Source: Pseudanabaena sp. UWO311 (lineage in GTDB: Bacteria; Cyanobacteriota; Cyanobacteriia; Pseudanabaenales; Pseudanabaenaceae). From it: a stretch of 62,234 nt of DNA. Positions 1 through 62,234 of this stretch are shown one piece after another. A model generated the notes under the pieces. That model ran no database searches. It had not been told where the DNA came from and saw nothing but the letters and a program-made list of their open reading frames with translations. The translations under genes and the position numbers were made by a program. Location: the NCBI RefSeq assembly GCF_006937785.1, contig NZ_SJEE01000031.1, forward strand, positions 1 to 62,234. The letters run 5' to 3'. Each line of letters opens with the position of its first letter. The first letter of the stretch is position 1.

Positions 1-60
1 CGCTGTCACGGTGAAGATACTTTAGGGGTAGCTCTACGGGAAAATAGCTCGATGCCAAGC
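1..60 (+). rRNA. rrf: 5S rRNA, 3' part
   Basis: The first 60 bases match the 3' half of cyanobacterial 5S rRNA as I remember it: a GATACTTTAGGGGTAGCTC segment, then GGGAAAATAGCTCGATGCC and AAGC at the end. It is cut by the window edge, so 23S and 16S should lie upstream. It is followed within 12 bases by a strong hairpin, as expected for the end of an rRNA operon. The exact 3' end is an estimate. Confidence 0.85.
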
Positions 61-71
61 TTAATTTTAAG

Positions 72-120
72 AAAGCGAGGAGGAGGGAGATAACATTGTT
101 ATCTCCCTCCTCCTCGCTTT
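72..120. terminator. rRNA operon terminator hairpin
   Basis: A perfect inverted repeat with 23-bp arms and a 3-nt spacer (ATT), purine-rich on the left (GCGAGGAGGAGGGAGATAAC) and followed by a T run. It sits just after the 5S rRNA end and is the likely terminator of the rRNA operon. It shares the arm/3-nt-spacer geometry of the other intergenic palindromes here. Confidence 0.8.
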
Positions 121-236
121 TTGCTTTATCTTCTTTGTTGATAAATTCAAATTTTGGGATTGGTTTTACTACAGGACAAACCACTGTAAGATAACAACTA
201 CACCTTGGGTTATCCAAACTGTGCTCGATTTATGCT

Positions 237-998
237 ATGACGATCGCCATGACGCTGAATGACGACCTAACTATCTTAGATATTGAAGTAAATCCACTTA
301 GTCCATTGGATTTGCCCGCCGAAGAGGAAATTCCTCTTCCAGATCCTGATGAGATGTTAGCGCTTCTCAATTCAGATATAGTTTTAGAGAGAATGCAAGC
401 TGCGAGAGCATTTTGTGAATTAGAAGATCAAAGAGCAATACCCCGTCTCATCGAATTGCTACAAGATGAGTGCCCTTTAGTGCGTGTTAGTGCTGCTTAT
501 GCTCTTGGCCGAAACAAGAGTGATGAGGCGATCGCACCTTTAATCGGGCAACTCAAACAAGATTGGAATGGCTATGTCCGTAAAGGTATCGTTTGGGCGT
601 TAGGAACCTGCCGTGCTACATTAGGTCTACAGTCACTCATTTCTGCTCTTAGGTATGACATCTCGGCAGTGCGCCTATGGGCTGCAAGCGCTCTTGGACA
701 ACTAGGTAATCTGCAAGCGATCGAGCCTTTAACTGAAGCTTTAACTAAAGATACGATGTCTGCTGTTCGGGGTAATTGCGCATGGTCGCTCGGAAAGCTA
801 ATTGTGCAAATGCGTCGCGATTTTGATACTCAAAGTGAGATTTATCATGATGCTGTTGATGCTCTGATTTACGCTCTTGATGATGATGATCTTAGTGTGC
901 AGACCGATGCTAGAAACGCATTGCGTAAGTTGGGAGAGCCTCGTGGTTTAAAGGTGCTAGATCGGATTGAGATGGATCAGGGCTATTGCGAATTCTAA
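237..998 (+). CDS. HEAT-repeat protein
   Basis: A 253-residue protein made of tandem HEAT / PBS-lyase-type repeats from about residue 45 to 245, seen as repeated patterns such as VRVSAAYALG, VRLWAASALG and VRGNCAWSLG. Proteins of this type in cyanobacteria serve as scaffolds or phycobilin lyase subunits (CpcE/F, NblB families). This one has no phycobilisome neighbours, so a lyase role is not supported. The first 40 residues are acidic and non-repetitive. The start at 237 is chosen although another ATG lies 12 bases downstream. It stands alone between the rRNA operon end and tRNA-Gly. Confidence 0.85.
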   Translation: MTIAMTLNDDLTILDIEVNPLSPLDLPAEEEIPLPDPDEMLALLNSDIVLERMQAARAFCELEDQRAIPRLIELLQDECPLVRVSAAYALGRNKSDEAIAPLIGQLKQDWNGYVRKGIVWALGTCRATLGLQSLISALRYDISAVRLWAASALGQLGNLQAIEPLTEALTKDTMSAVRGNCAWSLGKLIVQMRRDFDTQSEIYHDAVDALIYALDDDDLSVQTDARNALRKLGEPRGLKVLDRIEMDQGYCEF

Positions 999-1100
999 AA
1001 ATCGGTTTCATAATGAGAATTGCTGCTATTTTTTTTTAAAGCTTTGACAATGTTTCGATTACTGCTATATTTATTAACTGGACATGCTAATAATCTACTC

Positions 1101-1171
1101 GCGAATGTAGTTTAGTGGTAAAACCTCTGCCTTCCAAGCAGATGTTGCGGGTTCGATTCCCGCCATTCGCT
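1101..1171 (+). tRNA. tRNA-Gly (UCC)
   Basis: A cloverleaf can be drawn: acceptor GCGAATG pairs with CATTCGC, the anticodon loop CTTCCAA gives anticodon TCC (glycine, GGA/GGG codons), and the T-arm contains GGTTCGATTCC. CCA is not encoded. A 7-nt-loop hairpin follows 8 bases downstream. Confidence 0.95.
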
Positions 1172-1178
1172 TAATCCT

Positions 1179-1209
1179 AAAAAAAGCTGCAAGTAGTGCA
1201 GCTTTTTTT
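1179..1209. terminator. terminator shared by tRNA-Gly and tcdA
   Basis: Arms AAAAAAAGCTGC / GCAGCTTTTTTT (12 bp) around a 7-nt loop. It ends in T on both strands, so it can stop transcription from the tRNA on the plus strand and from the convergent tcdA gene, whose stop codon overlaps its right edge. Confidence 0.8.
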
Positions 1210-1924
1210 AACAGATCAGATCCCGAATTACAATACTGGCTAGATTTAAACCAAATAGGGCTGGTAAATAGGAAATTGTTCCGTAATATGATCGTTTAAA
1301 ATTGCTGCCGTCGGTTAGTTGCAGCGAATCACGATTTACCAACTCTTCAGAATAAACTGCAATAATATTGGCATTGGCAAAACCTTTGCGGCGTAAGCCT
1401 TTACGCACTTTGTAAGCAAATCTGCAACAATCAGTTTCAAAAATCGGTGCAATTCTTACCTTTTGAGGATCGACTCGTCCACCTGCGCCCATACTACTTG
1501 CCACTTTTACGCCATTAGTAGCAGCTGCACCGAGGAAATAAAGCTTTGGTTGCAAGCTATCAATGCAATCTAGTACCCAGTTAAACTTAGTTGTTACTAG
1601 CTGCATCATTAAGTCTGGGGTAAGAAATTCTTTGATTACCGTTAATTGCATGTCTGGATTAATATCATGCATTCGCGCTGCCATAACATCAGCTTTATGA
1701 ATATCGACAGTGCTATTTAGTGCCACAATCTGGCGATTTTTGTTAGAAGGATCAACACGATCTCCATCAACAATAGTCATCTGTCCAATCCCAGCACGGC
1801 ATAGAAACTCGGCGGCGAAGCTACCCACTCCTCCCATACCAACGACCAAAACGTTGGCACATTTGAGTTTGTTTATGGCATCTGCACCAATTAGTAATTC
1901 TGTACGTTGTAGCCAATCTGTCAT
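1208..1924 (-). CDS. tcdA: ThiF/TcdA-family E1-like adenylating enzyme
   Basis: About 238 residues from the ATG at 1924 (MTDWLQRTELLIG); the longer in-frame start at 1978 adds 18 residues that do not fit the family. The N-terminal part has the E1-like nucleotide site VLVVGMGGVGS, then TIVDGDRVDPSNKNRQ, and later DCIDS. This matches TcdA (CsdL), the ATP-dependent dehydratase that cyclises N6-threonylcarbamoyladenosine at tRNA position 37. A CC pair lies at FETDCCRFAYKVRKGL. The length is somewhat below that of the E. coli enzyme. It converges on tRNA-Gly. Other ThiF-family roles cannot be excluded, but the neighbours offer no sulfur-carrier protein. Confidence 0.85.
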   Translation of the reverse strand: MTDWLQRTELLIGADAINKLKCANVLVVGMGGVGSFAAEFLCRAGIGQMTIVDGDRVDPSNKNRQIVALNSTVDIHKADVMAARMHDINPDMQLTVIKEFLTPDLMMQLVTTKFNWVLDCIDSLQPKLYFLGAAATNGVKVASSMGAGGRVDPQKVRIAPIFETDCCRFAYKVRKGLRRKGFANANIIAVYSEELVNRDSLQLTDGSNFKRSYYGTISYLPALFGLNLASIVIRDLIC

Positions 1925-2126
1925 AACAAAAAATAAATTTATAATTTTATCTAGCAGAGGTGATACTTCATACCACATCTACTCTTGTAGCAATTTGCTT
2001 TCAAACCCACTACAAATTAAGAACATAAAACCCATTGCGGGGCTTTGCCCTGCGCTACTTCTAGTGGCAAGTTTGATCGAACACTGCTGTAATATGAGAA
2101 ATAGACTATCTTTTGAGTCTTTAACT

Positions 2127-2510
2127 ATGACATTACCTTCCCATGCTGCGCTAACCAAAGCGGAACTAATTGATCGTTATGCTAAAGGTGATCGCAACTT
2201 TGAGCAATCACATTTACATGACAGTGATATGCAAGGTGTGTCTTTACATGGCATTGATCTTAGTGAATCAATCTTGACGCACATTAACTTTAGTGGGGCT
2301 GATCTACGTGGGGCTGATTTCGGATGGGCAGATTTGAGTAGTGCTAATCTCGAAAAAGTTGATTTGCGTGGTGCAATTTTGACTAGAGCTGATTTAAGCC
2401 ACGCTAACCTAAGAGGTGCAAATCTGTTGAAAGCAGATCTTAGTTTAGCCAAATTAGATCATGCAAAACTGAGTGGAACAATCATGCCTGATGGTTCTAT
2501 GCATCAATAA
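2127..2510 (+). CDS. pentapeptide-repeat protein
   Basis: A 127-residue protein (start MTLPSHAALTK). Residues about 40-120 are pentapeptide repeats of the A(D/N)LXX type, for example GADLRGADFGWADLS and RADLSHANLRGANL, which form a right-handed beta-helix. The first 40 residues form a short alpha-helical cap-like region (KAELIDRYAKGDRNF). Such proteins are abundant in cyanobacteria and mostly of unknown function. No gyrase-protection or effector domain is visible. The long in-frame upstream extension overlaps tcdA antisense and is not coding. Confidence 0.85.
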   Translation: MTLPSHAALTKAELIDRYAKGDRNFEQSHLHDSDMQGVSLHGIDLSESILTHINFSGADLRGADFGWADLSSANLEKVDLRGAILTRADLSHANLRGANLLKADLSLAKLDHAKLSGTIMPDGSMHQ

Positions 2511-2537
2511 GTCTGCTCTTATTGACAGAACTTACCA

Positions 2538-2574
2538 AACAACAGAGTGCAATTTGAAGTGTAGCTCTGTTGTT
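2538..2574. terminator. bidirectional terminator candidate
   Basis: Arms AACAACAGAG / CTCTGTTGTT (10 bp) around a 17-nt loop, placed between the convergent pentapeptide-protein and response-regulator genes. There is no long T run, so termination strength is uncertain. Confidence 0.5.
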
Positions 2575-2587
2575 GGAAATGTGATTC

Positions 2588-3157
2588 TCACTTTATTTTT
2601 TTCTTGATAAAGTCCACTAACTGTTGGAATTGCTTTTGCTGGGAAGCCATTTGTTGTTCTAATAATTTCTGCTTAGCTTCTAGTTCTTCAATACGCTTAA
2701 CTAGAGATTCATCTGTGCGTTCTGAGCCAATATCTGTTGTTGAGCCAATAGGCATTATTGAACGTTTTGGGCGCTTTTCCGCCAAAAACATCGCTCTTTT
2801 GATGGCTGTGATCAGTTCTTTTTGCTCAAAAGGCTTTTCAATAAATACAAAGTACTTATCTTCAAATGGTTCTCCAATTTTACTAGTTACTTCTTCCTTC
2901 CGACCAGACATTAAAACTAGAGGGATACGGATCAGCTCTTGACTCTGCTGCAAAGCTTCATAAACCTCAAAGCCACTCATCTTTGGTAATAAGAAATCTA
3001 GCATGATCATCCAAGGCTTTTCTTCTTGGATCATCTCCAGACCCTTGATGCCATCTGCTGCCTCTAGCACCTCAAAGTTTGCTGGCGGGAGCATGTCACG
3101 CACCATATTACGGATTACGCGACTATCGTCAATTACTAGTATTTTGCGAGCTGCCAC
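2588..3157 (-). CDS. CheY-like response regulator with C-terminal coiled coil
   Basis: A 189-residue protein. Residues 4-125 form a receiver domain with the acidic pair D10-D11, phospho-acceptor D54 (MIMLDFLLP), switch S84 and the conserved K108 (IEKPF). There is no DNA-binding or enzymatic output domain. Residues about 150-189 are a Q/K/E-rich coiled coil (EELEAKQKLLEQQM). This suggests output by protein-protein contact, like PatA/TaxP- or PilG/H-type regulators of cyanobacteria. No histidine kinase is adjacent, so the partner is unknown. Confidence 0.85.
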   Translation of the reverse strand: MAARKILVIDDSRVIRNMVRDMLPPANFEVLEAADGIKGLEMIQEEKPWMIMLDFLLPKMSGFEVYEALQQSQELIRIPLVLMSGRKEEVTSKIGEPFEDKYFVFIEKPFEQKELITAIKRAMFLAEKRPKRSIMPIGSTTDIGSERTDESLVKRIEELEAKQKLLEQQMASQQKQFQQLVDFIKKKIK

Positions 3158-3549
3158 TGCTGATAACCCCTCAGTTATTTTGGTGAATAGAGATTTAGCT
3201 TGATTAGCTAGTTTTTTGGGAGATTACATGACTACCATTGACAGGATAGTTCAAATTCTAAACGACAATGATAGCAAGCATTTTTTAGTTTAATTAGCCG
3301 ATTTAATTAGCGGTTTATTAGAGCTTTTATAAGTTAGAAGCTTAGTAAGTAAATAAAAGCTTACTAGTTTTTGTCAGATTTAGCTCTTAAATCCGCAATA
3401 ATTTAGCATATAGCTATCCCAAAATTAGAGAAGCCCTCCTCTAATTTGATAGTAATTTTCTTCAAAACGGATTTTTGGGCTTTTCGTACCAGAATTGCTT
3501 TTATATCTATGGGACAAGCGAATAAATAAAGTCCCATTCCAGATTTTAG

Positions 3550-3586
3550 AGAATTGGTGGGGCGGCTTCGCCGCCCCACCAATTCT
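3550..3586. repeat. palindrome, 17-bp arms, 3-nt spacer
   Basis: A perfect inverted repeat centred on GGCTTCGCC. The GC(TTC)GC centre recurs at 28.8 and 39.8 kb, and its complement GC(GAA)GC at 9.3, 26.4 and 53.0 kb. It does not abut a gene end. Confidence 0.8.
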
Positions 3587-3655
3587 GGTTTTATATTTGG
3601 TACTTTATTAAATCGCACAGCCCTATAGTCACTTGTCTCTAGGACAAATCAAAAT

Positions 3656-3700
3656 CCAAAGAATGTGAGGTGGCTAGATGTGCCGCCTCACATTCTTTGG
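3656..3700. repeat. palindrome, 19-bp arms, 7-nt spacer
   Basis: CCAAAGAATGTGAGGTGGC pairs with its complement across TAGATGT, with one G-T position. It lies in the same gene-free stretch as the palindromes at 3550 and 3736. Confidence 0.8.
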
Positions 3701-3735
3701 ACTAACATACAGCAATTTCTGATCAAACGAACCAT

Positions 3736-3784
3736 AATAAATTCCTTAAAAGTGTTGCCTTGCAACACTTTTAAGGAATTTATT
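3736..3784. repeat. palindrome with AAAAGTGTT core
   Basis: Perfect 23-bp arms around CTT; the core is CCTTAAAAGTGTTGC. Near-identical elements lie at 57293-57353 (same AACCANAATAAA head) and 43102-43148, so this is a dispersed family. Confidence 0.85.
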
Positions 3785-3950
3785 GGTTTGAGGTTAAGCG
3801 CAAAGCGCTGTAACTAGAGACTTCATAGAATCTGGGGTTGGCAACAATAGCTGATGTTGATCCCTTGACTTGGTCTGTATAATCTCAAGTACAAAGATCG
3901 GGCATGGCTTAACTATGCTCAGATTTTTTAGAATATTCAAGCGATCGCCC

Positions 3951-4697
3951 ATGCTAAAACTGCCAACAAAACCAAACCCAACATCACTCAAATCAAGTAC
4001 CGTCGATACTTCTGACGAAAATACTACCAAGAGTCAAAAGTCGGTCATCGTTAAATTAGAAAATGTTCGTAAGACCTATGCTAATGGAGCCGTTGGTTTA
4101 CGTGATGTAAACATTGAGGTTTATAAAGGTGACTTTAAATTTATTACAGGTCACTCGGGATCGGGGAAATCCACATTATTGAAGTTACTGTATGGTGCGG
4201 AACAAGCCACGGATGGCGATGTAATTGTGAATGGGTTTAACCTCAATGGATTAAAGGGTAATAATCTGGCGATGTTGCGCCGCAAAATTGGCATTGTATT
4301 TCAAGATTACAAACTTGTTCCGCGTCGCACTGTTTCCGAGAATATTGCCTTTGTCTTAATGGCTCAGGGTTATACATACAAAGAAATCCAGCGCCGTGTT
4401 CAGCCTGCCCTGAAGATGGTTGGTTTAATGCATAAGGCAGATTGCTTTCCTGAAGAACTTTCTGGAGGAGAGCAACAACGGACAAGTATTGCAAGGGCGA
4501 TCGTTAATACTCCACCGCTTGTACTTGCAGATGAGCCGACAGGTAATCTTGATCCTGATAATGCTTGGCAAGTAATTAAAATTTTGAAAAAGTTAAATTC
4601 TTTTGGGGTGACGGTGCTTTTGACTACTCACGATGAACAGTTGGTCAGAGCAGCTAATCATCCTGTTTTGCATTTGCAAAATGGTTACATCGTCTAG
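3951..4697 (+). CDS. ftsE: FtsE-like ABC transporter ATPase
   Basis: About 248 residues from the ATG at 3951; another ATG at 3915 is possible. The ABC ATPase domain starts near residue 30. It has Walker A GHSGSGKS, Q-loop FQDYK, signature LSGGEQQR, Walker B LVLADEPTG and the switch histidine in TTHDEQ. The immediately following gene encodes an FtsX-type permease, which identifies the pair as FtsEX, the complex that couples ATP hydrolysis to peptidoglycan hydrolase activation at the division site. The N-terminal 30 residues (TKPNPTSLKSSTVDTSDENT) are longer than in E. coli FtsE and look disordered. Confidence 0.85.
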   Translation: MLKLPTKPNPTSLKSSTVDTSDENTTKSQKSVIVKLENVRKTYANGAVGLRDVNIEVYKGDFKFITGHSGSGKSTLLKLLYGAEQATDGDVIVNGFNLNGLKGNNLAMLRRKIGIVFQDYKLVPRRTVSENIAFVLMAQGYTYKEIQRRVQPALKMVGLMHKADCFPEELSGGEQQRTSIARAIVNTPPLVLADEPTGNLDPDNAWQVIKILKKLNSFGVTVLLTTHDEQLVRAANHPVLHLQNGYIV

Positions 4698-4769
4698 TAG
4701 TCTGTCAATCACAATTTGAGTTTTAGTTCTGTGTGTGAGCAACGCCTACACTCCGAACACTTTAAAGTT

Positions 4770-5687
4770 ATGGTACAAAATGTCGTTCGCTTCTTCACTA
4801 AAATCGACTATCTGCTACGTGAGACTTTTTTAGGATTGCGGCGTGGCGGCTGGATGAATTGGGCTGCTATTAGCACTGTGGCGGTGTTGTTGTTTTTATT
4901 TGGGGCAAGCTTACAAATTTCTTGGCAACTAGAAAATGTACTGGGGCAGCTAGGTAGTCAGTTAGAAATATCGGTCTATTTGGACGAAAATGTCGTTGGT
5001 GAGTCGATGCAACCACGTTTACTATTGGTGGATGGTGTTGCTGCTGCTAAGCTAATTCCTAAGGAAGATGCTTGGCAAAACTTGATGAAGGATTTGGGTA
5101 AAAATGATCTTAATCAAGCAACGCAACAGCTTGGGGGCAACCCTTTGGTTGATGAGTTTAAGGTGAGAGCTGTGTCTAGCGATCGCGTGCCTGATGTTGC
5201 CAAACGTATTTCTGGCTTAAAGGGGATTAATGAGGTTTGGTATACCAATGAGGTTGTGGAGCGGATTGGACAATTACGCCGTGCTTTAAGTAATAGCAGT
5301 GTGGCGCTCGTGGCGATTTTTACGGTAATTGCGATCGCTGTGATTACGACGACAATTCGTCTGATCGTGTTGGCAAGGCGGCGCGAAATTGAGGTAATGC
5401 AATTAGTGGGTGCAACGGCTGTGTGGATTTATTTTCCGTTTGTCTTGCAAGGTGTATTTTTTGGAGTTACAGGTGCAGGGACTGCGTACTTAATGCTAAT
5501 GCTAAGTATGAATCTTTTGAGTGATGCGATCGTCAATCAACCTGAATTAATCAAATCGCTAACTTTAGGTTTGACTAATGATTTGCGAGTACAGCTTCTA
5601 TTACCTGTGGTGTTAGTAAGCTTTGGCTCAGTGATTGGTGTATTGGGTAGCTTATTAGCAGTAAGGCGATTTTCTTTTAATACCTAA
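4770..5687 (+). CDS. ftsX: FtsX-like cell-division permease
   Basis: 305 residues from the ATG at 4770. A cytoplasmic N-terminus is followed by one membrane segment (about residues 30-50), a large extracytoplasmic domain containing LEISVYLDENV, and three more membrane segments from about residue 180 to the end. This is the topology of FtsX. The conserved cytoplasmic motif RRREIEVMQLVGAT is typical of the family. It lies 72 bases after ftsE on the same strand and is probably co-transcribed. Its partner hydrolase is not encoded here. Confidence 0.88.
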   Translation: MVQNVVRFFTKIDYLLRETFLGLRRGGWMNWAAISTVAVLLFLFGASLQISWQLENVLGQLGSQLEISVYLDENVVGESMQPRLLLVDGVAAAKLIPKEDAWQNLMKDLGKNDLNQATQQLGGNPLVDEFKVRAVSSDRVPDVAKRISGLKGINEVWYTNEVVERIGQLRRALSNSSVALVAIFTVIAIAVITTTIRLIVLARRREIEVMQLVGATAVWIYFPFVLQGVFFGVTGAGTAYLMLMLSMNLLSDAIVNQPELIKSLTLGLTNDLRVQLLLPVVLVSFGSVIGVLGSLLAVRRFSFNT

Positions 5688-5690
5688 AAT

Positions 5691-5729
5691 GCAAAGTAGA
5701 GGCAACGCTTAGAGTTGCCTCTACTTTGC
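5691..5729. terminator. ftsX terminator palindrome, 7-nt spacer
   Basis: Arms GCAAAGTAGAGGCAAC and complement (16 bp, perfect) around GCTTAGA, four bases after the ftsX stop. No T run follows, so it may be a stem-loop 3' end or one of the dispersed palindromes. Confidence 0.65.
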
Positions 5730-5759
5730 GAGAAGCTATGTTATGATTGCATCTTATAT

Positions 5760-5833
5760 GGGTATGTAGCTCAGTTGGATAGAGCATCAGGTTCCGGTCC
5801 TGAGGGTCGGGGGTTCGAGTCCCTCCATGCTCG
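5760..5833 (+). tRNA. tRNA-Arg (CCG)
   Basis: The acceptor GGGTATG pairs with CATGCTC through G-T pairs. D-arm GCTC...GAGC. The anticodon stem TCAGG/CCTGA closes the loop TTCCGGT, giving anticodon CCG, arginine. T-loop TTCGAGT. CCA is not encoded. Confidence 0.93.
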
Positions 5834-5842
5834 TGATTAAGT

Positions 5843-5877
5843 AAAAGTTTACCTCGTTTAGCGGGGTAAACTTTTTT
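5843..5877 (+). terminator. tRNA-Arg terminator
   Basis: Arms AAAAGTTTACC / GGTAAACTTTT with a T run on the plus side, 10 bases after the tRNA. Confidence 0.8.
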
Positions 5878-5902
5878 AATACATAAACTAAATTTTTGAT
5901 CT

Positions 5903-6331
5903 ATGGAACGTGGATTATTGTGGTTGCCTTTACTGGTAGTTTTCTTTTGGCTGGCTTGGTCTGGTTGGAATGAGTACCAAAAAATTGAATCCTATAAACG
6001 TTGGTCGGAGCAATTTGAGCGCCATAAATATGATATTTATGCTGTGCTAGGTCAAAAAGACGATCGCCTCACATGGGGACGACCAACACGCAAAGATCCC
6101 CTAAAGATTCAAACAGTTACTTTTCAAGATATTGCCCGTATTAGATTTCGGATTGACAGCAAGTTTTTTGATGAAAAAGACGCTGAATTCCCCTTAAATG
6201 CCAAGAAGATTTCTTTGGAATTAGTCCTGAAAACAGGGGAGATGCCCAGTATTAGATTTACTGATATTGATATTGCGGCAGCTTGGTATCGCTTTTTAAG
6301 CGATCGCCTAGCGGCTTCATCACAACCTTAA
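5903..6331 (+). CDS. conserved membrane-anchored protein of unknown function
   Basis: A 142-residue protein with one N-terminal membrane segment (residues 5-20, LLWLPLLVVFFWLAW) and a soluble remainder that looks alpha/beta (QTVTFQDIARIRFRID, KISLELVLKTGEMPSIRF). I recognise no named family. The soluble part has the pattern of small PH-like domains that follow a single anchor in cyanobacterial proteins, but that is a guess. It stands alone, with a terminator upstream. Confidence 0.7.
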   Translation: MERGLLWLPLLVVFFWLAWSGWNEYQKIESYKRWSEQFERHKYDIYAVLGQKDDRLTWGRPTRKDPLKIQTVTFQDIARIRFRIDSKFFDEKDAEFPLNAKKISLELVLKTGEMPSIRFTDIDIAAAWYRFLSDRLAASSQP

Positions 6332-6476
6332 GTTTTATTAAGTCTATTTAAAGATTAATTTAACGATTTATGGTCGATTCAAGTACATTTATTTAGCTCA
6401 TATCGATTCTTAACCTCGGTATAAACGTAGCTTTAACTTCATCTCTTAGGCTTGAATCAAGTTGTGAGGGTTTACT

Positions 6477-7034
6477 TTGGAAGTTATTTTAGAAGTTACT
6501 TTAGAGTTTATTAAGGCTATTACAGCAACATTGCTGTTGCTTTTGCTAGGAGACTTCTTTTCAACGTTTTTGTATCATGTTCCAGAACATGTGTTTGGCA
6601 AGTTTCATTCCATCGTGCATCATGGCAAAAACCGCAGCTTTCTTCACTATGCGGTTTTGACCAGAAATCCCTTCGTTATGCTAGATGGCATTTTAGGAGC
6701 AGTTCCTTACTTTATATTTACACCTTGGTTGTGGCATTTATCGGCTGTTGGTACGATTATTGGTTTGCTATTAGGAGAGTTTCATGTAGTGTGGCGACAT
6801 GTTTCTATCCTTGAGTGGAAAACGCCAGAACCTTTTAAATCTTGGTGTGATTTATTTTTTATCACTACGCCCGAAAGACATTGGTTGCATCATCAAAACG
6901 CCTTTGCAGCTTTTGGAGATATTTTTTCATTCTATGATTATCCTGCTCAAAAATGGCTGATTTTCTTGCGTTTTGTCCGACGTAAATTTAAGCAAGTAAA
7001 TCAAGTAATTGATAGTAAAACTATTAGTTGCTAA
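6477..7034 (+). CDS. fatty-acid-hydroxylase-superfamily membrane protein
   Basis: A 185-residue protein with hydrophobic segments at about 10-30, 70-90 and 95-110. Histidine clusters HSIVHHG, HVVWRH and HWLHHQ are spaced as in the sterol desaturase / fatty acid hydroxylase superfamily, where they bind two irons. The substrate cannot be read from sequence; in cyanobacteria such proteins include carotenoid or lipid hydroxylases. The start is a TTG at 6477 preceded by TGAGGG at suitable spacing; no ATG lies nearby upstream. It is shorter than typical hydroxylases. The stop codon overlaps a palindrome. Confidence 0.7.
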   Translation: MEVILEVTLEFIKAITATLLLLLLGDFFSTFLYHVPEHVFGKFHSIVHHGKNRSFLHYAVLTRNPFVMLDGILGAVPYFIFTPWLWHLSAVGTIIGLLLGEFHVVWRHVSILEWKTPEPFKSWCDLFFITTPERHWLHHQNAFAAFGDIFSFYDYPAQKWLIFLRFVRRKFKQVNQVIDSKTISC

Positions 7035-7085
7035 AACAAGATAATTGTGGAGGACGCAATGCACCCTCCACAATTATCTTGTTTT
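7033..7085. terminator. bidirectional palindrome between convergent genes
   Basis: Perfect 21-bp arms starting AAAACAAGATAATTG around an 11-nt loop. It begins inside the stop codon of the upstream gene and ends two bases before the stop of the convergent permease gene, so it can serve both. Confidence 0.8.
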
Positions 7086-7086
7086 G

Positions 7087-7866
7087 TTATGGCAATTTTA
7101 ATTGTTGGGCTGGGGTGAAAAACTGACGGCTAACGAGATTAGTTAATATCAGAGCTGTAATTAAGTTGGCTGTGGTAATCGCAAACAAAATTACTAGTTG
7201 ATAGCGCACTGCTAATAGTGGTGATACACCGCCCAAAATTTGTCCTGTCATCATTCCAGGTAAGGACACAACTCCAGCCACCATCATCACGTTAATTGTG
7301 GGAATCATCGCGGCTCTAATCGCATCAGATTGATAGTTAGCGATCGCCTGTAGTGGTGTTGCGCCCAAACATAAATGGGTCTCGATATCCCGTGATCGCT
7401 TTACTAAATCCTGTGAAAATCTCTCGGCAGCGATCGCAGCGCCATTCATTGAATTCCCTAAGATCATTCCTGCGAGGGGAATTAAATATTGTGGTGAGTA
7501 CCAAGTATCAGGCTGTACTACTAAAAATGTGGTGTAAGCGAGAATTGCGAGCGTGCCAACGATTACCGAGATCCACATGATCGGTAGGACATAGGGGACT
7601 TTTTCGCGCACGCGATTTTTGGCTTCACGGGCTGCCATGATGCTCATCAAGAAAATGATGAATAGGATTACGACGGGCTGTTTGATTTCAAATACAGCAT
7701 CTAGCAAAAATCCCACCACGATTAATTGAATAATGCTGCGAAAGGTGGCGATTAATAAATTCTTGGCGATCGCAAGTTTTTGCCAGACCGACAAACTAAT
7801 AGCGATTGCCACCATACCGAGGGCGATCGCCATTTTGGGGATATCTAGATCAATAACAGCATTCAT
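7087..7866 (-). CDS. fetB: FetB/YbbM-family (UPF0014) membrane permease
   Basis: 259 residues with about seven membrane segments and the family signatures GMILGNSMNGAAIAAERF, HLCLGATPLQA and LPGMMTGQILGG. The E. coli relative FetB works with the ATPase FetA and is linked to iron export and oxidative-stress resistance. No fetA-like ATPase gene is adjacent here, so the partner is elsewhere or the role differs. The symbol rests on family resemblance only. No other gene shares its strand within 80 bases. Confidence 0.8.
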   Translation of the reverse strand: MNAVIDLDIPKMAIALGMVAIAISLSVWQKLAIAKNLLIATFRSIIQLIVVGFLLDAVFEIKQPVVILFIIFLMSIMAAREAKNRVREKVPYVLPIMWISVIVGTLAILAYTTFLVVQPDTWYSPQYLIPLAGMILGNSMNGAAIAAERFSQDLVKRSRDIETHLCLGATPLQAIANYQSDAIRAAMIPTINVMMVAGVVSLPGMMTGQILGGVSPLLAVRYQLVILFAITTANLITALILTNLVSRQFFTPAQQLKLP

Positions 7867-7946
7867 AAATTAATCATAATAAAAGCGCTTGGCGTTTTTA
7901 TTATCCATAGAATTCAGTAGCCATACTAAGCATGGCTACTGATTTT

Positions 7947-9032
7947 CTAAGATTGCAATGCGGCTAGTGTTTCTGAAGTCAGAACTCCATCGACGGGTAA
8001 TCCATACAATTCTTGAGCTTTTTTAATAGCGGCGGTAGTCTTTGAGCCTTGAATGCCATCGATCTCCCCATCGTACAAGCCTAGATTACTCAAAAGGGTT
8101 TGCCCTTTTTTAATGGAGTTATCGGCAACATTGCTTGTGCTTTCTTGACTAGCAGCTTCTTTATAACTAATTGGTACAACATTACTACCTGCTTCCAGAG
8201 CAGACATGGTTAGAGATCCTGCCACCCCATCTGTAACTAAGCCATAGGTTTTTTGAGCCAGAATAATTGCCTCTTGGGTCATTGGTCCATTAATACCATC
8301 GATCGCACCACCATAAAAGCCGCGATCGCTTAGCAATTGCTGCAAGTTTTTGATTGAGTCTGATTTAGTACTAGCAACGTTGCTCTTGGGGACATAATTG
8401 CTGCCAGCCTCTAGCGCAGCAATCGTTAGAGAGCCTGCAACTCCATCAGCAACTAAGCCGTAGGTTTTTTGAGCGAGAAGAATTGCCTCTTGGGTCATTG
8501 GTCCACTGATCCCATCGATCGCACCGCCATAAAAACCGCGATCGCTTAGTAACTGTTGCAAATTTTTGATTGAGTCTGATTTGTTGTCGCTATTAGCGAC
8601 GCTAACAGGTGGGGCTTTGACAGGCGCAGCCTCGACAGAGACATTAGCTTCGTAGGTGTCTGCTTCTAAAGCGGCGATGGTTTGCGCTCCGAGCTCGCCA
8701 TCAGCATTTAATTTGTAAAACGTTTGCGCGGCAATAATTGCTTCTGTAGTAGCCGCACCTTTAACACCATCGATCGCACCTGGGTTAAAGCCCCGTCTAG
8801 ATAATAGTTGTTGAATGCTTGCTACTTCTGGTGTGTAGGCAAAAGCTGCAATCGGCATAGCATTGATGGCGATCGCACTTGCCGCTAGCCCAACACACAA
8901 AACTGATTTAGCATGACGGGAAGACTGGGCGATCGAGTCAAGCAATTGACAATCTAAAGTTTGATCAATCGATTCGCCTTGTTGTAGGCGTTCACAAAGC
9001 ACTTCACTGTGGAGATAAGCAACAAGTTCCAT
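7947..9032 (-). CDS. secreted/anchored protein with four peptidoglycan-binding repeats
   Basis: 361 residues from the ATG at 9032. The N-terminus (MELVAYLHSEVLCE) is a conserved start in cyanobacterial proteins of this type; a TTG five codons upstream is less likely. A hydrophobic segment (about 45-65) precedes four PG_binding_1 modules of the pattern IxxLQxLLSxRGFYxGAIDGxxGPxTxEAIxxAQxxYGL. Modules two and three are nearly identical at DNA level. The modules bind peptidoglycan or act as wall anchors. No hydrolase domain is present. Neighbouring genes give no pathway. Confidence 0.85.
   Translation of the reverse strand: MELVAYLHSEVLCERLQQGESIDQTLDCQLLDSIAQSSRHAKSVLCVGLAASAIAINAMPIAAFAYTPEVASIQQLLSRRGFNPGAIDGVKGAATTEAIIAAQTFYKLNADGELGAQTIAALEADTYEANVSVEAAPVKAPPVSVANSDNKSDSIKNLQQLLSDRGFYGGAIDGISGPMTQEAILLAQKTYGLVADGVAGSLTIAALEAGSNYVPKSNVASTKSDSIKNLQQLLSDRGFYGGAIDGINGPMTQEAIILAQKTYGLVTDGVAGSLTMSALEAGSNVVPISYKEAASQESTSNVADNSIKKGQTLLSNLGLYDGEIDGIQGSKTTAAIKKAQELYGLPVDGVLTSETLAALQS
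8188..8583 (-). repeat. 216-bp period tandem duplication inside the PG-binding gene
   Basis: Two stretches of about 180 bp, offset by 216 bp, encode the same module (SDSIKNLQQLLSDRGFYGGA to VAGSLT) with only a few differences. The near identity, including synonymous sites, points to recent duplication or gene conversion. Edges are approximate. Confidence 0.75.
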
Positions 9033-9118
9033 ACAATTCAGCCTCAATAAAAAATGCCATTAAGCTCATCAATTGGCTCTTTTACATTCGTAAAAAAAAA
9101 TCTGATTTCGAGGGTTTT

Positions 9119-9159
9119 CTGTAATTTATCCCTTGGGATATGCAAGGCATAAATTACAG
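9119..9159. repeat. inverted repeat upstream of the PG-binding gene
   Basis: CTGTAATTTAT / ATAAATTACAG (11-bp arms) with an inner CCTT...AAGG pair. It lies 87-127 bases upstream of the ATG at 9032 and could be a 5'-leader structure or a palindromic element. Its function is unknown. Confidence 0.5.
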
Positions 9160-9247
9160 TTTCCAAAGAGCCTATTTATTCTTATTGTATGTAAAAAAAC
9201 AAGTAAATGTCAGGAATTGTGTGTTTTTGTAATTTGGTGACACAATC

Positions 9248-9302
9248 AACCCACAAAATAGAGTTGCGGGCGCGAAGCGCCCGCAACTCTATTTTGTGGG
9301 TT
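9248..9302. repeat. AAACCCA-type palindrome, 26-bp arms, GAA spacer
   Basis: Perfect arms of 26 bp beginning AACCCACAAAATAGAG around GAA; centre GCGC GAA GCGC. The architecture (26-3-26) equals that of 26362-26416. It touches the stop codon of cobA-hemD and probably terminates it. Confidence 0.85.
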
Positions 9303-10861
9303 TAAAAACTTTTGCCGATCGCCTCAGCAAGCCCCTCTAAGGTATATTCCAGAGCCTCACAATCAACGCGCCCTAATAACTCGTAGCAAGTCTTAGAAGT
9401 TTGTGGCCCAATTGAAGCGATTTTGACCTCGGCAATCCAAGATCGCCAAGTTTCTTGAGATTCGACGAGATCAAGTAGTTGACAAAAATGCTTTACGGTT
9501 TTGGAGCTAGCAAAGGTGATCGCATCAAGTTTCTGATTTTGAATAGCTTCTAGCGCGACAGGATCGATCACCTCTGGACATCCCGACTCATAAGCCGCGA
9601 TTGCGTCAACTATTGCCCCATGCTGCTGTAACTGCTCCACCAAAATCTCACGCCCTCCCGACTCCACTCGCGGAAACAACATTTTTTTGTCAGTTAAAAC
9701 ATGATCGGGAATTTCAAGAAAGGCATCCACTAAAGCATCGGCAACAAAATCCGTTGGTACTAAATCTGGAGAAACTCCATAATTTGCTAAAACTTCTGCT
9801 GTCTTGCGCCCGACTACGGCAATTTTTAGTGAATGCAAAGTGCGGCTATCTTTGTTAGCCTCTCGCAAGCGCCCAAAAAAGCTCTCAACGGCATTTGCTG
9901 AGGTCAAAATTAGCCAATCGTATTTAGTAAGATTGGCGATCGCCTGATCGAGCATTTCCCAACTAGTCGGTGGCAAAATTGCCAAAGTTGGCATCTCGAT
10001 TACTTTTGCACCTTGACTAGTCAATAAGTCTGTAAATTGGCTTGCTTGACCTGCCGCCCTTGTCACTAAAATCGTTTTGCCTTGCAACGCTAATTTTTCC
10101 TTTTCGAGATCTACGCTTTGCTCAAAATTTTCCAATGATTGATTGCCTTGACGCGACAATTGCTCATGAAACTTTACGACTTCCCCAATAATAATCACCG
10201 ATGGTGATAGTGAGCCTTCAGGTAATTTCGATTGAATATTGTTTAGAGTTCCTGTCCATACTTGTTGATCGGCTCTTCCACACCAACGCACGATCGCGAT
10301 TTTTGTATCCCCAGATTTTCCCGCTTGTAATTTCTCTAACAAGCTTGCCAGATTATTTGTCCCCATCAAAATTACCAATGTCGGAATTTGGGCGATCGCT
10401 TCCCAAGGCAATCGCTCCAAATCATGTCCTGTCATTACCGCAAAACAAGAACTTGCTTCCACTTCCGTAAGCGGTATCCCAGCCAACATGGGAGCCGCGA
10501 TCGCACTGGAGATTCCTGCAACAACTTCCCATTCACAATTTGCTGCTTGTAGGGCAAGTATCTCAGGTAGCGATCGCCCAAATATCCAAGGATCACCACT
10601 CTTGAGTCTCACCACGCGCTTACCTTGCAAGCAATATTCCACCAACATTTGATTGATTTCGGCTTGCTTGATGCTCTGCTGTCCACCCCGTTTACCAGCA
10701 ATGATGCGATCGCATTTCTCTGGAGCCAGATCTAATAAAGTGCGATCGACCAGCGCATCACTAATAATTACCTCGGCAATGCTAATCAAATCCCTAGCAA
10801 GAACTGTCAAGAAATCTATACTTCCTATGCCAGCACCAACAATAAAAACTTTACCTTTCAT
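9302..10861 (-). CDS. cobA-hemD: CobA-HemD fusion: uroporphyrinogen-III C-methyltransferase / uroporphyrinogen-III synthase
   Basis: 519 residues from the ATG at 10861 (MKGKVFIVGAGIGSIDFLTV). Residues 1-245 are an SAM-dependent SUMT domain with VRLKSGDPWIFGR and VILMGTNN; it makes precorrin-2 for sirohaem and cobalamin. Residues about 265-515 are HemD-like (ILVTRAAGQASQFTDLL, DWLILTSANAVESFF, TFASSKTVKHF), which closes hydroxymethylbilane to uroporphyrinogen III. The fusion therefore covers two consecutive steps at the haem/chlorophyll versus sirohaem branch. Such fusions are known in bacteria. The gene is monocistronic here. Confidence 0.92.
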   Translation of the reverse strand: MKGKVFIVGAGIGSIDFLTVLARDLISIAEVIISDALVDRTLLDLAPEKCDRIIAGKRGGQQSIKQAEINQMLVEYCLQGKRVVRLKSGDPWIFGRSLPEILALQAANCEWEVVAGISSAIAAPMLAGIPLTEVEASSCFAVMTGHDLERLPWEAIAQIPTLVILMGTNNLASLLEKLQAGKSGDTKIAIVRWCGRADQQVWTGTLNNIQSKLPEGSLSPSVIIIGEVVKFHEQLSRQGNQSLENFEQSVDLEKEKLALQGKTILVTRAAGQASQFTDLLTSQGAKVIEMPTLAILPPTSWEMLDQAIANLTKYDWLILTSANAVESFFGRLREANKDSRTLHSLKIAVVGRKTAEVLANYGVSPDLVPTDFVADALVDAFLEIPDHVLTDKKMLFPRVESGGREILVEQLQQHGAIVDAIAAYESGCPEVIDPVALEAIQNQKLDAITFASSKTVKHFCQLLDLVESQETWRSWIAEVKIASIGPQTSKTCYELLGRVDCEALEYTLEGLAEAIGKSF

Positions 10862-10924
10862 ATTTGACAAATAATTACGTCATTTAAGCTGTATAAAATA
10901 TAAAAAATCGATTTCTTAAACAAT

Positions 10925-12226
10925 ATGACAGATACAGTATCTGAAATTCCTCAAGATCAGCCAGCTATGGAAAGGGGCTTATTAGACTTATCCGTAGCCC
11001 TTTCAACTCGTAATATTACGGCTGGAAAACAATTTGCAATTTTTGTCTTAGTCAAAAATCCTTTCGATAAGCCAGTTTGGGTACGTCAAGTTCATGTAAG
11101 CCTACCTAGTGAGCTTAAGCTAGCGGGAACTGAAGACATTAAGCGGCAGAAAAGAAATGAGAAAACCGAAGACATTAAGCGGCAGAAAAGAAATGAGAAA
11201 GATGATAATAAAAATAATTTCCAAGGAGAACAAGATGAACAAATAGTTAGGCTTGAAACTAAACTTGAGGTTTTGAATTTAGAATTTGGCAAAATATTAG
11301 ATAATATTAACAACAAAGAATCGTTAGATGTGCATACCAAAAAATTTTTGAATTCCGTTGAGACGAAAGTACAGCAAATACAGCTTGAGTTAAAAAATTT
11401 AACTAGTGGGAGACAAGCCAATATTCATATTGGAGATGGTTCTTCTATAGGCGATCTCAAAGTTAATTCTAATCAACTTGGCGATCAGGCTAATATTCAT
11501 ATTGGAGATGGTTCTTCTATAGGCGATCTCAAAGTTAATTCTAATCAACCAAATATGAATATTGGTGATGGAGTATCAATTGGGTCTGTCGAAATTTATG
11601 ACCCTAATTCATTCTCAAATCTGAATGTCCAAGGAGGTAAAGTAGATTTAGAAAGTTCTCTGCCCAACAATGTGGCTTTGCAACCTGGCAGTACTGTAGT
11701 TTATACAGCAATTCTATATGTTGAGAGATCTTTAGTCTTTACTCCATCTCAGTACCGCTTGCAATTTAATGTAAACTATAGTTTCCATCGTAAGCTAAAA
11801 CCTATATCCAACGAACAAAATGAGACGGGAGAGGAAGGGATTTTTACAAATACTGTTGCCTATGAATTATCAATCAGACCATCAGTTTCTTCGGTTATTG
11901 TTGGAGCAGGAATAGGTGGATTTACAGGAGCAGTCGCTCGTTTGTTACAAATTACTCCAACAGAGAAATGGCAAATCTTTTCAAGTACAGACTTTGTTAC
12001 TTTCTTGATTACCATTGTTGTTACGGTAATATTAAGTGGGATTGCAGTTGTCTTTATGGTAAGGAAGTCGGACGCACAATCGTTTGTTTCTGTAGAAGAC
12101 TTTTGGGGAGGTTTATTGATTGGCTTTCTTGTTGGATATACTGGAACCTCCTTCTTTGAACAATTGACGGGTGTAACCAATCCGACACTTAATGTCCCAA
12201 GTCCAAAAATTTCTCCAAAACCTTGA
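10925..12226 (+). CDS. membrane protein with recently expanded internal repeats, unknown function
   Basis: 433 residues. About 1-75 look like a beta-rich domain (LDLSVALSTRNITAGKQFAI, PVWVRQVHVSLP). A charged linker with a 12-residue tandem repeat (TEDIKRQKRNEK twice) and a coiled coil (about 100-160) follow. Next come two identical copies plus one degenerate copy of a 24-residue unit containing NIHIGDGSSIGDLKVNSNQ, then a second beta-rich part (about 230-310). The C-terminus has three hydrophobic segments (about 325-345, 355-380, 390-410). I do not recognise the family. The middle unit resembles the repetitive GDG-type motifs near effector-associated regions of cyanobacterial proteins. It starts 63 bases from divergent cobA-hemD. 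Confidence 0.75.
   Translation: MTDTVSEIPQDQPAMERGLLDLSVALSTRNITAGKQFAIFVLVKNPFDKPVWVRQVHVSLPSELKLAGTEDIKRQKRNEKTEDIKRQKRNEKDDNKNNFQGEQDEQIVRLETKLEVLNLEFGKILDNINNKESLDVHTKKFLNSVETKVQQIQLELKNLTSGRQANIHIGDGSSIGDLKVNSNQLGDQANIHIGDGSSIGDLKVNSNQPNMNIGDGVSIGSVEIYDPNSFSNLNVQGGKVDLESSLPNNVALQPGSTVVYTAILYVERSLVFTPSQYRLQFNVNYSFHRKLKPISNEQNETGEEGIFTNTVAYELSIRPSVSSVIVGAGIGGFTGAVARLLQITPTEKWQIFSSTDFVTFLITIVVTVILSGIAVVFMVRKSDAQSFVSVEDFWGGLLIGFLVGYTGTSFFEQLTGVTNPTLNVPSPKISPKP
11129..11200 (+). repeat. tandem duplication, 2 x 36 bp
   Basis: Two adjacent 36-bp units differing at one base (ACTGAA versus ACCGAA at the start) encode TEDIKRQKRNEK twice within the 433-residue protein. Confidence 0.9.
11420..11549 (+). 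repeat. direct repeat, 72-bp period
   Basis: 58 bases beginning AATATTCATATTGGAGATGG occur identically at 11420 and 11492; a decayed third copy starts near 11551. The exact identity indicates a recent expansion. Confidence 0.9.
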
Positions 12227-12343
12227 TGAATTTTAGCTGTTAGAGGACATTTATGAAAGATAATGCACCTTAGTAATTCAAATTTTAAATTATTTCTAAA
12301 TATTATTTGAATACCATCGAAGCGGTTTAATTAAAATAGAGCC

Positions 12344-12565
12344 ATGAATAAAATTACTATTGAAGTTAGCCGAGAAGTTGCAGAAGCATATCAGTCTGCA
12401 TCTTTGCAAGAGCGCCAGAAAATTCAAACCATAGTTAGTCTCTTACTTCACAAACCAGTAGATAGAGATGTGGATTTGCTGCGAGAACTCATGGATGAAA
12501 TTAGTGACAGAGCTAAAGAAAGAGGATTAACTCCAGAAATTTTGGAATCTATTTTTGCACAATAA
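12344..12565 (+). CDS. small conserved protein, orphan-antitoxin-like
   Basis: A 73-residue protein (MNKITIEVSREVAEAYQ) with an N-terminal beta strand, a helix and a C-terminal segment DLLRELMDEISDRAKERGLTPEILESIFA. This layout occurs in a family of small cyanobacterial proteins often found beside PIN-type toxins and annotated as antitoxins. No toxin gene is adjacent: the next gene is the convergent mutL. It is therefore an orphan, or it has another role. No DNA-binding motif can be named with confidence. Confidence 0.65.
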   Translation: MNKITIEVSREVAEAYQSASLQERQKIQTIVSLLLHKPVDRDVDLLRELMDEISDRAKERGLTPEILESIFAQ

Positions 12566-12604
12566 ATCAAGACTAAAAATGTAGAGAGGGGGCTTATCAA
12601 ATCT

Positions 12605-14263
12605 TTACTTTGAGATGATCCAATTGCGGCGGAAAAATCTTGCTAGATCTGACTCATCGATCGCAAGACAAATAGGGCGACCATGTGGACAGGTATGAGG
12701 ATTACGGGTTTGCTGCCATTGCCAGAGCAGATCGCGAATTGTAGACATTTCTAACTTTGTACCATTGCGAATTGCACTACGACAGGCAGCTGTTGCCCTT
12801 GCCATAGTTGGATCATCCAGCTGACTCATTTCTTGCAAAATCACTGCACAATCTTCATGGCCAATTAAAATTTCAGGAATCGATCGCACAGCCCATAGGT
12901 TATTACCAAAAGCTTCAATTTCTATACCTAGTGCTTGTAAACGGTCAATTGCATCGTCAGAAAGTTGCTTCAATAAAATCGGTTGCTCAATAGCTACGAT
13001 TTGCCATTGAGTTTCGATTTGCTCAAAGAGAACGCGCTCATGGGCAACATGCTGCTCTACTAGCCATAAACCACCTGCGTGCTCCGCTAAAATGTAAGTA
13101 TCGAGAACCTGTGCGATCGCCTTTAACGATGAATTTGGCTGATTGAAGTTTTCATGCTTAGCAGGAATTAGATAAGAAGTTTTGCGCTCGGCAGTTTTTA
13201 GTAGATCATTAGTAGCGCTCATGTAATTAATTTGAGAATTTGTTTCAGGAACTTTGAGAGATTCCGTAATGCAATCTTTTAACTGAGTTTGGATATCTCC
13301 TAAATTTTGAATATATGCCTCAGCCTTGGCGGGATGACGATTCCAGTCAATGCGATCGCAGGGCAAGTTTAAATTAACAATACAAACAGGAAAACGATTG
13401 CGAGGTAAGGTTCGCTCTAAACTAGAGAGAATAGTTTGCTCTAATTCAGGAAAGTTAATTACCCGCTCATTGAGAATAATTTTTATCCAATCAGGACGAC
13501 GACGAGATAGGCGATCGGGCAGTCCAAGGGTGATTGAGATATTGCTCCCATCTCCTGCGGGAGAGGGGCTAAGGGAGAGAGCAAATTCTCTAAACACCAA
13601 ATCATAGGGCTGAATTGAACTAATAATTTGTGGCAAAATCTCACTAGCATTCTCTCCTGCCCAAATTGTCATCCATTCTCGGTTGTCGAGATTTACCTGC
13701 CAGTTAATTTGAGGATTTGCGATCGCCATTTGCTGAATCTGTAATTGCACCTTGCGAGCTTGCTGCGAATTACTAGGCAACGATTGTAAACGATTGGGAT
13801 AACGCGAAAATAGATTGCGAACTGTGACGATTGTCCCCGATGCGATCGCGACTACTTTTGGGCTGGTCTGCAAATTACCATGCTCATCATAATTCGCCTG
13901 ATATCCCACTGGTTCTAGGACTGGGCGACTGCAAATATTCAAATCTGCAAGTTGGGCAAGACTATAGAGAGCTTCACCGCGAAAGCCTAAACTGTTTATC
14001 TGTTGAAGATCTTCAGCATTATTGATTTTACTAGTTGTATGCGGAGTTGCAGCTTGGGATAAATCAGCGATCGCCATGCCACAGCCATTGTCACTCACTT
14101 GTACTGAGAGGGAATCTGTCCATATTGAAATTACGATTCGCGTTGCTTTCGCATCGATCGCATTTTCTGCAAGTTCTCTTATAACAGCCGCTAAGGAATC
14201 AATCACTTCACCTGCGGCGATTAGATGGACAACTTCTATAGGTAGCGTGTGGATGTTTTGCAT
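12605..14263 (-). CDS. mutL: DNA mismatch repair protein MutL
   Basis: 552 residues. The N-terminal GHKL ATPase has ELAENAIDA, DNGCGM, HTTSK and SLGFRGEAL. The C-terminal domain carries EQHVAHERVLFE, a form of the DQHA(X)2E(X)4E endonuclease motif with Asp replaced by Glu, plus ACRSAIRNG and CPHGRP, which bind the regulatory zinc. This points to an endonuclease-type MutL, as in bacteria lacking MutH. The linker is short, so the protein is smaller than E. coli MutL. It starts three bases after the stop of the upstream AAA-like gene, so the two are probably co-transcribed. The small gene at 12344 converges on it. Confidence 0.93.
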   Translation of the reverse strand: MQNIHTLPIEVVHLIAAGEVIDSLAAVIRELAENAIDAKATRIVISIWTDSLSVQVSDNGCGMAIADLSQAATPHTTSKINNAEDLQQINSLGFRGEALYSLAQLADLNICSRPVLEPVGYQANYDEHGNLQTSPKVVAIASGTIVTVRNLFSRYPNRLQSLPSNSQQARKVQLQIQQMAIANPQINWQVNLDNREWMTIWAGENASEILPQIISSIQPYDLVFREFALSLSPSPAGDGSNISITLGLPDRLSRRRPDWIKIILNERVINFPELEQTILSSLERTLPRNRFPVCIVNLNLPCDRIDWNRHPAKAEAYIQNLGDIQTQLKDCITESLKVPETNSQINYMSATNDLLKTAERKTSYLIPAKHENFNQPNSSLKAIAQVLDTYILAEHAGGLWLVEQHVAHERVLFEQIETQWQIVAIEQPILLKQLSDDAIDRLQALGIEIEAFGNNLWAVRSIPEILIGHEDCAVILQEMSQLDDPTMARATAACRSAIRNGTKLEMSTIRDLLWQWQQTRNPHTCPHGRPICLAIDESDLARFFRRNWIISK

Positions 14264-14266
14264 TGC

Positions 14267-15364
14267 TTACCCTAAGCGCTGCTTCAGCCAAAATTGTAAG
14301 GTTGGCAGTGCAATCCGATATCCATATTTTGCACCATAGACTAGTCCCTTTTGTTCCAAACTATCCAATGCTCCTTGAAGGCTGCCACCTTTAGAAAGTT
14401 GATGTTTTTGAATATATTCACGACTATGGGGGCTAACTGTGGGATCGATCGCGAGGCTTTCTAGTACTCTTACTTGAGTTGGCGGTAAGAGCATGATTAA
14501 AGACTCAAAGGTAGGAGCTAGATCTTCGATGAGCGCTAACATATTCTCATGGACATGATGCGGTTGAATTAGAAACTCAGATTGAGAATTTATTTGAGTG
14601 AGATAATCAAGCCAAATGCGTCTAGTTAAAGCGATCGCATCGCTCATATTGCCTTGAATATATTCTGTAAATAATTGCAATGCATTAGTTTGCGGATCAA
14701 ACTTTAGATCCTTTTCTTGCATGGTTGGTTCGAGCCATTCGCAAAGTTCACTATTGCTCAGAGGAGGAAGTTCGACCACATGCAGACTTAGCTTATGCAT
14801 CCAAGGTTCGGGAACTGTGGCGATCAAGATATAACTTACCCGACTTTGCAGTTGAATTTCGCGCCGTAAATATTCTTCCCATTCACCTTTGCGATCCCAT
14901 GAGCGAATATGGGGGAAATTATGCAACACGATCGCTACCCGACAATCGAGCCATTCCGCCATCTGTTGTGGCAAACTTAGTAAATTCTCAAATAAATTCC
15001 AAATCCCCGAGGAAGATAGTTTCCAAACCATCCGAGGTTTAGATTGTTCGGCCAGATCAAAATTAATGGGCTGCTCCTTGAGTAGACCTTGTAATTTAAG
15101 CAATTCTTCGGGAAGATCAAAAGTATTTAGTAAACTTTCGGCTAACAGCTTTAAAAAGCGATCGCCATCGGTTGCTCGTAAACAATCCAACGTAATGATT
15201 CTTGCACCAGCTTTTTGGGCAGCCCATTTGACTAAAGTTCTACGCCCACTTCCTGCTACCCCTGCGATCAGCAAATCACCATCATCTAACAAAATTTGAC
15301 TAATCTGCTCTAATTCTGTTTGTCTGCCCACCAATCGCTGGGGCAAAAATGGATTGTTAATCAT
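14267..15364 (-). CDS. AAA/STAND-like ATPase with degenerate P-loop
   Basis: 365 residues from the ATG at 15364; the TTG six codons upstream is less likely. The fold is that of Orc/Cdc6-like or archaeal-type ATPases: N-terminal LVGRQTELEQI, P-loop position GVAGSGRRT, Walker B position VAIVLHNFP, sensor-1-like YILIATVPEP, and a C-terminal winged helix (about 290-365). The Walker A lysine is Arg, the following Ser/Thr is Arg, and Walker B lacks the acidic pair, so hydrolysis is doubtful. It lies directly upstream of mutL in one transcription unit. Its function is unknown. Confidence 0.7.
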   Translation of the reverse strand: MINNPFLPQRLVGRQTELEQISQILLDDGDLLIAGVAGSGRRTLVKWAAQKAGARIITLDCLRATDGDRFLKLLAESLLNTFDLPEELLKLQGLLKEQPINFDLAEQSKPRMVWKLSSSGIWNLFENLLSLPQQMAEWLDCRVAIVLHNFPHIRSWDRKGEWEEYLRREIQLQSRVSYILIATVPEPWMHKLSLHVVELPPLSNSELCEWLEPTMQEKDLKFDPQTNALQLFTEYIQGNMSDAIALTRRIWLDYLTQINSQSEFLIQPHHVHENMLALIEDLAPTFESLIMLLPPTQVRVLESLAIDPTVSPHSREYIQKHQLSKGGSLQGALDSLEQKGLVYGAKYGYRIALPTLQFWLKQRLG

Positions 15365-15480
15365 CTCGCAATTGTATCGCAATTCGCTATCACTGCAATT
15401 CTCTCGATATGACTTGTCCCAATCCCTGAAAGTGTGACTACATTCTTTGGGATTAAAACCCCAACCCAGAAAAGGTTTTG

Positions 15481-15513
15481 AATTCTCAAAATAGCACCGC
15501 CATTTTGAGAATT
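15481..15513. repeat. palindrome with TAATACCAATT-type head
   Basis: AATTCTCAAAAT...ATTTTGAGAATT around a GC-rich centre, followed by GGTATTA (complement of TAATACC). The AAAATGGC-type core recurs at 39905-39933 and 48875-48907. Confidence 0.75.
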
Positions 15514-15519
15514 GGTATT

Positions 15520-15564
15520 AATTATGTGGTTTACATTGCCGACAGTGATTCAAACCACATAATT
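15520..15564. repeat. inverted repeat, 13-bp arms
   Basis: AATTATGTGGTTT / AAACCACATAATT separated by 19 bases, 84 bases upstream of the P-type ATPase start. It could be a leader structure of that gene or part of the adjacent palindrome element. Confidence 0.55.
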
Positions 15565-15647
15565 GGGCTTGCTGGCTTCAAGATTCTTTAAGGCAGCAAT
15601 TACTATTTTTTAGTACCATAGTCATAACCGTTTACCTAAAAATATCG

Positions 15648-18437
15648 ATGGCACTTGAGACAAAAGATCTTACTCCTGCCCCTCCCATACCTCGCTGGCA
15701 TACCTTCAGCGCTGATGAATCTCTAGAATTACTTCAAAGTGATCCTCATCAAGGTATCACTAGCCAAGAAGTTGCATCTAGATTGGAGCGCTATGGAACT
15801 AATGAATTAATTGAAAAAGCTGGGCGATCGTCGCTGCAAATCTTTATTGATCAGTTCACAAACATTATGCTGATCATGCTGATGGCAGTTGCTGTGGTCT
15901 CGGCTGTCCTCGATATCAGGGATAACGAATTTCCGAAGGATGCGATCGCCATTAGCTCAATTGTTTTGCTCAATGGCATCCTTGGCTATATGCAAGAGAC
16001 CAATGCCGAAAAGGCTCTCGCGGCACTCAAGCGCATGTCTTCCCCAAAAGTGAGGGTAATTCGCAATGGTGAAGTAATCGAGATCAGTGGCAAAGAACTT
16101 GTCCCTGGCGACATCATGCTCTTAGACGCAGGGGTACAAATCGCTGCTGACGGCAGATTACTTGATGAACAAAATTTGCAAGTGCGAGAATCGGCTCTGA
16201 CAGGGGAAGCCGAAGCCGTTAACAAAGAAGCGAAATTAATTTTAGAAGAAGATGCGAGTTTAGGCGATCGCCTAAATTGTGTTTATCAAGGTACTGAGGT
16301 CGTCCAAGGACGCGCCAAGGTACTCGTTACTAAGACGGGGATGCGGACTGAGCTAGGGAAAATCGCGGCTCTAATTCAAGACGTAGAGACAGAAGATACC
16401 CCTCTACAACAACGGATGACGCAACTAGGTAATGTTCTAGTAAGCGGTTCTCTCGCATTAGTGGGCTTAGTTGTCCTAGTGGGAATGCTCAATAAAGGCA
16501 ACTTTGGCGAACTTCTCAAGACCTCGCTGAGTATGGCGGTTGCTGTTGTCCCTGAAGGGCTTCCTGCGGTAGTTACAGTCACTCTCGCGTTGGGAACTCA
16601 ACGCATGGTCAGAAGAAATGCCCTAATTCGTCGGCTGCCCGCCGTTGAGACCCTTGGTTCTGTCACTACGATTTGCTCTGACAAAACAGGTACGCTCACT
16701 CAGAACAAAATGGTGGTGCAGGGGATTCGCACAGGACTACATTCTTTGCAAGTTTCAGGCGATGGTTATGCACCGTTTGGGGAATTTAATATATTAGGAA
16801 ATTCACCTGAAGATTCTAATTTTGCGGTGAACAACATCCCTGAAGTTCAGCAATTGTTGATGGCTTGTGTATTTTGCAATGATGCAATCTTGCAGCAAAA
16901 AAACGGTGAATGGATTATCATCGGCGATCCCACTGAAGGTGCTTTGCTAGTTTTGGCAAGCAAGGGTGGATGTGAAGCAGCGGAATGGCAACATCGGATG
17001 CCTCGTGTGTCTGAGGTTCCTTTCTCATCTGAACGGAAACGCATGAGCGTACTGGTGCAAGGCGAACATGGTGGTAATGTGCTTTTTTGCAAAGGTTCAC
17101 CTGAGCTAACTTTAGAATGCTGTACTCATATTCAAATTGGCGATCAGATCCATGAAATTGCTGATTTCCAACGTCAACATGTTCTTGCGCAAAATAACGA
17201 ACTCGCCAGTCGTGGGTTGCGCGTATTAGGTTTTGCCTATCGCACATTTTCGTATTTACCCGAAGAAGGTATTACCGCAAAAGATGAGAGCAATCTAATT
17301 TGGGTTGGCTTGGTGGGAATGCTTGATGCTCCTCGCCCTGAAGTCCGCGAAGCGGTGAAACGTTGTCGTGAAGCTGGTATCCGTCCCGTAATGATTACTG
17401 GCGATCATCAACTCACAGCCAAGGCGATCGCCGAAGACTTAGGAATTGCTGAATCAGGCGATCGGGTGCTCACAGGTAAAGAGTTAGAGCTAATGAGTCC
17501 TGAAGATTTAGATCAAGAAGTAAGCCAAGTTAGTGTCTATGCTCGCGTCTCCCCTGAACACAAGTTGCGAATTGTTCAAGCCTTACAAAGACAGCATCAA
17601 TTTGTAGCTATGACAGGCGATGGTGTGAATGATGCCCCTGCACTTAAGCAAGCCGATATTGGTATTGCTATGGGGATCACGGGTACTGATGTATCCAAAG
17701 AAGCTAGCGACATGATCTTGCTGGATGATAACTTCGCCACGATTGTCGCTGCTACTGAAGAAGGTCGCGTAGTTTATACCAATATTCGCCGCTTTATCAA
17801 ATACATTCTTGGTAGCAACATCGGTGAAGTCATCACGATTGCGGCGGCTCCGATGCTGGGCTTAACTGTGCCTTTGATTCCTCTGCAAATTTTATGGATG
17901 AATCTTGTCACCGATGGCTTGCCAGCTCTTGCACTTGCCGTAGAGCCTGCTGAACCCAATGTTATGCAAAGACCTCCTGTTGATCCCCGTGAAAATATTT
18001 TTGCAAGAGGGATGGGAGCATACATGGTCAGAATTGGGATTGTCTTAGCAATTATCACGATCGCTCTTATGGCTTGGGCCCATGGTTACACTACCACCCA
18101 CTTTGATGAAATCTATGACAAAGAACGTTGGGCAACTATGGTATTTACGACCCTCTGTTTAGCGCAAATGGGTCACGCGATCGCAATTCGCTCTAACACC
18201 CAACTGACGATCGAACTTGATCCGCGCACTAATCTTTATGTCTGGGGATCAGTGATTATGACTACGGTTTTACAACTTGTGCTGATCTATGTAGAGCCAT
18301 TCCGTCGCTTTTTTGGCACACATTTACTCAGACCAGAAGAACTAGCAGTTTGCTTTGGGTTTAGCGCATTGATGTTTGTTTGGATAGAATTAGAGAAATT
18401 AGTAATTCGTTGGTGGCTGTGGCAGCGTCAATCCTAA
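15648..18437 (+). CDS. P-type Ca2+-transporting ATPase
   Basis: 929 residues with the complete P2-type layout. Cation ATPase N-domain ([21 protein letters not shown]); actuator domain with [10 protein letters not shown]4 motif PEGLPA, which places it among Ca2+/Mn2+ (SERCA/PMR1-like) pumps; phosphorylation site [13 protein letters not shown]-domain [21 protein letters not shown]; and C-terminal cation ATPase membrane segments. It exports divalent cations, probably Ca2+, at the expense of ATP. It resembles cyanobacterial PacL-type pumps but the symbol is left open. It is monocistronic, with its own 280-base upstream region. Confidence 0.93.
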
Positions 18438-18464
18438 CGCCAATCTGAAGGACAATTCCAAAAA

Positions 18465-18478
18465 GTATGCTAGGCTAC
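18465..18478 (+). promoter_or_regulatory. NtcA-binding site upstream of glnB
   Basis: GTATGCTAGGCTAC is a perfect GTA-N8-TAC site. A TATTAA-type -10 element begins 23 bases after the TAC, which is the spacing of class II NtcA-activated promoters in cyanobacteria. It lies 57 bases before the glnB start and 28 bases after the ATPase stop. Confidence 0.8.
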
Positions 18479-18507
18479 AAATTTGAGTAGCGATTCAAGT
18501 GTATTAA

Positions 18508-18873
<366 letters not shown>

Positions 18874-18890
18874 GTTTTCTCAGCACCATG

Positions 18891-18939
18891 AAAAACATTA
18901 AAAGAGCAGGTACTTAGTGCCTGCTCTTTTAATGTTTTT
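18891..18939 (+). terminator. glnB terminator
   Basis: Perfect 20-bp arms AAAAACATTAAAAGAGCAGG / complement, 9-nt loop, ending in T6. It also lies at the 3' side of the possible small minus-strand gene at 18950-19144. Confidence 0.85.
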
Positions 18940-18949
18940 TAGGTTGCTA

Positions 18950-19144
18950 TTAGGTTGCTATCAAGAAGACTTCTAATATTTGAGCAATAATTGCGCCTAG
19001 AAGAGCGACTGTTACATATTTACCAATCATAGGATCTTTTCCAAGTGAGTCATCTTTTTTGCAAGCTGTGAGAAATAGTGACCAAGCTTGGGTGGCATTA
19101 ATGGTTTGAAATCGATTAAAACTAGATGTGAATATTAAACGCAT
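18950..19144 (-). CDS. possible small membrane protein
   Basis: An open frame of 64 codons with an ATG start. The C-terminal third (YVTVALLGAIIAQILEVFLI) is a good single membrane segment, and the N-terminal part is polar. I recognise no family, and the ribosome-binding site is weak. The frame fills an otherwise empty 380-base gap and ends just before the glnB terminator, which could serve both strands. It may be chance. Confidence 0.35.
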   Translation of the reverse strand: MRLIFTSSFNRFQTINATQAWSLFLTACKKDDSLGKDPMIGKYVTVALLGAIIAQILEVFLIAT

Positions 19145-19256
19145 AGACTTTACCTAATCTGAATTTTAAAATTAGGATGAAAATTTCAACGTACTCCACA
19201 TCCCTACATGTGAACATAACACGATAATCGTTACAAAAATTAATTAAACAAGTTTT

Positions 19257-20000
19257 TTATAGCCCCGCATACCATTCATAACCGAGATCTTCCCAATAGC
19301 CGCGCTTCTTGCCAAGCACACTCGTAAGCTGAATTCTAGTTACCCATTTACTGAGCTTATAGCCAAGTTTGACAGGTGAAGCTAGACGCAGAGGCGCACC
19401 ATATTCTGATGTAAGAGCTTGCCCATTCCTTTGATATGCCATTAAGGTTTGAGGATGCATCACCGTGTCAATATCCCAGCTTTCGTAATAGCCATCCGCA
19501 GAATAGAAATATACATACTTAACTTGAGATGATGGCTGCACGATCGCAATTAAATCTCGCAGTCTCAAGCCTCCCCATTGCACGATCGCCGCCCAGCCCT
19601 CAACACATACATGACGGATGACCATGCTTGTAAATGGAAATTTTTGGAGATCTTCTATACTCAGACTTAAAGGATTATTTACTTCACCGTCAATAGTGAG
19701 TCGATAAGCGAGAGGATTAATCGCTGGCGTACCACGGAAACTATTAATAATTAATTTCTCTGGCTCGATCGCACTAATTGAAAATTCTGGTACAGGCTGC
19801 TGTGGCTTAAAAATTAATGACTCAACCTGCTGGTTTAATGGCTCCGATAGACCACCCACCAAACCTTCTGCCAAGCTGCCAAAGCCAATCGTTAGTAGAC
19901 CTGTACCTGCCAAAGTTAAAAAGCGGCGGCGCGGGACTAAATCAGTATCATCAAACTCAATTTCTGAGTTTTGTTGTTTTTGTTCAGATTCTTGTGACAT
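19257..20000 (-). CDS. Tat-exported molybdopterin-dependent oxidoreductase (sulfite oxidase / MsrP-like)
   Basis: 247 residues. The N-terminal twin-arginine signal (VPRRRFLTLAGTGLLTIGFG, residues 22-41) predicts folded export. The sulfite-oxidase-type Mo-pterin domain contains C132 in VIRHVCVEGWAAIVQWGG, the expected Mo ligand, and YYESWDIDTVMHPQTLMAY. The best-known relative is MsrP (YedY), a periplasmic methionine-sulfoxide reductase fed by a haem membrane partner. The next gene on the strand upstream (20068-20643) encodes a cytochrome b, which could be the electron donor. The substrate is not deducible. Only a short palindrome separates the two. Confidence 0.85.
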   Translation of the reverse strand: MSQESEQKQQNSEIEFDDTDLVPRRRFLTLAGTGLLTIGFGSLAEGLVGGLSEPLNQQVESLIFKPQQPVPEFSISAIEPEKLIINSFRGTPAINPLAYRLTIDGEVNNPLSLSIEDLQKFPFTSMVIRHVCVEGWAAIVQWGGLRLRDLIAIVQPSSQVKYVYFYSADGYYESWDIDTVMHPQTLMAYQRNGQALTSEYGAPLRLASPVKLGYKLSKWVTRIQLTSVLGKKRGYWEDLGYEWYAGL

Positions 20001-20010
20001 AACTTAAATA

Positions 20011-20043
20011 TAGCAAAGGCAGCGCTAAGCGCTGCCTTTGCTA
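20011..20043. repeat. palindrome, 15-bp arms, TAA spacer
   Basis: TAGCAAAGGCAGCGC and complement around TAA, inside the oxidoreductase / cytochrome b unit. If transcribed through, it would form an intercistronic hairpin. It lies 10 bases upstream of the oxidoreductase ATG. Confidence 0.8.
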
Positions 20044-20067
20044 TTAAGCCCCAAAGAGCCAAACAAC

Positions 20068-20643
20068 TTACTCCCAAAACATTGAATCAAGTAGGCGATC
20101 GCCTCCCACTTTTCGACCTAACTGTGAATGAATACCACCTAAAATCAGCGTAATTGGCACAGCCATAAAATGCGTTATTCGCAGAGCTTCCCAACCCCCA
20201 AAGCTATCAACAATCCAATAAAACTGAGCGGGCTTGTACATTCCTAGCCCCGAAAAAATTGATAACAACAAAATCGGAATCAGCAAGGTGTAAACCAACC
20301 GATGCCAAGCATAGTTTTTGCGCTTCTCATTTTGGCTAACCACCAAGGCTTTCATATCTTTTCCACTAACAAACCGATGTCGCCACCTTTGTGTTAGCAA
20401 CACATAAACACCATACCAAGCTAAGTTCAGTATAAAAAACCACATCGAGGCAAAGTGCCAATGTCTGCCCCCCGCGAGCCATCCCCCTAGCCCTAAAATT
20501 GGCGGTATATGAATACCCCCTCGTCCTCCAAAGACAGGATTGGCATTATAAATCTGTAAACCACTGGTAATCATCAAGAATAGACTAACCAAGCTTACCC
20601 AATGAAAAGTTTTAGCGGCTAAAGTTTGAGTGGGCGATCGCAT
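20068..20643 (-). CDS. cytochrome b561/b6-like membrane subunit
   Basis: 191 residues from the ATG at 20643 (MRSPTQTLAAKTFHWVSL). The frame is open for another 30 codons, but that extension runs into the perfect hairpin at 20701-20749 and is not credible. Four membrane segments carry histidines placed for two haems (FHWVSL, HWHFASMWF, YAWHRLVYTL, ITHFMAVPI), as in Ni-Fe hydrogenase / thiosulfate reductase b-type subunits. It is upstream of the Mo-pterin oxidoreductase on the same strand and is the probable quinone-linked partner. Confidence 0.82.
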   Translation of the reverse strand: MRSPTQTLAAKTFHWVSLVSLFLMITSGLQIYNANPVFGGRGGIHIPPILGLGGWLAGGRHWHFASMWFFILNLAWYGVYVLLTQRWRHRFVSGKDMKALVVSQNEKRKNYAWHRLVYTLLIPILLLSIFSGLGMYKPAQFYWIVDSFGGWEALRITHFMAVPITLILGGIHSQLGRKVGGDRLLDSMFWE

Positions 20644-20700
20644 AGCTATATCTACAATACCGTCTATATTTGCCTCGATTCTAGCCGAATCAATCTCCGC

Positions 20701-20749
20701 ATCAAACAAAAAAGAGGTGATGCTTTGCATCACCTCTTTTTTGTTTGAT
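20701..20749. terminator. terminator palindrome, 23-bp arms, TTT spacer
   Basis: ATCAAACAAAAAAGAGGTGATGC and perfect complement, with T-rich right arm on both strands. It lies between the lipoprotein gene (stop at 20762, minus strand) and the cytochrome b gene and can terminate the lipoprotein transcript. Confidence 0.8.
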
Positions 20750-20761
20750 TAATTCAAAATA

Positions 20762-21148
20762 CTACTGAGGCTTTTTGGTTGCATCTGCAGGAGTTGCAGC
20801 AGGAGTTGCTGTTGCATCAGCAGGCTTGCTTGCATCAGCAGGCTTAGCATCTTTAGCAGCATCAGGCTTAGCCATTGCATCGCCAGGCTTAGCATCGGTA
20901 GCAGCCTTGTCTTTAGCATCAGCAGGCTTATCAGACTTCATTGCATCGCCAGGCTTAGCATCTTTAGCGGCATCAGGCTTAGCCATTGAGTCAGTCTTAG
21001 GAGCATCAGCCTTATCTTTAGCAGGAGTAGCGGCTGGAGCTGATGTAGCGGCTGGAGTAGATTTAGGAGCTGGGGTTTCGGTAGCGCAAGAAACTAGTCC
21101 AGCAGACAAACCAAGACTGGCAACGATTAAGAGAGCTTTCAAGTTCAT
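20762..21148 (-). CDS. Ala/Lys/Pro/Asp-rich low-complexity lipoprotein
   Basis: 128 residues. Signal peptide MNLKALLIVASLGLSAGLVSC ends in a lipobox (LVSC), so the mature protein starts at Cys21 and is lipidated. The rest is repetitive and probably unstructured, built from KPDAAKDAKPGDAMK-like units of KPADA type. No enzymatic domain is present. The composition resembles histone-H1-like or periplasmic spacer proteins, but with a lipobox a cell-envelope spacer is the better guess. The antisense frame is an artefact of repeat composition. Confidence 0.75.
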   Translation of the reverse strand: MNLKALLIVASLGLSAGLVSCATETPAPKSTPAATSAPAATPAKDKADAPKTDSMAKPDAAKDAKPGDAMKSDKPADAKDKAATDAKPGDAMAKPDAAKDAKPADASKPADATATPAATPADATKKPQ

Positions 21149-21359
21149 AGTTGTAATTATTTTCTGTTTAGTAAGGGATCTACGTTATTTGAATGCAAGT
21201 AACTATATGTAGTTTTTTTGTGGAGGAGCCTGCGTATAATTACTCACGAATTTATTCTAGGTTAAATAATTGTTAATTGCTAGCTTAATTTTTGTAAATT
21301 TGTAATCTGTATAGCTGACTAATAGGCTAAATCATGCAGAAGTCTCTTTATGTAAGGAA

Positions 21360-22472
21360 ATGATTAAAAATATACCTATAAGAATTTTTGAACAAATAGT
21401 TCGTGGCGACTGCCTAACCAGCTTAGATTATGAACTATTGGTAAATGAATTAAGGGATTGTAGTTTTTGTCAATTGTCTTTAGGCATAGATTCCTCTGAC
21501 ATAAAAGCTTTTACAAAAATAGTTGATCAGCGATCGCAGCTTCTTAGATCGGTTTACCCAAAAATTTCTCAGGTTTTAGTCTCTCACAATATTCAAGTTG
21601 ATCCAGCATGGGCAATATTGCCCATGCTCTGGCATTATTGGCTTCCCCTCGCTCAAAGCCTAGCCAATCAGCAAGAAAAAATTGGAAGAACCTTTATCCA
21701 AGGCTTGTTAGGTGGTCAAGGCACTGGCAAAACTACATTAGGTATTGTTCTCAAAGTTTTGCTGCTACATCTTGGTAAAACTTTTCTCAGTATCTCTCTT
21801 GATGATCTCTATAAAACCTATGCCGATCGCCAAAAATTACGCGATCGCCGTCCTGATTTTATTTGGCGAGGACCACCGAGTACTCACGATGTAGATCTGG
21901 GTATTCAGGTTTTGCAGCAATTGCGCGATCACCCTTTAGGTAGCTCACAGCCAATAGAGATTCCTCGTTTTGATAAATCTCTGCATCACGGTGCAGGCGA
22001 TCGTACAGAGCCTGAAATTTCTTATGAAGCAGATATTGTTTTGTTTGAAGGCTGGTTTGTGGGGATGCGCCCGCTACCGATTTCTACATTTCGTAATTTT
22101 GTACCACCAATTTTGTCAGATAGCGATCGCGAATTTGCCCTCGAATGTAATGCCAATCTCTATAACTACCTGCCACTCTGGGAATACCTAGATCACCTCA
22201 TAGTGCTTGTGCCTAAAGATTATAACTACAGTCTGCAATGGCGAATTGAGGCAGAACATAAACTCATGGCAACGGGTAAAGCTGGCATGAACGACCAAGA
22301 AATTACTCAATTTGTCGAATATTTTTGGAAAGCGCTACACCCTGAATTATTCATGCCCCGCATAACTGATTTGAACAACAGCGCTGCATACGCTGACTTA
22401 GTTGTCCAAATATCGCGATCGCACCTACCAATAAAAATTTCCCACAAAAACATATGCTCGATAAGGATGTAG
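21360..22472 (+). CDS. D-glycerate 3-kinase (plant/cyanobacterial GLYK type)
   Basis: 370 residues. A P-loop GGQGTGKTTLG near residue 120 and the kinase core SISLDDLYKTYADRQKLRDR, RGPPSTHDVDLG, IPRFDKSLHHGAGDR and VLFEGWFVGMRPL match the glycerate kinase family of plants and cyanobacteria. The enzyme phosphorylates glycerate to 3-phosphoglycerate as the last photorespiratory step. The N-terminal 100 residues are a variable helical region. ATG 21360 is preceded by AAGGA. It is monocistronic, with a hairpin after its stop. Confidence 0.85.
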   Translation: MIKNIPIRIFEQIVRGDCLTSLDYELLVNELRDCSFCQLSLGIDSSDIKAFTKIVDQRSQLLRSVYPKISQVLVSHNIQVDPAWAILPMLWHYWLPLAQSLANQQEKIGRTFIQGLLGGQGTGKTTLGIVLKVLLLHLGKTFLSISLDDLYKTYADRQKLRDRRPDFIWRGPPSTHDVDLGIQVLQQLRDHPLGSSQPIEIPRFDKSLHHGAGDRTEPEISYEADIVLFEGWFVGMRPLPISTFRNFVPPILSDSDREFALECNANLYNYLPLWEYLDHLIVLVPKDYNYSLQWRIEAEHKLMATGKAGMNDQEITQFVEYFWKALHPELFMPRITDLNNSAAYADLVVQISRSHLPIKISHKNICSIRM

Positions 22473-22475
22473 GCT

Positions 22476-22516
22476 CAAAAACTAAGGTTAATGCCAAGCG
22501 CTGTCCTTAGTTTTTG
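22476..22516. terminator. glycerate kinase terminator
   Basis: CAAAAACTAAGG / CCTTAGTTTTTG (12-bp arms, 17-nt loop) four bases after the stop, followed by GGGTTTT as in the AAACCC-type palindromes. Confidence 0.65.
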
Positions 22517-22721
22517 GGTTTTATCGCAATCAATCGGAAGGAATAGTTTATTATGATGTTACAAATAAAATAACCCGACTGATTTAACGATCCTAAAGAT
22601 GGAATTTGCTTACATTACTTTAAGTATTTGAGTTGATACCTTAAGTCAGGATCAATTATCATAAATTAAAATTAAGAATCGTTAAGATCTTACTCACTAC
22701 ATAGATTAAGGAACATTTGCA

Positions 22722-24251
22722 ATGGGATTACCCTGGTATCGAGTGCATACAGTTCTCCTGAACGATCCAGGAAGACTGATTGCCACGCACCTGATGCACA
22801 CTGCTCTCGTAGCAGGGTGGGCAGGCTCGATGGCGCTTTATGAGCTAGCAATTTTTGACCCCAGTGACCCCGTCCTCAACCCCATGTGGCGGCAAGGTAT
22901 GTTTGTAATGCCTTTCATGACTCGTCTTGGCATTACCAATTCTTGGAGCGGCTGGACAATCACTGGTGAACAAGTTGCCGACCCTGGCTTTTGGTCTTTT
23001 GAAGGTGTCGCTCTAGCACACATCGTACTTTCTGGTTTACTCTTCCTTGCTGCTATCTGGCATTGGGTAAACTGGGATCTCGAACTATTTAGAGATCCTC
23101 GTACAGGTGAGCCAGCTTTGGACTTGCCTAAAATGTTTGGTATTCACCTATTTTTATCTGGTTTACTCTGCTTTGGCTTCGGCGCATTCCACCAAACTGG
23201 TTTATTTGGACCTGGTATGTGGATCTCTGATGCCTATGGCTTGACTGGACATGTTGGACCTGTTGCCCCTGAATGGGGACCTAACGGATTTAACCCCTTC
23301 AATGCTGGTGGTATTGTGGCTCACCACATTGCTGCGGGTATCGTTGGTATCGTTGCTGGTCTATTCCACCTGACTGTGCGTCCACCAGAGCGTCTATACA
23401 AAGCGCTGCGTATGGGTAACATCGAGACAGTACTATCCAGCAGTATTGCCGCTGTATTTTTCGCTGCTTTCGTTGTCGCTGGAACCATGTGGTACGGCTC
23501 GGCAGCAACTCCTATCGAATTATTTGGACCTACCCGATATCAGTGGGATAGCAACTCTTTCCAACAAGAAATTTCTCGTCGTGTCCAAACTGGCTTGAAT
23601 GCTGGTCTGAGTGCTGAAGAAGCTTGGTCAAAGATTCCTGACAAACTCGCGTTCTATGACTATGTTGGTAACAGTCCTGCGAAAGGTGGTTTGTTCCGCG
23701 TTGGTCCTATGAATAATGGTGATGGTATTGCTCAAGGTTGGCAAGGGCATCCAATTTTCAAAGATGGTGAAGGTCGTGAACTTTTTGTTCGTCGTTTGCC
23801 TAACTTCTTTGAAACTTTCCCTGTAGTTCTCCAAGACCAAGATGGTGTTGTCAGAGCTGACATTCCTTTCCGTCGTGCTGAGTCTAAGTATAGTGTTGAG
23901 CAAACTGGTGTGAATGTAGCCTTTGTTGGCGGCGCATTAAATGGCAAAACCTTTACTGATGCTCCCTCGGTTAAGAAGTATGCTCGTCAAGCTCAGCTTG
24001 GCGAAATCTTTGAATTCGATCAAGAAAAGAACAATTCAGATGGTGTGTTCCGTACTAGCCCTCGTGGTTGGTTTACCTTCGGACATGCAGTATTTGCTCT
24101 GTTCTTCTTCTTCGGTCATATTTGGCATGGTGCTCGTACCTTGTTCCGCGATGTGTTTGCTGGGGTTGACCCAGAAATGAGCGAAGAGCAAGTTGAATGG
24201 GGTGCATTCCAAAAAGTTGGCGATAAATCTACTCGCGCTGTTGAGGCATAA
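22722..24251 (+). CDS. psbB: photosystem II CP47 chlorophyll apoprotein
   Basis: 509 residues, the normal length. The start [19 protein letters not shown], six membrane helices with paired chlorophyll-binding histidines ([39 protein letters not shown]) and the large lumenal loop are typical. It binds antenna chlorophyll in the PSII core in the thylakoid membrane. psbT follows after six bases, the common cyanobacterial order. The leader (22517-22721) is AT-rich with no site I can name. Confidence 0.98.
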
Positions 24252-24257
24252 AATTAC

Positions 24258-24365
24258 ATGGAAGCTCTCACTTACACTTTAATTTTCGCTTGTTTGATTG
24301 GTTTGTTCTTCTTTGCAATCTTCTTCCGTGAACCTCCCAAGGTCATCACCAAAGACAAGAAGTAA
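24258..24365 (+). CDS. psbT: photosystem II protein T
   Basis: A 35-residue protein, [20 protein letters not shown] followed by IFFREPPKV and a basic tail. One membrane helix at residues 3-22 and the conserved EALTYTLIF...FREPP pattern identify PsbT, which lies at the PSII dimer interface. It starts six bases after the psbB stop and is followed by a strong terminator. Too short for most gene callers. Confidence 0.95.
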
Positions 24366-24367
24366 AT

Positions 24368-24395
24368 AAAAAAGCCCGCCTAGGCGGGCTTTTTT
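24368..24395 (+). terminator. psbB-psbT terminator
   Basis: AAAAAAGCCCGCC TA GGCGGGCTTTTTT, a classic GC stem with T run, three bases after psbT. Confidence 0.92.
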
Positions 24396-24400
24396 ATTTA

Positions 24401-24458
24401 CAAACCCAAAAATAAGAAGGGGTAATTCATGAATTACCCCTTCTTATTTTTGGGTTTG
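24401..24458. repeat. 58-bp perfect palindrome without spacer, AAACCCA type
   Basis: 29 + 29 bases with no mismatch, starting CAAACCCAAAAATAAG and centred on TTCATGAA. It directly follows the complete psbT terminator, so it is not required for termination. Forty-seven bases separate it from the rubisco activase start. Confidence 0.85.
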
Positions 24459-24505
24459 CAAAGCCTTGTAGTGTAAATTGCTGTTAGTCGTCAAAATTAA
24501 TCTGT

Positions 24506-25396
24506 ATGTCTTATTACATTTCACCACGCTTTTTGGATAAATTAGCTGTCCATCTTGCTAAGAACTTCATGAAGCTGCCTAATGTAAATGTCCCGCTGAT
24601 TTTAGGTATTCATGGTGGCAAAGGTGAGGGGAAATCATTTCAATGTGAATTAGCTTTTGAGAGGCTTGGCATTGAGCCAATTAGAATGTCGGGTGGTGAG
24701 CTGGAAAGTCCTGATGCTGGTGATCCTGCAAGGTTGATTAGAATGCGTTATCGCGAAGCATCGGAGTTAGTCAAGGTGCGGGGCAAGATGTGCGCTCTCT
24801 TGATTAACGATCTAGATGCGGGGGCGGGACGGGTTGATAGCACGACCCAATATACTGTCAATACACAGTTGGTGAATGCGACTTTGATGAATATTGCTGA
24901 CAACCCAACTAATGTGCAGTTACCAGGGAGTTATGACAGCAATCCGATTCGGCGCGTACCGATTATTGTGACAGGGAATGATTTTTCGACTTTGTATGCG
25001 CCGTTGGTGCGTGATGGTCGGATGGAGAAGTTTTTCTGGATGCCCGATCGCAGCGATCGCGTTGGGATTGTCAGTGGTATTTTTGCGCCTGATAATATTC
25101 CGCAATGGGAAATTGAACGCCTTGTGGATATGTATCCCGATCGCTCAATTGATTTCTTTGGTTCACTGCGATCGAGCTTGTATGACGAGCAAGTGCGAAA
25201 GTTTGTTTATGAAATTGGTTTAGATCGGTTATCGTTGCGTTTAGTTAATAGTACTGAAGCTTTACCCGAATTTCGTCCGCCAAGTTTTGACTTGAGAACT
25301 CTAAAAGAAGCAGGCGATCGCTTGTTAGCAGAAGGCGATCGGGTAAGTCAGCGTAAGCTGATCCAAGAATACATGCCTGTGGGAAATATTCATTAG
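24506..25396 (+). CDS. rca: rubisco activase (AAA+)
   Basis: 296 residues. Walker A GGKGEGKS at 37-44, Walker B-like CALLINDLDAG near 96-106, then RRVPIIVTGNDFSTLYAPLVRDGRMEKFFW, the highly conserved pore/substrate region of red- and green-type activases. It remodels rubisco inhibited by sugar phosphates. There is no C-terminal rubisco-small-subunit-like domain, which some cyanobacterial Rca proteins carry, so carboxysome targeting by that route is absent. It lies downstream of psbB-psbT as its own unit; rubisco genes are not in this window. Confidence 0.85.
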   Translation: MSYYISPRFLDKLAVHLAKNFMKLPNVNVPLILGIHGGKGEGKSFQCELAFERLGIEPIRMSGGELESPDAGDPARLIRMRYREASELVKVRGKMCALLINDLDAGAGRVDSTTQYTVNTQLVNATLMNIADNPTNVQLPGSYDSNPIRRVPIIVTGNDFSTLYAPLVRDGRMEKFFWMPDRSDRVGIVSGIFAPDNIPQWEIERLVDMYPDRSIDFFGSLRSSLYDEQVRKFVYEIGLDRLSLRLVNSTEALPEFRPPSFDLRTLKEAGDRLLAEGDRVSQRKLIQEYMPVGNIH

Positions 25397-25439
25397 AACC
25401 TGTAGAGTTGCGCCCCGCAGAGGCACAACTCTACAGGTT
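25397..25439. terminator. palindrome after rca, 18-bp arms, 7-nt spacer
   Basis: AACCTGTAGAGTTG... with one mismatch, spacer CCGCAGA, starting at the base after the rca stop codon. Confidence 0.75.
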
Positions 25440-25483
25440 TAGGTAGTTTGTTTTGCACAAGTATTATTGATGGTTACGAGAGT

Positions 25484-26278
25484 TTGAAAAAACGTTTAGA
25501 TGTTTTATTGGTTGATTTAGGGCTTGCACCTTCTAGAGAGCAGGCTCAAAAGTTTATTCGGGCTGGGTGGGTGCAGGTCAATCAGCAAGTGATTGACAAG
25601 GTTGGTACTGAGGTCAAAGACGATGCAGCAATTTTGGTGAAGCAACAATCGCCTTTTGTGTCTCGTGGTGGTGAAAAGCTGGCTGGAGCGATCGCAACAT
25701 TTGGTATAAATGTTCGTGATCGCATTTGCTTTGATGGCGGCATCTCGACAGGCGGCTTTACGGACTGTATGCTCAAACAGGGCGCGGCGAAGGTATACGG
25801 CGTTGATGTGGGTTATGGTCAGGTGGATTGGAAAATTCGCAGCGATGAGCGGGTAGTTTTGCGAGAGCGTACTAATTTAAGGCATCTCAAGCCTGAAGAT
25901 TTATATGCTGATGGCGATATCATTCCCGATTTTGCAGTCTTGGATTTGTCGTTTATTTCACTGACGAAGATTTTGCCTGCGTTGTGGGATTTGTTGCGAT
26001 CGCCACGGGAGACATTATTACTAGTCAAGCCGCAGTTTGAAGCAGGTAAAGGGCTAGTTGGTAAAAATGGGATTGTACGCGAACCAAAAATTAGAGCCGA
26101 TGCGATCGCGCAGGTTTTACAATCTGCTCAAAGTCTTGGTTGGCACTTTCAGGGTTTAACGCCTTCGAGCATTCAGGGTCGTACTGGTAATCATGAGTAT
26201 TTACTATGGCTAAGCGATCAACCATCAGAAATAGTTACGCTTAGTTTTGAGGAGATTCTAGAAATTGCAAAAGGCTAA
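25484..26278 (+). CDS. tlyA: TlyA-family rRNA methyltransferase
   Basis: 264 residues from the TTG at 25484, which gives the family start (LKKRLDVLLVDLGLAPSREQAQKFI). A longer in-frame TTG at 25448 is less likely. An S4 RNA-binding domain (1-60) is followed by an FtsJ-like methyltransferase: CFDGGISTGGFTDCML is the SAM loop, then YGVDVGYGQVDWKIR, FAVLDLSFISL and LLVKPQFEAG. Note GIST where most members have GAST. Relatives make 2'-O-methylcytidine in 16S/23S rRNA; some are labelled hemolysin for historical reasons. Confidence 0.88.
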   Translation: MKKRLDVLLVDLGLAPSREQAQKFIRAGWVQVNQQVIDKVGTEVKDDAAILVKQQSPFVSRGGEKLAGAIATFGINVRDRICFDGGISTGGFTDCMLKQGAAKVYGVDVGYGQVDWKIRSDERVVLRERTNLRHLKPEDLYADGDIIPDFAVLDLSFISLTKILPALWDLLRSPRETLLLVKPQFEAGKGLVGKNGIVREPKIRADAIAQVLQSAQSLGWHFQGLTPSSIQGRTGNHEYLLWLSDQPSEIVTLSFEEILEIAKG

Positions 26279-26361
26279 TCAAACTGAATTTTGTAACCCC
26301 AAGCTCGATATGGCGTAGCTATTTTGTGTTTTTATAGCTGTCGCCATTCTTGTTAGGACAT

Positions 26362-26416
26362 AAAACCCAAATAGTGAGAGGCGGCGCGAAGCGCCGCCTC
26401 TCACTATTTGGGTTTT
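26362..26416. terminator. AAACCC palindrome, 26-bp arms, GAA spacer
   Basis: Perfect, same 26-3-26 geometry and same GCGC GAA GCGC centre as 9248-9302, but different arm sequence. It provides the TAG stop of the convergent sigma-factor gene (26404-26406) and its last codons. Confidence 0.85.
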
Positions 26417-27636
26417 GATTTGTTCAGAAGAAACTCGCGGATGGTTGAGTCTTCCGTAAGACCGATCGCTCTGATATAAGCTTGTTGTGATTCTGCTTCT
26501 AAACCTGACTGCTTGAGTAAGTGAGCCTTTAAAGCCCAATAGGGTTGATAGCTTTTTATAGATTCCATAGGAATTGCATCAAGTCTAGTTAAACCATATT
26601 CTAGACCTTGCGCTTCAGCGATCGCGGCGGCATGGCTGACTAAAGCTCCTAATGTCGGCGAAAGCTGAATCAATCCTTCGTATAGTAAAGCTAAGGCTTG
26701 CCAATTTACTGGTTGTGCGATCGCACGTTGGGCATGAAGTGATTGAATCGCCGCTTCCAGTTGAAATCTTCCTAATTGGTTAAAGGTTGCGGCTTGTGTA
26801 AGTTCTCTTTCTGCTTCAGCGATCGCTGTTTGTGACCATAGATTTGTGTCTTGTTGCAGCAGTGGTACATATGCACCATTGGCATTGCGCCTTGCATCGC
26901 GACGAGATTCACAATAGAGCATGAGCGCAAGCAATCCTCTCGCTTCTGGCTCTTGAGGCATTAACTGCACACAAAGACGTGCTAGCCAGATTGCCTCTTC
27001 AGCCAATCCTCGATGACGTGGATCTCTGCCATCTACAGTTTCCCAAGCATTGGTATAGGCGGCATAAATTGCTTCTAATACGGCTGCTAGTCTCGTTGAC
27101 AAATCCTTCTCTTCTGGCAATTCAAAAGCAATACCTGCATCGCGAATTTTTGTTTTTGCTCTCACCAGTCGCTGACTCATAGTCGCAGGAGCAACTAGAA
27201 ACGCTGAGGCAATCTGCGCGGCATTCAATCCAAGAACAGTTTGCAACATTAAGGCGGTGTGAATTGCGGAATCGATCGCAGGGTGAGCACAAATAAACAG
27301 CAATTTCAATCGATCGTCAGGAAAGGTGACAAACTCTAAAGATGGCTCGGTTGAAAATCCTAGTCCGTTATGTTTGAAGGTATTGAGAATGAGAACCTTG
27401 TCGCGAACTTGCGATCGCCGTCCTGCATCAATCAATCGATTTCGCGCTGTTACTAGTAGCCATGCTTCAGGATTTTTAGGAACGCCACTTTCTTCCCAAG
27501 TTTTCAGTGCTGAGAGGAAAGCATCGCCGAGGGCATCTTCGGCGGCGGCAACATCTCTTGTCTTGGCGGCTAAATAGGCGACTAGTCTACCATAGGAGTT
27601 GCGGGCGGCTAATTCGGCGGCTCGACGTGCTTCCAT
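26404..27636 (-). CDS. ECF sigma factor with C-terminal TPR-like extension (ECF42-like)
   Basis: 410 residues. Residues 1-90 are sigma region 2 (YGRLVAYLAAKTRDVAAAEDALGDAFLSAL, then PEAWLLVTARNRLIDAGRR); 100-175 are region 4 (LMLQTVLGLNAAQIASAFLVAPATMSQRLVRAKTKI). The remaining 230 residues are helical and TPR-like. This architecture, with a DGPF (YCII-related) gene in the same operon, defines the ECF42 group, which lacks an anti-sigma factor and is thought to be controlled through its extension. It is the last gene of DGPF-GST-sigma. Its targets are unknown. Confidence 0.88.
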   Translation of the reverse strand: MEARRAAELAARNSYGRLVAYLAAKTRDVAAAEDALGDAFLSALKTWEESGVPKNPEAWLLVTARNRLIDAGRRSQVRDKVLILNTFKHNGLGFSTEPSLEFVTFPDDRLKLLFICAHPAIDSAIHTALMLQTVLGLNAAQIASAFLVAPATMSQRLVRAKTKIRDAGIAFELPEEKDLSTRLAAVLEAIYAAYTNAWETVDGRDPRHRGLAEEAIWLARLCVQLMPQEPEARGLLALMLYCESRRDARRNANGAYVPLLQQDTNLWSQTAIAEAERELTQAATFNQLGRFQLEAAIQSLHAQRAIAQPVNWQALALLYEGLIQLSPTLGALVSHAAAIAEAQGLEYGLTRLDAIPMESIKSYQPYWALKAHLLKQSGLEAESQQAYIRAIGLTEDSTIREFLLNKSKPK

Positions 27637-27642
27637 TTGTGA

Positions 27643-28260
27643 TTAACCTCGCGGTGCGGTTTGTTGCCAAGCAGGTAACTGCTCGATTCTTGCATACCAT
27701 GCTTGAATATGCGGATAGTCTGCTAATGGAAATTGAGCAGTTACGGCATAGGTCAAGTCACTTGCCACGGAGAAATCAGCTAAGGTCAAGGTGTCATTGA
27801 CTAGGTATTCTCGATCTGCGAGATGTTTATTCAAGGCGATCGCTTCTTTATGAAAGCGATCGGTTGCTTGCTGTATTACTTGCTGGTCTGGCTCACCTAG
27901 TTGTAACAGAGCCTTCACAAAGTTCTCGAACTGTAAGGGCTGACAGGCTGGAGACCAATGGGCAAGTTGCCAACTCTGCCAGCGCATAATATCTGCTCGA
28001 ATCTGAGGATTTTCTGGCCAGAGAGAATTAGGGACTTGACTAGCCAAGTACTGCATGATTGCAGTTGATTCCCAAAGGATAAAGTCGCCATCTCGGAGAA
28101 CGGGTGTGCGTCCTGTGTGATTTAGCTGGATGAATTCGGGGTTGTGTTGTTCTCGTTTCTCTAAGTCCACTAGCTTTAGGTCAATGGGAATCTGAAGATG
28201 AATAGCTACGGCATGTACTTTGCAGGTGTTGGGAGAGGGCGGGAAGTAATAGAGTTTCAT
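27643..28260 (-). CDS. glutathione S-transferase family protein
   Basis: 205 residues. The N-terminal thioredoxin-fold domain (1-80) has MKLYYFPPSPNTCKVHAVAI and the glutathione-binding NHTGRTPVLRDGDFILWESTAIMQYL. The C-terminal helical domain has TLADFSVASDLTY, the N-capping box region. Substrate unknown; roles in detoxification or peroxide defence are typical. It ends six bases before the sigma-factor start, so the two are co-transcribed. Confidence 0.88.
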   Translation of the reverse strand: MKLYYFPPSPNTCKVHAVAIHLQIPIDLKLVDLEKREQHNPEFIQLNHTGRTPVLRDGDFILWESTAIMQYLASQVPNSLWPENPQIRADIMRWQSWQLAHWSPACQPLQFENFVKALLQLGEPDQQVIQQATDRFHKEAIALNKHLADREYLVNDTLTLADFSVASDLTYAVTAQFPLADYPHIQAWYARIEQLPAWQQTAPRG

Positions 28261-28376
28261 AGTATTTTTCTCCTATAGCGATTTTAATTTTGCCGTAGGC
28301 AAAATTAAAATTCAAAAACTTTACTGGGACTGAGTTTCGATTTTGAAGTGAGTACAGGCTCACTCAAACATCTCTG

Positions 28377-28709
28377 CTACGTGGGTAACAGTGGACGGAC
28401 TTCGACGGCGCAATTACTGGCGGCTGGGCATCGGGCTGCCCAATCCATTGCGGCATCTAAATCAGGAACATCAATAATAAAAAATCCGCCCAGTTGCTCT
28501 TTTGTGTCGGCATAGGGGCCATCTTGGACGTTACGTTGTCCGTTTTGGAGACGAATGGTTGTGGCTGTTTGTCCGGGATGAAGTGCTGCACCGCCTGCGG
28601 CAACGCCTGCTTCGGCTAGTGCTTGGGAGTAGGCGTTATAGGCTGGCATGTGTTTTGCGCGATCGCGGGAATCTTGCTCAGTTTCATAGACCAGAATTGC
28701 GTATTTCAT
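28377..28709 (-). CDS. DGPF/YCII-related domain protein
   Basis: 110 residues. MKYAILVYETEQ at the start and VQDGPYADTKEQLGGFFIIDVPDLDAAMDWAARCP are the diagnostic DGPFAETKE-LGGF pattern of the DGPF family (Pfam YCII-related), which is systematically linked with ECF42 sigma factors. It is a dimeric ferredoxin-like fold; the biochemical role is not established. First gene of the operon, 116 bases upstream of the GST gene. Confidence 0.88.
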   Translation of the reverse strand: MKYAILVYETEQDSRDRAKHMPAYNAYSQALAEAGVAAGGAALHPGQTATTIRLQNGQRNVQDGPYADTKEQLGGFFIIDVPDLDAAMDWAARCPAASNCAVEVRPLLPT

Positions 28710-29107
28710 GGGTGTTTACTGGTTTTGGGTTTGATTAAAGCACAGATTTTTTATGCTTTATATCTCTATGACGAACGAGACTTTGCGATTTCGACAAGAG
28801 TTAAAAATTCAGTCGCGATCATTGGGCGATGCTTCGCATCGCCCAATGATCGCGACTGAATTTTGGTTTTACCGAGAGAGAGGTGAGGCGATCTCGTTTG
28901 TATTGGGTTGCGGTATGCTTACTCTAGAAGCCTGAGATGACAATTACATTATCAAAGCTGCATATACAGATCTGGCTTCAGTAGCTATGAAACTATGAGT
29001 TACAGTGCTTTGCTCTCAAACCCAAACCAATAATTTTTTGGGAATGTTGCTTAAATTGCCGTAAACCCACATAAGGGTTATACGTTATTTTGCGAGTAGA
29101 ATCTTTT
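28710..29107. other. intergenic, divergent promoters and one palindrome
   Basis: No convincing gene in this 398-base gap between the divergent DGPF and NADAR genes. Short frames on the plus strand run through the palindrome at 28804-28864 and have no recognisable composition. Confidence 0.6.
28804..28864. repeat. palindrome, 29-bp arms, TTC spacer
   Basis: Perfect arms beginning AAAATTCAGTCGCGATCATT; centre GATGC TTC GCATC. It lies in a divergent promoter region, not at a gene end, so termination is not the obvious role. Confidence 0.85.
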
Positions 29108-29560
29108 ATGACTATCTATTTCTATACGACAAACCAAGCATATTCAGAGTTTTCCAACTTCGCTCCCTATGGTATTGAGTTAGATGGTTATTGGTGGAGA
29201 ACTACAGAACATTATTTTCAAGCTCAAAAGTTTTTAGACAAAGCCTATCAAGATAAAATCCGCCAAGCTCCAGATCCTAAGACAGCCGCGAATCTGGGAA
29301 GAAGTAGGGCGATCGCAATTAGAGAAGATTGGGAAGAAATAAAAGACGATGTGATGCGTAAAGCTGTTCTCAAGAAATTTCAAACACATCCTAAACTTCG
29401 AGAGTTGTTGATTTCCACAGGTAGTGAGGAGATTGTGGAAAATGCTCCAGGTGATTACTACTGGGGCTGTGGAGTCGATGGCTCTGGGAAAAATATGTTA
29501 GGCAAAATTCTTCAAGAAGTTCGTTTTCAAATCCAAGATGCAAATACTAAACGCGATTAA
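29108..29560 (+). CDS. NADAR-domain protein (YbiA-like)
   Basis: 150 residues from the ATG at 29108. Motifs EFSNFAPYGIELDG, WRTTEHYFQAQKF, GRSRAIAIREDW and VENAPGDYYWGCGVDGSGKNMLG match the NADAR/YbiA (DUF1768) family. Members hydrolyse riboflavin-pathway intermediates or ADP-ribose linkages, and some belong to NAD- or ADP-ribosylation-based conflict systems. No ADP-ribosyltransferase gene is adjacent, so a housekeeping clean-up function is equally possible. Confidence 0.85.
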   Translation: MTIYFYTTNQAYSEFSNFAPYGIELDGYWWRTTEHYFQAQKFLDKAYQDKIRQAPDPKTAANLGRSRAIAIREDWEEIKDDVMRKAVLKKFQTHPKLRELLISTGSEEIVENAPGDYYWGCGVDGSGKNMLGKILQEVRFQIQDANTKRD

Positions 29561-29580
29561 GATACTAAGATCAAAAAGTT

Positions 29581-29730
29581 TAGGACTTACGCATCTGCCC
29601 TGCAATAAATTGCGGGCTTAAAGCTTAAACCTGTTGAAACAGGTTGGTTTGAGGCTTTCTTTAGTCAGTTTTAACTGACTTGAGCTTTGAGCCAAGAACT
29701 TTAGTTCTTGGTTGATTTGCGTAAGCCCTA
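29581..29730. mobile_element. 150-bp miniature element with TAGGRCTTACGCA ends
   Basis: Terminal inverted repeats TAGGACTTACGCA / TGCGTAAGCCCTA (one mismatch) enclose four small hairpins in inverted doublet order: palindrome, GGCTTAAAGCTTAAA, palindrome, then the reverse arrangement. The element is flanked by AAGTT on both sides (29576-29580 and 29731-29735), consistent with a target-site duplication. There is no coding capacity, so it would be non-autonomous. Confidence 0.75.
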
Positions 29731-29805
29731 AAGTTGATTTATTGAAATCAAAAAGTTATGATGGCTGAAGAATAAAGGATTTAGTGTGTTCATATTACGA
29801 AGATA

Positions 29806-30306
29806 ATGACAATTGAAATAATTAAGGCAGATCTTAGTAAGCAGGATCATGCACAAGCGTTAATTCAATTGATGAGTGAATATACCCTTGATGCAATGGG
29901 AGGTAGTCAAGATTTGTCGAAATTTGCGAAAAACAATCTAGTTGCCGAATTATCTAATCGGAGTTCTGCGCATGTCATTATCGCATTCGTCGATCATATT
30001 CCAGCAGGGTTAGCGATCTGTTTTGAAGGGTTTTCTACTTTTGCTTGTAAGCCTCTACTCAATATTCATGATCTGATTGTTTCTTCCCATTACCGAGGTC
30101 AAGGTTTGTCGAAATTAATACTCCAGATGGTTGAGGCGATCGCCTTTGATTTAGGATGCTGTAAAATAACGCTAGAAGTCTTAGATGGCAATCATGTGGC
30201 TAAAGCTGCATATAAATCTTTTGGTTTTAGTGGTTATGAACTAAACCCAGAAATGGGTCATGCGTTATTTTGGGAGAAGAAGTTATCGATCGCAACATGT
30301 CCTTAA
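29806..30306 (+). CDS. GNAT-family N-acetyltransferase
   Basis: 166 residues. The acetyl-CoA-binding core is HDLIVSSHYRGQGLSKLILQMVEAIA (motif A), followed by CKITLEVLDGNHVAKAAYKSFGF (motif B). The substrate is unknown. The C-terminus overlaps the start of recJ by 10 bases, so the two are translated from one message. Confidence 0.85.
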   Translation: MTIEIIKADLSKQDHAQALIQLMSEYTLDAMGGSQDLSKFAKNNLVAELSNRSSAHVIIAFVDHIPAGLAICFEGFSTFACKPLLNIHDLIVSSHYRGQGLSKLILQMVEAIAFDLGCCKITLEVLDGNHVAKAAYKSFGFSGYELNPEMGHALFWEKKLSIATCP

Positions 30307-32603
30307 CTAATTGGCACATTGCAGAAACAGTTGAAATACCGACTTGGTTAAGCGAAAAAGTTGGTAAATTTGCGGCGCAGTTACTTTGTCAGAGAGGAAT
30401 CATTGCTCCTGAGCAAGTAGAATCATTTTTAGATATTACTGCTTATCAGCCTACTAGTGCCTTTGCTTTTGGCGCAGAAATGGAACAGGCGATCGCCCGA
30501 ATCCAGAAAGCCTATGAACAGGGAGAAGCCATCGCAATTTGGGGGGATTTTGATGCGGATGGGATTACCGCGACTTCAGTTTTATGGGAAGGATTAGGAC
30601 AATTCTTTGCTCAAGGCGATCGCTTAGTCTTTTATATACCCGATCGCCTCAAAGAGTCGCATGGGATCTCGATTAGAGGCTTAGATGAGCTGCGATCGCA
30701 ATGTCAGTCAGCAGGAAAATCACTAAGCTTAATCATTACTTGTGATACGGGTAGCACTTGTTTGGATGCGTTAACCTATGCTCAGGATTTAGGAATTGAT
30801 GTGATTGTCACCGATCACCATACTTTGCCAGATCAGCGTCCACCAGTAGCCGCAATTATCAATCCGCGTTACTTGCCAAATCAGCATCCATTATTTAATT
30901 TGTCAGGAGTAGCAGTTGCTTACAAATTAATGGAAGCATTGTATGAAACCTTACCAGAAATCCCCCAGAAGCCCTTAGAGGACTTGTTGGATTTGGTTGC
31001 GATCGGCTTGGTTGCTGACCTAGTCAAACTTACGGGAGATTGTCGATATCTCGCTCAAAAGGGAATAGAGGTATTGCGGCAAAAGCAACGCCTCGGTGTC
31101 CGAATGCTCTTGGAGCAATGTAAAAGAGTCGGCGATCGCCCGATAGATATTAGCTTTGGGATTGCTCCGCGTATTAATGCCGTGAGTAGAATTTGGGGCG
31201 ATGTACGGAAATGCGTAGAATTGTTGACTACTCGCGACGAGAGGGTTTGCAAAGCGCTAATTGAACAGACTGAACTGGCTAACACACAGCGTAAAGCTTT
31301 ACAAAAAAAGGTTTTTAAACAGGTTCAAGCTAAAATTGAACAACTCGATCTTTCTACGACAGGGCTGATTGTGCTGGCCGATCCGCAATGGTCGGTGGGT
31401 GTTTTGGGCTTAGTGGCAGGACAAGTGGTTGCTGAGTATGGTCGTCCGACGATTCTCTGTACCGTTGAAGATGGAATTGCTAAAGGCAGTGCGCGATCGC
31501 TAGAGGGTATAAATCTTTACGATCTCCTCAAAGGACAAGAACATCTATTGCTCAGCTTCGGCGGACATCCGCTTGCAGGTGGTTTGAGCTTTGCACTTGA
31601 GAATTTGCAGTTACTTACTGAGTCTATCGATCAGAAATTTTGGAGTCAATATGGTCAATTGCAAAGTAAGGCGATCAACATTGATTTAGAAGTAAATATT
31701 GCCGATCTTAGCAAAGAATTATTTAATGAATTTAAACAACTAGAACCTTTTGGTATGGGTAATCCCTACCCCAAGTTGTTAGTTCGTGATTGTCAATTTT
31801 CAGAGATATCCAATGCGAATATTCGCACTCAAAAAGGACAGAAAGTTGAATATATTAAGACGGAATTTACTCTAAGCGATCGCAATGGCAATCAAATTTA
31901 TGGCGATTGGTGGGGGCATTATAGTTATGAGTTGCCTGATACAAGTTGTGATGTGGTGATTGAACTAGTTGATAATGCTTTTCGCCGACGTTATGATGTG
32001 CGATTGCTTGATTTTCACGCTCAGAGTGCGCCTCTGAGCGCTGAGTTGCCATCCCTCGCAACATCAATCAAAAATTCTGATCTAAATCTCAAGATTATTG
32101 ATTGGCGCGGGCGTGATCTGGTTGAGCTTAATGACCATTCGTCAGCAACTATCTGCGATCGCTGTCCCCAAAGTTGGCAAGATGTCAACACCATTATTGA
32201 ACGCGCCCATCAAGCTAATCAGGCTCTCGCTTTGGTATATCCTCGACCTGAACAGATAAATGGAGCGATCGCTTGGCAAACCTTAGTGGGAGTTGCCAAA
32301 TATCTGAGTCGGACAGGTAAGGAAATTAGGCGATCGCAACTAATCGCAAAATTAGGAATTGATGATCAAGATGTGTTGCAGATTGGATTTGAGGAGCTTC
32401 AACAATATGGTTATGCTGTGAATGCGATCGCTGTTCCATCAGATGATAGAGATTTGATTATTCGTATAAACTCTATTGCATCTATATATGATGGATTTAC
32501 AACAGCCAATCCATTTATCCAAGCCGCGAATGAGTTAGCATTTCAGCAACAATTTTTTGATCGTCAGTTGTTGAAGAACGCCCTGCACTCAAGTGCGGGC
32601 TAA
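30297..32603 (+). CDS. recJ: single-stranded-DNA-specific 5'-3' exonuclease RecJ
   Basis: 768 residues from the ATG at 30297 (MSLTNWHIAE). The DHH domain has IWGDFDADGITATSVL, TCDTGS and VIVTDHHTLP, which bind Mn2+, followed by NPRYLPNQHPLFNLSGVAVAYKL. The DHHA1 region has SFGGHPLAGGLSFAL. The C-terminal 200 residues exceed E. coli RecJ, as in other cyanobacterial members. It acts in recombination and mismatch/base excision repair. The stop codon and last residues (ALHSSAG) come from a repeat element at 32580. Confidence 0.93.
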   Translation: MSLTNWHIAETVEIPTWLSEKVGKFAAQLLCQRGIIAPEQVESFLDITAYQPTSAFAFGAEMEQAIARIQKAYEQGEAIAIWGDFDADGITATSVLWEGLGQFFAQGDRLVFYIPDRLKESHGISIRGLDELRSQCQSAGKSLSLIITCDTGSTCLDALTYAQDLGIDVIVTDHHTLPDQRPPVAAIINPRYLPNQHPLFNLSGVAVAYKLMEALYETLPEIPQKPLEDLLDLVAIGLVADLVKLTGDCRYLAQKGIEVLRQKQRLGVRMLLEQCKRVGDRPIDISFGIAPRINAVSRIWGDVRKCVELLTTRDERVCKALIEQTELANTQRKALQKKVFKQVQAKIEQLDLSTTGLIVLADPQWSVGVLGLVAGQVVAEYGRPTILCTVEDGIAKGSARSLEGINLYDLLKGQEHLLLSFGGHPLAGGLSFALENLQLLTESIDQKFWSQYGQLQSKAINIDLEVNIADLSKELFNEFKQLEPFGMGNPYPKLLVRDCQFSEISNANIRTQKGQKVEYIKTEFTLSDRNGNQIYGDWWGHYSYELPDTSCDVVIELVDNAFRRRYDVRLLDFHAQSAPLSAELPSLATSIKNSDLNLKIIDWRGRDLVELNDHSSATICDRCPQSWQDVNTIIERAHQANQALALVYPRPEQINGAIAWQTLVGVAKYLSRTGKEIRRSQLIAKLGIDDQDVLQIGFEELQQYGYAVNAIAVPSDDRDLIIRINSIASIYDGFTTANPFIQAANELAFQQQFFDRQLLKNALHSSAG

Positions 32604-32773
32604 AAGCAAAAGTCCTCTGAAGAGGACTAAAAAATGTACTAACAAGATAGATGAATTCGCTAGATGCAAATAACTGAGCAAAGCAGTTCTATTGCCGCAA
32701 CGGCAAAAGAAACCCGCCATATTCAGTCCTCTGAAGAGGACTTTAGCTCTTAGCCTGCACTTGAGTGCAAGGC
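32580..32773. mobile_element. 194-bp inverted doublet of palindrome-GGCTAAAAGC-palindrome modules
   Basis: Left module 32580-32632 and right module 32722-32773 are inverted copies of each other with a few differences: a GCACTCAAGTGC palindrome, linker GGCTAAAAGC (right copy GGCTAAGAGC), and GTCCTCTGAAGAGGAC. About 90 bases separate them. The same design, with other stem sequences, is found at 29581-29730. The left end overlaps the recJ 3' end. Confidence 0.78.
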
Positions 32774-32794
32774 ATCCGTCCAAGGCTTCCACGG

Positions 32795-33907
32795 TTACAC
32801 CAAACGTTGATATCGCATTCCAGGATATGGCGCGATCGCACCGACAAGCTCCAAATATGTCAAAGCCCCCAACACCTCACCCGAAGGAATTTTGGTTTGT
32901 TCCACAATCCAATCTAAACCAACGGGATCGCCAAACCCGATTGCTTGGAGAATATTTTGTTGCAAGACTGGCAATTCCGAAATAGCGATCGCAGGTGCAG
33001 GTTTATCTAAATTCGGCAACATTCCCAAAGATTCTAACAGCTCATCCACACCTAAAATTGCCTGTGCACCTTTACCCAAAAGATTCAGGCAGCCCTTTGC
33101 TTCACTCACTTCGAGGGAATTTGGCAAGGCATAGACATCGCGCCCATATTCATTCGCCTGATAGGCGGTGATTAAGGCTCCCGATCGCTCTGGTGCTTCC
33201 ATTACTAATGTCACGCGGCTAAGTCCTGCAATAATTCGATTACGGGCTGGGAAATGAGTTTTGTCGGGTGGAGTTCCTTGGGGATATTCACTTACCACTA
33301 AGCCTGAAGACACAATCTGCTCGTACAGTGACTTGTGTTTATAAGGATAAATGCGATCGACTCCTGTCCCCACTACGGCAACAGTTTGACCACCAACTTC
33401 TAAGCAAGCTTTGTGTGCTTCACCGTCGATACCTTCTGCCATACCAGAGATAATCGTAAATCCACGACTCGCTAACGCCGAGACTAATTTCTTTGTCCAG
33501 CGTCTTCCATATGGTGTGGCGTTGCGCGTCCCCACGATCGCAACGGTGTTCCGCTCATTCCAATTAGTCAGATGTCCTCGATAATACAAAATTGGTGGTG
33601 GATCAGGAATCTCCCAAAGTAGCTGCGGATATTCGCGATCGCTTGGAGTCCAGAAGTTAAGATTGTTATGTTCATGTACTGCCAATAGAGCCACAGGTTC
33701 TACTTCGCGCTGCGCTTGACGAATTGCTTCGAGGGTCTGACCACCAATACCTTCGACGGCTTGTAAATCACTCGATATCGCATTCCAAGCCTCAGACATG
33801 GAGCCGCCAAAGGCTTGATAAAGTCGCTTCATCAATACTGGCCCAATACCACGTATTTGTGACCATGCTAACCAATAGGCTCTTTCCGTATTTGGGCTAA
33901 GGCTCAT
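32795..33907 (-). CDS. dprA: DNA processing protein A
   Basis: 370 residues. An N-terminal HhH/SAM-like region (RIGPV-like IRGIGPVLMKRLY) is followed by the Rossmann-like DprA core (about 100-300) with AIVGTRNATPYG, ISGMAEGIDGEAHKA, AVVGTGVDRIYPYKH and FPARNRIIAGLS, and a C-terminal winged-helix-like part. DprA loads RecA on incoming single-stranded DNA in natural transformation. It is monocistronic and lies convergent to recJ with the repeat element between. Confidence 0.93.
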   Translation of the reverse strand: MSLSPNTERAYWLAWSQIRGIGPVLMKRLYQAFGGSMSEAWNAISSDLQAVEGIGGQTLEAIRQAQREVEPVALLAVHEHNNLNFWTPSDREYPQLLWEIPDPPPILYYRGHLTNWNERNTVAIVGTRNATPYGRRWTKKLVSALASRGFTIISGMAEGIDGEAHKACLEVGGQTVAVVGTGVDRIYPYKHKSLYEQIVSSGLVVSEYPQGTPPDKTHFPARNRIIAGLSRVTLVMEAPERSGALITAYQANEYGRDVYALPNSLEVSEAKGCLNLLGKGAQAILGVDELLESLGMLPNLDKPAPAIAISELPVLQQNILQAIGFGDPVGLDWIVEQTKIPSGEVLGALTYLELVGAIAPYPGMRYQRLV

Positions 33908-33941
33908 GAATTCTGTTGTGTTAAGTACTCAAAATAAATTT

Positions 33942-33992
33942 CTCAAACTTATAGGATTGTGCCTCACAGGGGCACAATCCTATAAGTTTGAG
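33942..33992. terminator. palindrome, 22-bp arms, 7-nt spacer
   Basis: Perfect; begins CTCAAACTTATAGGATTGTG, spacer TCACAGG. It contains the TAG stop (33980-33982) and last codons of the adenylate-kinase-like gene. Confidence 0.8.
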
Positions 33993-34540
33993 TTTATGCC
34001 ACGCTCTAAGTGAGCACTGACCGTGGCTACATCTAACTCACTATCGATAGTTAGTAATTTCTGCTTATAGCCGTAATATTCCAATAAAGGTATGGTCAAA
34101 TCCAAAAACTGCTCAATCCGTTTCTGAATTACCTCAATCGTGTCATCGGAGCCACCACGAGATCGCGATCGCTGCATCAATGTCTCTTCAGAAGCTTGTA
34201 AATAAATTGCATGGTCAAGAGGACAGCCTAACTCATCCAATAGAAAATCTAGCTCCTCGGCTTGAAAAGAAGTACGGGGATAGCCCTCTAAAATCCATCC
34301 CTGTTGAGCATCTTCCATCTCAAGCCGCAATCGCATCAGATCAATCATCAGCATGTCAGGAACAAATTCACCAGCATCGATGAATTTTTTTACTTCCATA
34401 CCTAAATCTGTTGCTGTTGCCATCTCCAAACGCAAAATTTCGCTAGTTGAGATTACAGGAATATTGAGCAAAGATTGTAGATGTAAAGCTTGGGTAGTAC
34501 GTCCTGAGCCCGATGCGCCTAATAGAATAATTCTTGCCAT
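33980..34540 (-). CDS. adenylate-kinase-like protein with Arg in the P-loop
   Basis: 186 residues with the nucleoside monophosphate kinase layout: P-loop GASGSGRTTQ, NMP-binding ISTSEILRLEMA, QGWILEGYPRTSFQAEELD (GFPR-type motif), and LID region RSRSRGGSDDT with KRIEQF. The invariant P-loop lysine is Arg, so activity is uncertain. It is the second gene after sufS, four bases apart. Cyanobacteria often carry a second Adk-like paralogue beside the one in the ribosomal protein operon. The C-terminal residues are encoded by a palindrome. Confidence 0.8.
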   Translation of the reverse strand: MARIILLGASGSGRTTQALHLQSLLNIPVISTSEILRLEMATATDLGMEVKKFIDAGEFVPDMLMIDLMRLRLEMEDAQQGWILEGYPRTSFQAEELDFLLDELGCPLDHAIYLQASEETLMQRSRSRGGSDDTIEVIQKRIEQFLDLTIPLLEYYGYKQKLLTIDSELDVATVSAHLERGINSNL

Positions 34541-34544
34541 AGGT

Positions 34545-35795
34545 CTATGCCATCACATTCTTAAAAAAGGCGATCGCATCTTTGAGGGAATCGACAAAGG
34601 TATCGATTTCGGCTTTGGTATTATAGAAATAGACACTGGCTCTTGCCGTGCCACTAATTCCTAAAAAGCGATGTAATGGCTGAGTGCAGTGGTGTCCTGA
34701 ACGAATGGCAATACCCTCTTGATCGAGCATTGCCGATAGGTCATTGGCATGAATCCCATGGGCGATCGTGAAGGATGCCAAACCTGCGCGATGATGTCTT
34801 GGTCCATAAACTTTGATGTCAGGAATCTCGTCGAGATAATCCATCAAGTACTCTATTAATTCCTGTTCGTAAGCATGGATTTTATCCATCCCGATCGCAG
34901 TCAAGTAATCCACTGCGGCCCCGAGCGCGATCGCCTCGCCAATCGCAGGAGTTCCAGCTTCAAATTTGTGAGGTAATCCAGCATAAGTAGAACGATCCAG
35001 AAAGACATCCGCAATCATTTCGCCGCCGCCCATAAACGGAGGCATTTCTAGTAATATGTCACGCTTACCATAGAGAAATCCAATTCCCGTCGGCGCACAC
35101 ATCTTATGCCCAGAAGCCACTAACCAATCGCAATCGAGTGCCTGCACATCAATGGGCATATGTGGCACGCTCTGACAAGCATCTAGCAATACCTTCGCAC
35201 CTTGAGCGTGGGCTAAGGGAATCATTTCCTCTACTGGATTCACACAGCCAAGGGTATTGGAAACATGGACGATTGACACCAGTTTGGTTTTAGGGTTAAG
35301 CAAAGATTTAAACCGATCTAAGCTCAATTCTCCTAAGATTGTTGGTTCTAGAAATTTGAGAACTGCACCTGTACGCTGAGCGATCAACTGCCAAGGCACA
35401 ATGTTACTGTGATGCTCCATGACTGAGAGAATTACTTCATCCCCTGCTTTCAGATTTGCCCATCCCCAAGTATAGGCAACAAGATTAATCGCTTCAGTGG
35501 CATTGCGGGTATAAATTATTTCCTGAGATGACTTTGCATTGACAAATTTAGCGATTTTGTCCCGCGCTCCTTCATAGGCATCGGTGGCTCTGGCGCTGAG
35601 GGTATGTGCGCCGCGATGCACGTTGGCGTTGTCATGCTCGTAATAATATTTCCAAGCTGCAATCACCGATTTTGGTTTCTGGGAACTAGCGGCATTATCA
35701 AAATAAATGAGGGGCTTACCATTGACCTCTTGATTCAAAATCTCAAAATCTGCTCTGACCCGATCTGCTAGGGTTTTTTCGTAGGTTAATGTCAT
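34545..35795 (-). CDS. sufS: SufS-type cysteine desulfurase
   Basis: 416 residues. A PLP-dependent fold with [32 protein letters not shown], the PLP lysine in VASGHKM and the persulfide cysteine in [11 protein letters not shown], the short catalytic loop of group II enzymes. It mobilises sulfur for Fe-S clusters with SufBCDE; the usual sufBCD neighbours are not on this side within the window. The adenylate-kinase-like gene follows after four bases. Confidence 0.93.
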
Positions 35796-35845
35796 GAGTC
35801 TTACATAATTGCTGTCGTAACTGTTATCTGCAATTTTAACAGTTC

Positions 35846-35895
35846 AAAACCCAAAAAGCATGAGATGGGGAGGTGCGCGGCTCTATGCTTTTTAG
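35846..35895. repeat. degenerate AAACCC palindrome
   Basis: AAAACCCAAAAAGCATGAG... with right arm CTCTATGCTTTTT. The middle is mismatched, so this is a decayed member. It contains the stop of the WD40 kinase gene. Confidence 0.6.
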
Positions 35896-37988
35896 TTCGA
35901 TAATTTCCAGACTTTGATCTTGCCGTCGAGACTGCCACTAATCAGCAGCTTTCGATCGGCACTAAATGCAATCGATGACACGCCGCGCTCGTGCTCTGAT
36001 AAAACTTGAGGCGATCGCTTGCTCTTTAAAAACCAAATCCGAATTGTCTTATCAGCACTGCCGCTAGCCAATAAACTACCGTCATTACTAAAAGCGATTG
36101 TATGCACCTCACCAGTATGTCCCGTGAGCACATCCTTTAACTGCCCCATTTTTGCATCCCATAGACGCACAGTATTATCTTCCATCGCACTAGCGATCGC
36201 TTTACCGTCATTGCTATAAACAAGCGATCGCACAGGGCTACCACTTTCTACTAAGGTTTTGAGAACTTTTCCTGTCTCCACATTCCATAATCGAATTGCG
36301 CCATCTTCGCTACCACTTGCTAAAACTTTGCTATCGGGCGTGAATGAGACATCGTAGACCCAAGATTTTTCAGCTAATGTGCTGATTAGTTTGCCAGTTT
36401 CCGCATTCCATAGGCGAATTGTGCGATCGGCTCCAGAGCTAGCGATCAACTTGCTGTCAGGACTGAATATGGCAGTATATATGCGATCTTGATGCCCTTC
36501 TAACGTATTTAAGATTTTACCTGTAGCAACTTCCCAAATGATTATTTTGCGATCATCGCTGGCGCTGACTAACCGCTTGCCATCGGCACTAAAATTCACA
36601 TCATAGACTCTTCCTGTATGACCTTTGAGAGTCTGTAGTTTTTTATTTGTTTGTAAGTCCCATAGCTCAATAATACGCTCTGAACTCGCTCCAGCCAAGA
36701 TTTTGCTGTCGGGACTAATCGTAACTCCATAAATTACATCCTTCGCTTCGTTGATCGTAAATTCCTTTATTGCGGATGGAACTAAATTGGATGAGTTTGT
36801 TAACTGAGGGGGAGATTCTAGCAATCCAACTCTGTCGGGAGATTCGTTAAGAGTAGGTTGATTAATTGGTTTAGGCGGAGAGCCAACCGTGAGAATGATT
36901 GTGGTGATTGCGATCGCACCTAGAGTGATGATTCCTAAAGCCCAATGCCAAGGCTGAAAATATGACCAAATTCTTGGTTGAGGTGCTTCCTGATTTTGTT
37001 CAGAGTATTGATTTGATTCTTTCTTCTGGGCAGAATGACGATCAAGTATAGGAGGAGTATTGGGCTGACTAAGGTTTTTGGGGATTCTTTGCTTTGACTC
37101 GTCACCAATCAGTATGGTTGATAAGTTCTGATTTACATGGGAGACTGGATAGTGATCGACAAATTCTCGAATCGCCTCATAGGCTGCTTCAGCACTAGGA
37201 TAGCGCTGTCGAAAATCAAACCGCACCATTTGTGAAAGAATATCTGCAAATTCAGGATAGACCTTAGGCGCGGAGGCACGCCATAGAATTTCTAAGTTGT
37301 CATCTTTAGCCAAATGACTGGGCGGAATGCCCGTCAGAGCTTGAATGCCAATCATACCGATCGCATAGATGTCACTAGCAAATTTTGGCTCACCATGAGC
37401 CTGTTCGCTAGGCATGTATCCTGGTGTACCAATTCCCACCGTGTAGCCATCGTCTGGTTGTCCAGCTAATAGAGCTGTGGGCGTAACGATTTGCTTAACA
37501 ACTCCAAAATCAATCAAAAAAAGCTGTCCATCCAGACGACGAATAATATTTTCAGGTTTAATGTCGCGGTGAATCACATTGTTTTGATGGACAAAGCTGA
37601 GGACAACTAAGAGATTTTGTAATAGGTCTGCAACTGCAAATTGCTCCCAAATCTTGCCACGCGGCAGTTCGTGGCTAAGGTCTTTCCCATCAATATATTC
37701 TTGAACTAGATAAAATTCTGATAATTCTTCAAAGTGAGCAAATAGTTGTGGAATTTGAGGGTGGGTTCCCAGTCGATAGAGAACTTGAGCTTCAGTTTCA
37801 AAAAGTCGCCGCGATAGCTGCAAAACACTGGCTTCTTGAATATGTGGACTTAGCCTTTTGATGACTCTGGTGGGGCGATCGGGCAGGTGTAAGTCTCGTG
37901 AGAGATAGGTCTCCCCAAATCCACCACCACCCAGGCGTGATGTAACTTCGTAATGCCCACCGACTATTTGTCCAGTTGTCAGACTCAT
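35892..37988 (-). CDS. Ser/Thr protein kinase with seven WD40 repeats
   Basis: 698 residues from the ATG at 37988 (MSLTTGQIVGGHYEV); the frame extends upstream but crosses a dispersed repeat. The Hanks-type kinase domain (about 10-275) has LGGGGFGETY, VIHRDIKPENII, DFGVVKQ and GTPGYMPSEQA. A Pro/Gln-rich linker and one membrane segment (LGIITLGAIAITTIILTV) follow. The C-terminal 280 residues form seven WD40 repeats, each ending in a xIRLWD-like strand, a complete propeller. The architecture fits a membrane-anchored receptor-like kinase with an external sensor propeller. Substrates are unknown. Confidence 0.9.
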   Translation of the reverse strand: MSLTTGQIVGGHYEVTSRLGGGGFGETYLSRDLHLPDRPTRVIKRLSPHIQEASVLQLSRRLFETEAQVLYRLGTHPQIPQLFAHFEELSEFYLVQEYIDGKDLSHELPRGKIWEQFAVADLLQNLLVVLSFVHQNNVIHRDIKPENIIRRLDGQLFLIDFGVVKQIVTPTALLAGQPDDGYTVGIGTPGYMPSEQAHGEPKFASDIYAIGMIGIQALTGIPPSHLAKDDNLEILWRASAPKVYPEFADILSQMVRFDFRQRYPSAEAAYEAIREFVDHYPVSHVNQNLSTILIGDESKQRIPKNLSQPNTPPILDRHSAQKKESNQYSEQNQEAPQPRIWSYFQPWHWALGIITLGAIAITTIILTVGSPPKPINQPTLNESPDRVGLLESPPQLTNSSNLVPSAIKEFTINEAKDVIYGVTISPDSKILAGASSERIIELWDLQTNKKLQTLKGHTGRVYDVNFSADGKRLVSASDDRKIIIWEVATGKILNTLEGHQDRIYTAIFSPDSKLIASSGADRTIRLWNAETGKLISTLAEKSWVYDVSFTPDSKVLASGSEDGAIRLWNVETGKVLKTLVESGSPVRSLVYSNDGKAIASAMEDNTVRLWDAKMGQLKDVLTGHTGEVHTIAFSNDGSLLASGSADKTIRIWFLKSKRSPQVLSEHERGVSSIAFSADRKLLISGSLDGKIKVWKLSN

Positions 37989-38054
37989 AAGTTGTTTTTT
38001 GTAGATGCCTTGGACTTGATTACAATATTGCCATAAGTATAAGTTGCTGTAAGC

Positions 38055-38130
38055 GTAGGACGGGTTAGCGATCGTGTAACTCATCATGGACAAATACATT
38101 GATACGTTACGTTTCACTAACGCATCCTAC
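38055..38130. repeat. 76-bp inverted-repeat element
   Basis: Ends GTAGGACGGGTTAGCG... (38055-38080) and GTTACGTTTCACTAACG... (38106-38130) are inverted copies with several mismatches, about 25 bp each. The GTAGGATGCGTTAG end sequence is widespread in bacterial intergenic DNA. It sits 67 bases upstream of the kinase start. Confidence 0.65.
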
Positions 38131-38183
38131 ATTTAATTAATCTTTCCTACTTAACAAGTATGGCAAGATTGTTGTCAAAACAT

Positions 38184-38240
38184 GCGTTTTATTGAGATCT
38201 AAAGCTTTGCCAACCAAAGCTTTAGATCTCAATAAAACGC
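38184..38240. repeat. palindrome, 25-bp arms, 7-nt spacer
   Basis: GCGTTTTATTGAGATCTAAA... perfect, spacer GCCAACC, 30 bases upstream of the blaI-like start, in the divergent region. It may form a leader hairpin. Confidence 0.8.
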
Positions 38241-38270
38241 TATAGTGATATCAAATAATGTGGCTTGACT

Positions 38271-38699
38271 ATGACCCCGTTACCGAAATATCGACCGAAA
38301 CAATTATCGCTAGGCCCGTTAGAGTCGGAAATCCTAAATATTATTTGGGATAGCACAAGGTTAGGTGCAACGGATATTCACGATCGCATCCTGTCTGATC
38401 CCGATCGCGAGTTAGCCTATGGCTCAGTGATGACTGTATTGCGGCGATTGGAGCAAAAAGGCTGGATTCATTGCGAAAAAGAGGGTCGTGCGCTCTATTG
38501 GCAAGCAAAAATTTCTCGCGAAGAAGCACAGGCATTAGAGGCGTATCACCAACTCAATCGCTTTTTAGAAGTGGGTGATGCGGATATTGTTGCGGCTTTT
38601 GCTAATGATCTCGATCACGCCAGTATGGACAAGCTTGAAGCGATCGCTGTCCGTCTCCAAAATATACGTCAATCGCGAGAACAATCACAGGAAGGTTAA
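38271..38699 (+). CDS. BlaI/MecI-family transcriptional repressor
   Basis: 142 residues from the ATG at 38271. An N-terminal winged helix (LGPLESEILNIIWDSTRLGATDIHDRI and YGSVMTVLRRLEQKGWIHCEKEGRALYW) is followed by a dimerisation tail. BlaI-type repressors are inactivated by a cognate M56 sensor protease, and such a gene follows five bases downstream. Beta-lactamase genes are absent, so the regulon may differ; in cyanobacteria a relative controls photosynthesis and copper genes. Confidence 0.9.
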   Translation: MTPLPKYRPKQLSLGPLESEILNIIWDSTRLGATDIHDRILSDPDRELAYGSVMTVLRRLEQKGWIHCEKEGRALYWQAKISREEAQALEAYHQLNRFLEVGDADIVAAFANDLDHASMDKLEAIAVRLQNIRQSREQSQEG

Positions 38700-38703
38700 G
38701 TCC

Positions 38704-39588
38704 ATGCCCTTTTTCTCCATACATTTTGTGATGATATTTGGCTCGCTTTGCCTTGCTTGGGGATTGCGATATGGTTGGCAAAATGGTGGTAACGTTGCTC
38801 TCCCTAGGGGTTGGCAGATGCGTTGGCAGAAGGCGCTTGTATGCTTTGTCTTGCCGCCACTATTAGTAATCATGACCGCGATCGCAGTGCTCTGCATGGG
38901 ATCTGAAGGGCAAATGATCGGCTTACAGGCAGGACGGCTTAGCTATGCGATCGCTTTAATATTTTTGATTTACAGTATTTTTCGCGTTGGGCAACTTGCC
39001 TTGAATGGCTGGCAGTCTTTACAAAAATTGCAAGCTCTTGTTGTCGATTCTCTGGATGTCAACCCAGTTAAGCAATCGATGCGACTGCTAAATATGCCAA
39101 TGCTATTTGCTGCTCAAATTGGTTTTTGGCGATCGCATCTTTATGTCAGCCAAGGGTTGCTCGATAGCCTTGATGCCGATCATCTGGAAGCCGTGTTGTT
39201 GCATGAACGCGCTCATGCTCACTACCGCGATACATTTTGGTTTTTCTGGCTCGGGGCGCTCCGCCAAGTGATGCCTTGGCTCCCAAATACCCAAGCTTTA
39301 TGGGAAGAGTTGCTGCTATTGCGCGAACTTCGTGCTGATCGTTGGGCTGCGCAATATGCAGATGGTTTGTTACTAGCGGAGTCATTACTGGCGATGGTCA
39401 GTAGCAATATGCATCCAACCCAAACTTTTGCGGCGGCTTTTGGAACGACAAATACTAGCGATCGCTTAGAAGAGCGGGTTAACTTTTTATTAGCCGAACC
39501 CGAACCTTTGCCTCAATTTTCTTGGCGATCGCTATTTTGGATTGGTTTTTCCCTATTACCACTAGCTGTATTGCCTTTGCACTATTAA
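38704..39588 (+). CDS. BlaR1-like M56 family metallopeptidase
   Basis: 294 residues from the ATG at 38704. Membrane segments near 5-20, 45-65, 80-95 and the C-terminus surround a zinc protease motif HERAHAHYRD with a downstream ELRADRWAA, the gluzincin third ligand. There is no penicillin-binding sensor domain after the last segment, unlike BlaR1. It is predicted to cleave or release the upstream repressor in response to an unknown signal. The five-base gap indicates a two-gene operon. Confidence 0.88.
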   Translation: MPFFSIHFVMIFGSLCLAWGLRYGWQNGGNVALPRGWQMRWQKALVCFVLPPLLVIMTAIAVLCMGSEGQMIGLQAGRLSYAIALIFLIYSIFRVGQLALNGWQSLQKLQALVVDSLDVNPVKQSMRLLNMPMLFAAQIGFWRSHLYVSQGLLDSLDADHLEAVLLHERAHAHYRDTFWFFWLGALRQVMPWLPNTQALWEELLLLRELRADRWAAQYADGLLLAESLLAMVSSNMHPTQTFAAAFGTTNTSDRLEERVNFLLAEPEPLPQFSWRSLFWIGFSLLPLAVLPLHY

Positions 39589-39603
39589 CTGACGTTGTAC
39601 AGC

Positions 39604-39640
39604 TTTAGGTTTTCAGCGCCGTAAGCGCTGAAAACCTAAA
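39604..39640. terminator. hairpin after the M56 protease gene
   Basis: TTTAGGTTTTCAGCGC and perfect complement (16 bp) around CGTAA, 15 bases after the stop, followed by A/T-rich DNA. Confidence 0.7.
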
Positions 39641-39674
39641 AAATAGAATAGATAGATGTTATGGATTTTAATAG

Positions 39675-39713
39675 AAACAAAAGATGAATTGCGCCGCGAT
39701 TCATCTTTTGTTT
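39675..39713. repeat. inverted repeat, 15-bp arms
   Basis: AAACAAAAGATGAAT / ATTCATCTTTTGTTT around nine GC-rich bases; the right arm ends in TTTTTT, so it would also terminate plus-strand transcripts. Confidence 0.7.
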
Positions 39714-39752
39714 TTTATAGCTTTCGTCACGTTTGGTCAAAATTAAAACCCA

Positions 39753-39789
39753 ACATAGAGTTACGGGGCTTCGCCCCGTAACTCTATGT
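39753..39789. repeat. palindrome, 17-bp arms, TTC spacer
   Basis: ACATAGAGTTACGGGGC TTC plus complement. An AAAACCCA head is present on the left only. Confidence 0.8.
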
Positions 39790-39904
39790 CACCTCTAGCT
39801 TCTAGAAAAGAAAAAGCAGAAAGAAAGATCGTTTATTAAATGATTAAAATAGAGAATATATAATGCATCAACTCTATTTTTTGATTTTGTTGGTATAATA
39901 CCAA

Positions 39905-39933
39905 TTTTTAAAATGGCACTGCCATTTTAAAAA
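39905..39933. repeat. TAATACCAATT-headed palindrome
   Basis: Head TAATACCAATT (39896-39906), then TTTTTAAAATGGC / complement (13 bp) around ACT. The AAAATGGC core is shared with 15481-15513 and 48875-48907. Confidence 0.8.
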
Positions 39934-40055
39934 ACGAAACCAGTGAGGGTTTTGTTTTTTAATTATCGAGAATATAGTCATACTTTTGATAATTGATATA
40001 ACTATTTAGATAAATTCGATCGCCACCATCACCTATATGGGCAAAGCGAACTAAC

Positions 40056-41177
40056 ATGAATCAGCCCAAGGAGCCAAAACTCCAGTTTATCCGTATTGAT
40101 CGAGGTATTAGTCAGTTTAATCATGACTATTACGCTGCCTTGGGCTTGCCAATCACCAGCAGTCCCTTTTACATTCGCCATGTTTATTTGAGCATTGCTC
40201 GTATATTGCACCCTGATGTTTATGGCTTTTCAGATGAAGAAAAAGAAATTGCTACGCAATATCTAGCAAAACTGGTTAACCCAGCCTATAACGTGCTGAT
40301 GAGAGAGGAAGAGCGTAGAGCTTATCAAGGGATATTTAAGCTGCTTGCCAAGCGTTTAATGCAAAAATCGCGCAATGTGCAAATTCATTCCAAGATCGCC
40401 TGTGAGTTGATGATGACTCCTAATGATGGTCTGTACGAGCGCTCAGTTGCCGCGATCGCGAATGTGCAGTATCAGTCGATCAAAACTATTCTGGAATATA
40501 CAGCCCAAATCAGTGAACTAAATCTGGTTTACATTCTCTATAAAGAAGGCTACCAATATGGTGCAGAAAACATGCCGCCCGTCCTTATGCCCATGTCACC
40601 CACCAAAAGCCCTCAACCTTATTCAGCAAACTATCCCACTCCACCCCAAAAAACTAGTTACGCATCCCCACCCCTTCAATACTCGATTTATCAGCCTTCT
40701 AGTAATCGTAAACCCGACTCCGATGAAACTATAATTCAAACCAGAATTGAGGAGCGTGATGCTGGAGCAATTGGCGATCGCTTGAAAATTTGTGAAATCT
40801 ATATAAGTCAAGGCGATTGGAAATCAGCACTCAAGGATTTGCGCGAGATCCTCCAACTGGATAAGAACAATAGTAAATGTCATGCCATGCTCGGTGTGGT
40901 TTATAAAAATATCAATCAGCCACAAATGGCAAAAGTTAGCTTTCAGCGATCGCTGCAGATTAATCCCAAAGAGCCCCTAGCGCTAAAGCATATCAACGAT
41001 ATTAGTAAACCAGTTCCTAGCCAGACGAATACTAGTACAACTAAAAACAATAGTAAAAGCGAGACAAATCCTGCAACTACAAAAAAAGCAGCTCTGCCAC
41101 CACCACAAAAACGTGGCTGGCTATCCAATCTGCTCGGATGGGCTTCACCTGATAATCAAGATGATTCGAAGCGCTAA
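40056..41177 (+). CDS. J-domain protein with C-terminal TPR repeats
   Basis: 373 residues. Residues 22-95 form a J domain with the essential HPD in ARILHPDVYG, predicting stimulation of a DnaK-type chaperone. No Gly/Phe region or zinc finger follows, so it is a type III J protein. Residues about 230-320 contain two to three TPR units (GDRLKICEIYISQGDWKSAL, CHAMLGVVYKNINQPQMAK). The C-terminus is low-complexity Ser/Thr/Lys and ends in a short tryptophan-containing segment (RGWLSNLLGW). No membrane segment. Client unknown. Confidence 0.82.
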   Translation: MNQPKEPKLQFIRIDRGISQFNHDYYAALGLPITSSPFYIRHVYLSIARILHPDVYGFSDEEKEIATQYLAKLVNPAYNVLMREEERRAYQGIFKLLAKRLMQKSRNVQIHSKIACELMMTPNDGLYERSVAAIANVQYQSIKTILEYTAQISELNLVYILYKEGYQYGAENMPPVLMPMSPTKSPQPYSANYPTPPQKTSYASPPLQYSIYQPSSNRKPDSDETIIQTRIEERDAGAIGDRLKICEIYISQGDWKSALKDLREILQLDKNNSKCHAMLGVVYKNINQPQMAKVSFQRSLQINPKEPLALKHINDISKPVPSQTNTSTTKNNSKSETNPATTKKAALPPPQKRGWLSNLLGWASPDNQDDSKR

Positions 41178-41189
41178 AGCTAAAGAAAT

Positions 41190-41236
41190 ACCTAGGGATG
41201 AAAGGCGGCGCGGAGCGCCACCTTTCATCCCTAGGT
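41190..41236. terminator. palindrome after the J-domain gene, 22-bp arms, GGA spacer
   Basis: ACCTAGGGATGAAAGG... with one mismatch, 12 bases after the stop. Confidence 0.78.
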
Positions 41237-41330
41237 CAAAAAATTCGAGTGTTGGTCGAAATACTCAGAGCGGCAGCAAAAGATATAGAATGAACCTAGT
41301 TAAACCCATAGTAAGGAGTTTTGAGAGAAT

Positions 41331-41540
41331 ATGCAGCCAATCATTTTTCCAGGTTCTGCGGTGCGGGTTGTCAACGAAGGTGACACCTATTTCGGATTTC
41401 AAGGACAGGTACAACGGGTAACCGATGAGCGTGTTGCTGTAATTTTTGGTGGTGGTAACTGGGAAAAGATAGTGTCTTTTCGAGCAACGGAGTTAGAACT
41501 GATCGATACGACTGTTAGCTCTAAAGCAAAGAAGAAATAA
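41331..41540 (+). CDS. ndhS: NDH-1 subunit S
   Basis: 69 residues. PGSAVRVVNEGDTYFGFQGQVQRVTDERVAVIFGGGNWEKIVSFRATELEL is an SH3-like barrel characteristic of NdhS, the subunit at the ferredoxin-docking site of cyanobacterial NDH-1 in cyclic electron flow. The C-terminus is basic. It starts an apparent operon with the OmpA-like gene (two-base gap) and rnz. Confidence 0.9.
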   Translation: MQPIIFPGSAVRVVNEGDTYFGFQGQVQRVTDERVAVIFGGGNWEKIVSFRATELELIDTTVSSKAKKK

Positions 41541-41542
41541 TC

Positions 41543-42103
41543 GTGGCAAATTTACCGACTCCTGACAAGTCATTAGGTAAATCTTCGGGTAAGCCGTCTG
41601 GTGACTTGAATCAAATGGGACGCTCTGCTGTCACCTTTTTGATTCGTAGCGCTGTTTTGGGCGTGAGTGCGATCGCTGGGCTGATTACTGGCTTAGCGAT
41701 CGCATTCGTTCGTCCAGATTTAGTATGGCAACCTTCATTTAACTTTTTAAATTACAAAAAGCAGCAATTTACCCTCTCGGCAGACGCTTTGTTTGAGGCA
41801 AATAAAGCCAGCATTCGTCCAGAAAGTTTTCGCTTACTAGATGAAGTTGCAGCCCAATTGCCATTGGCAACAGGCAAAAGGGTACGGATTAATGGTCATA
41901 TGGATGTAAGCAATGCGGGGGATGCGCTAACTCTGTCCTATTTACGAGCCTCAGCAGTTAGGGAATATTTGGCAAGACTGCGCGGCGAGCAAACCTATTA
42001 TTGGATGGTAGTTGGCTATGGTGCTAGTCGTCCTTTGGCGAGCAGTGCTGGTGACAATAATAGTAAAGGTAACCGCCGCATCGAGATTTTTGTAGATGAC
42101 TAA
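41543..42103 (+). CDS. OmpA-domain envelope protein
   Basis: 186 residues, GTG start. One membrane segment (about 35-55, SAVLGVSAIAGLITGLAIAFV) precedes an OmpA/MotB-like peptidoglycan-binding domain: LSADALFEANKASIRPES, RVRINGHMDVS, SYLRASAVREYL and GYGASRPLASSAGDNNSKGNRRIEI. The single N-terminal anchor resembles TolR/Pal-like or MotB-type tethers. It starts two bases after ndhS and ends two bases before rnz, so the three are co-transcribed, a functionally mixed unit. Confidence 0.85.
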   Translation: MANLPTPDKSLGKSSGKPSGDLNQMGRSAVTFLIRSAVLGVSAIAGLITGLAIAFVRPDLVWQPSFNFLNYKKQQFTLSADALFEANKASIRPESFRLLDEVAAQLPLATGKRVRINGHMDVSNAGDALTLSYLRASAVREYLARLRGEQTYYWMVVGYGASRPLASSAGDNNSKGNRRIEIFVDD

Positions 42104-42105
42104 AT

Positions 42106-43038
42106 ATGCAAATCACCTTTCTTGGTACTAGTTCGGGCGTGCCTACACGCGGGCGCAATGTCTCCAGTGTGGCGGTACGACTACCTCAACGTGCCGAAGT
42201 TTGGTTGCTCGATTGTGGCGAGGCAACTCAGCACCAGTTGCTGCGAAGTGATGTCAAAATCAGTCAAATTACGAAAATTTTTGTTACGCACATGCATGGC
42301 GATCATATCTTTGGTTTGCCAGGATTGCTAGCAAGTTGTGGCATGGCAGGGAATGTAAGCCACATTGATATTTATGGGCCATCAGGTTTGGGAGACTATC
42401 TTGATGCTTGTTTGCGCTATAGCGAGACACGTCTCTCCTACTCGATTAAGGTGCATAAAGTCAAAGCGGGGTTAGTTTGTGAAGATTCAGAATTTTATAT
42501 GATAGCGGCTCCTCTCAAACATAAGGTGACGGCGCATGGCTATCGTTTAGTAGAACGCGATCGCGCTGGCAAGTTTGATGTCGATAAAGCAATCAGCATG
42601 AATATTCCGTCAGGTCCAATTTTTGGTGAATTGAAGCAGGGTAAAACTATTACGCTTCCCGATGGACGCAAAATTAATGGGAAAGAATTTTGTGGCGCTC
42701 CTCAAATTGGACGGAAGATTGCCTATTGTACGGATACAATTTTTTGTGATAGTTCAGTAGAACTTGCTCAAAATGCTGATGTACTCATCCATGAGTCTAC
42801 CTTTGCCCATCAAGATTCCGATATGGCTTTTCAGCGTTTGCATTCTACTAGTACTATGGCAGCACAGGTAGCACTATTGGCTAATGTGAAGCAATTAATC
42901 ATGACCCATTTTAGTCCTCGCTATTCCCCAGGCAATCCCATTCTATTGGAAGATTTAGTTAATGAAGCAAGAATGATTTTTGCGAATACCATCCCTGCTT
43001 ATGACTTCATGACCTATGAGATTCCTGTCTCTAATTGA
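42106..43038 (+). CDS. rnz: ribonuclease Z
   Basis: 310 residues. Metallo-beta-lactamase fold with THMHGDHIFGLPG (HxHxDH), ITFLGTSSGVPTRGRN, DCGEATQHQLL, YCTDT, HESTFAH and MTHFSPRY. It removes 3' trailers of tRNA precursors, fitting the two tRNAs here, which lack encoded CCA. Third gene of the ndhS operon. Confidence 0.94.
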   Translation: MQITFLGTSSGVPTRGRNVSSVAVRLPQRAEVWLLDCGEATQHQLLRSDVKISQITKIFVTHMHGDHIFGLPGLLASCGMAGNVSHIDIYGPSGLGDYLDACLRYSETRLSYSIKVHKVKAGLVCEDSEFYMIAAPLKHKVTAHGYRLVERDRAGKFDVDKAISMNIPSGPIFGELKQGKTITLPDGRKINGKEFCGAPQIGRKIAYCTDTIFCDSSVELAQNADVLIHESTFAHQDSDMAFQRLHSTSTMAAQVALLANVKQLIMTHFSPRYSPGNPILLEDLVNEARMIFANTIPAYDFMTYEIPVSN

Positions 43039-43101
43039 TGGCTGTTCAGGATACTTTATCGTTAGTGTTCTATGAGCTTGGTCACTCGCTCTTGGCTCCT
43101 A

Positions 43102-43148
43102 AAGAAATCTCTAAAAGTGTTGCTTTGCAACACTTTTAGAGATTTCTT
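43102..43148. terminator. palindrome with AAAAGTGTT core, 22-bp arms, TTT spacer
   Basis: AAGAAATCTCTAAAAGTGTT... perfect, between rnz and the convergent Rpn-like gene. Same core as 3736-3784 and 57293-57353. Confidence 0.8.
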
Positions 43149-43173
43149 GTTTCGGGATTGAGCACTGCATAAA

Positions 43174-44052
43174 TTAAGGTTTTTCTAATCGCTTTGTTTT
43201 TGATGACTTCGGCATCTTGGATGGTTTCGTGGAAAGCTTTTGTAGTCTTTGAACTTGTTTTAGGGTTAGTCCCGTAAATTGGGCGACTAAGTCTATAGCA
43301 ATGTTGGAACGCAGCATATTTAGGGCGATTTGATTTGATGCTTTTGCTAAACCATTAGCCTCACCTTCAGCTATACCTTCAGCTTTGCCTTCAGCTTTGC
43401 CTTCAGCTTTGCCTTCAGCTTTGCCTTCTAGCAGAATCTCTTGATAAATCACTGATTCTTTCATAATCTCGCTCCTCAAAAGTCTTTGGATGATTTCTTT
43501 ATTCAGGGCTATACCTGATATTATAGCGGTCGATGCAGCTACGTTACTTTGTAACTGCTTATCTTTGATATTTTCAATTTGATTGGCAACCTGTCTTAAG
43601 GTTTCTGCGGGATCATTAGTTTTAGATAGGGTTGCAAAGGGGAAGAGTCCTTGATATTGCTGAAATATTTCTGTTGGTTGCTCCCATAGTCTAATGACGT
43701 TGAATTCATGGTTAAGCGTGCCAATATTAAATTTGTTTTCATGGACTAAAGGTGATTGGCTGGGGGTAAGATAGATGACGACTTGGTGGATTGGTTTGTC
43801 GGGGAATTTGCGATATAGCCGCAGTCGATAATCTGCCATACGGAATGGGATGTTTTTATTTGGCTCAGTCTGAAATTCAATGTGAAGGATAATTTCGGTT
43901 GATTCAAGAAATATTACTGAGTCGGCACGAATTGGCTCGACTGAGAGTTCGGAGGGTTCGAGTTTGGTTAGGGTAATGGCTTCGCCAAGTAGCCAACTGG
44001 CGAAGTCTGCGGAAAAGCTCTCTGCTAAAAACTTACAGATGTTATCGATCAT
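43174..44052 (-). CDS. Rpn-family PD-(D/E)XK nuclease / transposase-like protein
   Basis: 292 residues. The N-terminal domain (about 1-150) is of the Rpn/YhgA type, with the catalytic-like stretch ADSVIFLESTEIILHIEFQTE and RLYRKFPDKPIHQVVIYL. The middle is helical, with LLRSEIMKESVIYQEILLEG followed by EGKA tandem repeats and a short C-terminal helix-turn-helix-like segment (IAIDLVAQFTGLTLKQVQRLQ). E. coli Rpn proteins promote recombination; cyanobacterial ones are numerous and variable. The repeat tract is prone to length change. Monocistronic. Confidence 0.82.
   Translation of the reverse strand: MIDNICKFLAESFSADFASWLLGEAITLTKLEPSELSVEPIRADSVIFLESTEIILHIEFQTEPNKNIPFRMADYRLRLYRKFPDKPIHQVVIYLTPSQSPLVHENKFNIGTLNHEFNVIRLWEQPTEIFQQYQGLFPFATLSKTNDPAETLRQVANQIENIKDKQLQSNVAASTAIISGIALNKEIIQRLLRSEIMKESVIYQEILLEGKAEGKAEGKAEGKAEGIAEGEANGLAKASNQIALNMLRSNIAIDLVAQFTGLTLKQVQRLQKLSTKPSKMPKSSKTKRLEKP
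43365..43424 (-). repeat. 12-bp tandem repeat inside the Rpn-like gene
   Basis: Four perfect CTTCAGCTTTGC units (43377-43424) after one degenerate unit (CTTCAGCTATAC) encode EGKA repeats. Multiples of 12 keep the frame, so copy number can drift without truncation. Confidence 0.92.
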
Positions 44053-44164
44053 GGCGGAATTTTATCATCTCAACGGCAAGCGATCGCCTAAATCATAATT
44101 TCCAAAAATTAACCTGCGATCGCTATTTTGGGGATGTGTCAGCGATAGCATCAAATTCCATTTG

Positions 44165-44992
44165 CTATGATTTTGACTTGATTACGGCTTCACTTAAGGC
44201 TACCCATTGAGAAACATCTAGATCCTCAGCTCTGACTTGTCCATTAATTCCCATGGATTCTAAAATGAGAACCAATTGATCGCGATCTATTTCCGAAATC
44301 AAATTGTTTCGCAACATCTTGCGCTTAGTCGCAAAACCGAGCGTGAGTAGCCGATCTAAAAACTTAGGATCGCTGGCGGCGTTAACAGGGGGACGGGGAA
44401 TAATGCGGACAACAGCTGAGTTAACTTTGGGTGGTGGATAGAAAGCAGTAGCAGGAACATCACAAATAAACTGACATTCGGCAAGATATTGAATCTTGAC
44501 GCTGAGCCCATTGTAGGCTTTGTGTCCAGCTTTTGCCGCTAAGCGATCGCCTATTTCTTTTTGAACAAGCAGTACAATTTGCTCAAATTGTTGGATTGGG
44601 TCTGAGAGAGTTCCCAATAACCTTTTAAGGATTTCGCCTGTAATGTTGTAGGGAATATTGGCGATCACCTTGTTGGTCTGGGGAGGAAGAGGAATATCGA
44701 GAATGCTCCCTTCGATCAATTGGAAATTCTTTTGATGCATCGTTTTACGAAGCTTTTCGCAAAGATCGCGATCAATTTCTACAGCAGTGAGCGACTCAAC
44801 AAAGGGCAGAAGTAAACGAGTGAGATTACCAGTCCCTGGCCCAATTTCTAAAATGCGATCGTTTGGTTGCAATTGTCCTGCCCGTAAAATTTTATTCAGC
44901 ACATCATCACTTCGTAACCAATGTTGTCCAAATTGTTTGCGGGGGCGAATAGTTTTGCTAGGCACATAGATGGGTTTATCGAGATTGGTCAT
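44165..44992 (-). CDS. rsmA: 16S rRNA dimethyladenosine transferase
   Basis: 275 residues. RKQFGQHWLRSDDVLNKIL, SAM motif ILEIGPGTGNLTRLLL, and IANIPYNITGEIL (NxPY catalytic motif IV) identify RsmA/KsgA, which makes the two dimethyladenosines near the 3' end of 16S rRNA. GQHWL replaces the common GQNFL. Length is normal. Monocistronic. Confidence 0.95.
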   Translation of the reverse strand: MTNLDKPIYVPSKTIRPRKQFGQHWLRSDDVLNKILRAGQLQPNDRILEIGPGTGNLTRLLLPFVESLTAVEIDRDLCEKLRKTMHQKNFQLIEGSILDIPLPPQTNKVIANIPYNITGEILKRLLGTLSDPIQQFEQIVLLVQKEIGDRLAAKAGHKAYNGLSVKIQYLAECQFICDVPATAFYPPPKVNSAVVRIIPRPPVNAASDPKFLDRLLTLGFATKRKMLRNNLISEIDRDQLVLILESMGINGQVRAEDLDVSQWVALSEAVIKSKS

Positions 44993-45011
44993 TGCGATCG
45001 CACAAGTAGAT

Positions 45012-45060
45012 CAAAATTTGTAAGGTTGTGTCAATTCGGGGCGCAACCTTACAAATTTTG
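45012..45060. repeat. inverted repeat, 19-bp arms
   Basis: CAAAATTTGTAAGGTTGTG with one mismatch, 11-nt loop, in the divergent region 20 bases upstream of the rsmA start. Confidence 0.75.
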
Positions 45061-45125
45061 GGTAATTTATTAGTGATAATAACTGAGATCGTTAAATTAT
45101 TTTCGCTAAGCCGTTAGCGCTGAAT

Positions 45126-45716
45126 GTGCCAAGCCCATCTTCTTCGTTTACCATTCGTCAAGCTAGCTCTAGAGATGTTGGTCATGTATCCGATATCTTG
45201 ACTGAGAGCTTTTATCGGAATAGCGATTATCAATTAAATTCTTTACAGCGCATCTTTACGGATCTGGTATATCCACTTTTGCGCTATGGCATCATGCTCG
45301 ATCTTAGTGGTCGGTTTGGTGACAAGACCCCCTGCTATGCCTGCCTTGTGGCTACCCATCCTGCCAATAAATTTCAAGCGATCGCTTCTCTAGAAATTTG
45401 TATGCGATATGTACCTATCAAGCCCTATCGTGAGTTTTGGCTAGGTCGCGAAATGCAGCAATATCCCTATGTTTTTAATTTGGCTGTGCATCCTCAATGG
45501 CGGCGGCGTGGTGTGGCAAAACAACTTTTATTAGCAGCAGAGCAAACGGTGAAAAAATGGGGTTTTTCACGACTCTATATACATGTTCTTGAAGACAATC
45601 ACCCTGCTCGTCATCTGTACGATCGCATTGGCTACCGACTGCATAGCCAAGAAGGTATTGTAAATTATTGGTTAATGGGGCGGCCAAAGAAATTGTTATT
45701 ACAAAAAAGATTTTAA
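45126..45716 (+). CDS. GNAT-family N-acetyltransferase
   Basis: 196 residues, GTG start. FTIRQASSRDVGHVSDILTESF opens the fold; FNLAVHPQWRRRGVAKQLLLAAEQTVKKWG is motif A (RRGVA acetyl-CoA loop) and LYIHVLEDNHPARHLYDRIGY is motif B. An insertion around 60-100 is typical of cyanobacterial Rim-like homologues. Substrate unknown. Confidence 0.85.
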   Translation: MPSPSSSFTIRQASSRDVGHVSDILTESFYRNSDYQLNSLQRIFTDLVYPLLRYGIMLDLSGRFGDKTPCYACLVATHPANKFQAIASLEICMRYVPIKPYREFWLGREMQQYPYVFNLAVHPQWRRRGVAKQLLLAAEQTVKKWGFSRLYIHVLEDNHPARHLYDRIGYRLHSQEGIVNYWLMGRPKKLLLQKRF

Positions 45717-45729
45717 ACATTAAAGATTT

Positions 45730-45772
45730 TAAACATTTAGGGGCAGCGCTCCGCGCTGCCCCTAAATGTTTA
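45730..45772. terminator. palindrome after the GNAT gene, 20-bp arms, TCC spacer
   Basis: TAAACATTTAGGGGCAGCGC and perfect complement, 13 bases after the stop. Confidence 0.8.
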
Positions 45773-45847
45773 AACAGCGCCAAACTTTGAGATCAAGTTA
45801 CAATGTTAGTGTGCTGAAATAATTTATCAGGAGTACATCTGCCAACT

Positions 45848-46297
45848 ATGACCATCGCAACCGATATCGATACCCCCACAGATCTCAAACTAAGTGAGAG
45901 AGAGCAAGACCAAAGCTATCAAATGGCACAAGCAGCAGCGATCGCTGCCGATGATCGCAAGGGAGAAAATATCGTTTTGCTAGCGATCGGTGAAGTGTCA
46001 AGTCTGGCTGAGTATTTTGTGATTGCTACAGGATTTTCTAAGGCACAAGTAAGAGCGATCGCTGGCATGGCTGAAGAAGAGATCTCTGAAAAGTTTGGGC
46101 GCAAGCCTAGAAATATTGCGGGTGAGCAAGACGGCACTTGGATTTTGCTCGATTACGGCGATGTGATTGTCCATGCCATGATGGCTCAAGAACGCGAATA
46201 TTATGACCTAGAAGCGTTTTGGGGTCACGCACCAAAACTTGAAGTGTTTTTGCCAGACGAAGCAGAAAAAGATGAAGTTGTAACTGCTGCAATATAA
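45848..46297 (+). CDS. rsfS: ribosomal silencing factor RsfS
   Basis: 149 residues with the Iojap/RsfS core: AAAIAADDRKGENIVLLAIGEVSSLAEYFVIATGFSKAQVRAIAGMAEEE and GTWILLDYGDVIVHAMMAQEREYYDLEAFWG. It binds ribosomal protein uL14 and blocks subunit joining under starvation. The N-terminal 25 residues and acidic C-terminus are variable. The TAA stop overlaps the first bases of an AAACCC palindrome. Confidence 0.93.
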   Translation: MTIATDIDTPTDLKLSEREQDQSYQMAQAAAIAADDRKGENIVLLAIGEVSSLAEYFVIATGFSKAQVRAIAGMAEEEISEKFGRKPRNIAGEQDGTWILLDYGDVIVHAMMAQEREYYDLEAFWGHAPKLEVFLPDEAEKDEVVTAAI

Positions 46298-46346
46298 ACC
46301 CAAAAAACAAAAGCAACCCAAAGGGTTGCTTTTGTTTTTTGGGTTT
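46296..46346. terminator. AAACCC palindrome after rsfS, 24-bp arms, AAA spacer
   Basis: AAACCCAAAAAACAAAAGCA... perfect. The left arm shares bases with the rsfS stop codon; T-rich right arm. Confidence 0.85.
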
Positions 46347-46414
46347 TATAGCATTGGCTACAAAGACAAGCGATAATTGAAAAATCTCGTTTAAATTTGG
46401 ATATATCAGAGTTT

Positions 46415-46639
46415 ATGAAGATTGGCGATCGCGTTCGTGTCAAGACAGCATTAAGTGTTTTCCACCATCCTGAACACAAAGGTAAATCCTTTGACATTTC
46501 AGGACTGGAAGGCGAAATTGTCCGTGTGCATACGGAATGGAATGGTCGTCCGATCAGTCCGAACTATCCCTATGAGGTGAGATTTACACCTAAATTTGTA
46601 ACCCATTTAGGCGATCACGAAATAGAATCAGTTGGTTAA
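46415..46639 (+). CDS. ftrV: ferredoxin-thioredoxin reductase variable chain
   Basis: 74 residues from the ATG at 46415; a TTG six codons upstream is unlikely. GDRVRVKTALSVFHHPEHKGKSFDISGLEGEIVRVHTEWNGRPISPNYPYEVRF is the SH3-like FtrV chain, which shields the catalytic chain FtrC. The complex passes electrons from photosystem I ferredoxin to thioredoxin. ftrC is not in this window. Confidence 0.92.
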   Translation: MKIGDRVRVKTALSVFHHPEHKGKSFDISGLEGEIVRVHTEWNGRPISPNYPYEVRFTPKFVTHLGDHEIESVG

Positions 46640-46648
46640 GATCCCAAT

Positions 46649-46687
46649 AAAATATAAAAGACTGGCTTAGCCAGTCTTTTATATTTT
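46649..46687 (+). terminator. ftrV terminator palindrome, 18-bp arms, TTA spacer
   Basis: AAAATATAAAAGACTGGC TTA and perfect complement, nine bases after the stop; T-rich on both strands. Confidence 0.87.
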
Positions 46688-46726
46688 GATAGCATCTAAA
46701 TAAATCGCTACCATTGGTTTGCATAT

Positions 46727-47761
46727 ATGGAAGCAACAATTTTCAGCATTGTTTTTGCTTTGTTAAGTGGCACTTATATCTATCGCTCCTTTCGGATCAT
46801 TGAAGAAGGGCAAATTGCACTGGTTGAAAGATTTGGGAAGTATCAAAAGACGATGGAACCAGGCATCAACATTGTCCTGCCGTTTATAGATCGTGTCTCA
46901 TTAATCAAAAGCGCCCGTGAGCAAGTGTTAGAACTAAAGCCTCAGCCTTGCATGACCTCTGATAATGTTAGCGTCAATGTCAGTGGCACGATGTATTGGC
47001 AAATTACTGATCTCCAAAAAGCTCGCTACAACATTGAAAATGTCGATCAGTCTTTGCAAATATCGCTGACAACCCAAATTCAAACCCAGATTGGACGCTG
47101 CGAACTGGATTTTATCATCGGTGGTCAAGAAGAAATTAATACCGAAATTTTAAAGGGAATTAGTAATGACACCCAAGATTGGGGAATCAACGTCTTGCGA
47201 GTCAGGCTTGGTGAGATTACGATCCCGAGTTCAGTTCTTCAGTCGATGGAAAAACAAAAGGCAGCCGAGATTGAGAAGAAAGCAATGATTTCGCTATCTG
47301 AAGGGATAAAGACTTCAGAAATAACTAAAGCGGAAGCTGAAGCTCGCTCTAATCGGGTGCTAGCAGAATCAGAGCGGCAAGTTCAGCTAGAACAGACAGA
47401 AGCGATGGCTCTGTCGATCGAGCGGATTGCCAATGCGATCGCAAAGCATCCTAATGGGAAGGAAGCGGTGCAGTATTTGTTAGCCCAAAAATATCTTGCC
47501 ATGGGACAAGCGATCGGGGAAAGTCCTAGCAGTAAGGTTTTGTTTATGGACCCAGATTCCATCCCTGCGGCGATTCAAGCATTATTAGCCATGAACGATA
47601 TCAAAATCACTGAAACAATGACAGAGAAGATCACTGAGGCGATCGCCAAACAACCCTATGGAGCAAGTGGCAATATTTCCCCAACGTTACGTAATTTACC
47701 TGAGCTTAAGCAATTTCCACCTCCATCGGATAGTGAGAAGGTTACTCCTAGTAGTAATTAA
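46727..47761 (+). CDS. SPFH/band 7 (slipin/stomatin-like) protein
   Basis: 344 residues. One N-terminal membrane segment (about 4-19) is followed by the band 7 domain: RIIEEGQIALVERFGKYQKTMEPGINIVLPFID, DNVSVNVSGTMYWQI and LGEITIPSSVLQSMEKQKAAEIEKKAMI, then a coiled coil (about 185-230). Such proteins oligomerise into membrane microdomain scaffolds. The usual NfeD-family partner gene is not adjacent; a lipoprotein gene follows at 47837 on the same strand. Confidence 0.9.
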   Translation: MEATIFSIVFALLSGTYIYRSFRIIEEGQIALVERFGKYQKTMEPGINIVLPFIDRVSLIKSAREQVLELKPQPCMTSDNVSVNVSGTMYWQITDLQKARYNIENVDQSLQISLTTQIQTQIGRCELDFIIGGQEEINTEILKGISNDTQDWGINVLRVRLGEITIPSSVLQSMEKQKAAEIEKKAMISLSEGIKTSEITKAEAEARSNRVLAESERQVQLEQTEAMALSIERIANAIAKHPNGKEAVQYLLAQKYLAMGQAIGESPSSKVLFMDPDSIPAAIQALLAMNDIKITETMTEKITEAIAKQPYGASGNISPTLRNLPELKQFPPPSDSEKVTPSSN

Positions 47762-47836
47762 TCTTAAGCTCCAAATAGCAGACTTGTGCATCGTCTGCGC
47801 TGGAAAATTCTCTGGAAAGCTCTCTGGAAAAGTCTG

Positions 47837-48727
47837 ATGAACCTAAAACGAATCGCCCTCTATTTTTTGCCCGTAATTACCATTAGCCTCACAGGATGCT
47901 TCTTGTTTGGGTATGATTCGGGCGGTCATAAAATCGTGCCGCAAGCAACGGGCTATAGGATTTTTGAAAACAAAGTGTATTTTGATAACGGCGAGAAGGA
48001 CGTGCTTCTTCCGCAAGCAAAAGCTGACAGCTTTCAGATTTTACAGCAGACGGGATGGGCTAAAGATGACAAGGGTGTGTTTTATCAGGGTGTACTCAAG
48101 CCCGAAGTAGATGCTTCCACATTTGAAGTGTTGGGCAACTATGCCCGTGATAAGCAGTATGTTTATGATAGTTTGGGGAATATTCTCCCCAATGCCTTGC
48201 CCGACTCCTTTAAAGTGATTTCTGGGCGGTATGCCAGCGATAAACAGCGGGTATATTCCTACGACGAAGTGCTTCCCAATGCCCTGCCCGACTCCTTTGA
48301 ATTACTCCTCCCCGATGGAGATGCCCGTGACAAAAGGCAAGTCATTAGTAATGTGTATGCCCGTGACAAACAACAAGTATATTTTGATAACAAGGTACTA
48401 TCTAATGCCTTACCCGAATCCTTTGAATTGCTTAACGTAGCAGGGACAGAAGGGTATGCCCGTGATAAACGACAAGTCTATTTCAATGGTACTGCGCTCA
48501 CCAATGTTCAGTACAAATCGTTTGAATTGCTTGGCATGGGTTATACCCGTGATAGACAACAAGTGTATTACGTTCCTTCCGTCACTAGCTATGGTGACTT
48601 ACCCATAGTAGTTGTCGGTGCCGATGCTGAGACCTTTCAGGTTCTCAAACGTTTTGGGCTAGGTCAAGATAAGAATAACTGCTACCAATATGGCAAAGTG
48701 GCTGATTTAGCCGAATGTAAGCAATAA
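47837..48727 (+). CDS. DKNYY-type repeat lipoprotein
   Basis: 296 residues from the ATG at 47837. Signal with lipobox (LPVITISLTGC). The mature part repeats a 25-35-residue unit ending in YARDKxxVYF(D/N) and ALPDSFELL, like the DKNYY family of bacterial envelope proteins. About seven units are seen. DNA around 48190-48430 shows near-repeats of CCCTGCCCGACTCCTTTGA type, reflecting recent duplication. Function unknown. It follows the slipin gene by 75 bases. Confidence 0.8.
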   Translation: MNLKRIALYFLPVITISLTGCFLFGYDSGGHKIVPQATGYRIFENKVYFDNGEKDVLLPQAKADSFQILQQTGWAKDDKGVFYQGVLKPEVDASTFEVLGNYARDKQYVYDSLGNILPNALPDSFKVISGRYASDKQRVYSYDEVLPNALPDSFELLLPDGDARDKRQVISNVYARDKQQVYFDNKVLSNALPESFELLNVAGTEGYARDKRQVYFNGTALTNVQYKSFELLGMGYTRDRQQVYYVPSVTSYGDLPIVVVGADAETFQVLKRFGLGQDKNNCYQYGKVADLAECKQ

Positions 48728-48820
48728 ACTCCCATATAAGTCGGCGTGTGACGACCTCAGCGTCGGGTTTACCTTCAACCTTTTCGATCGCCTCCCCCAT
48801 TAGTGAGTAATACCAATTCA

Positions 48821-48842
48821 CAAAAGTGTGACAACACTTTTG
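48821..48842. repeat. TAATACCAATT-headed small palindrome
   Basis: Head TAATACCAATT at 48808-48818, then CAAAAGTGT GACA ACACTTTTG. Same head and core as 55347-55382. Confidence 0.75.
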
Positions 48843-48871
48843 GAAACTAAAAAGCCAGCCTAGTAATAGTT

Positions 48872-51496
48872 TTAAATGCTCAAAATGGCAGCGCCATTTT
48901 GAGCATTGGTGTAATAGGCTTGCAGCATTAGCTGCTTAAGATCAGCGATCAAGGGATAGCGAGGATTTGCACCAGTACATTGATCGTCAAAGGCTTGATC
49001 TGCCATGTCTTCCACATGTGCAATGAAGAATTCTTCACCAATACCTTGTTCCAAAAGAGCGTCCTTAATTGTGTCAGGAATATCTACTTGACGTTTGAGA
49101 TCTTCTACAGCAGCAATCAATAGCTCAACTTTTTCGTCATCTGTTTCACCCCCTAAATGCAGATAGTTCGCAATTTGGGCATAGCGCCATTTGCTATTTG
49201 GGTATTTATTTTGTGAGAAAATCGCTTGTTTAAAGGGAACATCCGTCGCATTGTAACGAATGACATGGGAGATCATCAGCGCATTGGCTAGCCCGTGAGC
49301 AAGATGGCAAGTACCACCTAACTGATGAGCAATCGAGTGACAGACTCCTAAGAATGCATTGGCAAAAGCCATCCCTGCGATCGTGGCGGCATAATGGACT
49401 TTTTCTCGCGCTTTGGGATCTTTTGCACCATTTTTGTAAGCGCTAGGCAAATACTTGAATAACAACCGAATTGCCTCTAAAGCTAATCCATTTGTATATT
49501 CTGAAGCAAGGACAGAAACATAAGCCTCGATCGCATGGGTGAGTGCATCAATACCGCCATAGGCAGTAAGCCGTTTCGGCATATTGAGCGTCAGTTCAGG
49601 ATCGACGATCGCCATATTCGGAGTCAAAGCATAATCGGCAAGCGGATACTTGATATGCGATTTTTCATCCGTGACCACCGCAAAAGGAGTGACTTCCGAT
49701 CCAGTTCCAGATGTCGTGGGAACTGCCACCATAATCGCTTTTGCGCCAAGAGGAGGCAACTCGTAAACACGTTTACGAATATCCATGAATCGCATTGCTA
49801 AGCCTTCAAACTCAATGTCAGGATGTTCATACATCAGCCACATGATTTTGGCAGCATCCATTGGCGATCCGCCTCCAAAGGCGATAATCACATCGGGGTG
49901 AAAGCTGTTGCAGATTTCTAAGCCTTTACGAACCGTTGCTAAAGATGGATCGGGTTCTACATCATAGAAGGTGTAATGAGCAAGTCCGATTTCTTCTAAA
50001 CTATCAGTAACCTCCTTGGTTAAACCTAGTTCAAACAAAGGGCGATCGGTGACAATCAATGCGCGTTTTCGACCCGCTAGATCTCGCAGTGCGACAGGTA
50101 AGCACCCAGATTTGAAATAAATCTTTGGTGGGATGCGAAACCACAGCATGTTCTCCCGACGTTCAGCCGCAGTTTTAATATTTAACAAATGCTGTGGGGT
50201 AACGTTTGCTGATACCGAATTGCCACCCCAACTACCGCAACCAAGGGTTAATGAAGGATCAAGACGGAAGTTATAGAGATCGCCGATCGCACCCTGCGAA
50301 GATGGTGTATTAATCAACATCCGCGAAGTTTCTAGTTTGCTCTCAAAATAGCGAATATGGTCTTGATTGTTGGCTGCGGTATAAAGTACCGAAGTATGTC
50401 CATGCCCTCCAAATAAGACCAACTCTTCAGCTATATCGACAGCATCATGGAAATCCTTGGCGCGATACATAGCAAGGATTGGTGAAAGTTTCTCATAGGC
50501 AAAGGGTTCGTCCTTAGAAATTGCTTCCACTTCACCGATTAAAACTCTGGTATTTTCTGGTATTCCAAAACCTGCAACTTCGGCAATCTTAATCACCGAT
50601 TGCCCGACTATCTCCGCATTCAGCCTGCCATCTTTTAAAATTACCTGACGAATCTGGTCGCGTTCTGCTTCATTAAGGAAATATGCACCACGCTTAATAA
50701 ATTCTTCCCTCACCGCTTCGTAAACAGCCGATACCACTACTACCGACTGCTCGGAAGCGCAAATCGTACCATTGTCAAAAGTCTTACTGAGAATAATCGA
50801 ACTGACCGCCATTTGCATATGTGCGGTTTCATCAATGATTGCAGGCGTATTGCCAGCGCCCACACCAATCGAAGGATGCCCTGAAGAATAGGCTGCTTTG
50901 ACCATTCCAGGCCCGCCCGTTGCCAAGATCAGCTTGATGTTCGGATTTTGCATCAAAGCTTGAGAAAGCGGCACAGTTGGTTCATCGATCCAACCAATGA
51001 TGTCAGGAGGAGCGCCAGCAACTACAGCAGCATCTAGTACAATTTTTGCCGCAGCGATCGTGCAGTCTTTGGCATGGGGATGGGGAGAAAAGATAATCCC
51101 ATTTCTAGTTTTCAAGGCAATTAAAGACTTGAAAATTGTCGTAGAAGTAGGATTAGTAACAGGTACGATTCCTGCAAGCAGTCCTACAGGTTCGGCAATG
51201 CGTTCATAGCCAAAATGCTTGTCAGATTCAATTACACCGCAAGTTTTATCATTTTTATACTTGTTATAAATCATCTCAGACGCAAAGTGATTTTTGATCG
51301 CTTTATCTTCGATTACGCCCATACCCGATTCTTTAACTGCTGCTTTTGCTAAAGGAATTCGTGCCGCATTGGCCGCCAAAGCAGCCTGTTTAAATATGTG
51401 ATCAACCTGCTCTTGGGTATATGTAGCGTATTCAGCTTGAGCCACTTTCACCCTTTGAATCAACAATTCCAATTCTTCAATATTCGTGACTTTCAT
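48872..51496 (-). CDS. adhE: bifunctional acetaldehyde-CoA / alcohol dehydrogenase
   Basis: About 874 residues from the ATG at 51496, preceded by GAGG. Residues 1-440 form the CoA-acylating aldehyde dehydrogenase (ILATGGPGMVKAAYSSGHPSIGVGAGNTP, catalytic Cys in NGTICASEQS). Residues about 450-870 form the Fe-dependent alcohol dehydrogenase (GGGSPMDAAKIMW, HAIEAYVS, GVCHSIAHQLGG). It reduces acetyl-CoA to ethanol with two NADH, using acetyl-CoA from PflB upstream. The C-terminal 11 residues (NAQNGAAILSI) are encoded exactly by a dispersed palindrome. Confidence 0.95.
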   Translation of the reverse strand: MKVTNIEELELLIQRVKVAQAEYATYTQEQVDHIFKQAALAANAARIPLAKAAVKESGMGVIEDKAIKNHFASEMIYNKYKNDKTCGVIESDKHFGYERIAEPVGLLAGIVPVTNPTSTTIFKSLIALKTRNGIIFSPHPHAKDCTIAAAKIVLDAAVVAGAPPDIIGWIDEPTVPLSQALMQNPNIKLILATGGPGMVKAAYSSGHPSIGVGAGNTPAIIDETAHMQMAVSSIILSKTFDNGTICASEQSVVVVSAVYEAVREEFIKRGAYFLNEAERDQIRQVILKDGRLNAEIVGQSVIKIAEVAGFGIPENTRVLIGEVEAISKDEPFAYEKLSPILAMYRAKDFHDAVDIAEELVLFGGHGHTSVLYTAANNQDHIRYFESKLETSRMLINTPSSQGAIGDLYNFRLDPSLTLGCGSWGGNSVSANVTPQHLLNIKTAAERRENMLWFRIPPKIYFKSGCLPVALRDLAGRKRALIVTDRPLFELGLTKEVTDSLEEIGLAHYTFYDVEPDPSLATVRKGLEICNSFHPDVIIAFGGGSPMDAAKIMWLMYEHPDIEFEGLAMRFMDIRKRVYELPPLGAKAIMVAVPTTSGTGSEVTPFAVVTDEKSHIKYPLADYALTPNMAIVDPELTLNMPKRLTAYGGIDALTHAIEAYVSVLASEYTNGLALEAIRLLFKYLPSAYKNGAKDPKAREKVHYAATIAGMAFANAFLGVCHSIAHQLGGTCHLAHGLANALMISHVIRYNATDVPFKQAIFSQNKYPNSKWRYAQIANYLHLGGETDDEKVELLIAAVEDLKRQVDIPDTIKDALLEQGIGEEFFIAHVEDMADQAFDDQCTGANPRYPLIADLKQLMLQAYYTNAQNGAAILSI
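48875..48907. repeat. palindrome read as the last 11 codons of adhE
   Basis: AATGCTCAAAATGGC AGC plus complement (15-3-15), followed by GGTGTAA, a TAATACC-type head. On the minus strand it is in frame with adhE and directly precedes its TAA. Sister copies at 15481 and 39905 are non-coding. Confidence 0.88.
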
Positions 51497-51536
51497 ATTC
51501 AATCCTCTTGATACTTATATTTTTTGTTGTGAATAA

Positions 51537-51701
51537 CTGATGTTATGTGTAACACTGATGATGAATCTCTAGCTGCTAGCGTGACAGGGCAACCATGGTG
51601 GGATTGCCACTACCTGAAACAATTTATGTTCTGTAGGGGCTGTGCCCCCGTGCCAGCCCCAGACCTATGCTATGACAGGAATTCCTTCCACGTAACATCA
51701 G
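51537..51701. mobile_element. 165-bp miniature inverted-repeat element, copy A
   Basis: Ends CTGATGTTATGTG / CACGTAACATCAG... form terminal inverted repeats. It is alignable along its whole length, in reverse orientation, with 58068-58239; the best block contains GTAGGGGCTGTGCCCCC and ACCTATGCTAT. GAATAA occurs immediately left and one base right of it, a possible target duplication. It lies between adhE and the membrane-protein gene and has no coding frame. Confidence 0.78.
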
Positions 51702-51711
51702 AGAATAAAGC

Positions 51712-52146
51712 TCATGTATGAATTGGCAAAGAATGCTGACGCTTTCTATCTTGCATCCATTGATAAGAAGCTATATTAATTAAAAGACCAATCACTAATA
51801 GAATTGCCATAAGCGCGATCTGATACCAAGCGATTGGCTTTACCATTAGATCTGCAATTAGATGCGATAAATTTAGCAGCGTGTAAAGTAACGTAAACCA
51901 AAAGTGCATAATCCTATATGGTCTTGTATCTGTTAGAACAGTACCGACAATTGCAGCCATTGGCAGCACGAAAAAGCTGAGCATCAACCACATAATTGGA
52001 GCAATCTCAGTCATATTCTGTGATTGAGATACGACGATATTCAGTCCATGGAACAATGGCATCAATCCTAATTGGGTATGGAAGAGCAACCCCAGTAGAA
52101 AAACAATCCAAAGAGAAATGATTTTTTCTTGATATTTATGTAGCAT
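51712..52146 (-). CDS. four-helix membrane protein in the pfl-adhE cluster, unknown function
   Basis: 144 residues from the ATG at 52146, set by GGAGGC ten bases upstream. Four hydrophobic segments at about 10-30, 45-70, 75-100 and 105-125 leave little soluble sequence. I recognise no family. It lies between pflA and adhE on the same strand, 43 bases after pflA, so expression with the fermentation genes is likely. A role in formate or ethanol handling would be a guess; it does not resemble FocA channels, which have six segments. Confidence 0.72.
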   Translation of the reverse strand: MLHKYQEKIISLWIVFLLGLLFHTQLGLMPLFHGLNIVVSQSQNMTEIAPIMWLMLSFFVLPMAAIVGTVLTDTRPYRIMHFWFTLLYTLLNLSHLIADLMVKPIAWYQIALMAILLVIGLLINIASYQWMQDRKRQHSLPIHT

Positions 52147-52189
52147 AACCTTTTGCCTCCTAGAAATTTTGATTAACGGAAAAAAGTTG

Positions 52190-52933
52190 TTAAATTCCGA
52201 TCGCACCAAGTGCATTGATTCCGCGATCGCGAAATATCTCGACTGTTTGCCTTACTAGTTCTGGGGATGCTGGTGGTGTGTCTTTAAGGGAGTAAGGTAA
52301 GCCCAACTGTTCCCACTTATATTCTCCCATTTTATGAAATGGGAGAACCTCCAATCTCTCGACATTTTTTAAGGTGGCAATAAAATCAGCAAGTTGATTG
52401 ATATTATCCTTGTTATCGGTAAGATGTGGTACTAGCACGAATCTAATCCAGACAGGCTTGCCAATATCGCTGAGATATCTTGCCATCGATAGAGTTGGTT
52501 CGATGGAAACATTAGTGACTTTGTAATAAAGTTCAGGGATGTAGGATTTGATATCAAGAAGAACCAAGTCTGTTTCTTCGAGTACTGGTTTGGCAACTTC
52601 TAAAGCGCAGTAGCCAGAGGTATCAAGAGCAGTATGTAAGCCGATTTGATGACAACGAGCAAATATTTCTTGCGTAAATTCTGGCTGCATCAATGGTTCT
52701 CCACCACTTACGGTGACCCCTCCTTTGCGAATATAGGATTTACATTTACTAATCTCATCGATCAGATAATCAACGGTAACTTCCTTGCCGTCATGGGCGT
52801 TGCGACAGTCGGGATTATGACAATATAGGCAACGTAGGGGACAGCCCTGAGTGAAGACTATAAACCTGATTCCCGGCCCATCAACAGTGCCAAAAGTTTC
52901 GATTGAATGAATGCGTCCAATTCCAGACATCAT
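52190..52933 (-). CDS. pflA: pyruvate formate-lyase activating enzyme
   Basis: 247 residues. FTQGCPLRCLYCHNPDC carries the radical-SAM CxxxCxxC cluster site, followed by GGVTVSGGEPLMQ and DTSGYC. It generates the glycyl radical on PflB using SAM and an Fe4S4 cluster. The start is preceded by AGGAGA. It follows pflB with a 51-base gap that holds a hairpin. Confidence 0.95.
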   Translation of the reverse strand: MMSGIGRIHSIETFGTVDGPGIRFIVFTQGCPLRCLYCHNPDCRNAHDGKEVTVDYLIDEISKCKSYIRKGGVTVSGGEPLMQPEFTQEIFARCHQIGLHTALDTSGYCALEVAKPVLEETDLVLLDIKSYIPELYYKVTNVSIEPTLSMARYLSDIGKPVWIRFVLVPHLTDNKDNINQLADFIATLKNVERLEVLPFHKMGEYKWEQLGLPYSLKDTPPASPELVRQTVEIFRDRGINALGAIGI

Positions 52934-52948
52934 ATCTCCTCTTGATTT

Positions 52949-52983
52949 TTTTAAAAAGTGCTGCGAAGCAGCACTTTTTAAAA
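52949..52983. repeat. palindrome between pflB and pflA, GAA spacer
   Basis: TTTTAAAAAGTGCTGC GAA plus complement (16-3-16) with the GC(GAA)GC centre, one base after pflB. It may attenuate pflA relative to pflB. Confidence 0.8.
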
Positions 52984-52984
52984 G

Positions 52985-55228
52985 CTATACCCGTTCGTGG
53001 AACGTGCGCTTAATTACATCCATTTGCTGCTCACGGGTGAGCTTAATGAAGTTTACAGCATAGCCCGAAACCCGAATTGTTAGCTGAGGATAGTTTTCGG
53101 GATGTTCCATTGCATCTAGGAGAGTATTGCGATCAAGCGCGTTCACGTTAATGTGATGACCGCCATCATGAAAATAGCCATCTAACAGATTAACTAGATT
53201 ATTAGTGCGATCGCTTTCCTGTCTACCCAATGCTGTAGGCACAATCGAGAAAGTGTTAGAAATACCATCCTGACAATCGCCATAGGGGAGTTTGGCAACT
53301 GATGAAAGCGACGCGATCGCTCCACAACAGTCTCGTCCATGCATAGGATTAGCACCTGGAGCAAATGGTTCACCTGCTCTACGTCCATCGGGAGTATTTC
53401 CAGTTTTCTTCCCATAGACAACATTGGAAGTAATTGTCAGAACTGATTGAGTAGGCACTGCATGGCGATAGGTGGGATGCTTGCGGATTTCATTCATAAA
53501 TCTTGCTACGAGGTCAACAGCAATGCTATCTACAAGATCGTCATTGTTGCCATACTTGGGATATTCGCCCTCAGTGACATAATCCACAGCCAAGCCCTGC
53601 TCATTGCGAATCACTTTCACCTTAGAGTACTTAATTGCTGAAAGGGAATCCACCACTACGGACAAACCTGCGATCCCGCAAGCCATTGTCCGATAAACAT
53701 CGCGATCGTGCAAAGCCATTTCGATGCGCTCGTAGCAATATTTGTCATGCATATAGTGAATGACATTGAGAGTGTTGATGTATGCCTTGGCAAGCCAGCC
53801 CATCATCTGCTGCAAACGCTCATTAACTTCTTGGTAATCGAGATATTCCGATGTGATCGGTGCAAAATTGGGTGCGACTTGATCTCCAGACTTCTCATCT
53901 TTACCGCCATTAATTGCATAGAGCAGAGTCTTGGCGAGATTTACCCTAGCGCCGAAGAACTGCATCTGTTTACCGATTCGCATTACCGATACACAACAGG
54001 CGATCGCATAGTCATCTCCATAAGTCGGACGCATCAGGTCATCATTCTCATACTGAATCGAACTGGTGTCGCTGGAAATCTTGGCACAGAACTGTTTGAA
54101 GTTATCGGGTAAATGTTCTGACCAAAGGACAGTTAGATTAGGCTCTGGAGCCGCACCAAGGTTAGAAAGTGTATGTAAGAAACGATAGCTAGTTTTGGTA
54201 ACTAAAGTCCGACCATCGGCGCTCATGCCACCGATCGCTTCGGTTACCCATGTGGGATCGCCTGAGAATAGGGCATTGTAGTCAGGTGTGCGTAAAAATC
54301 GCACCATTCTCAACTTCATCACGAAATGGTCGATTAATTCTTGTAACTCGACTTCTGCGATCGCGCCATTCCGCAAATCTCTCTCGAAATATATGTCTAA
54401 AAACGTCGAAACTCGACCGAGAGACATCGCAGCCCCATTTTGTTCTTTGACTGCACCTAGATAACCAAAATAAAGCCACTGCACAGCTTCTTTTGCAGTC
54501 ATTGCAGGATGACCGATATCTAAGCCATACTTTGCTGCCATTTCCTTTAGTTCAAGCAAAGCACGAATTTGCTCCGATAACTCCTCACGCAGACGAATGG
54601 TTTCTTCATCCATTACATCTAGTTCGAGAGATTCTTTCTGCGTCTTTTTATCGTCAATCAAGCGATCGACTCCATAAAGAGCCACGCGGCGATAATCACC
54701 AATGATGCGTCCGCGTCCATAGGCATCGGGCAACCCTGTAATGATCCCCGATTTTCTTGCTTTCCGCATCTCACTGGTATAAGCATCAAACACGCCATCG
54801 TTATGGGTTTTGCGATACTTAGTAAAAGTCTCTTCTGTTTGGGGATCAAGCTGATAGCCATAGGCTTCTAAGCCTGCCTTAACAACGCGAATACCGCCAT
54901 AGGGCATAATTGCGCGTTTAAGGGGTTTATCAGTTTGCAAGCCGACAATTTGTTCTACTTCGCGATCAATATATCCTGCGTCATGCGCCGTAATCGATGT
55001 AGGTAGTTTTGTATCTACATCCAAAACACTCTTTTCCCGTTCTAGCTTCATTAGCTCAAGAACTTTCTGCCAAAGTTGCTGAGTTTTTGCGGTTGCGGCT
55101 GCTAAAAACTCAGCGTTTCCCTCATAGGGACTATAATTCTTTTGAATAAAATCTCTAACGTTGACTTCTCTAGTCCAACTGCCTTCTGTAAAGCCTTGCC
55201 ATTCTATATACATAGCTTTAAACTCCAT
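52985..55228 (-). CDS. pflB: formate C-acetyltransferase (pyruvate formate-lyase)
   Basis: 747 residues, close to the E. coli enzyme. [15 protein letters not shown] near the N-terminus, the adjacent catalytic cysteines in [14 protein letters not shown], and the glycyl-radical site RVSGYAVNF close to the C-terminus. It splits pyruvate plus CoA to formate and acetyl-CoA under anoxia; the radical is oxygen-sensitive. It is the first gene of pflB-pflA-(membrane protein)-adhE. A nearby in-frame ATG five codons in is an alternative start. Confidence 0.96.
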
Positions 55229-55262
55229 TTTTTTGAAAGATATAAGCTGTTTTTAATCTTCC

Positions 55263-55279
55263 AAATCTATTATAGATTT
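55263..55279 (-). promoter_or_regulatory. symmetrical site overlapping a -10 element upstream of pflB
   Basis: AAATCTATTATAGATTT is a 7-3-7 palindrome about 35 bases before the pflB ATG. Read on the minus strand it contains TATAAT. A regulator binding here could control the fermentation operon. No convincing -35 element is seen. Confidence 0.35.
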
Positions 55280-55346
55280 ATCAATTCGTTCCCAAGATAA
55301 TGCTGTTAATGTCATTACAAAAGTTAACTGCGCGATCGATTGATAC

Positions 55347-55382
55347 CAATTCACGAAAGTGTGACAACACTTTCGCGAATTG
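55347..55382. repeat. TAATACCAATT-like palindrome upstream of pflB
   Basis: TGATACCAATT head (55341-55351), then CAATTCACGAAAGTGT / complement with one mismatch and a 4-nt spacer. Sister of 48821-48842. Confidence 0.78.
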
Positions 55383-55412
55383 AAACCCAAACCCAATAAG
55401 TTTTTTTAAATT

Positions 55413-55459
55413 AAGCTAACAAGAGTTGCGGCGCAAAGCGCCGCAACTCTTGTTAGCTT
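55413..55459. terminator. palindrome, 22-bp arms, AAA spacer
   Basis: AAGCTAACAAGAGTTGCGGCGC and perfect complement, 45 bases after the stop of the secreted-protein gene at 55505; ACCCAAACCC lies to its left. Confidence 0.78.
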
Positions 55460-55504
55460 TTTGGTTTTATCTCTAAAAACAAGTTTTTTATGGAAGTGTG
55501 ACAA

Positions 55505-56035
55505 TTATTGCCAGTCACACAATTGTGATGGAGAAGTCATGAACGGTTGTGGATATTGATAAAAGCCATCAGTATTCAGTTTTGCATGACTAAATAAGAT
55601 CCATTCAGTACGTCCACCCCGATCCATCGCAGTCCGAATGACCTTACCATCCTTAAGAGACAAATGTCCTTCTTCATCCCATTTAAATTCAGTCTTGGGA
55701 ATACTAATCCATTGGCGACCACCCCAAGAGATTGCTAGCGCTTCGCCAGTTATGAGACTGCCATTCGTGAGCCCACGTACACAGATAAAATCATCCGAAT
55801 GCGGATAGCCATAATATCCATCCACGCGATCGCCTGTTTTTGTAAAATTAAAACAAACCCCTGCACCATTGCGCCAATCACTGGGTTTTGGTTGACTACA
55901 AAGTTGATAGTTGCCATTTGCTAACGTGGCGATCGCATTTTGAGCATTAGCTTCATCACTAGAAAGTAATACACCAAAAGAGATGGCTACCAAAATTACG
56001 CCGCAGAGGTTAAGAAGATAGTTTCTGCGAAACAT
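55505..56035 (-). CDS. secreted protein of unknown function
   Basis: 176 residues. Signal peptide at 1-31 (LLNLCGVILVAISFGVLL, cleavage near ANAQN). The mature part has Cys in LCSQPKP, GVCFNF, FICVRG and LCDWQ, which could form two disulfides, and a beta-rich pattern with GDRVDGYYGYPHSDDFICV. Similar small exported proteins are common in cyanobacteria, but I cannot name a family. The short frame upstream on the same strand (56010-56366) is antisense to htrA and rejected. Confidence 0.72.
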   Translation of the reverse strand: MFRRNYLLNLCGVILVAISFGVLLSSDEANAQNAIATLANGNYQLCSQPKPSDWRNGAGVCFNFTKTGDRVDGYYGYPHSDDFICVRGLTNGSLITGEALAISWGGRQWISIPKTEFKWDEEGHLSLKDGKVIRTAMDRGGRTEWILFSHAKLNTDGFYQYPQPFMTSPSQLCDWQ

Positions 56036-56117
56036 AATTGCATCGCCTCCTAAAGATTAGGAAGTTGCTTATATCTACAATTTTACGCTTTTTTCTATAG
56101 CAATTTCCGTTCAACCG

Positions 56118-56166
56118 AACCCGAATTAAAAAAGGGTCGCAGCGCGACCCTTTTTTAATTCGGGTT
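56118..56166. repeat. AAACCC-type palindrome, 23-bp arms, AGC spacer
   Basis: AACCCGAATTAAAAAAGGGT... perfect, in the divergent region between the secreted-protein gene and the HtrA-like gene, so not at a gene end. Confidence 0.85.
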
Positions 56167-56277
56167 TCAGCGGTGAGCTCTGTAAATATGCGACAAATGG
56201 CGTAAACATTAATCGGAACTGTCCGATCGCGACTCTCGTCAAAACTGCCATAACAGGAATTACCCAGACAGAAGTAA

Positions 56278-57285
56278 ATGAAAACTAGAGCGATCGCCTT
56301 GAGCTTGATATCGGCAATCTTAGTCAGCATTCCTAGCTTTAGCAAAGCTGCCTCAGCCGCCCCCATTGATTTTAATACAGACGAAAAAATTACGATGGAA
56401 GTCTATCGTTCGGCTAATCCTGCGGTGGTGACAATTAAAACAGCAACTAGCACAGGCTCAGGCAGCATCATTAGTCCTGAAGGTTTAGTAATTACCAATG
56501 AACATGTAATTCGTGATGCAAAAAATGGCATTGTTAGAATTATTAATACCGAAGGCAAAACCTATAACGGACAGGTTCTCACCATCGATCGCAAAAATGA
56601 TTTAGCACTAGTTCGGATTGCTTCTAGCGATCGCTTTCCAACCATCACATTCGCCGATCGCGAAAATATCCTAGTTGGTCAAAAGGTATTTGCGATCGGC
56701 AGCCCCTTTGGCTTGTCTGGAACTCTCACCACAGGTATTCTGAGTCGTGTTGCGACTGATGGCGATCTGCAAACCGATGCCAGACTCAATCCTGGTAATT
56801 CTGGGGGTCCATTGCTTAATTCTCGTGGTGAAATGATTGGCGTGAACAAGTCAATTCTTAGCCCTGATGGTCGCTCCAATACAGGGATTGGCTTTGCAAC
56901 GAGCGCCCCCATCGCCAAACAATTTATCACCCGTAGCGCTGCTCTCATTCAGCCTAAAACTGTAGCCAGTCTTCCTAATTCTCAAATCAAAGAAGCTCCA
57001 GCAATGGCTCCCAAAACTTCTGCTCCAGCGATCGCACCTGTAAGACTTGACCGTCCTCAATTAGGTGTAATTCTTAATCCATCAAGTCTTACCGTTTTTG
57101 AAGTGCGTCCTAACTCTCTAGCCAGTCAGATGGGGTTACAACGAGGCGATCGTCTTATTAGTTTAAATGGCGCACCCCTCAGCGATGCGAAACAAATCGT
57201 TGATTACCTAGCTCAACGCCCATCGGTTGCGCTTTTGACAGTAGCCAGAAATACTGGGCTTACCAACTATCAAATCAAGTTTTAA
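56278..57285 (+). CDS. HtrA/Deg-type serine protease with one PDZ domain
   Basis: 335 residues. Signal peptide (1-27, ALSLISAILVSIPSFSKAAS). The trypsin-like domain has the triad His in TNEHVIRDA, Asp in DRKNDLALVRI and Ser in NPGNSGGPL. One PDZ domain (about 255-335) includes LGVILNPSSLTVFEV and GLQRGDRLISLNG. It degrades or refolds damaged envelope proteins. Cyanobacteria usually have several Deg proteins (HtrA, HhoA, HhoB), and this one cannot be assigned to a paralogue. Its end is 8 bases before a palindrome. Confidence 0.9.
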   Translation: MKTRAIALSLISAILVSIPSFSKAASAAPIDFNTDEKITMEVYRSANPAVVTIKTATSTGSGSIISPEGLVITNEHVIRDAKNGIVRIINTEGKTYNGQVLTIDRKNDLALVRIASSDRFPTITFADRENILVGQKVFAIGSPFGLSGTLTTGILSRVATDGDLQTDARLNPGNSGGPLLNSRGEMIGVNKSILSPDGRSNTGIGFATSAPIAKQFITRSAALIQPKTVASLPNSQIKEAPAMAPKTSAPAIAPVRLDRPQLGVILNPSSLTVFEVRPNSLASQMGLQRGDRLISLNGAPLSDAKQIVDYLAQRPSVALLTVARNTGLTNYQIKF

Positions 57286-57292
57286 TCAAACT

Positions 57293-57353
57293 AACCACAA
57301 TAAACTCCTTAAAAGTGTTTCTTCGCAACACTTTTAAGGAGTTTATTGTGGTT
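57293..57353. terminator. palindrome between htrA-like gene and convergent gene, 27-bp arms
   Basis: AACCACAATAAACTCCTTAA... perfect, 7-nt spacer. Same head and core as 3736-3784. Its right arm contains the last codons and stop of the gene at 57343. Confidence 0.85.
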
Positions 57354-57819
57354 TGAGTTTGCGGCAATATTGTTGTAACTCCTGTTCTAAATCAATTCCT
57401 TTGTTACCAGTAGAAATCAAATTCGCAGATGCGGCTTGGAATGCTGCATAATCGCCCTGATCTTGATCACGTTTTGCTCTTGTCAATTTATCCCCTAGCT
57501 CTTCAGAAAATTTTAAATAGCGTTCTTGCAAGGATTTGAGCTGTATATCTTCGACTTTGAGAGTCATTAAATCTTGCTTTAGGTCATTAATATAACGCAA
57601 AATCACCGACAACTCCGTCGTGTTCGATGCTCCTGCTGCTTTGTTTGTGATAGTTATAAATTCATTGCATTCAGAGGCTCTGCTCACCTTATCTATTATT
57701 TTTTCATCAGATTTAACAACCAAATTTATAGGCGCGGCGAAAGTCTTATTATGCATCCAGCAGGGAAACGAGATTGCTCCAATTACTATTAGGTTCAAAA
57801 GGGTGAGATTTAGCTTCAT
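57343..57819 (-). CDS. small secreted protein of unknown function
   Basis: 158 residues. Signal peptide about 1-28 (LTLLNLIVIGAISFPCWM, then TFAAPINL). The mature part is helical and charged (LRYINDLKQDLMTLKVEDIQLKSLQERYLKFSEELGDKLTRAKRDQDQGDY). It resembles no named family, though small helical exported proteins of this type recur in cyanobacteria. It converges on the HtrA-like protease. The last residues (KLKPQ) are encoded by a palindrome arm. Confidence 0.68.
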   Translation of the reverse strand: MKLNLTLLNLIVIGAISFPCWMHNKTFAAPINLVVKSDEKIIDKVSRASECNEFITITNKAAGASNTTELSVILRYINDLKQDLMTLKVEDIQLKSLQERYLKFSEELGDKLTRAKRDQDQGDYAAFQAASANLISTGNKGIDLEQELQQYCRKLKPQ

Positions 57820-57871
57820 TTGGAAAATATATTGCTTTAATCTTTGGACAGGTGCTTGTACAAAATAAATT

Positions 57872-57924
57872 ACCCAAATTTGTAAGATTTCTCCCCACTG
57901 GGGAGAAATCTTACAAATTTGGGT
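57872..57924. repeat. AAACCC-type palindrome, 25-bp arms, ACT spacer
   Basis: ACCCAAATTTGTAAGATTTC... perfect, closing with TTGGGTTT. It lies 52 bases upstream of the minus-strand gene start, in a divergent region. Confidence 0.85.
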
Positions 57925-57983
57925 TTGTCATTAATTACTGCCTTCCTAGTTAAATGTGTAAGCAAAGTAACCTGTGCATTCAC

Positions 57984-58050
57984 AGATCCCCGACTTTTTC
58001 TTTGCAAGCAAAGATCAATTTTATTCAGCCAAAGAAAAAGTCGGGGATCT
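57984..58050. repeat. inverted repeat, 21-bp arms, AGATCCCCGAC type
   Basis: AGATCCCCGACTTTTTCTTT... (57984-58004) and its exact complement (58030-58050) around 25 bases. Ends of this sequence are widespread in cyanobacterial intergenic DNA. Confidence 0.82.
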
Positions 58051-58067
58051 CAATCTCTATATTTTCA

Positions 58068-58239
58068 CTGATGTTACGTGGAAAGAATTTCTGTAATAGC
58101 ATAGGTTTGGGACTGGAATGGGGGCACAGCCCCTACGAAAATCTTTGGATTTTATTTTTGGGTAAGGGCAATCCCCCCGTACTTGCCCTGCTTGGCTATC
58201 AGCGAGAAATTCATCATCTTAGTTCCACATAACATTCAG
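58068..58239. mobile_element. 172-bp miniature inverted-repeat element, copy B
   Basis: Terminal repeats CTGATGTTACGTGGAA / TTCCACATAACATTCAG. It aligns in reverse orientation with 51537-51701. TTTTCA flanks it on both sides (58062-58067 and 58240-58245), a clear 6-bp target duplication. No coding frame. Confidence 0.85.
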
Positions 58240-58358
58240 TTTTCAGTTTAAATATAGTCTGAAAAACAAAAATTTGGTTGTAATCCTAAAAGGGTATTTA
58301 ATAATTTCTATAGGTGAACAATCTTCCAAAAATGTTGTGTGATGTGAGTGAAAAACAA

Positions 58359-60194
58359 ATGAATATCAAGATTTCTTCTACTCTGATAATACTATCTGCT
58401 GTCTTGAATGTCCTTTTAGATATTGGAACTCAGGCGTTTGCTATAGAACCTTTCCAAGAGGTTAAAGATACCAAAAGCATAGAAACTTCTATACCCGCTC
58501 CATTAGAACAGCAGCAGCGCGATCGCCTATCTAATTACAATGCTAAGTCTGACCCAACGCTACCGATTACCCAAATCACCTCTGTATCACAACTATCAGA
58601 CATCAAAACAACTGATTGGGCTTTTACCGCTCTGCAAAGTTTGGTAGAGCGTTATGGCTGCATCGCAGGCTATCCTGACCGTACTTATCGAGGAAAACAA
58701 GCGATCTCCCGTTACGAATTTGCGTCGGGACTGAATGCCTGTTTAGATAAAATCAATGAAATCATCAGTGCAGGGCTTGCCGACAAAGTTAGTCAAGCAG
58801 ATTTGGCGACCCTAAAAAAACTCCAAGAAGAATTTGCATCTGAGCTATCAGTATTAAGGGGGAGAGTCGATACTCTGGATGTGAAAACTAGCCGACTGGA
58901 AGCGCAGCAGTTTTCGACAACGACAAAACTAAACATTCTTAGTTCCTTTAACCTGAGTAGTGCTTTTAGTAGCGGTAATATTCTCGCTGAAGGGTTGCCG
59001 ATTCCTGGAAGCTCTCCCGTGGCTCGGTTTGCTGCGCGTAATCCATTTACTGGAAGTCCCATTGTTGGCACAATTACCGAAAAACCAAATACCACCCTCA
59101 GCTATTCCAACTACCTCGTTCTTACTTCTTCGTTTACGGGAAAAGATTCACTGAATCTGATTTTAGCGATGGGGAATGGCAATCCGCCCGCTAGTGCCTA
59201 TAGTTCAGCAGGTTTTTCTAGTACATTTGGTGTACCTTATGCCGATTCCAATCCAATCGTACCTCTAGCCCCAAATAGCGTTGGTTTGTTTGAGCTGTTC
59301 TATAGTTTTCCTATTAGTGATGCGGTGAGGGTACAAGTTGGGCCAAAGATCCTTCCTTTTCGGCAGTTTGATGTCAATCGCTTTACATCGGTAATTAATG
59401 GTGCAGGAGGATTAAACTCCTATCAAAGTACTCTCGCCAATAGTGGGCTATCAGGAGCAGGGGCGATCGCTAGTTGGAGAATTTCCGATCAATTTTTGTT
59501 AAAAGCTGGCTATCTTGCGCGTAACGATGCCTCTTTTCTATACTTTGGTGGCGACAGTGCCAGCAATCCCAATCGAGGCTTATTCGGTGGTTCCAATCAG
59601 ATTTTGACAGAGCTAACTTATTCGCCTAGCGATTCCACGAATTTTCGATTTCTCTACAGCCGCACCTATAACCAAGCACCTCCAGCTTCTCCCCTTGGTC
59701 AACCTAATCTGCCTTTCTTTTTAACTTATTCAGCGAGAGGAGTAGCTGATGATGGATTTGGGGGTAGGCTACAAGATAGCACAGGGGATAATTTTGTCTT
59801 TAACTTTGATTGGCTATTAAATCGCTCCTTTGGTTTGTTCGGTCGCTATTCCTATAGTAGTTATCGCATTGCACCTGTAAATCTCGCGATCGCTGGTGGT
59901 AATGTCAATCTGCAAGCCTTCCAAGTTGGTCTAGCTTTTCCCGACCTTGGTAAAGAAGGAGCTTTAGGTACGCTGTCTTTTACCATGCCATTTCAAGTGC
60001 TTTCTGGACGTAATTTCCTTGTTGCTGGTAATGGTGATGGTGGTACACAATATGATTTAGAGCTAACGTATTCTTATCCGATCATGAGATTTATCACACT
60101 TACGCCTTCGTTGTTTGCTACGTTTAATGCTAACAATTTCAGTAGTAACCCCACAATTTGGGGAGTGGTATTTCGGACACAGTTCTTGTTTTAG
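58359..60194 (+). CDS. SLH-domain outer-membrane porin (OprB-like, cyanobacterial SomA type)
   Basis: 611 residues from the ATG at 58359; the GTG at 58314 is less likely. A signal peptide (1-30) is followed by an SLH domain (about 70-135, DWAFTALQSLVERYGCIAGYPDRTYRGKQAISRYEFASGL) that binds pyruvylated peptidoglycan-linked polymer. A coiled coil (about 140-190) and a C-terminal beta-barrel (about 190-611) ending in Phe come next. It allows passage of inorganic ions or small solutes across the outer membrane. Confidence 0.92.
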   Translation: MNIKISSTLIILSAVLNVLLDIGTQAFAIEPFQEVKDTKSIETSIPAPLEQQQRDRLSNYNAKSDPTLPITQITSVSQLSDIKTTDWAFTALQSLVERYGCIAGYPDRTYRGKQAISRYEFASGLNACLDKINEIISAGLADKVSQADLATLKKLQEEFASELSVLRGRVDTLDVKTSRLEAQQFSTTTKLNILSSFNLSSAFSSGNILAEGLPIPGSSPVARFAARNPFTGSPIVGTITEKPNTTLSYSNYLVLTSSFTGKDSLNLILAMGNGNPPASAYSSAGFSSTFGVPYADSNPIVPLAPNSVGLFELFYSFPISDAVRVQVGPKILPFRQFDVNRFTSVINGAGGLNSYQSTLANSGLSGAGAIASWRISDQFLLKAGYLARNDASFLYFGGDSASNPNRGLFGGSNQILTELTYSPSDSTNFRFLYSRTYNQAPPASPLGQPNLPFFLTYSARGVADDGFGGRLQDSTGDNFVFNFDWLLNRSFGLFGRYSYSSYRIAPVNLAIAGGNVNLQAFQVGLAFPDLGKEGALGTLSFTMPFQVLSGRNFLVAGNGDGGTQYDLELTYSYPIMRFITLTPSLFATFNANNFSSNPTIWGVVFRTQFLF

Positions 60195-60270
60195 CAACCA
60201 TTTAAGAATTGTCTAGATTCCCTATCTTCTCTTGTAAAGGCTTCCTTGTATGTACAATCTGTCTAAGTTT

Positions 60271-60425
60271 AGATATATCTAAACCCCCTAAATCCCCCAG
60301 TCCTGAGGGGATTTAAAAGAATTTTATTTTCTTGTCCCCCCAGAATTGGGGGCTAGGGGGCAATTAATTAGAGGGTTTTCTTCTTCCCCTATTTTAAGGG
60401 GGATTGAGGGGGATCTCTTAGATCT
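60271..60425. repeat. 155-bp element rich in CCCCCTAAATCCCCC, imperfect inverted ends
   Basis: Left end AGATATATCTAAACCCCCTA and right end GGGGGATCTCTTAGATCT are imperfect inverted copies. In between are the hairpins TAAATCCCCCAG/CTGAGGGGATTTA and CCCCCCAGAATTGGGGG. Common intergenic repeat type in cyanobacteria. It fills the gap between the porin and P450 genes. Confidence 0.7.
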
Positions 60426-60478
60426 TTTTACCAAAAATTATGACTCGTTGGATCGCAAAATGTTGTTAAGGAGTAAAA

Positions 60479-61867
60479 ATGATGCCTGATCGAGTTGTTT
60501 GGTCTCATGAAGTTACAAATATTCCACTTCCACCTTTAGTCAAGGGACTGCCGATTTTGGGGAGCAGTTTTGAACTAGCAGCCGATAGCCCCAAATTTTT
60601 TCTGAACCAATATCATGAGGTTGGATCGATTTTTCGTGTTCGCGCCCTTGATCGCCAATTTACGGTAATTGCAGGAACGGAAGCTAATCAGTTCGTCAAC
60701 CAAGTCGGAACTGAGTTTCTTAGTGGAAAAGACTTTTGGCAAGATTTTGTCAAAGAACTGGGTGTTGACGAATTGTTGGTCAGTTTAGATGGCGATCGCC
60801 ATCAACAGCAACGCCGATTTTTGAAATCAGGATATTCGCGTAACGCCATTATCCATGCTTTTCCAGAGACAATCCAATTAATCCAGTCTTTGACCGCCGA
60901 TTTGCGATCGGGACAACGATTGCAGGTTCTACCCTTTTTTCAAAAAATTATCTGCGAACAATTAGGGATGTTACTTGCCGACTGTTCCCCTGGTGAGTAT
61001 TGTGCTGATTTAGTTAGTTTTTTACAGACAGCGCTGAATGTATTGGTGGTGCGCCAATCGCCATCATTTTTACTATGGATGCCATCTTATAAACATGCAA
61101 AGCGAAGGGTACTTGAATTAGCTCGAATCGCGATCGCTAAACGTCGCAGCAGTGATGTTAAGCGGGAAAGACCAAATTTAATTGACGATCTAATTGCTGA
61201 CTCTAAAACGTTACATCCCATGTTCTCGGAAGCCGAATTGATTGCGGCGGCGGTTGGGCCATACCTTGCAGGTATAGATACGGTTGCAAATACCTGCTCT
61301 TTTATGCTTTACGCATTGCTGAAATCTCCTGAAGTAATGGCAAAAGTAATGCAGGAAGTCGATCTGCTATTTCGAGATGGTATACCTAGTGCAGAACAAT
61401 TACGAGGAATGAGTGCTTTGCACGGTACGGCGATGGAGACACTGCGGATGTATCCTGTGGCGGCGGCAATTCAACGCTATGCGATCGCTGATTTTGCATT
61501 TCAAGGCTATCGCGTAGAGGCGGGAACCCATGTGATCATTGCCACGACATTGCCCCATTTTTTGCCGCAATTTTTCCCAAATCCTAACAGTTTTGACATC
61601 GATCGCTTTCATCCACCTCGCAGCGAACATAAACAAAATGGAGCTTTTGCTCCTTTTGGGGCAGGTGCACATCTATGCTTAGGTAACGGGTTAGCCGAAG
61701 TCCAAATCATGTTAACCATGGCGACACTGTTACATCAGTTAGAGTTTTCCCTCGAATCTCCTAATTACACAATTCAACCAACTAACAATCCTACTTTTAG
61801 CCCAGGGAATAAGTTTTATCTGTGCGTCCAAGGTAGAAATTCTTATGATAAAAATCGGGTTGAGTGA
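60479..61867 (+). CDS. cytochrome P450
   Basis: 462 residues. The I-helix oxygen-binding region is AGIDTVANTC, the ExxR motif METLRMYPVA, the PERF-like region DIDRFHPPR and the haem-ligand motif FAPFGAGAHLCLG. No membrane anchor. Cyanobacterial P450s include CYP110 and CYP120, but subfamily and substrate (fatty acid, retinoid, terpenoid) cannot be read here. AAGGAG precedes the start. No terpene synthase or other tailoring gene adjoins. Confidence 0.93.
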   Translation: MMPDRVVWSHEVTNIPLPPLVKGLPILGSSFELAADSPKFFLNQYHEVGSIFRVRALDRQFTVIAGTEANQFVNQVGTEFLSGKDFWQDFVKELGVDELLVSLDGDRHQQQRRFLKSGYSRNAIIHAFPETIQLIQSLTADLRSGQRLQVLPFFQKIICEQLGMLLADCSPGEYCADLVSFLQTALNVLVVRQSPSFLLWMPSYKHAKRRVLELARIAIAKRRSSDVKRERPNLIDDLIADSKTLHPMFSEAELIAAAVGPYLAGIDTVANTCSFMLYALLKSPEVMAKVMQEVDLLFRDGIPSAEQLRGMSALHGTAMETLRMYPVAAAIQRYAIADFAFQGYRVEAGTHVIIATTLPHFLPQFFPNPNSFDIDRFHPPRSEHKQNGAFAPFGAGAHLCLGNGLAEVQIMLTMATLLHQLEFSLESPNYTIQPTNNPTFSPGNKFYLCVQGRNSYDKNRVE

Positions 61868-61894
61868 AGGCAATTCTTAGGCTTACTTTCACTC

Positions 61895-61949
61895 AACTCG
61901 ATTTTGGTGTTTTCCTCGCCTGAGATAAGAAAAACACCAAAATCGAGTT
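61895..61949. terminator. hairpin after the P450 gene
   Basis: AACTCGATTTTGGTGTTTT / complement (19 bp, with a one-base offset in the A run) around 17 nt, 27 bases after the stop. Confidence 0.7.
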
Positions 61950-62023
61950 CATAATGAGAATTGCGGATGAGTTGCTCGTACTTTAAAAAAATCATTCTTC
62001 AGGAGCGAGAAGTAATCACGATC

Positions 62024-62234
62024 ATGTTTGAGATATCTGGCTATAAAATTAATACTTTAATTTATGAAAGTGATCTATCGAGCGTTTATAGAGGAAATCG
62101 CTCTCATGATTTCCAACCAGTAATCCTAAAAATCCTCAAATTGGAATACCCAACAGCAGAGGCGATCGCAAGGTACAAACTAGAATACGAAATTTGTAAT
62201 AGACTCCGCGAGATAGAGGGAGTAGTTAAAGCCT
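62024..62234 (+). CDS. N-terminus of a Ser/Thr kinase-type signalling protein (cut by window end)
   Basis: 70 codons: ISGYKINTLIYESDLSSVYRG, then QPVILKILKLEYPTAEAIARY and KLEYEICNRL. This is the N-lobe of the Hanks-like kinase that starts very large cyanobacterial proteins combining kinase, AAA ATPase, GAF and histidine-kinase domains. The beta3 lysine is in VILKIL. AGGAG precedes the ATG. The C-terminal domains lie outside the window. Confidence 0.8.
   Translation, partial: MFEISGYKINTLIYESDLSSVYRGNRSHDFQPVILKILKLEYPTAEAIARYKLEYEICNRLREIEGVVKA

Follow-up and report, generated by a model that had tools for sequence, protein, structure and literature searches.

The DNA on either side of a recJ-like gene in the analysed window, a stretch of 62,234 nucleotides from Pseudanabaena sp. 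UWO311, carries two clusters of palindromes, which raises the question of what these clusters are and which enzyme moves them. A preliminary description had likened them to BIME doublets of REP sequences mobilised by RAYT-type Y1 transposases, with a constant linker joining stems of differing sequence.

Module layout and copies in the genome

The two head-to-head elements were present as reported, at 29598-29711 and 32581-32772, and each was made of two facing half-modules that matched the covariance model R1. The complete module reads P1 – CTNANAGC linker – P2 – spacer – P2' – linker' – P1' and contains four hairpins. At 29.6 kb, the plus-strand half-module (29598..29645, 68 bits) was composed of P1 (CCTGCAA-TAAA-TTGCGGG), linker CTTAAAGC and P2 (AACCTGT-TGAA-ACAGGTT), and the facing one (29663..29711, minus strand, 64.6 bits) of P1 (CCAAGAAC-TAAA-GTTCTTGG), linker CTCAAAGC and P2 (AGTCAGT-TAAA-ACTGACT). 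When three tnpA loci of the genus were compared, the modules closest to the latter half were those at the tnpA loci of G006 and G013. At 32.6 kb, P1 (CCTGCAC-TCAA-GTGCGGG), linker CTAAAAGC and P2 (AGTCCTC-TGAA-GAGGACT) on the plus strand (32581..32628, 70.1 bits) faced P1 (CTTGCAC-TCAA-GTGCAGG), linker CTAAGAGC and P2 (AGTCCTC-TTCA-GAGGACT) on the minus strand (32725..32772, 64.8 bits). The "same design" attributed to both elements thus applied to the module layout and not to the kind of insertion, as only the 29.6-kb copy lay in a miniature element (MITE) with terminal inverted repeats (TIRs). The window copies are intergenic, one of them between the convergent genes recJ and dprA. The stop codon TAA (32601-32603) of the recJ-like gene (DHH, RecJ_OB, DHHA1; 30270..32603, plus strand) falls inside the linker of the 32.6-kb module.

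The combination of a constant linker with differing stems held within the genome and across the class. The linker was conserved as described, except that its leading GG belongs to the P1 stem as its inner foot, which leaves CTNANAGC as the linker proper. Within the window, GGCTNAAAGC gave 3 matches against 0.94 expected, a count reached in 6 of 100 shuffles and not clearly beyond chance. The suggested genome-wide search bore the linker out, since GCGGGCTNAAAGC with at most one mismatch occurred at 75 sites, whereas the control, the reversed pattern, occurred at 12. With 150 candidates scored, a half-module covariance model detected at least 146 half-modules in the 5.21-Mb genome, and those listed comprised 66 head-to-head pairs and 14 singles, with a P2-to-P2 gap of 17 nt in 37 of the 66 pairs. 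Across ten genomes, half-module counts ranged from 7 to at least 149 (a density of about 1 per 37 kb at most), and within one genus module presence varied from 0 to over 100. Three plasmid records contained partial matches. Six loci gave no Rfam match at the gathering threshold, and no earlier description was found in literature searches outside subscription papers, ISfinder and supplements, where one may still exist. The family of mobile repeats to which the hairpin clusters of the window belong is large and apparently undescribed.

A Y1 transposase gene beside the modules

The preliminary description expected a RAYT gene flanked by such modules. In the window's own genome, three RAYT-like Y1 genes and further modules were present, but no module stood in the flanks examined of these genes, which ruled them out as module partners; the repeats beside them, judged by eye, were AGATCTCCGACTTTTT; GGGGTAGAGCATTTGCG and GGGCAGAGCATTCCCG; and GGGGCGAGCACGGGGGCATCGCCCC. 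A Y1 gene between modules was found instead in the relative G016, where the same recJ-dprA site holds a 136-aa Y1 ORF between two modules. The window's own genome yielded no Y1 gene of the G016 type, so that the refuting condition of the preliminary description, applied literally to this genome, was borne out by half, and the idea of a module-flanked Y1 gene was rescued only by the related species. Two further genomes of the genus encoded proteins 58 and 54% identical to that of G016, at other sites but again between modules. In alignments, the window half-module 32581..32628 matched the left module at the G016 tnpA locus in its outer half, and the interior of the window module (32629..32724) differed by two bases from that of the right module. 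The 32.6-kb module is thus recombinant, combining parts of the modules on either side of the G016 gene. Gene loss in the window lineage is the likelier direction of this change, and a gain of gene and module in G016 the less likely one. Few modules of the window genome carry the stem AGTCCTC seen at the G016 gene locus.

The G016 protein passed the NCBIfam IS200 model NF033573 (77 bits, cut-off 55), matched Pfam PF01797 (Y1_Tnp) with 92.9 bits and gave no match to the REP_Tyr_transpos model NF047646 at E<=0.001. It is not a RAYT (TnpAREP, class 2), so that the proposed parallel held for the link between REPIN/BIME-like doublets and a Y1 (HuH) gene and failed as to the type of gene. The HuH motif was present in 32/33 group A proteins, and the Y---Q--HH motif in 32/33 of group A, 16/17 of group B and 32/41 named loci, compared with 0/7 weak Y1 homologues. 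Assigned by motif only and set beside the published class by description, the transposase fits TnpAY1 subclass 1.2, with which it shares length, occurrence in Cyanobacteria, a low copy number and the motifs HuH, W-Q and Y---Q--HH (PMC6006769). Quentin et al. 2018 (PMC6006769) enter "no" for REP in their table on subclass 1.2 and state that its members generally lack the terminal structures typical of IS200. This point, a description in that paper and not a property of the protein, was contradicted here, as modules adjoined 29/30 top-scoring members. From the tree we used solely the split of clade B (12 rows; support 90/87, not starred) from the rest, because the long branches of the RAYTs, L208, L214 and L360 make the outgroup placement unsafe.

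The association of gene and module extended well beyond the genus. With a searching model trained solely on modules of the window genome, 29 of the 30 top-scoring class genomes had modules at most about 200 bp from their best homologue, 19 of them on both sides. We examined 50 of the 63 class matches, 30 as loci and 20 fetched separately; the remainder were further copies in G160, G225, G167, G185 and G077 and matches in G224, G142, G275, G055 and G240. Among the named loci, 32/41 carried modules at E<=1e-3 in flanks of up to 1.2 kb a side, and 28/36 once five previously seen genes were removed; module-bearing homologues spanned Chloroflexi, Desulfobacteraceae, KSB1 and Thiotrichaceae (Beggiatoa relatives), which, like the hairpin modules, sets them apart from the published description of subclass 1.2. 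At the 10 Y1 loci that served as controls, 7 of weak homologues and 3 of RAYT-like genes, no module occurred. Five or more module matches occurred in 31/34 genomes whose gene match reached about E<=1e-44, compared with 75/354 of the others; given the kinship of these species, the Fisher values are not true probabilities. Since modules are so sparse, their adjacency to the gene is not a density effect. At least one module was present in 124/354 genomes lacking a gene match at E<=1e-44, the window's included, so that the gene is dispensable for module persistence. Module copy number was rejected as an indicator of the gene, since the two showed no visible relation within the genus (at least 146 half-modules in G000 without the gene, 11 in G013 with it).

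These observations argue that the modules are probably REPIN-like non-autonomous repeats of a HuH/Y1 transposase of TnpAY1 subclass 1.2. We consider it unlikely that they represent the ends of a regular IS200/IS605 element and its PATE-type derivatives, in which left and right end hairpins were fused after gene loss or joined in tandem. In both sequence and fold, the protein has its nearest counterpart in IS200 TnpA (the best PDB matches of the predicted fold being the ISDra2 and IS608 TnpA), and both systems, PATEs included, share hairpin substrates and repeat-mediated gene loss. The 32.6-kb copy resembles the repeat-mediated deletion by which, as described in one report (PMC3119063), the ends of Haloquadratum PATEs became fused. 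Moreover, 8 of 29 loci carried half-modules only, which keeps an IS-like reading open, and L222 had exactly one per side with P1 facing the gene. However, complete doublets flanked the gene on both sides in 10/29 loci and on one side in 11, so that 21/29 loci bore a head-to-head doublet on at least one side rather than the usual one left and one right end, and some loci carried several doublets in tandem. The gene was also low in copy number, with a single match in 42/51 positive genomes and 2-4 in the other 9 (388 genomes searched), whereas the multi-copy unit of the window genome is the doublet and not a gene-bearing element.

Carriage by a MITE and covariation of the hairpins

Contrary to the mover first proposed, an element with TIRs and a target duplication, and not Y1 chemistry, brought the 29.6-kb copy to its site. 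It lies in a 150-bp MITE bounded by the 13-bp TIR TAGGACTTACGCA (29581..29593, plus strand) and a second TIR with one mismatch (29718..29730, minus strand), which are in turn flanked by the 5-bp target duplication AAGTT (29576..29580 and 29731..29735). The matching site of G019 has a single AAGTT and no MITE, with another palindromic insert a few bases upstream. One repeat was encountered in two contexts, next to a single-strand transposase and as the cargo of a classical MITE. That a classical transposase spreads the modules mainly as such cargo, the Y1 link being old or incidental, is nevertheless very improbable. At least 17 of the 66 pairs of the window genome had TAGGACTTACGCA-like TIRs at both ends (up to 3 mismatches over 12 bases), 11 of these 17 with exact 5-bp duplications, and among the matches listed for G016 were ten MITE copies with 95-99% identity to that of the window. 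Against this, 40/66 pairs lacked such an end within 32 bases, 93-bp MITEs with the same TIR contained no module, and the association with the Y1 gene held in other families and phyla.

The P1 and P2 stems covaried, with 121 cells changed on both sides compared with 32 in shuffles, while the number of further pair types was not above shuffles (78/500 and 183/500 equally high). Row selection by pairing or with a structure model biases these counts towards structure: alignment A1 holds the 74/109 half-modules that passed a filter requiring pairing, and A4/R2 covers 41 hand-picked rows of the long-arm, two-nucleotide form only, the short-arm and three-nucleotide forms being left out. As P1 varies in stem length and has apices of 2 or 3 nt, R1 represents a compromise register. 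On one strand, the loop read TNAA in 41/41 P1 and 38/41 P2 hairpins. The P1 feet varied by eye, and no constant GTAG or GTGG foot was seen 5' of the hairpin, the fixed part being the CTNANAGC linker before P2. The sister clade B had the same module design with a different loop and linker. We give roughly even chances to a more specific reading with a loop-and-linker code, in which the clade A TnpA recognises CTNANAGC and, in each of the two hairpins, a strand-polar TNAA loop, the clade B enzyme reads CTNC/GNAG loops and a GTCTACACAAACAA-type linker, both ignore the stem sequence, and subclass 1.2 TnpA with its four-hairpin doublets parallels the RAYT/REPIN system across phyla as a system apart. 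Stems ignored by the enzyme would then diversify freely under pairing alone, and a single genome could harbour the two clades with a distinct module type for each. A host RNA or DNA role (terminator, mRNA end or supercoiling site) that maintains the modules and selects the fold is the least probable explanation, because the modules range from absent to over a hundred copies within one genus, lack an Rfam match at six loci and adjoin one transposase family across phyla, even though the window copies are intergenic, one between convergent genes, and covariation alone does not separate RNA from single-stranded DNA.

Proposed mobilisation and relation to known systems

For the REPIN-like reading, we propose that P1 and P2 would fold when the strand is single, for example on the lagging-strand template, and that a TnpA dimer would recognise loop, linker and fold while ignoring the stem sequence. 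By cutting and rejoining single strands, TnpA may copy or move doublets, a mobilisation that we infer. Stems may drift by mutation plus arm-to-arm correction. Copies survive in genomes where the gene was not found, such as the window's, and part of the modules are carried inside the unrelated 150-bp TIR MITE, by which the 29.6-kb copy was inserted. When 78 modules of the window genome were compared with about 1.2 Mb of G016, none of the 19 with both flanks in G016 showed a clean single-module insertion boundary. Several modules were missing at the matching G016 site, with edges blurred by other palindromes or MITE remnants, and the clearest difference (C1:137939-138052) can be read as an insertion or a deletion.

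The REPIN/BIME repeats with their RAYT (REPtron) likewise combine a low-copy HuH-Y1 gene, adjoining palindromic repeats and high-copy inverted pairs elsewhere in the genome. Unlike the class 2 RAYT, the transposase described here is by motif a class 1 enzyme, of subclass 1.2; its unit consists of two hairpins joined by the CTNANAGC linker, four per doublet, and it lacks a constant 5' GTAG foot, with stems that diverge between and within genomes. The small dispersed repeats of cyanobacteria (Elhai 2008) and the Nezha MITE are, by title or mention, also short mobile repeats of this phylum.

Discrimination between hairpins by HuH enzymes is a question that has been studied on RAYT pairs and on IS608/ISDra2. 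With variable stems and fixed loops and linker, the modules provide a natural test of it. They are a likely substrate for a transposase subclass previously listed without one, and they would explain a large class of cyanobacterial intergenic hairpins.

Nearly fixed loops and linker beside varying stems

The elements at 29598-29711 and 32581-32772 each contain four hairpins, which sequence reading and the covariance model R1 resolve into two facing half-modules. A half-module runs from a first hairpin (P1) through the linker CTNANAGC and three bases to a second hairpin (P2); a spacer and the same arrangement on the opposite strand follow. The preliminary description had rightly placed its linker, GGCTNAAAGC, between the palindromes, but two of its bases belong to the P1 stem and the linker proper is CTNANAGC. 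In the window, GGCTNAAAGC was not clearly above chance: its 3 matches compare with an expectation of 0.94, and 6 of 100 shuffles gave as many. The genome-wide linker search suggested there was productive: GCGGGCTNAAAGC, with at most one mismatch, occurred at 75 sites in the 5.21-Mb genome, compared with 12 for the reversed pattern.

Among the half-modules of loci fetched from this genome, 109 passed a pairing filter, with 26 versions of P1 and 42 of P2. Their P1 loop was nearly always TCAA (93) or TAAA (15) and their P2 loop mostly TGAA (86), TAAA (10) or TTCA (9). In the 74 distinct half-modules, 195 cells showed changes in both pairing partners, compared with 63.5 in shuffles, and the structure outscored every slid version; further pair types were not above shuffles (78 of 500 as high). 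Paired cells reached 97.0%, a figure flattered by the pairing filter. R1, built from these 74 only, detected at least 146 half-modules in the genome among 150 candidates scored (E ≤ 0.01), forming 66 head-to-head pairs and 14 singles, and the P2 hairpins were 17 nt apart in 37 of the 66 pairs. R1 matches were present in 32 of the 58 genomes searched as relatives (this genome included) and in 21 of 26 genomes of the genus, from 1 to more than 100 per genome, the top figures being lower bounds.

Other small palindromic elements were seen inside the spacer between the P2 hairpins at five loci (L008, L009, L020, L034 and L062). Partial tandem duplications of TTGAGTGCAGGGC-like sequence at the outer edge of P1 (L023, L034, L061 and L164) perhaps reflect slippage at the hairpin loop.

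Across genomes, we aligned 41 half-modules of the long-arm form only (alignment A4). Both-sided changes affected 121 cells (32.1 in shuffles) and 12 of 18 pairs (7.3 in shuffles), and 94.4% of cells paired, against at most 54.3% in slid versions; further pair types did not exceed shuffles (183 of 500 as high). The left arms comprised 20 different P1 and 17 different P2, the stems averaged 1.22 bits and the linker columns C, T and A were invariant, in agreement with the earlier proposal that stems diverge around a conserved linker. A TNAA loop was present in 41/41 first and 38/41 second loops, on the strand reading P1-linker-P2, with TTNA on the other. These data establish the pairing, the copy number and the covariation alongside nearly fixed, polar loops and linker. 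According to Corneloup et al. 2021 (PMC8266576), RAYT (TnpAREP) and IS200/IS605 enzymes are strand-specific and contact loop bases or stem irregularities, the loop contacts being T10 in IS608 and T14 in ISDra2. We infer that a Y1 transposase (TnpA) may read loop and linker here, a plausible recognition rule that would leave the stem sequence free.

Modules adjoin one Y1 transposase clade across phyla

Within the genus, the tnpA gene was found in 3 of 26 genomes at E < 1e-40 (G016, G013 and G006), each time with modules on both sides; two of these genes, from G013 and G006, also appear under the names Pseudanabaena frigida and Pseudanabaena sp. CAN_BIN31. A Y1 gene flanked by modules, as anticipated, thus exists in these relatives, but modules were absent from the scanned flanks of all three RAYT-like genes of the own genome, and likewise from those of seven weak Y1 homologues used as controls. 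In the class, E ≤ 1e-20 gave 63 gene matches spread over 51 of 388 genomes. For the 30 top genomes, each represented by its best locus, an R1 match (E ≤ 0.01) lay within about 200 bp of the gene in 29 cases (largest distance 202, with gene ends approximated), L240 having none. Since R1 was trained on the own genome alone, its training set has no bearing on matches found in any other genome. Modules occupied both sides at 19 loci, the 5′ side only at 3 and the 3′ side only at 7; complete doublets stood on both sides at 10, on one side at 11, and half-modules only at 8. Of the half-modules nearest the gene, 35 turned P1 towards it and 13 turned P2.

Among 20 further loci ranked by score, R1 matched only at L243 and L245, and R2, a model trained on the 41 A4 half-modules (mostly gene-adjacent), added L246 (E 1.5e-5) and weak matches at L248 and L260. 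At 41 loci from named records, R2 (E ≤ 1e-3) found modules at 32, on both sides at 21; setting aside five genes already seen left 28 of 36, with 17 on both sides. Those without a match at this threshold were L343, L352, L353, L354, L357, L358 and L360, together with L361 and L362, themselves partial matches; L343 and L357 reach E ≤ 0.01. The matches included Candidatus Parabeggiatoa, a Thiotrichaceae bacterium, Chloroflexi, Desulfobacteraceae and KSB1. R2 matches numbered from 7 to at least 149 per genome in ten genomes of 5.2-7.2 Mb, with up to 150 candidates scored. When the best 15 module matches per genome were scored, five or more occurred in 31 of 34 genomes with the gene (about E ≤ 1e-44) versus 75 of 354 without it at that level, some of which contain weaker homologues; two genomes with the gene, G140 and G182, had zero. 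The corresponding p = 2.7e-16 is too strong, because the genomes are related and gene-adjacent modules count themselves.

The 136-aa G016 protein matched Pfam Y1_Tnp (92.9 bits) and the NCBIfam IS200 transposase model (77.1 bits, cut-off 55) and had no match to REP_Tyr_transpos at E ≤ 0.001, so the RAYT-type gene initially supposed to lie behind the modules gave way to an IS200-like one. Its PDB sequence matches were eight IS200-family transposases, such as ISHp608. An AlphaFold model from 29 sequences (mean pLDDT 91.1, pTM 0.85) was nearest to ISDra2 and IS608 TnpA, the RAYT structure 4er8 ranking 30th (E 1e-5). H53, H55, Y114, Q118 and H122 were invariant in 29 aligned proteins from clade A (TNAA-loop modules) and its sister, clade B. 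Its motifs fit TnpAY1 subclass 1.2 in the table of Quentin et al. 2018 (PMC6006769), and it is filed there by motif alone. In the own genome, the other three Y1 proteins fitted the RAYT model best, at 65.5, 78.6 and 69 bits, under its cut-off of 80. Their genes (L001, L002 and L003) each adjoin their own distinct short palindromic repeats and probably constitute RAYT/REP systems.

Histories of the two window elements

The 32.6-kb element (32581-32772) lies between a recJ-like gene (DHH, RecJ_OB, DHHA1) and dprA; its linker supplies the recJ-like stop codon (32601-32603). At the same site in G016, a relative 94-96% identical over two aligned pieces, the order is module, 136-aa ORF, module. The left half of the window element corresponds to the outer half of the left-hand G016 module and shares CTAAAAGCAAAAG with it, bases at which the right-hand module differs; the part starting at P2 follows the right-hand module apart from two interior differences and a changed P2′ loop. 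This chimeric match is what recombination between repeats would leave after removing the gene and one module, and PMC3119063 describes core deletion through repeats for PATEs. The opposite direction, a gain of gene and module in G016, may also account for the difference. No module lay between recJ and dprA in G019 and G011, nor at the recJ end in the pieces read of G018 and G005. The element marks a transposase locus.

Elsewhere, compared with the own locus L017, L160 of G016 carries 81 bp duplicated in tandem, made up of a short piece of flank and a half-module. Long near-perfect palindromes (L309, L301, L270, L177 and L181), several with a GGCGCGAAGCGCC-like core, were found at the same intergenic positions in relatives. 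Each site has different arms, which look as though they were made from local sequence.

The module of the 29.6-kb element (29598-29711) lies within a MITE. The 13-bp terminal ends of this MITE, TAGGACTTACGCA, at 29581-29593 and 29718-29730, differ by one mismatch, and AAGTT adjoins it on both sides; G019 has a single AAGTT and no MITE there, with a different palindromic insert just upstream. Similar ends (up to three mismatches) bounded 17 of the 66 own pairs on both sides and 9 on one side, leaving 40 with neither, and five shuffled versions of the terminal sequence never gave both-sided ends. An exact 5-bp duplication accompanied 11 of these 17, so a TIR element with 5-bp target duplication carries some modules as cargo. 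MITEs of about 93 bp (L135-L140) have TAGGACTTACGCA-like ends and a core around GGGGCAATTCATGAATTGCCCC without a module. When three tnpA loci of the genus were compared, the modules nearest to the one in the MITE were at the G006 and G013 loci.

A sister clade and the relation to known systems

The 14 homologues with the lowest scores among those fetched (L249-L262) were inspected by eye, and 13 had gene-adjacent hairpins with stems of 7-8 bp. Their loops were mostly GNAG/CTNC (AGTCCGC-GCAG-GCGGACT or AACCCAC-CTTC-GTGGGTT, for example), and four loci read at length (L253, L256, L257 and L260) had P1 of the GGCGATT-NNN-AATCGCC kind and mostly GTCTACACAAACAA-like linkers. Twelve of these rows grouped on one branch of the tree, apart from the rest (support 90/87, not starred), L246-L248 being placed with clade A. 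Both clades occurred together in three genomes (G154, G196 and G335).

Earlier work describes RAYT-adjacent REPINs in Nostoc punctiforme (Bertels and Rainey 2011, PMC3116915) and GTAG REPs in cyanobacteria (PMC3733652); both appear to concern another enzyme class than the TnpA described here. The modules adjoining this TnpA, a subclass 1.2 type by motif, may represent a variant of REPIN-like systems with putative mobilisation.
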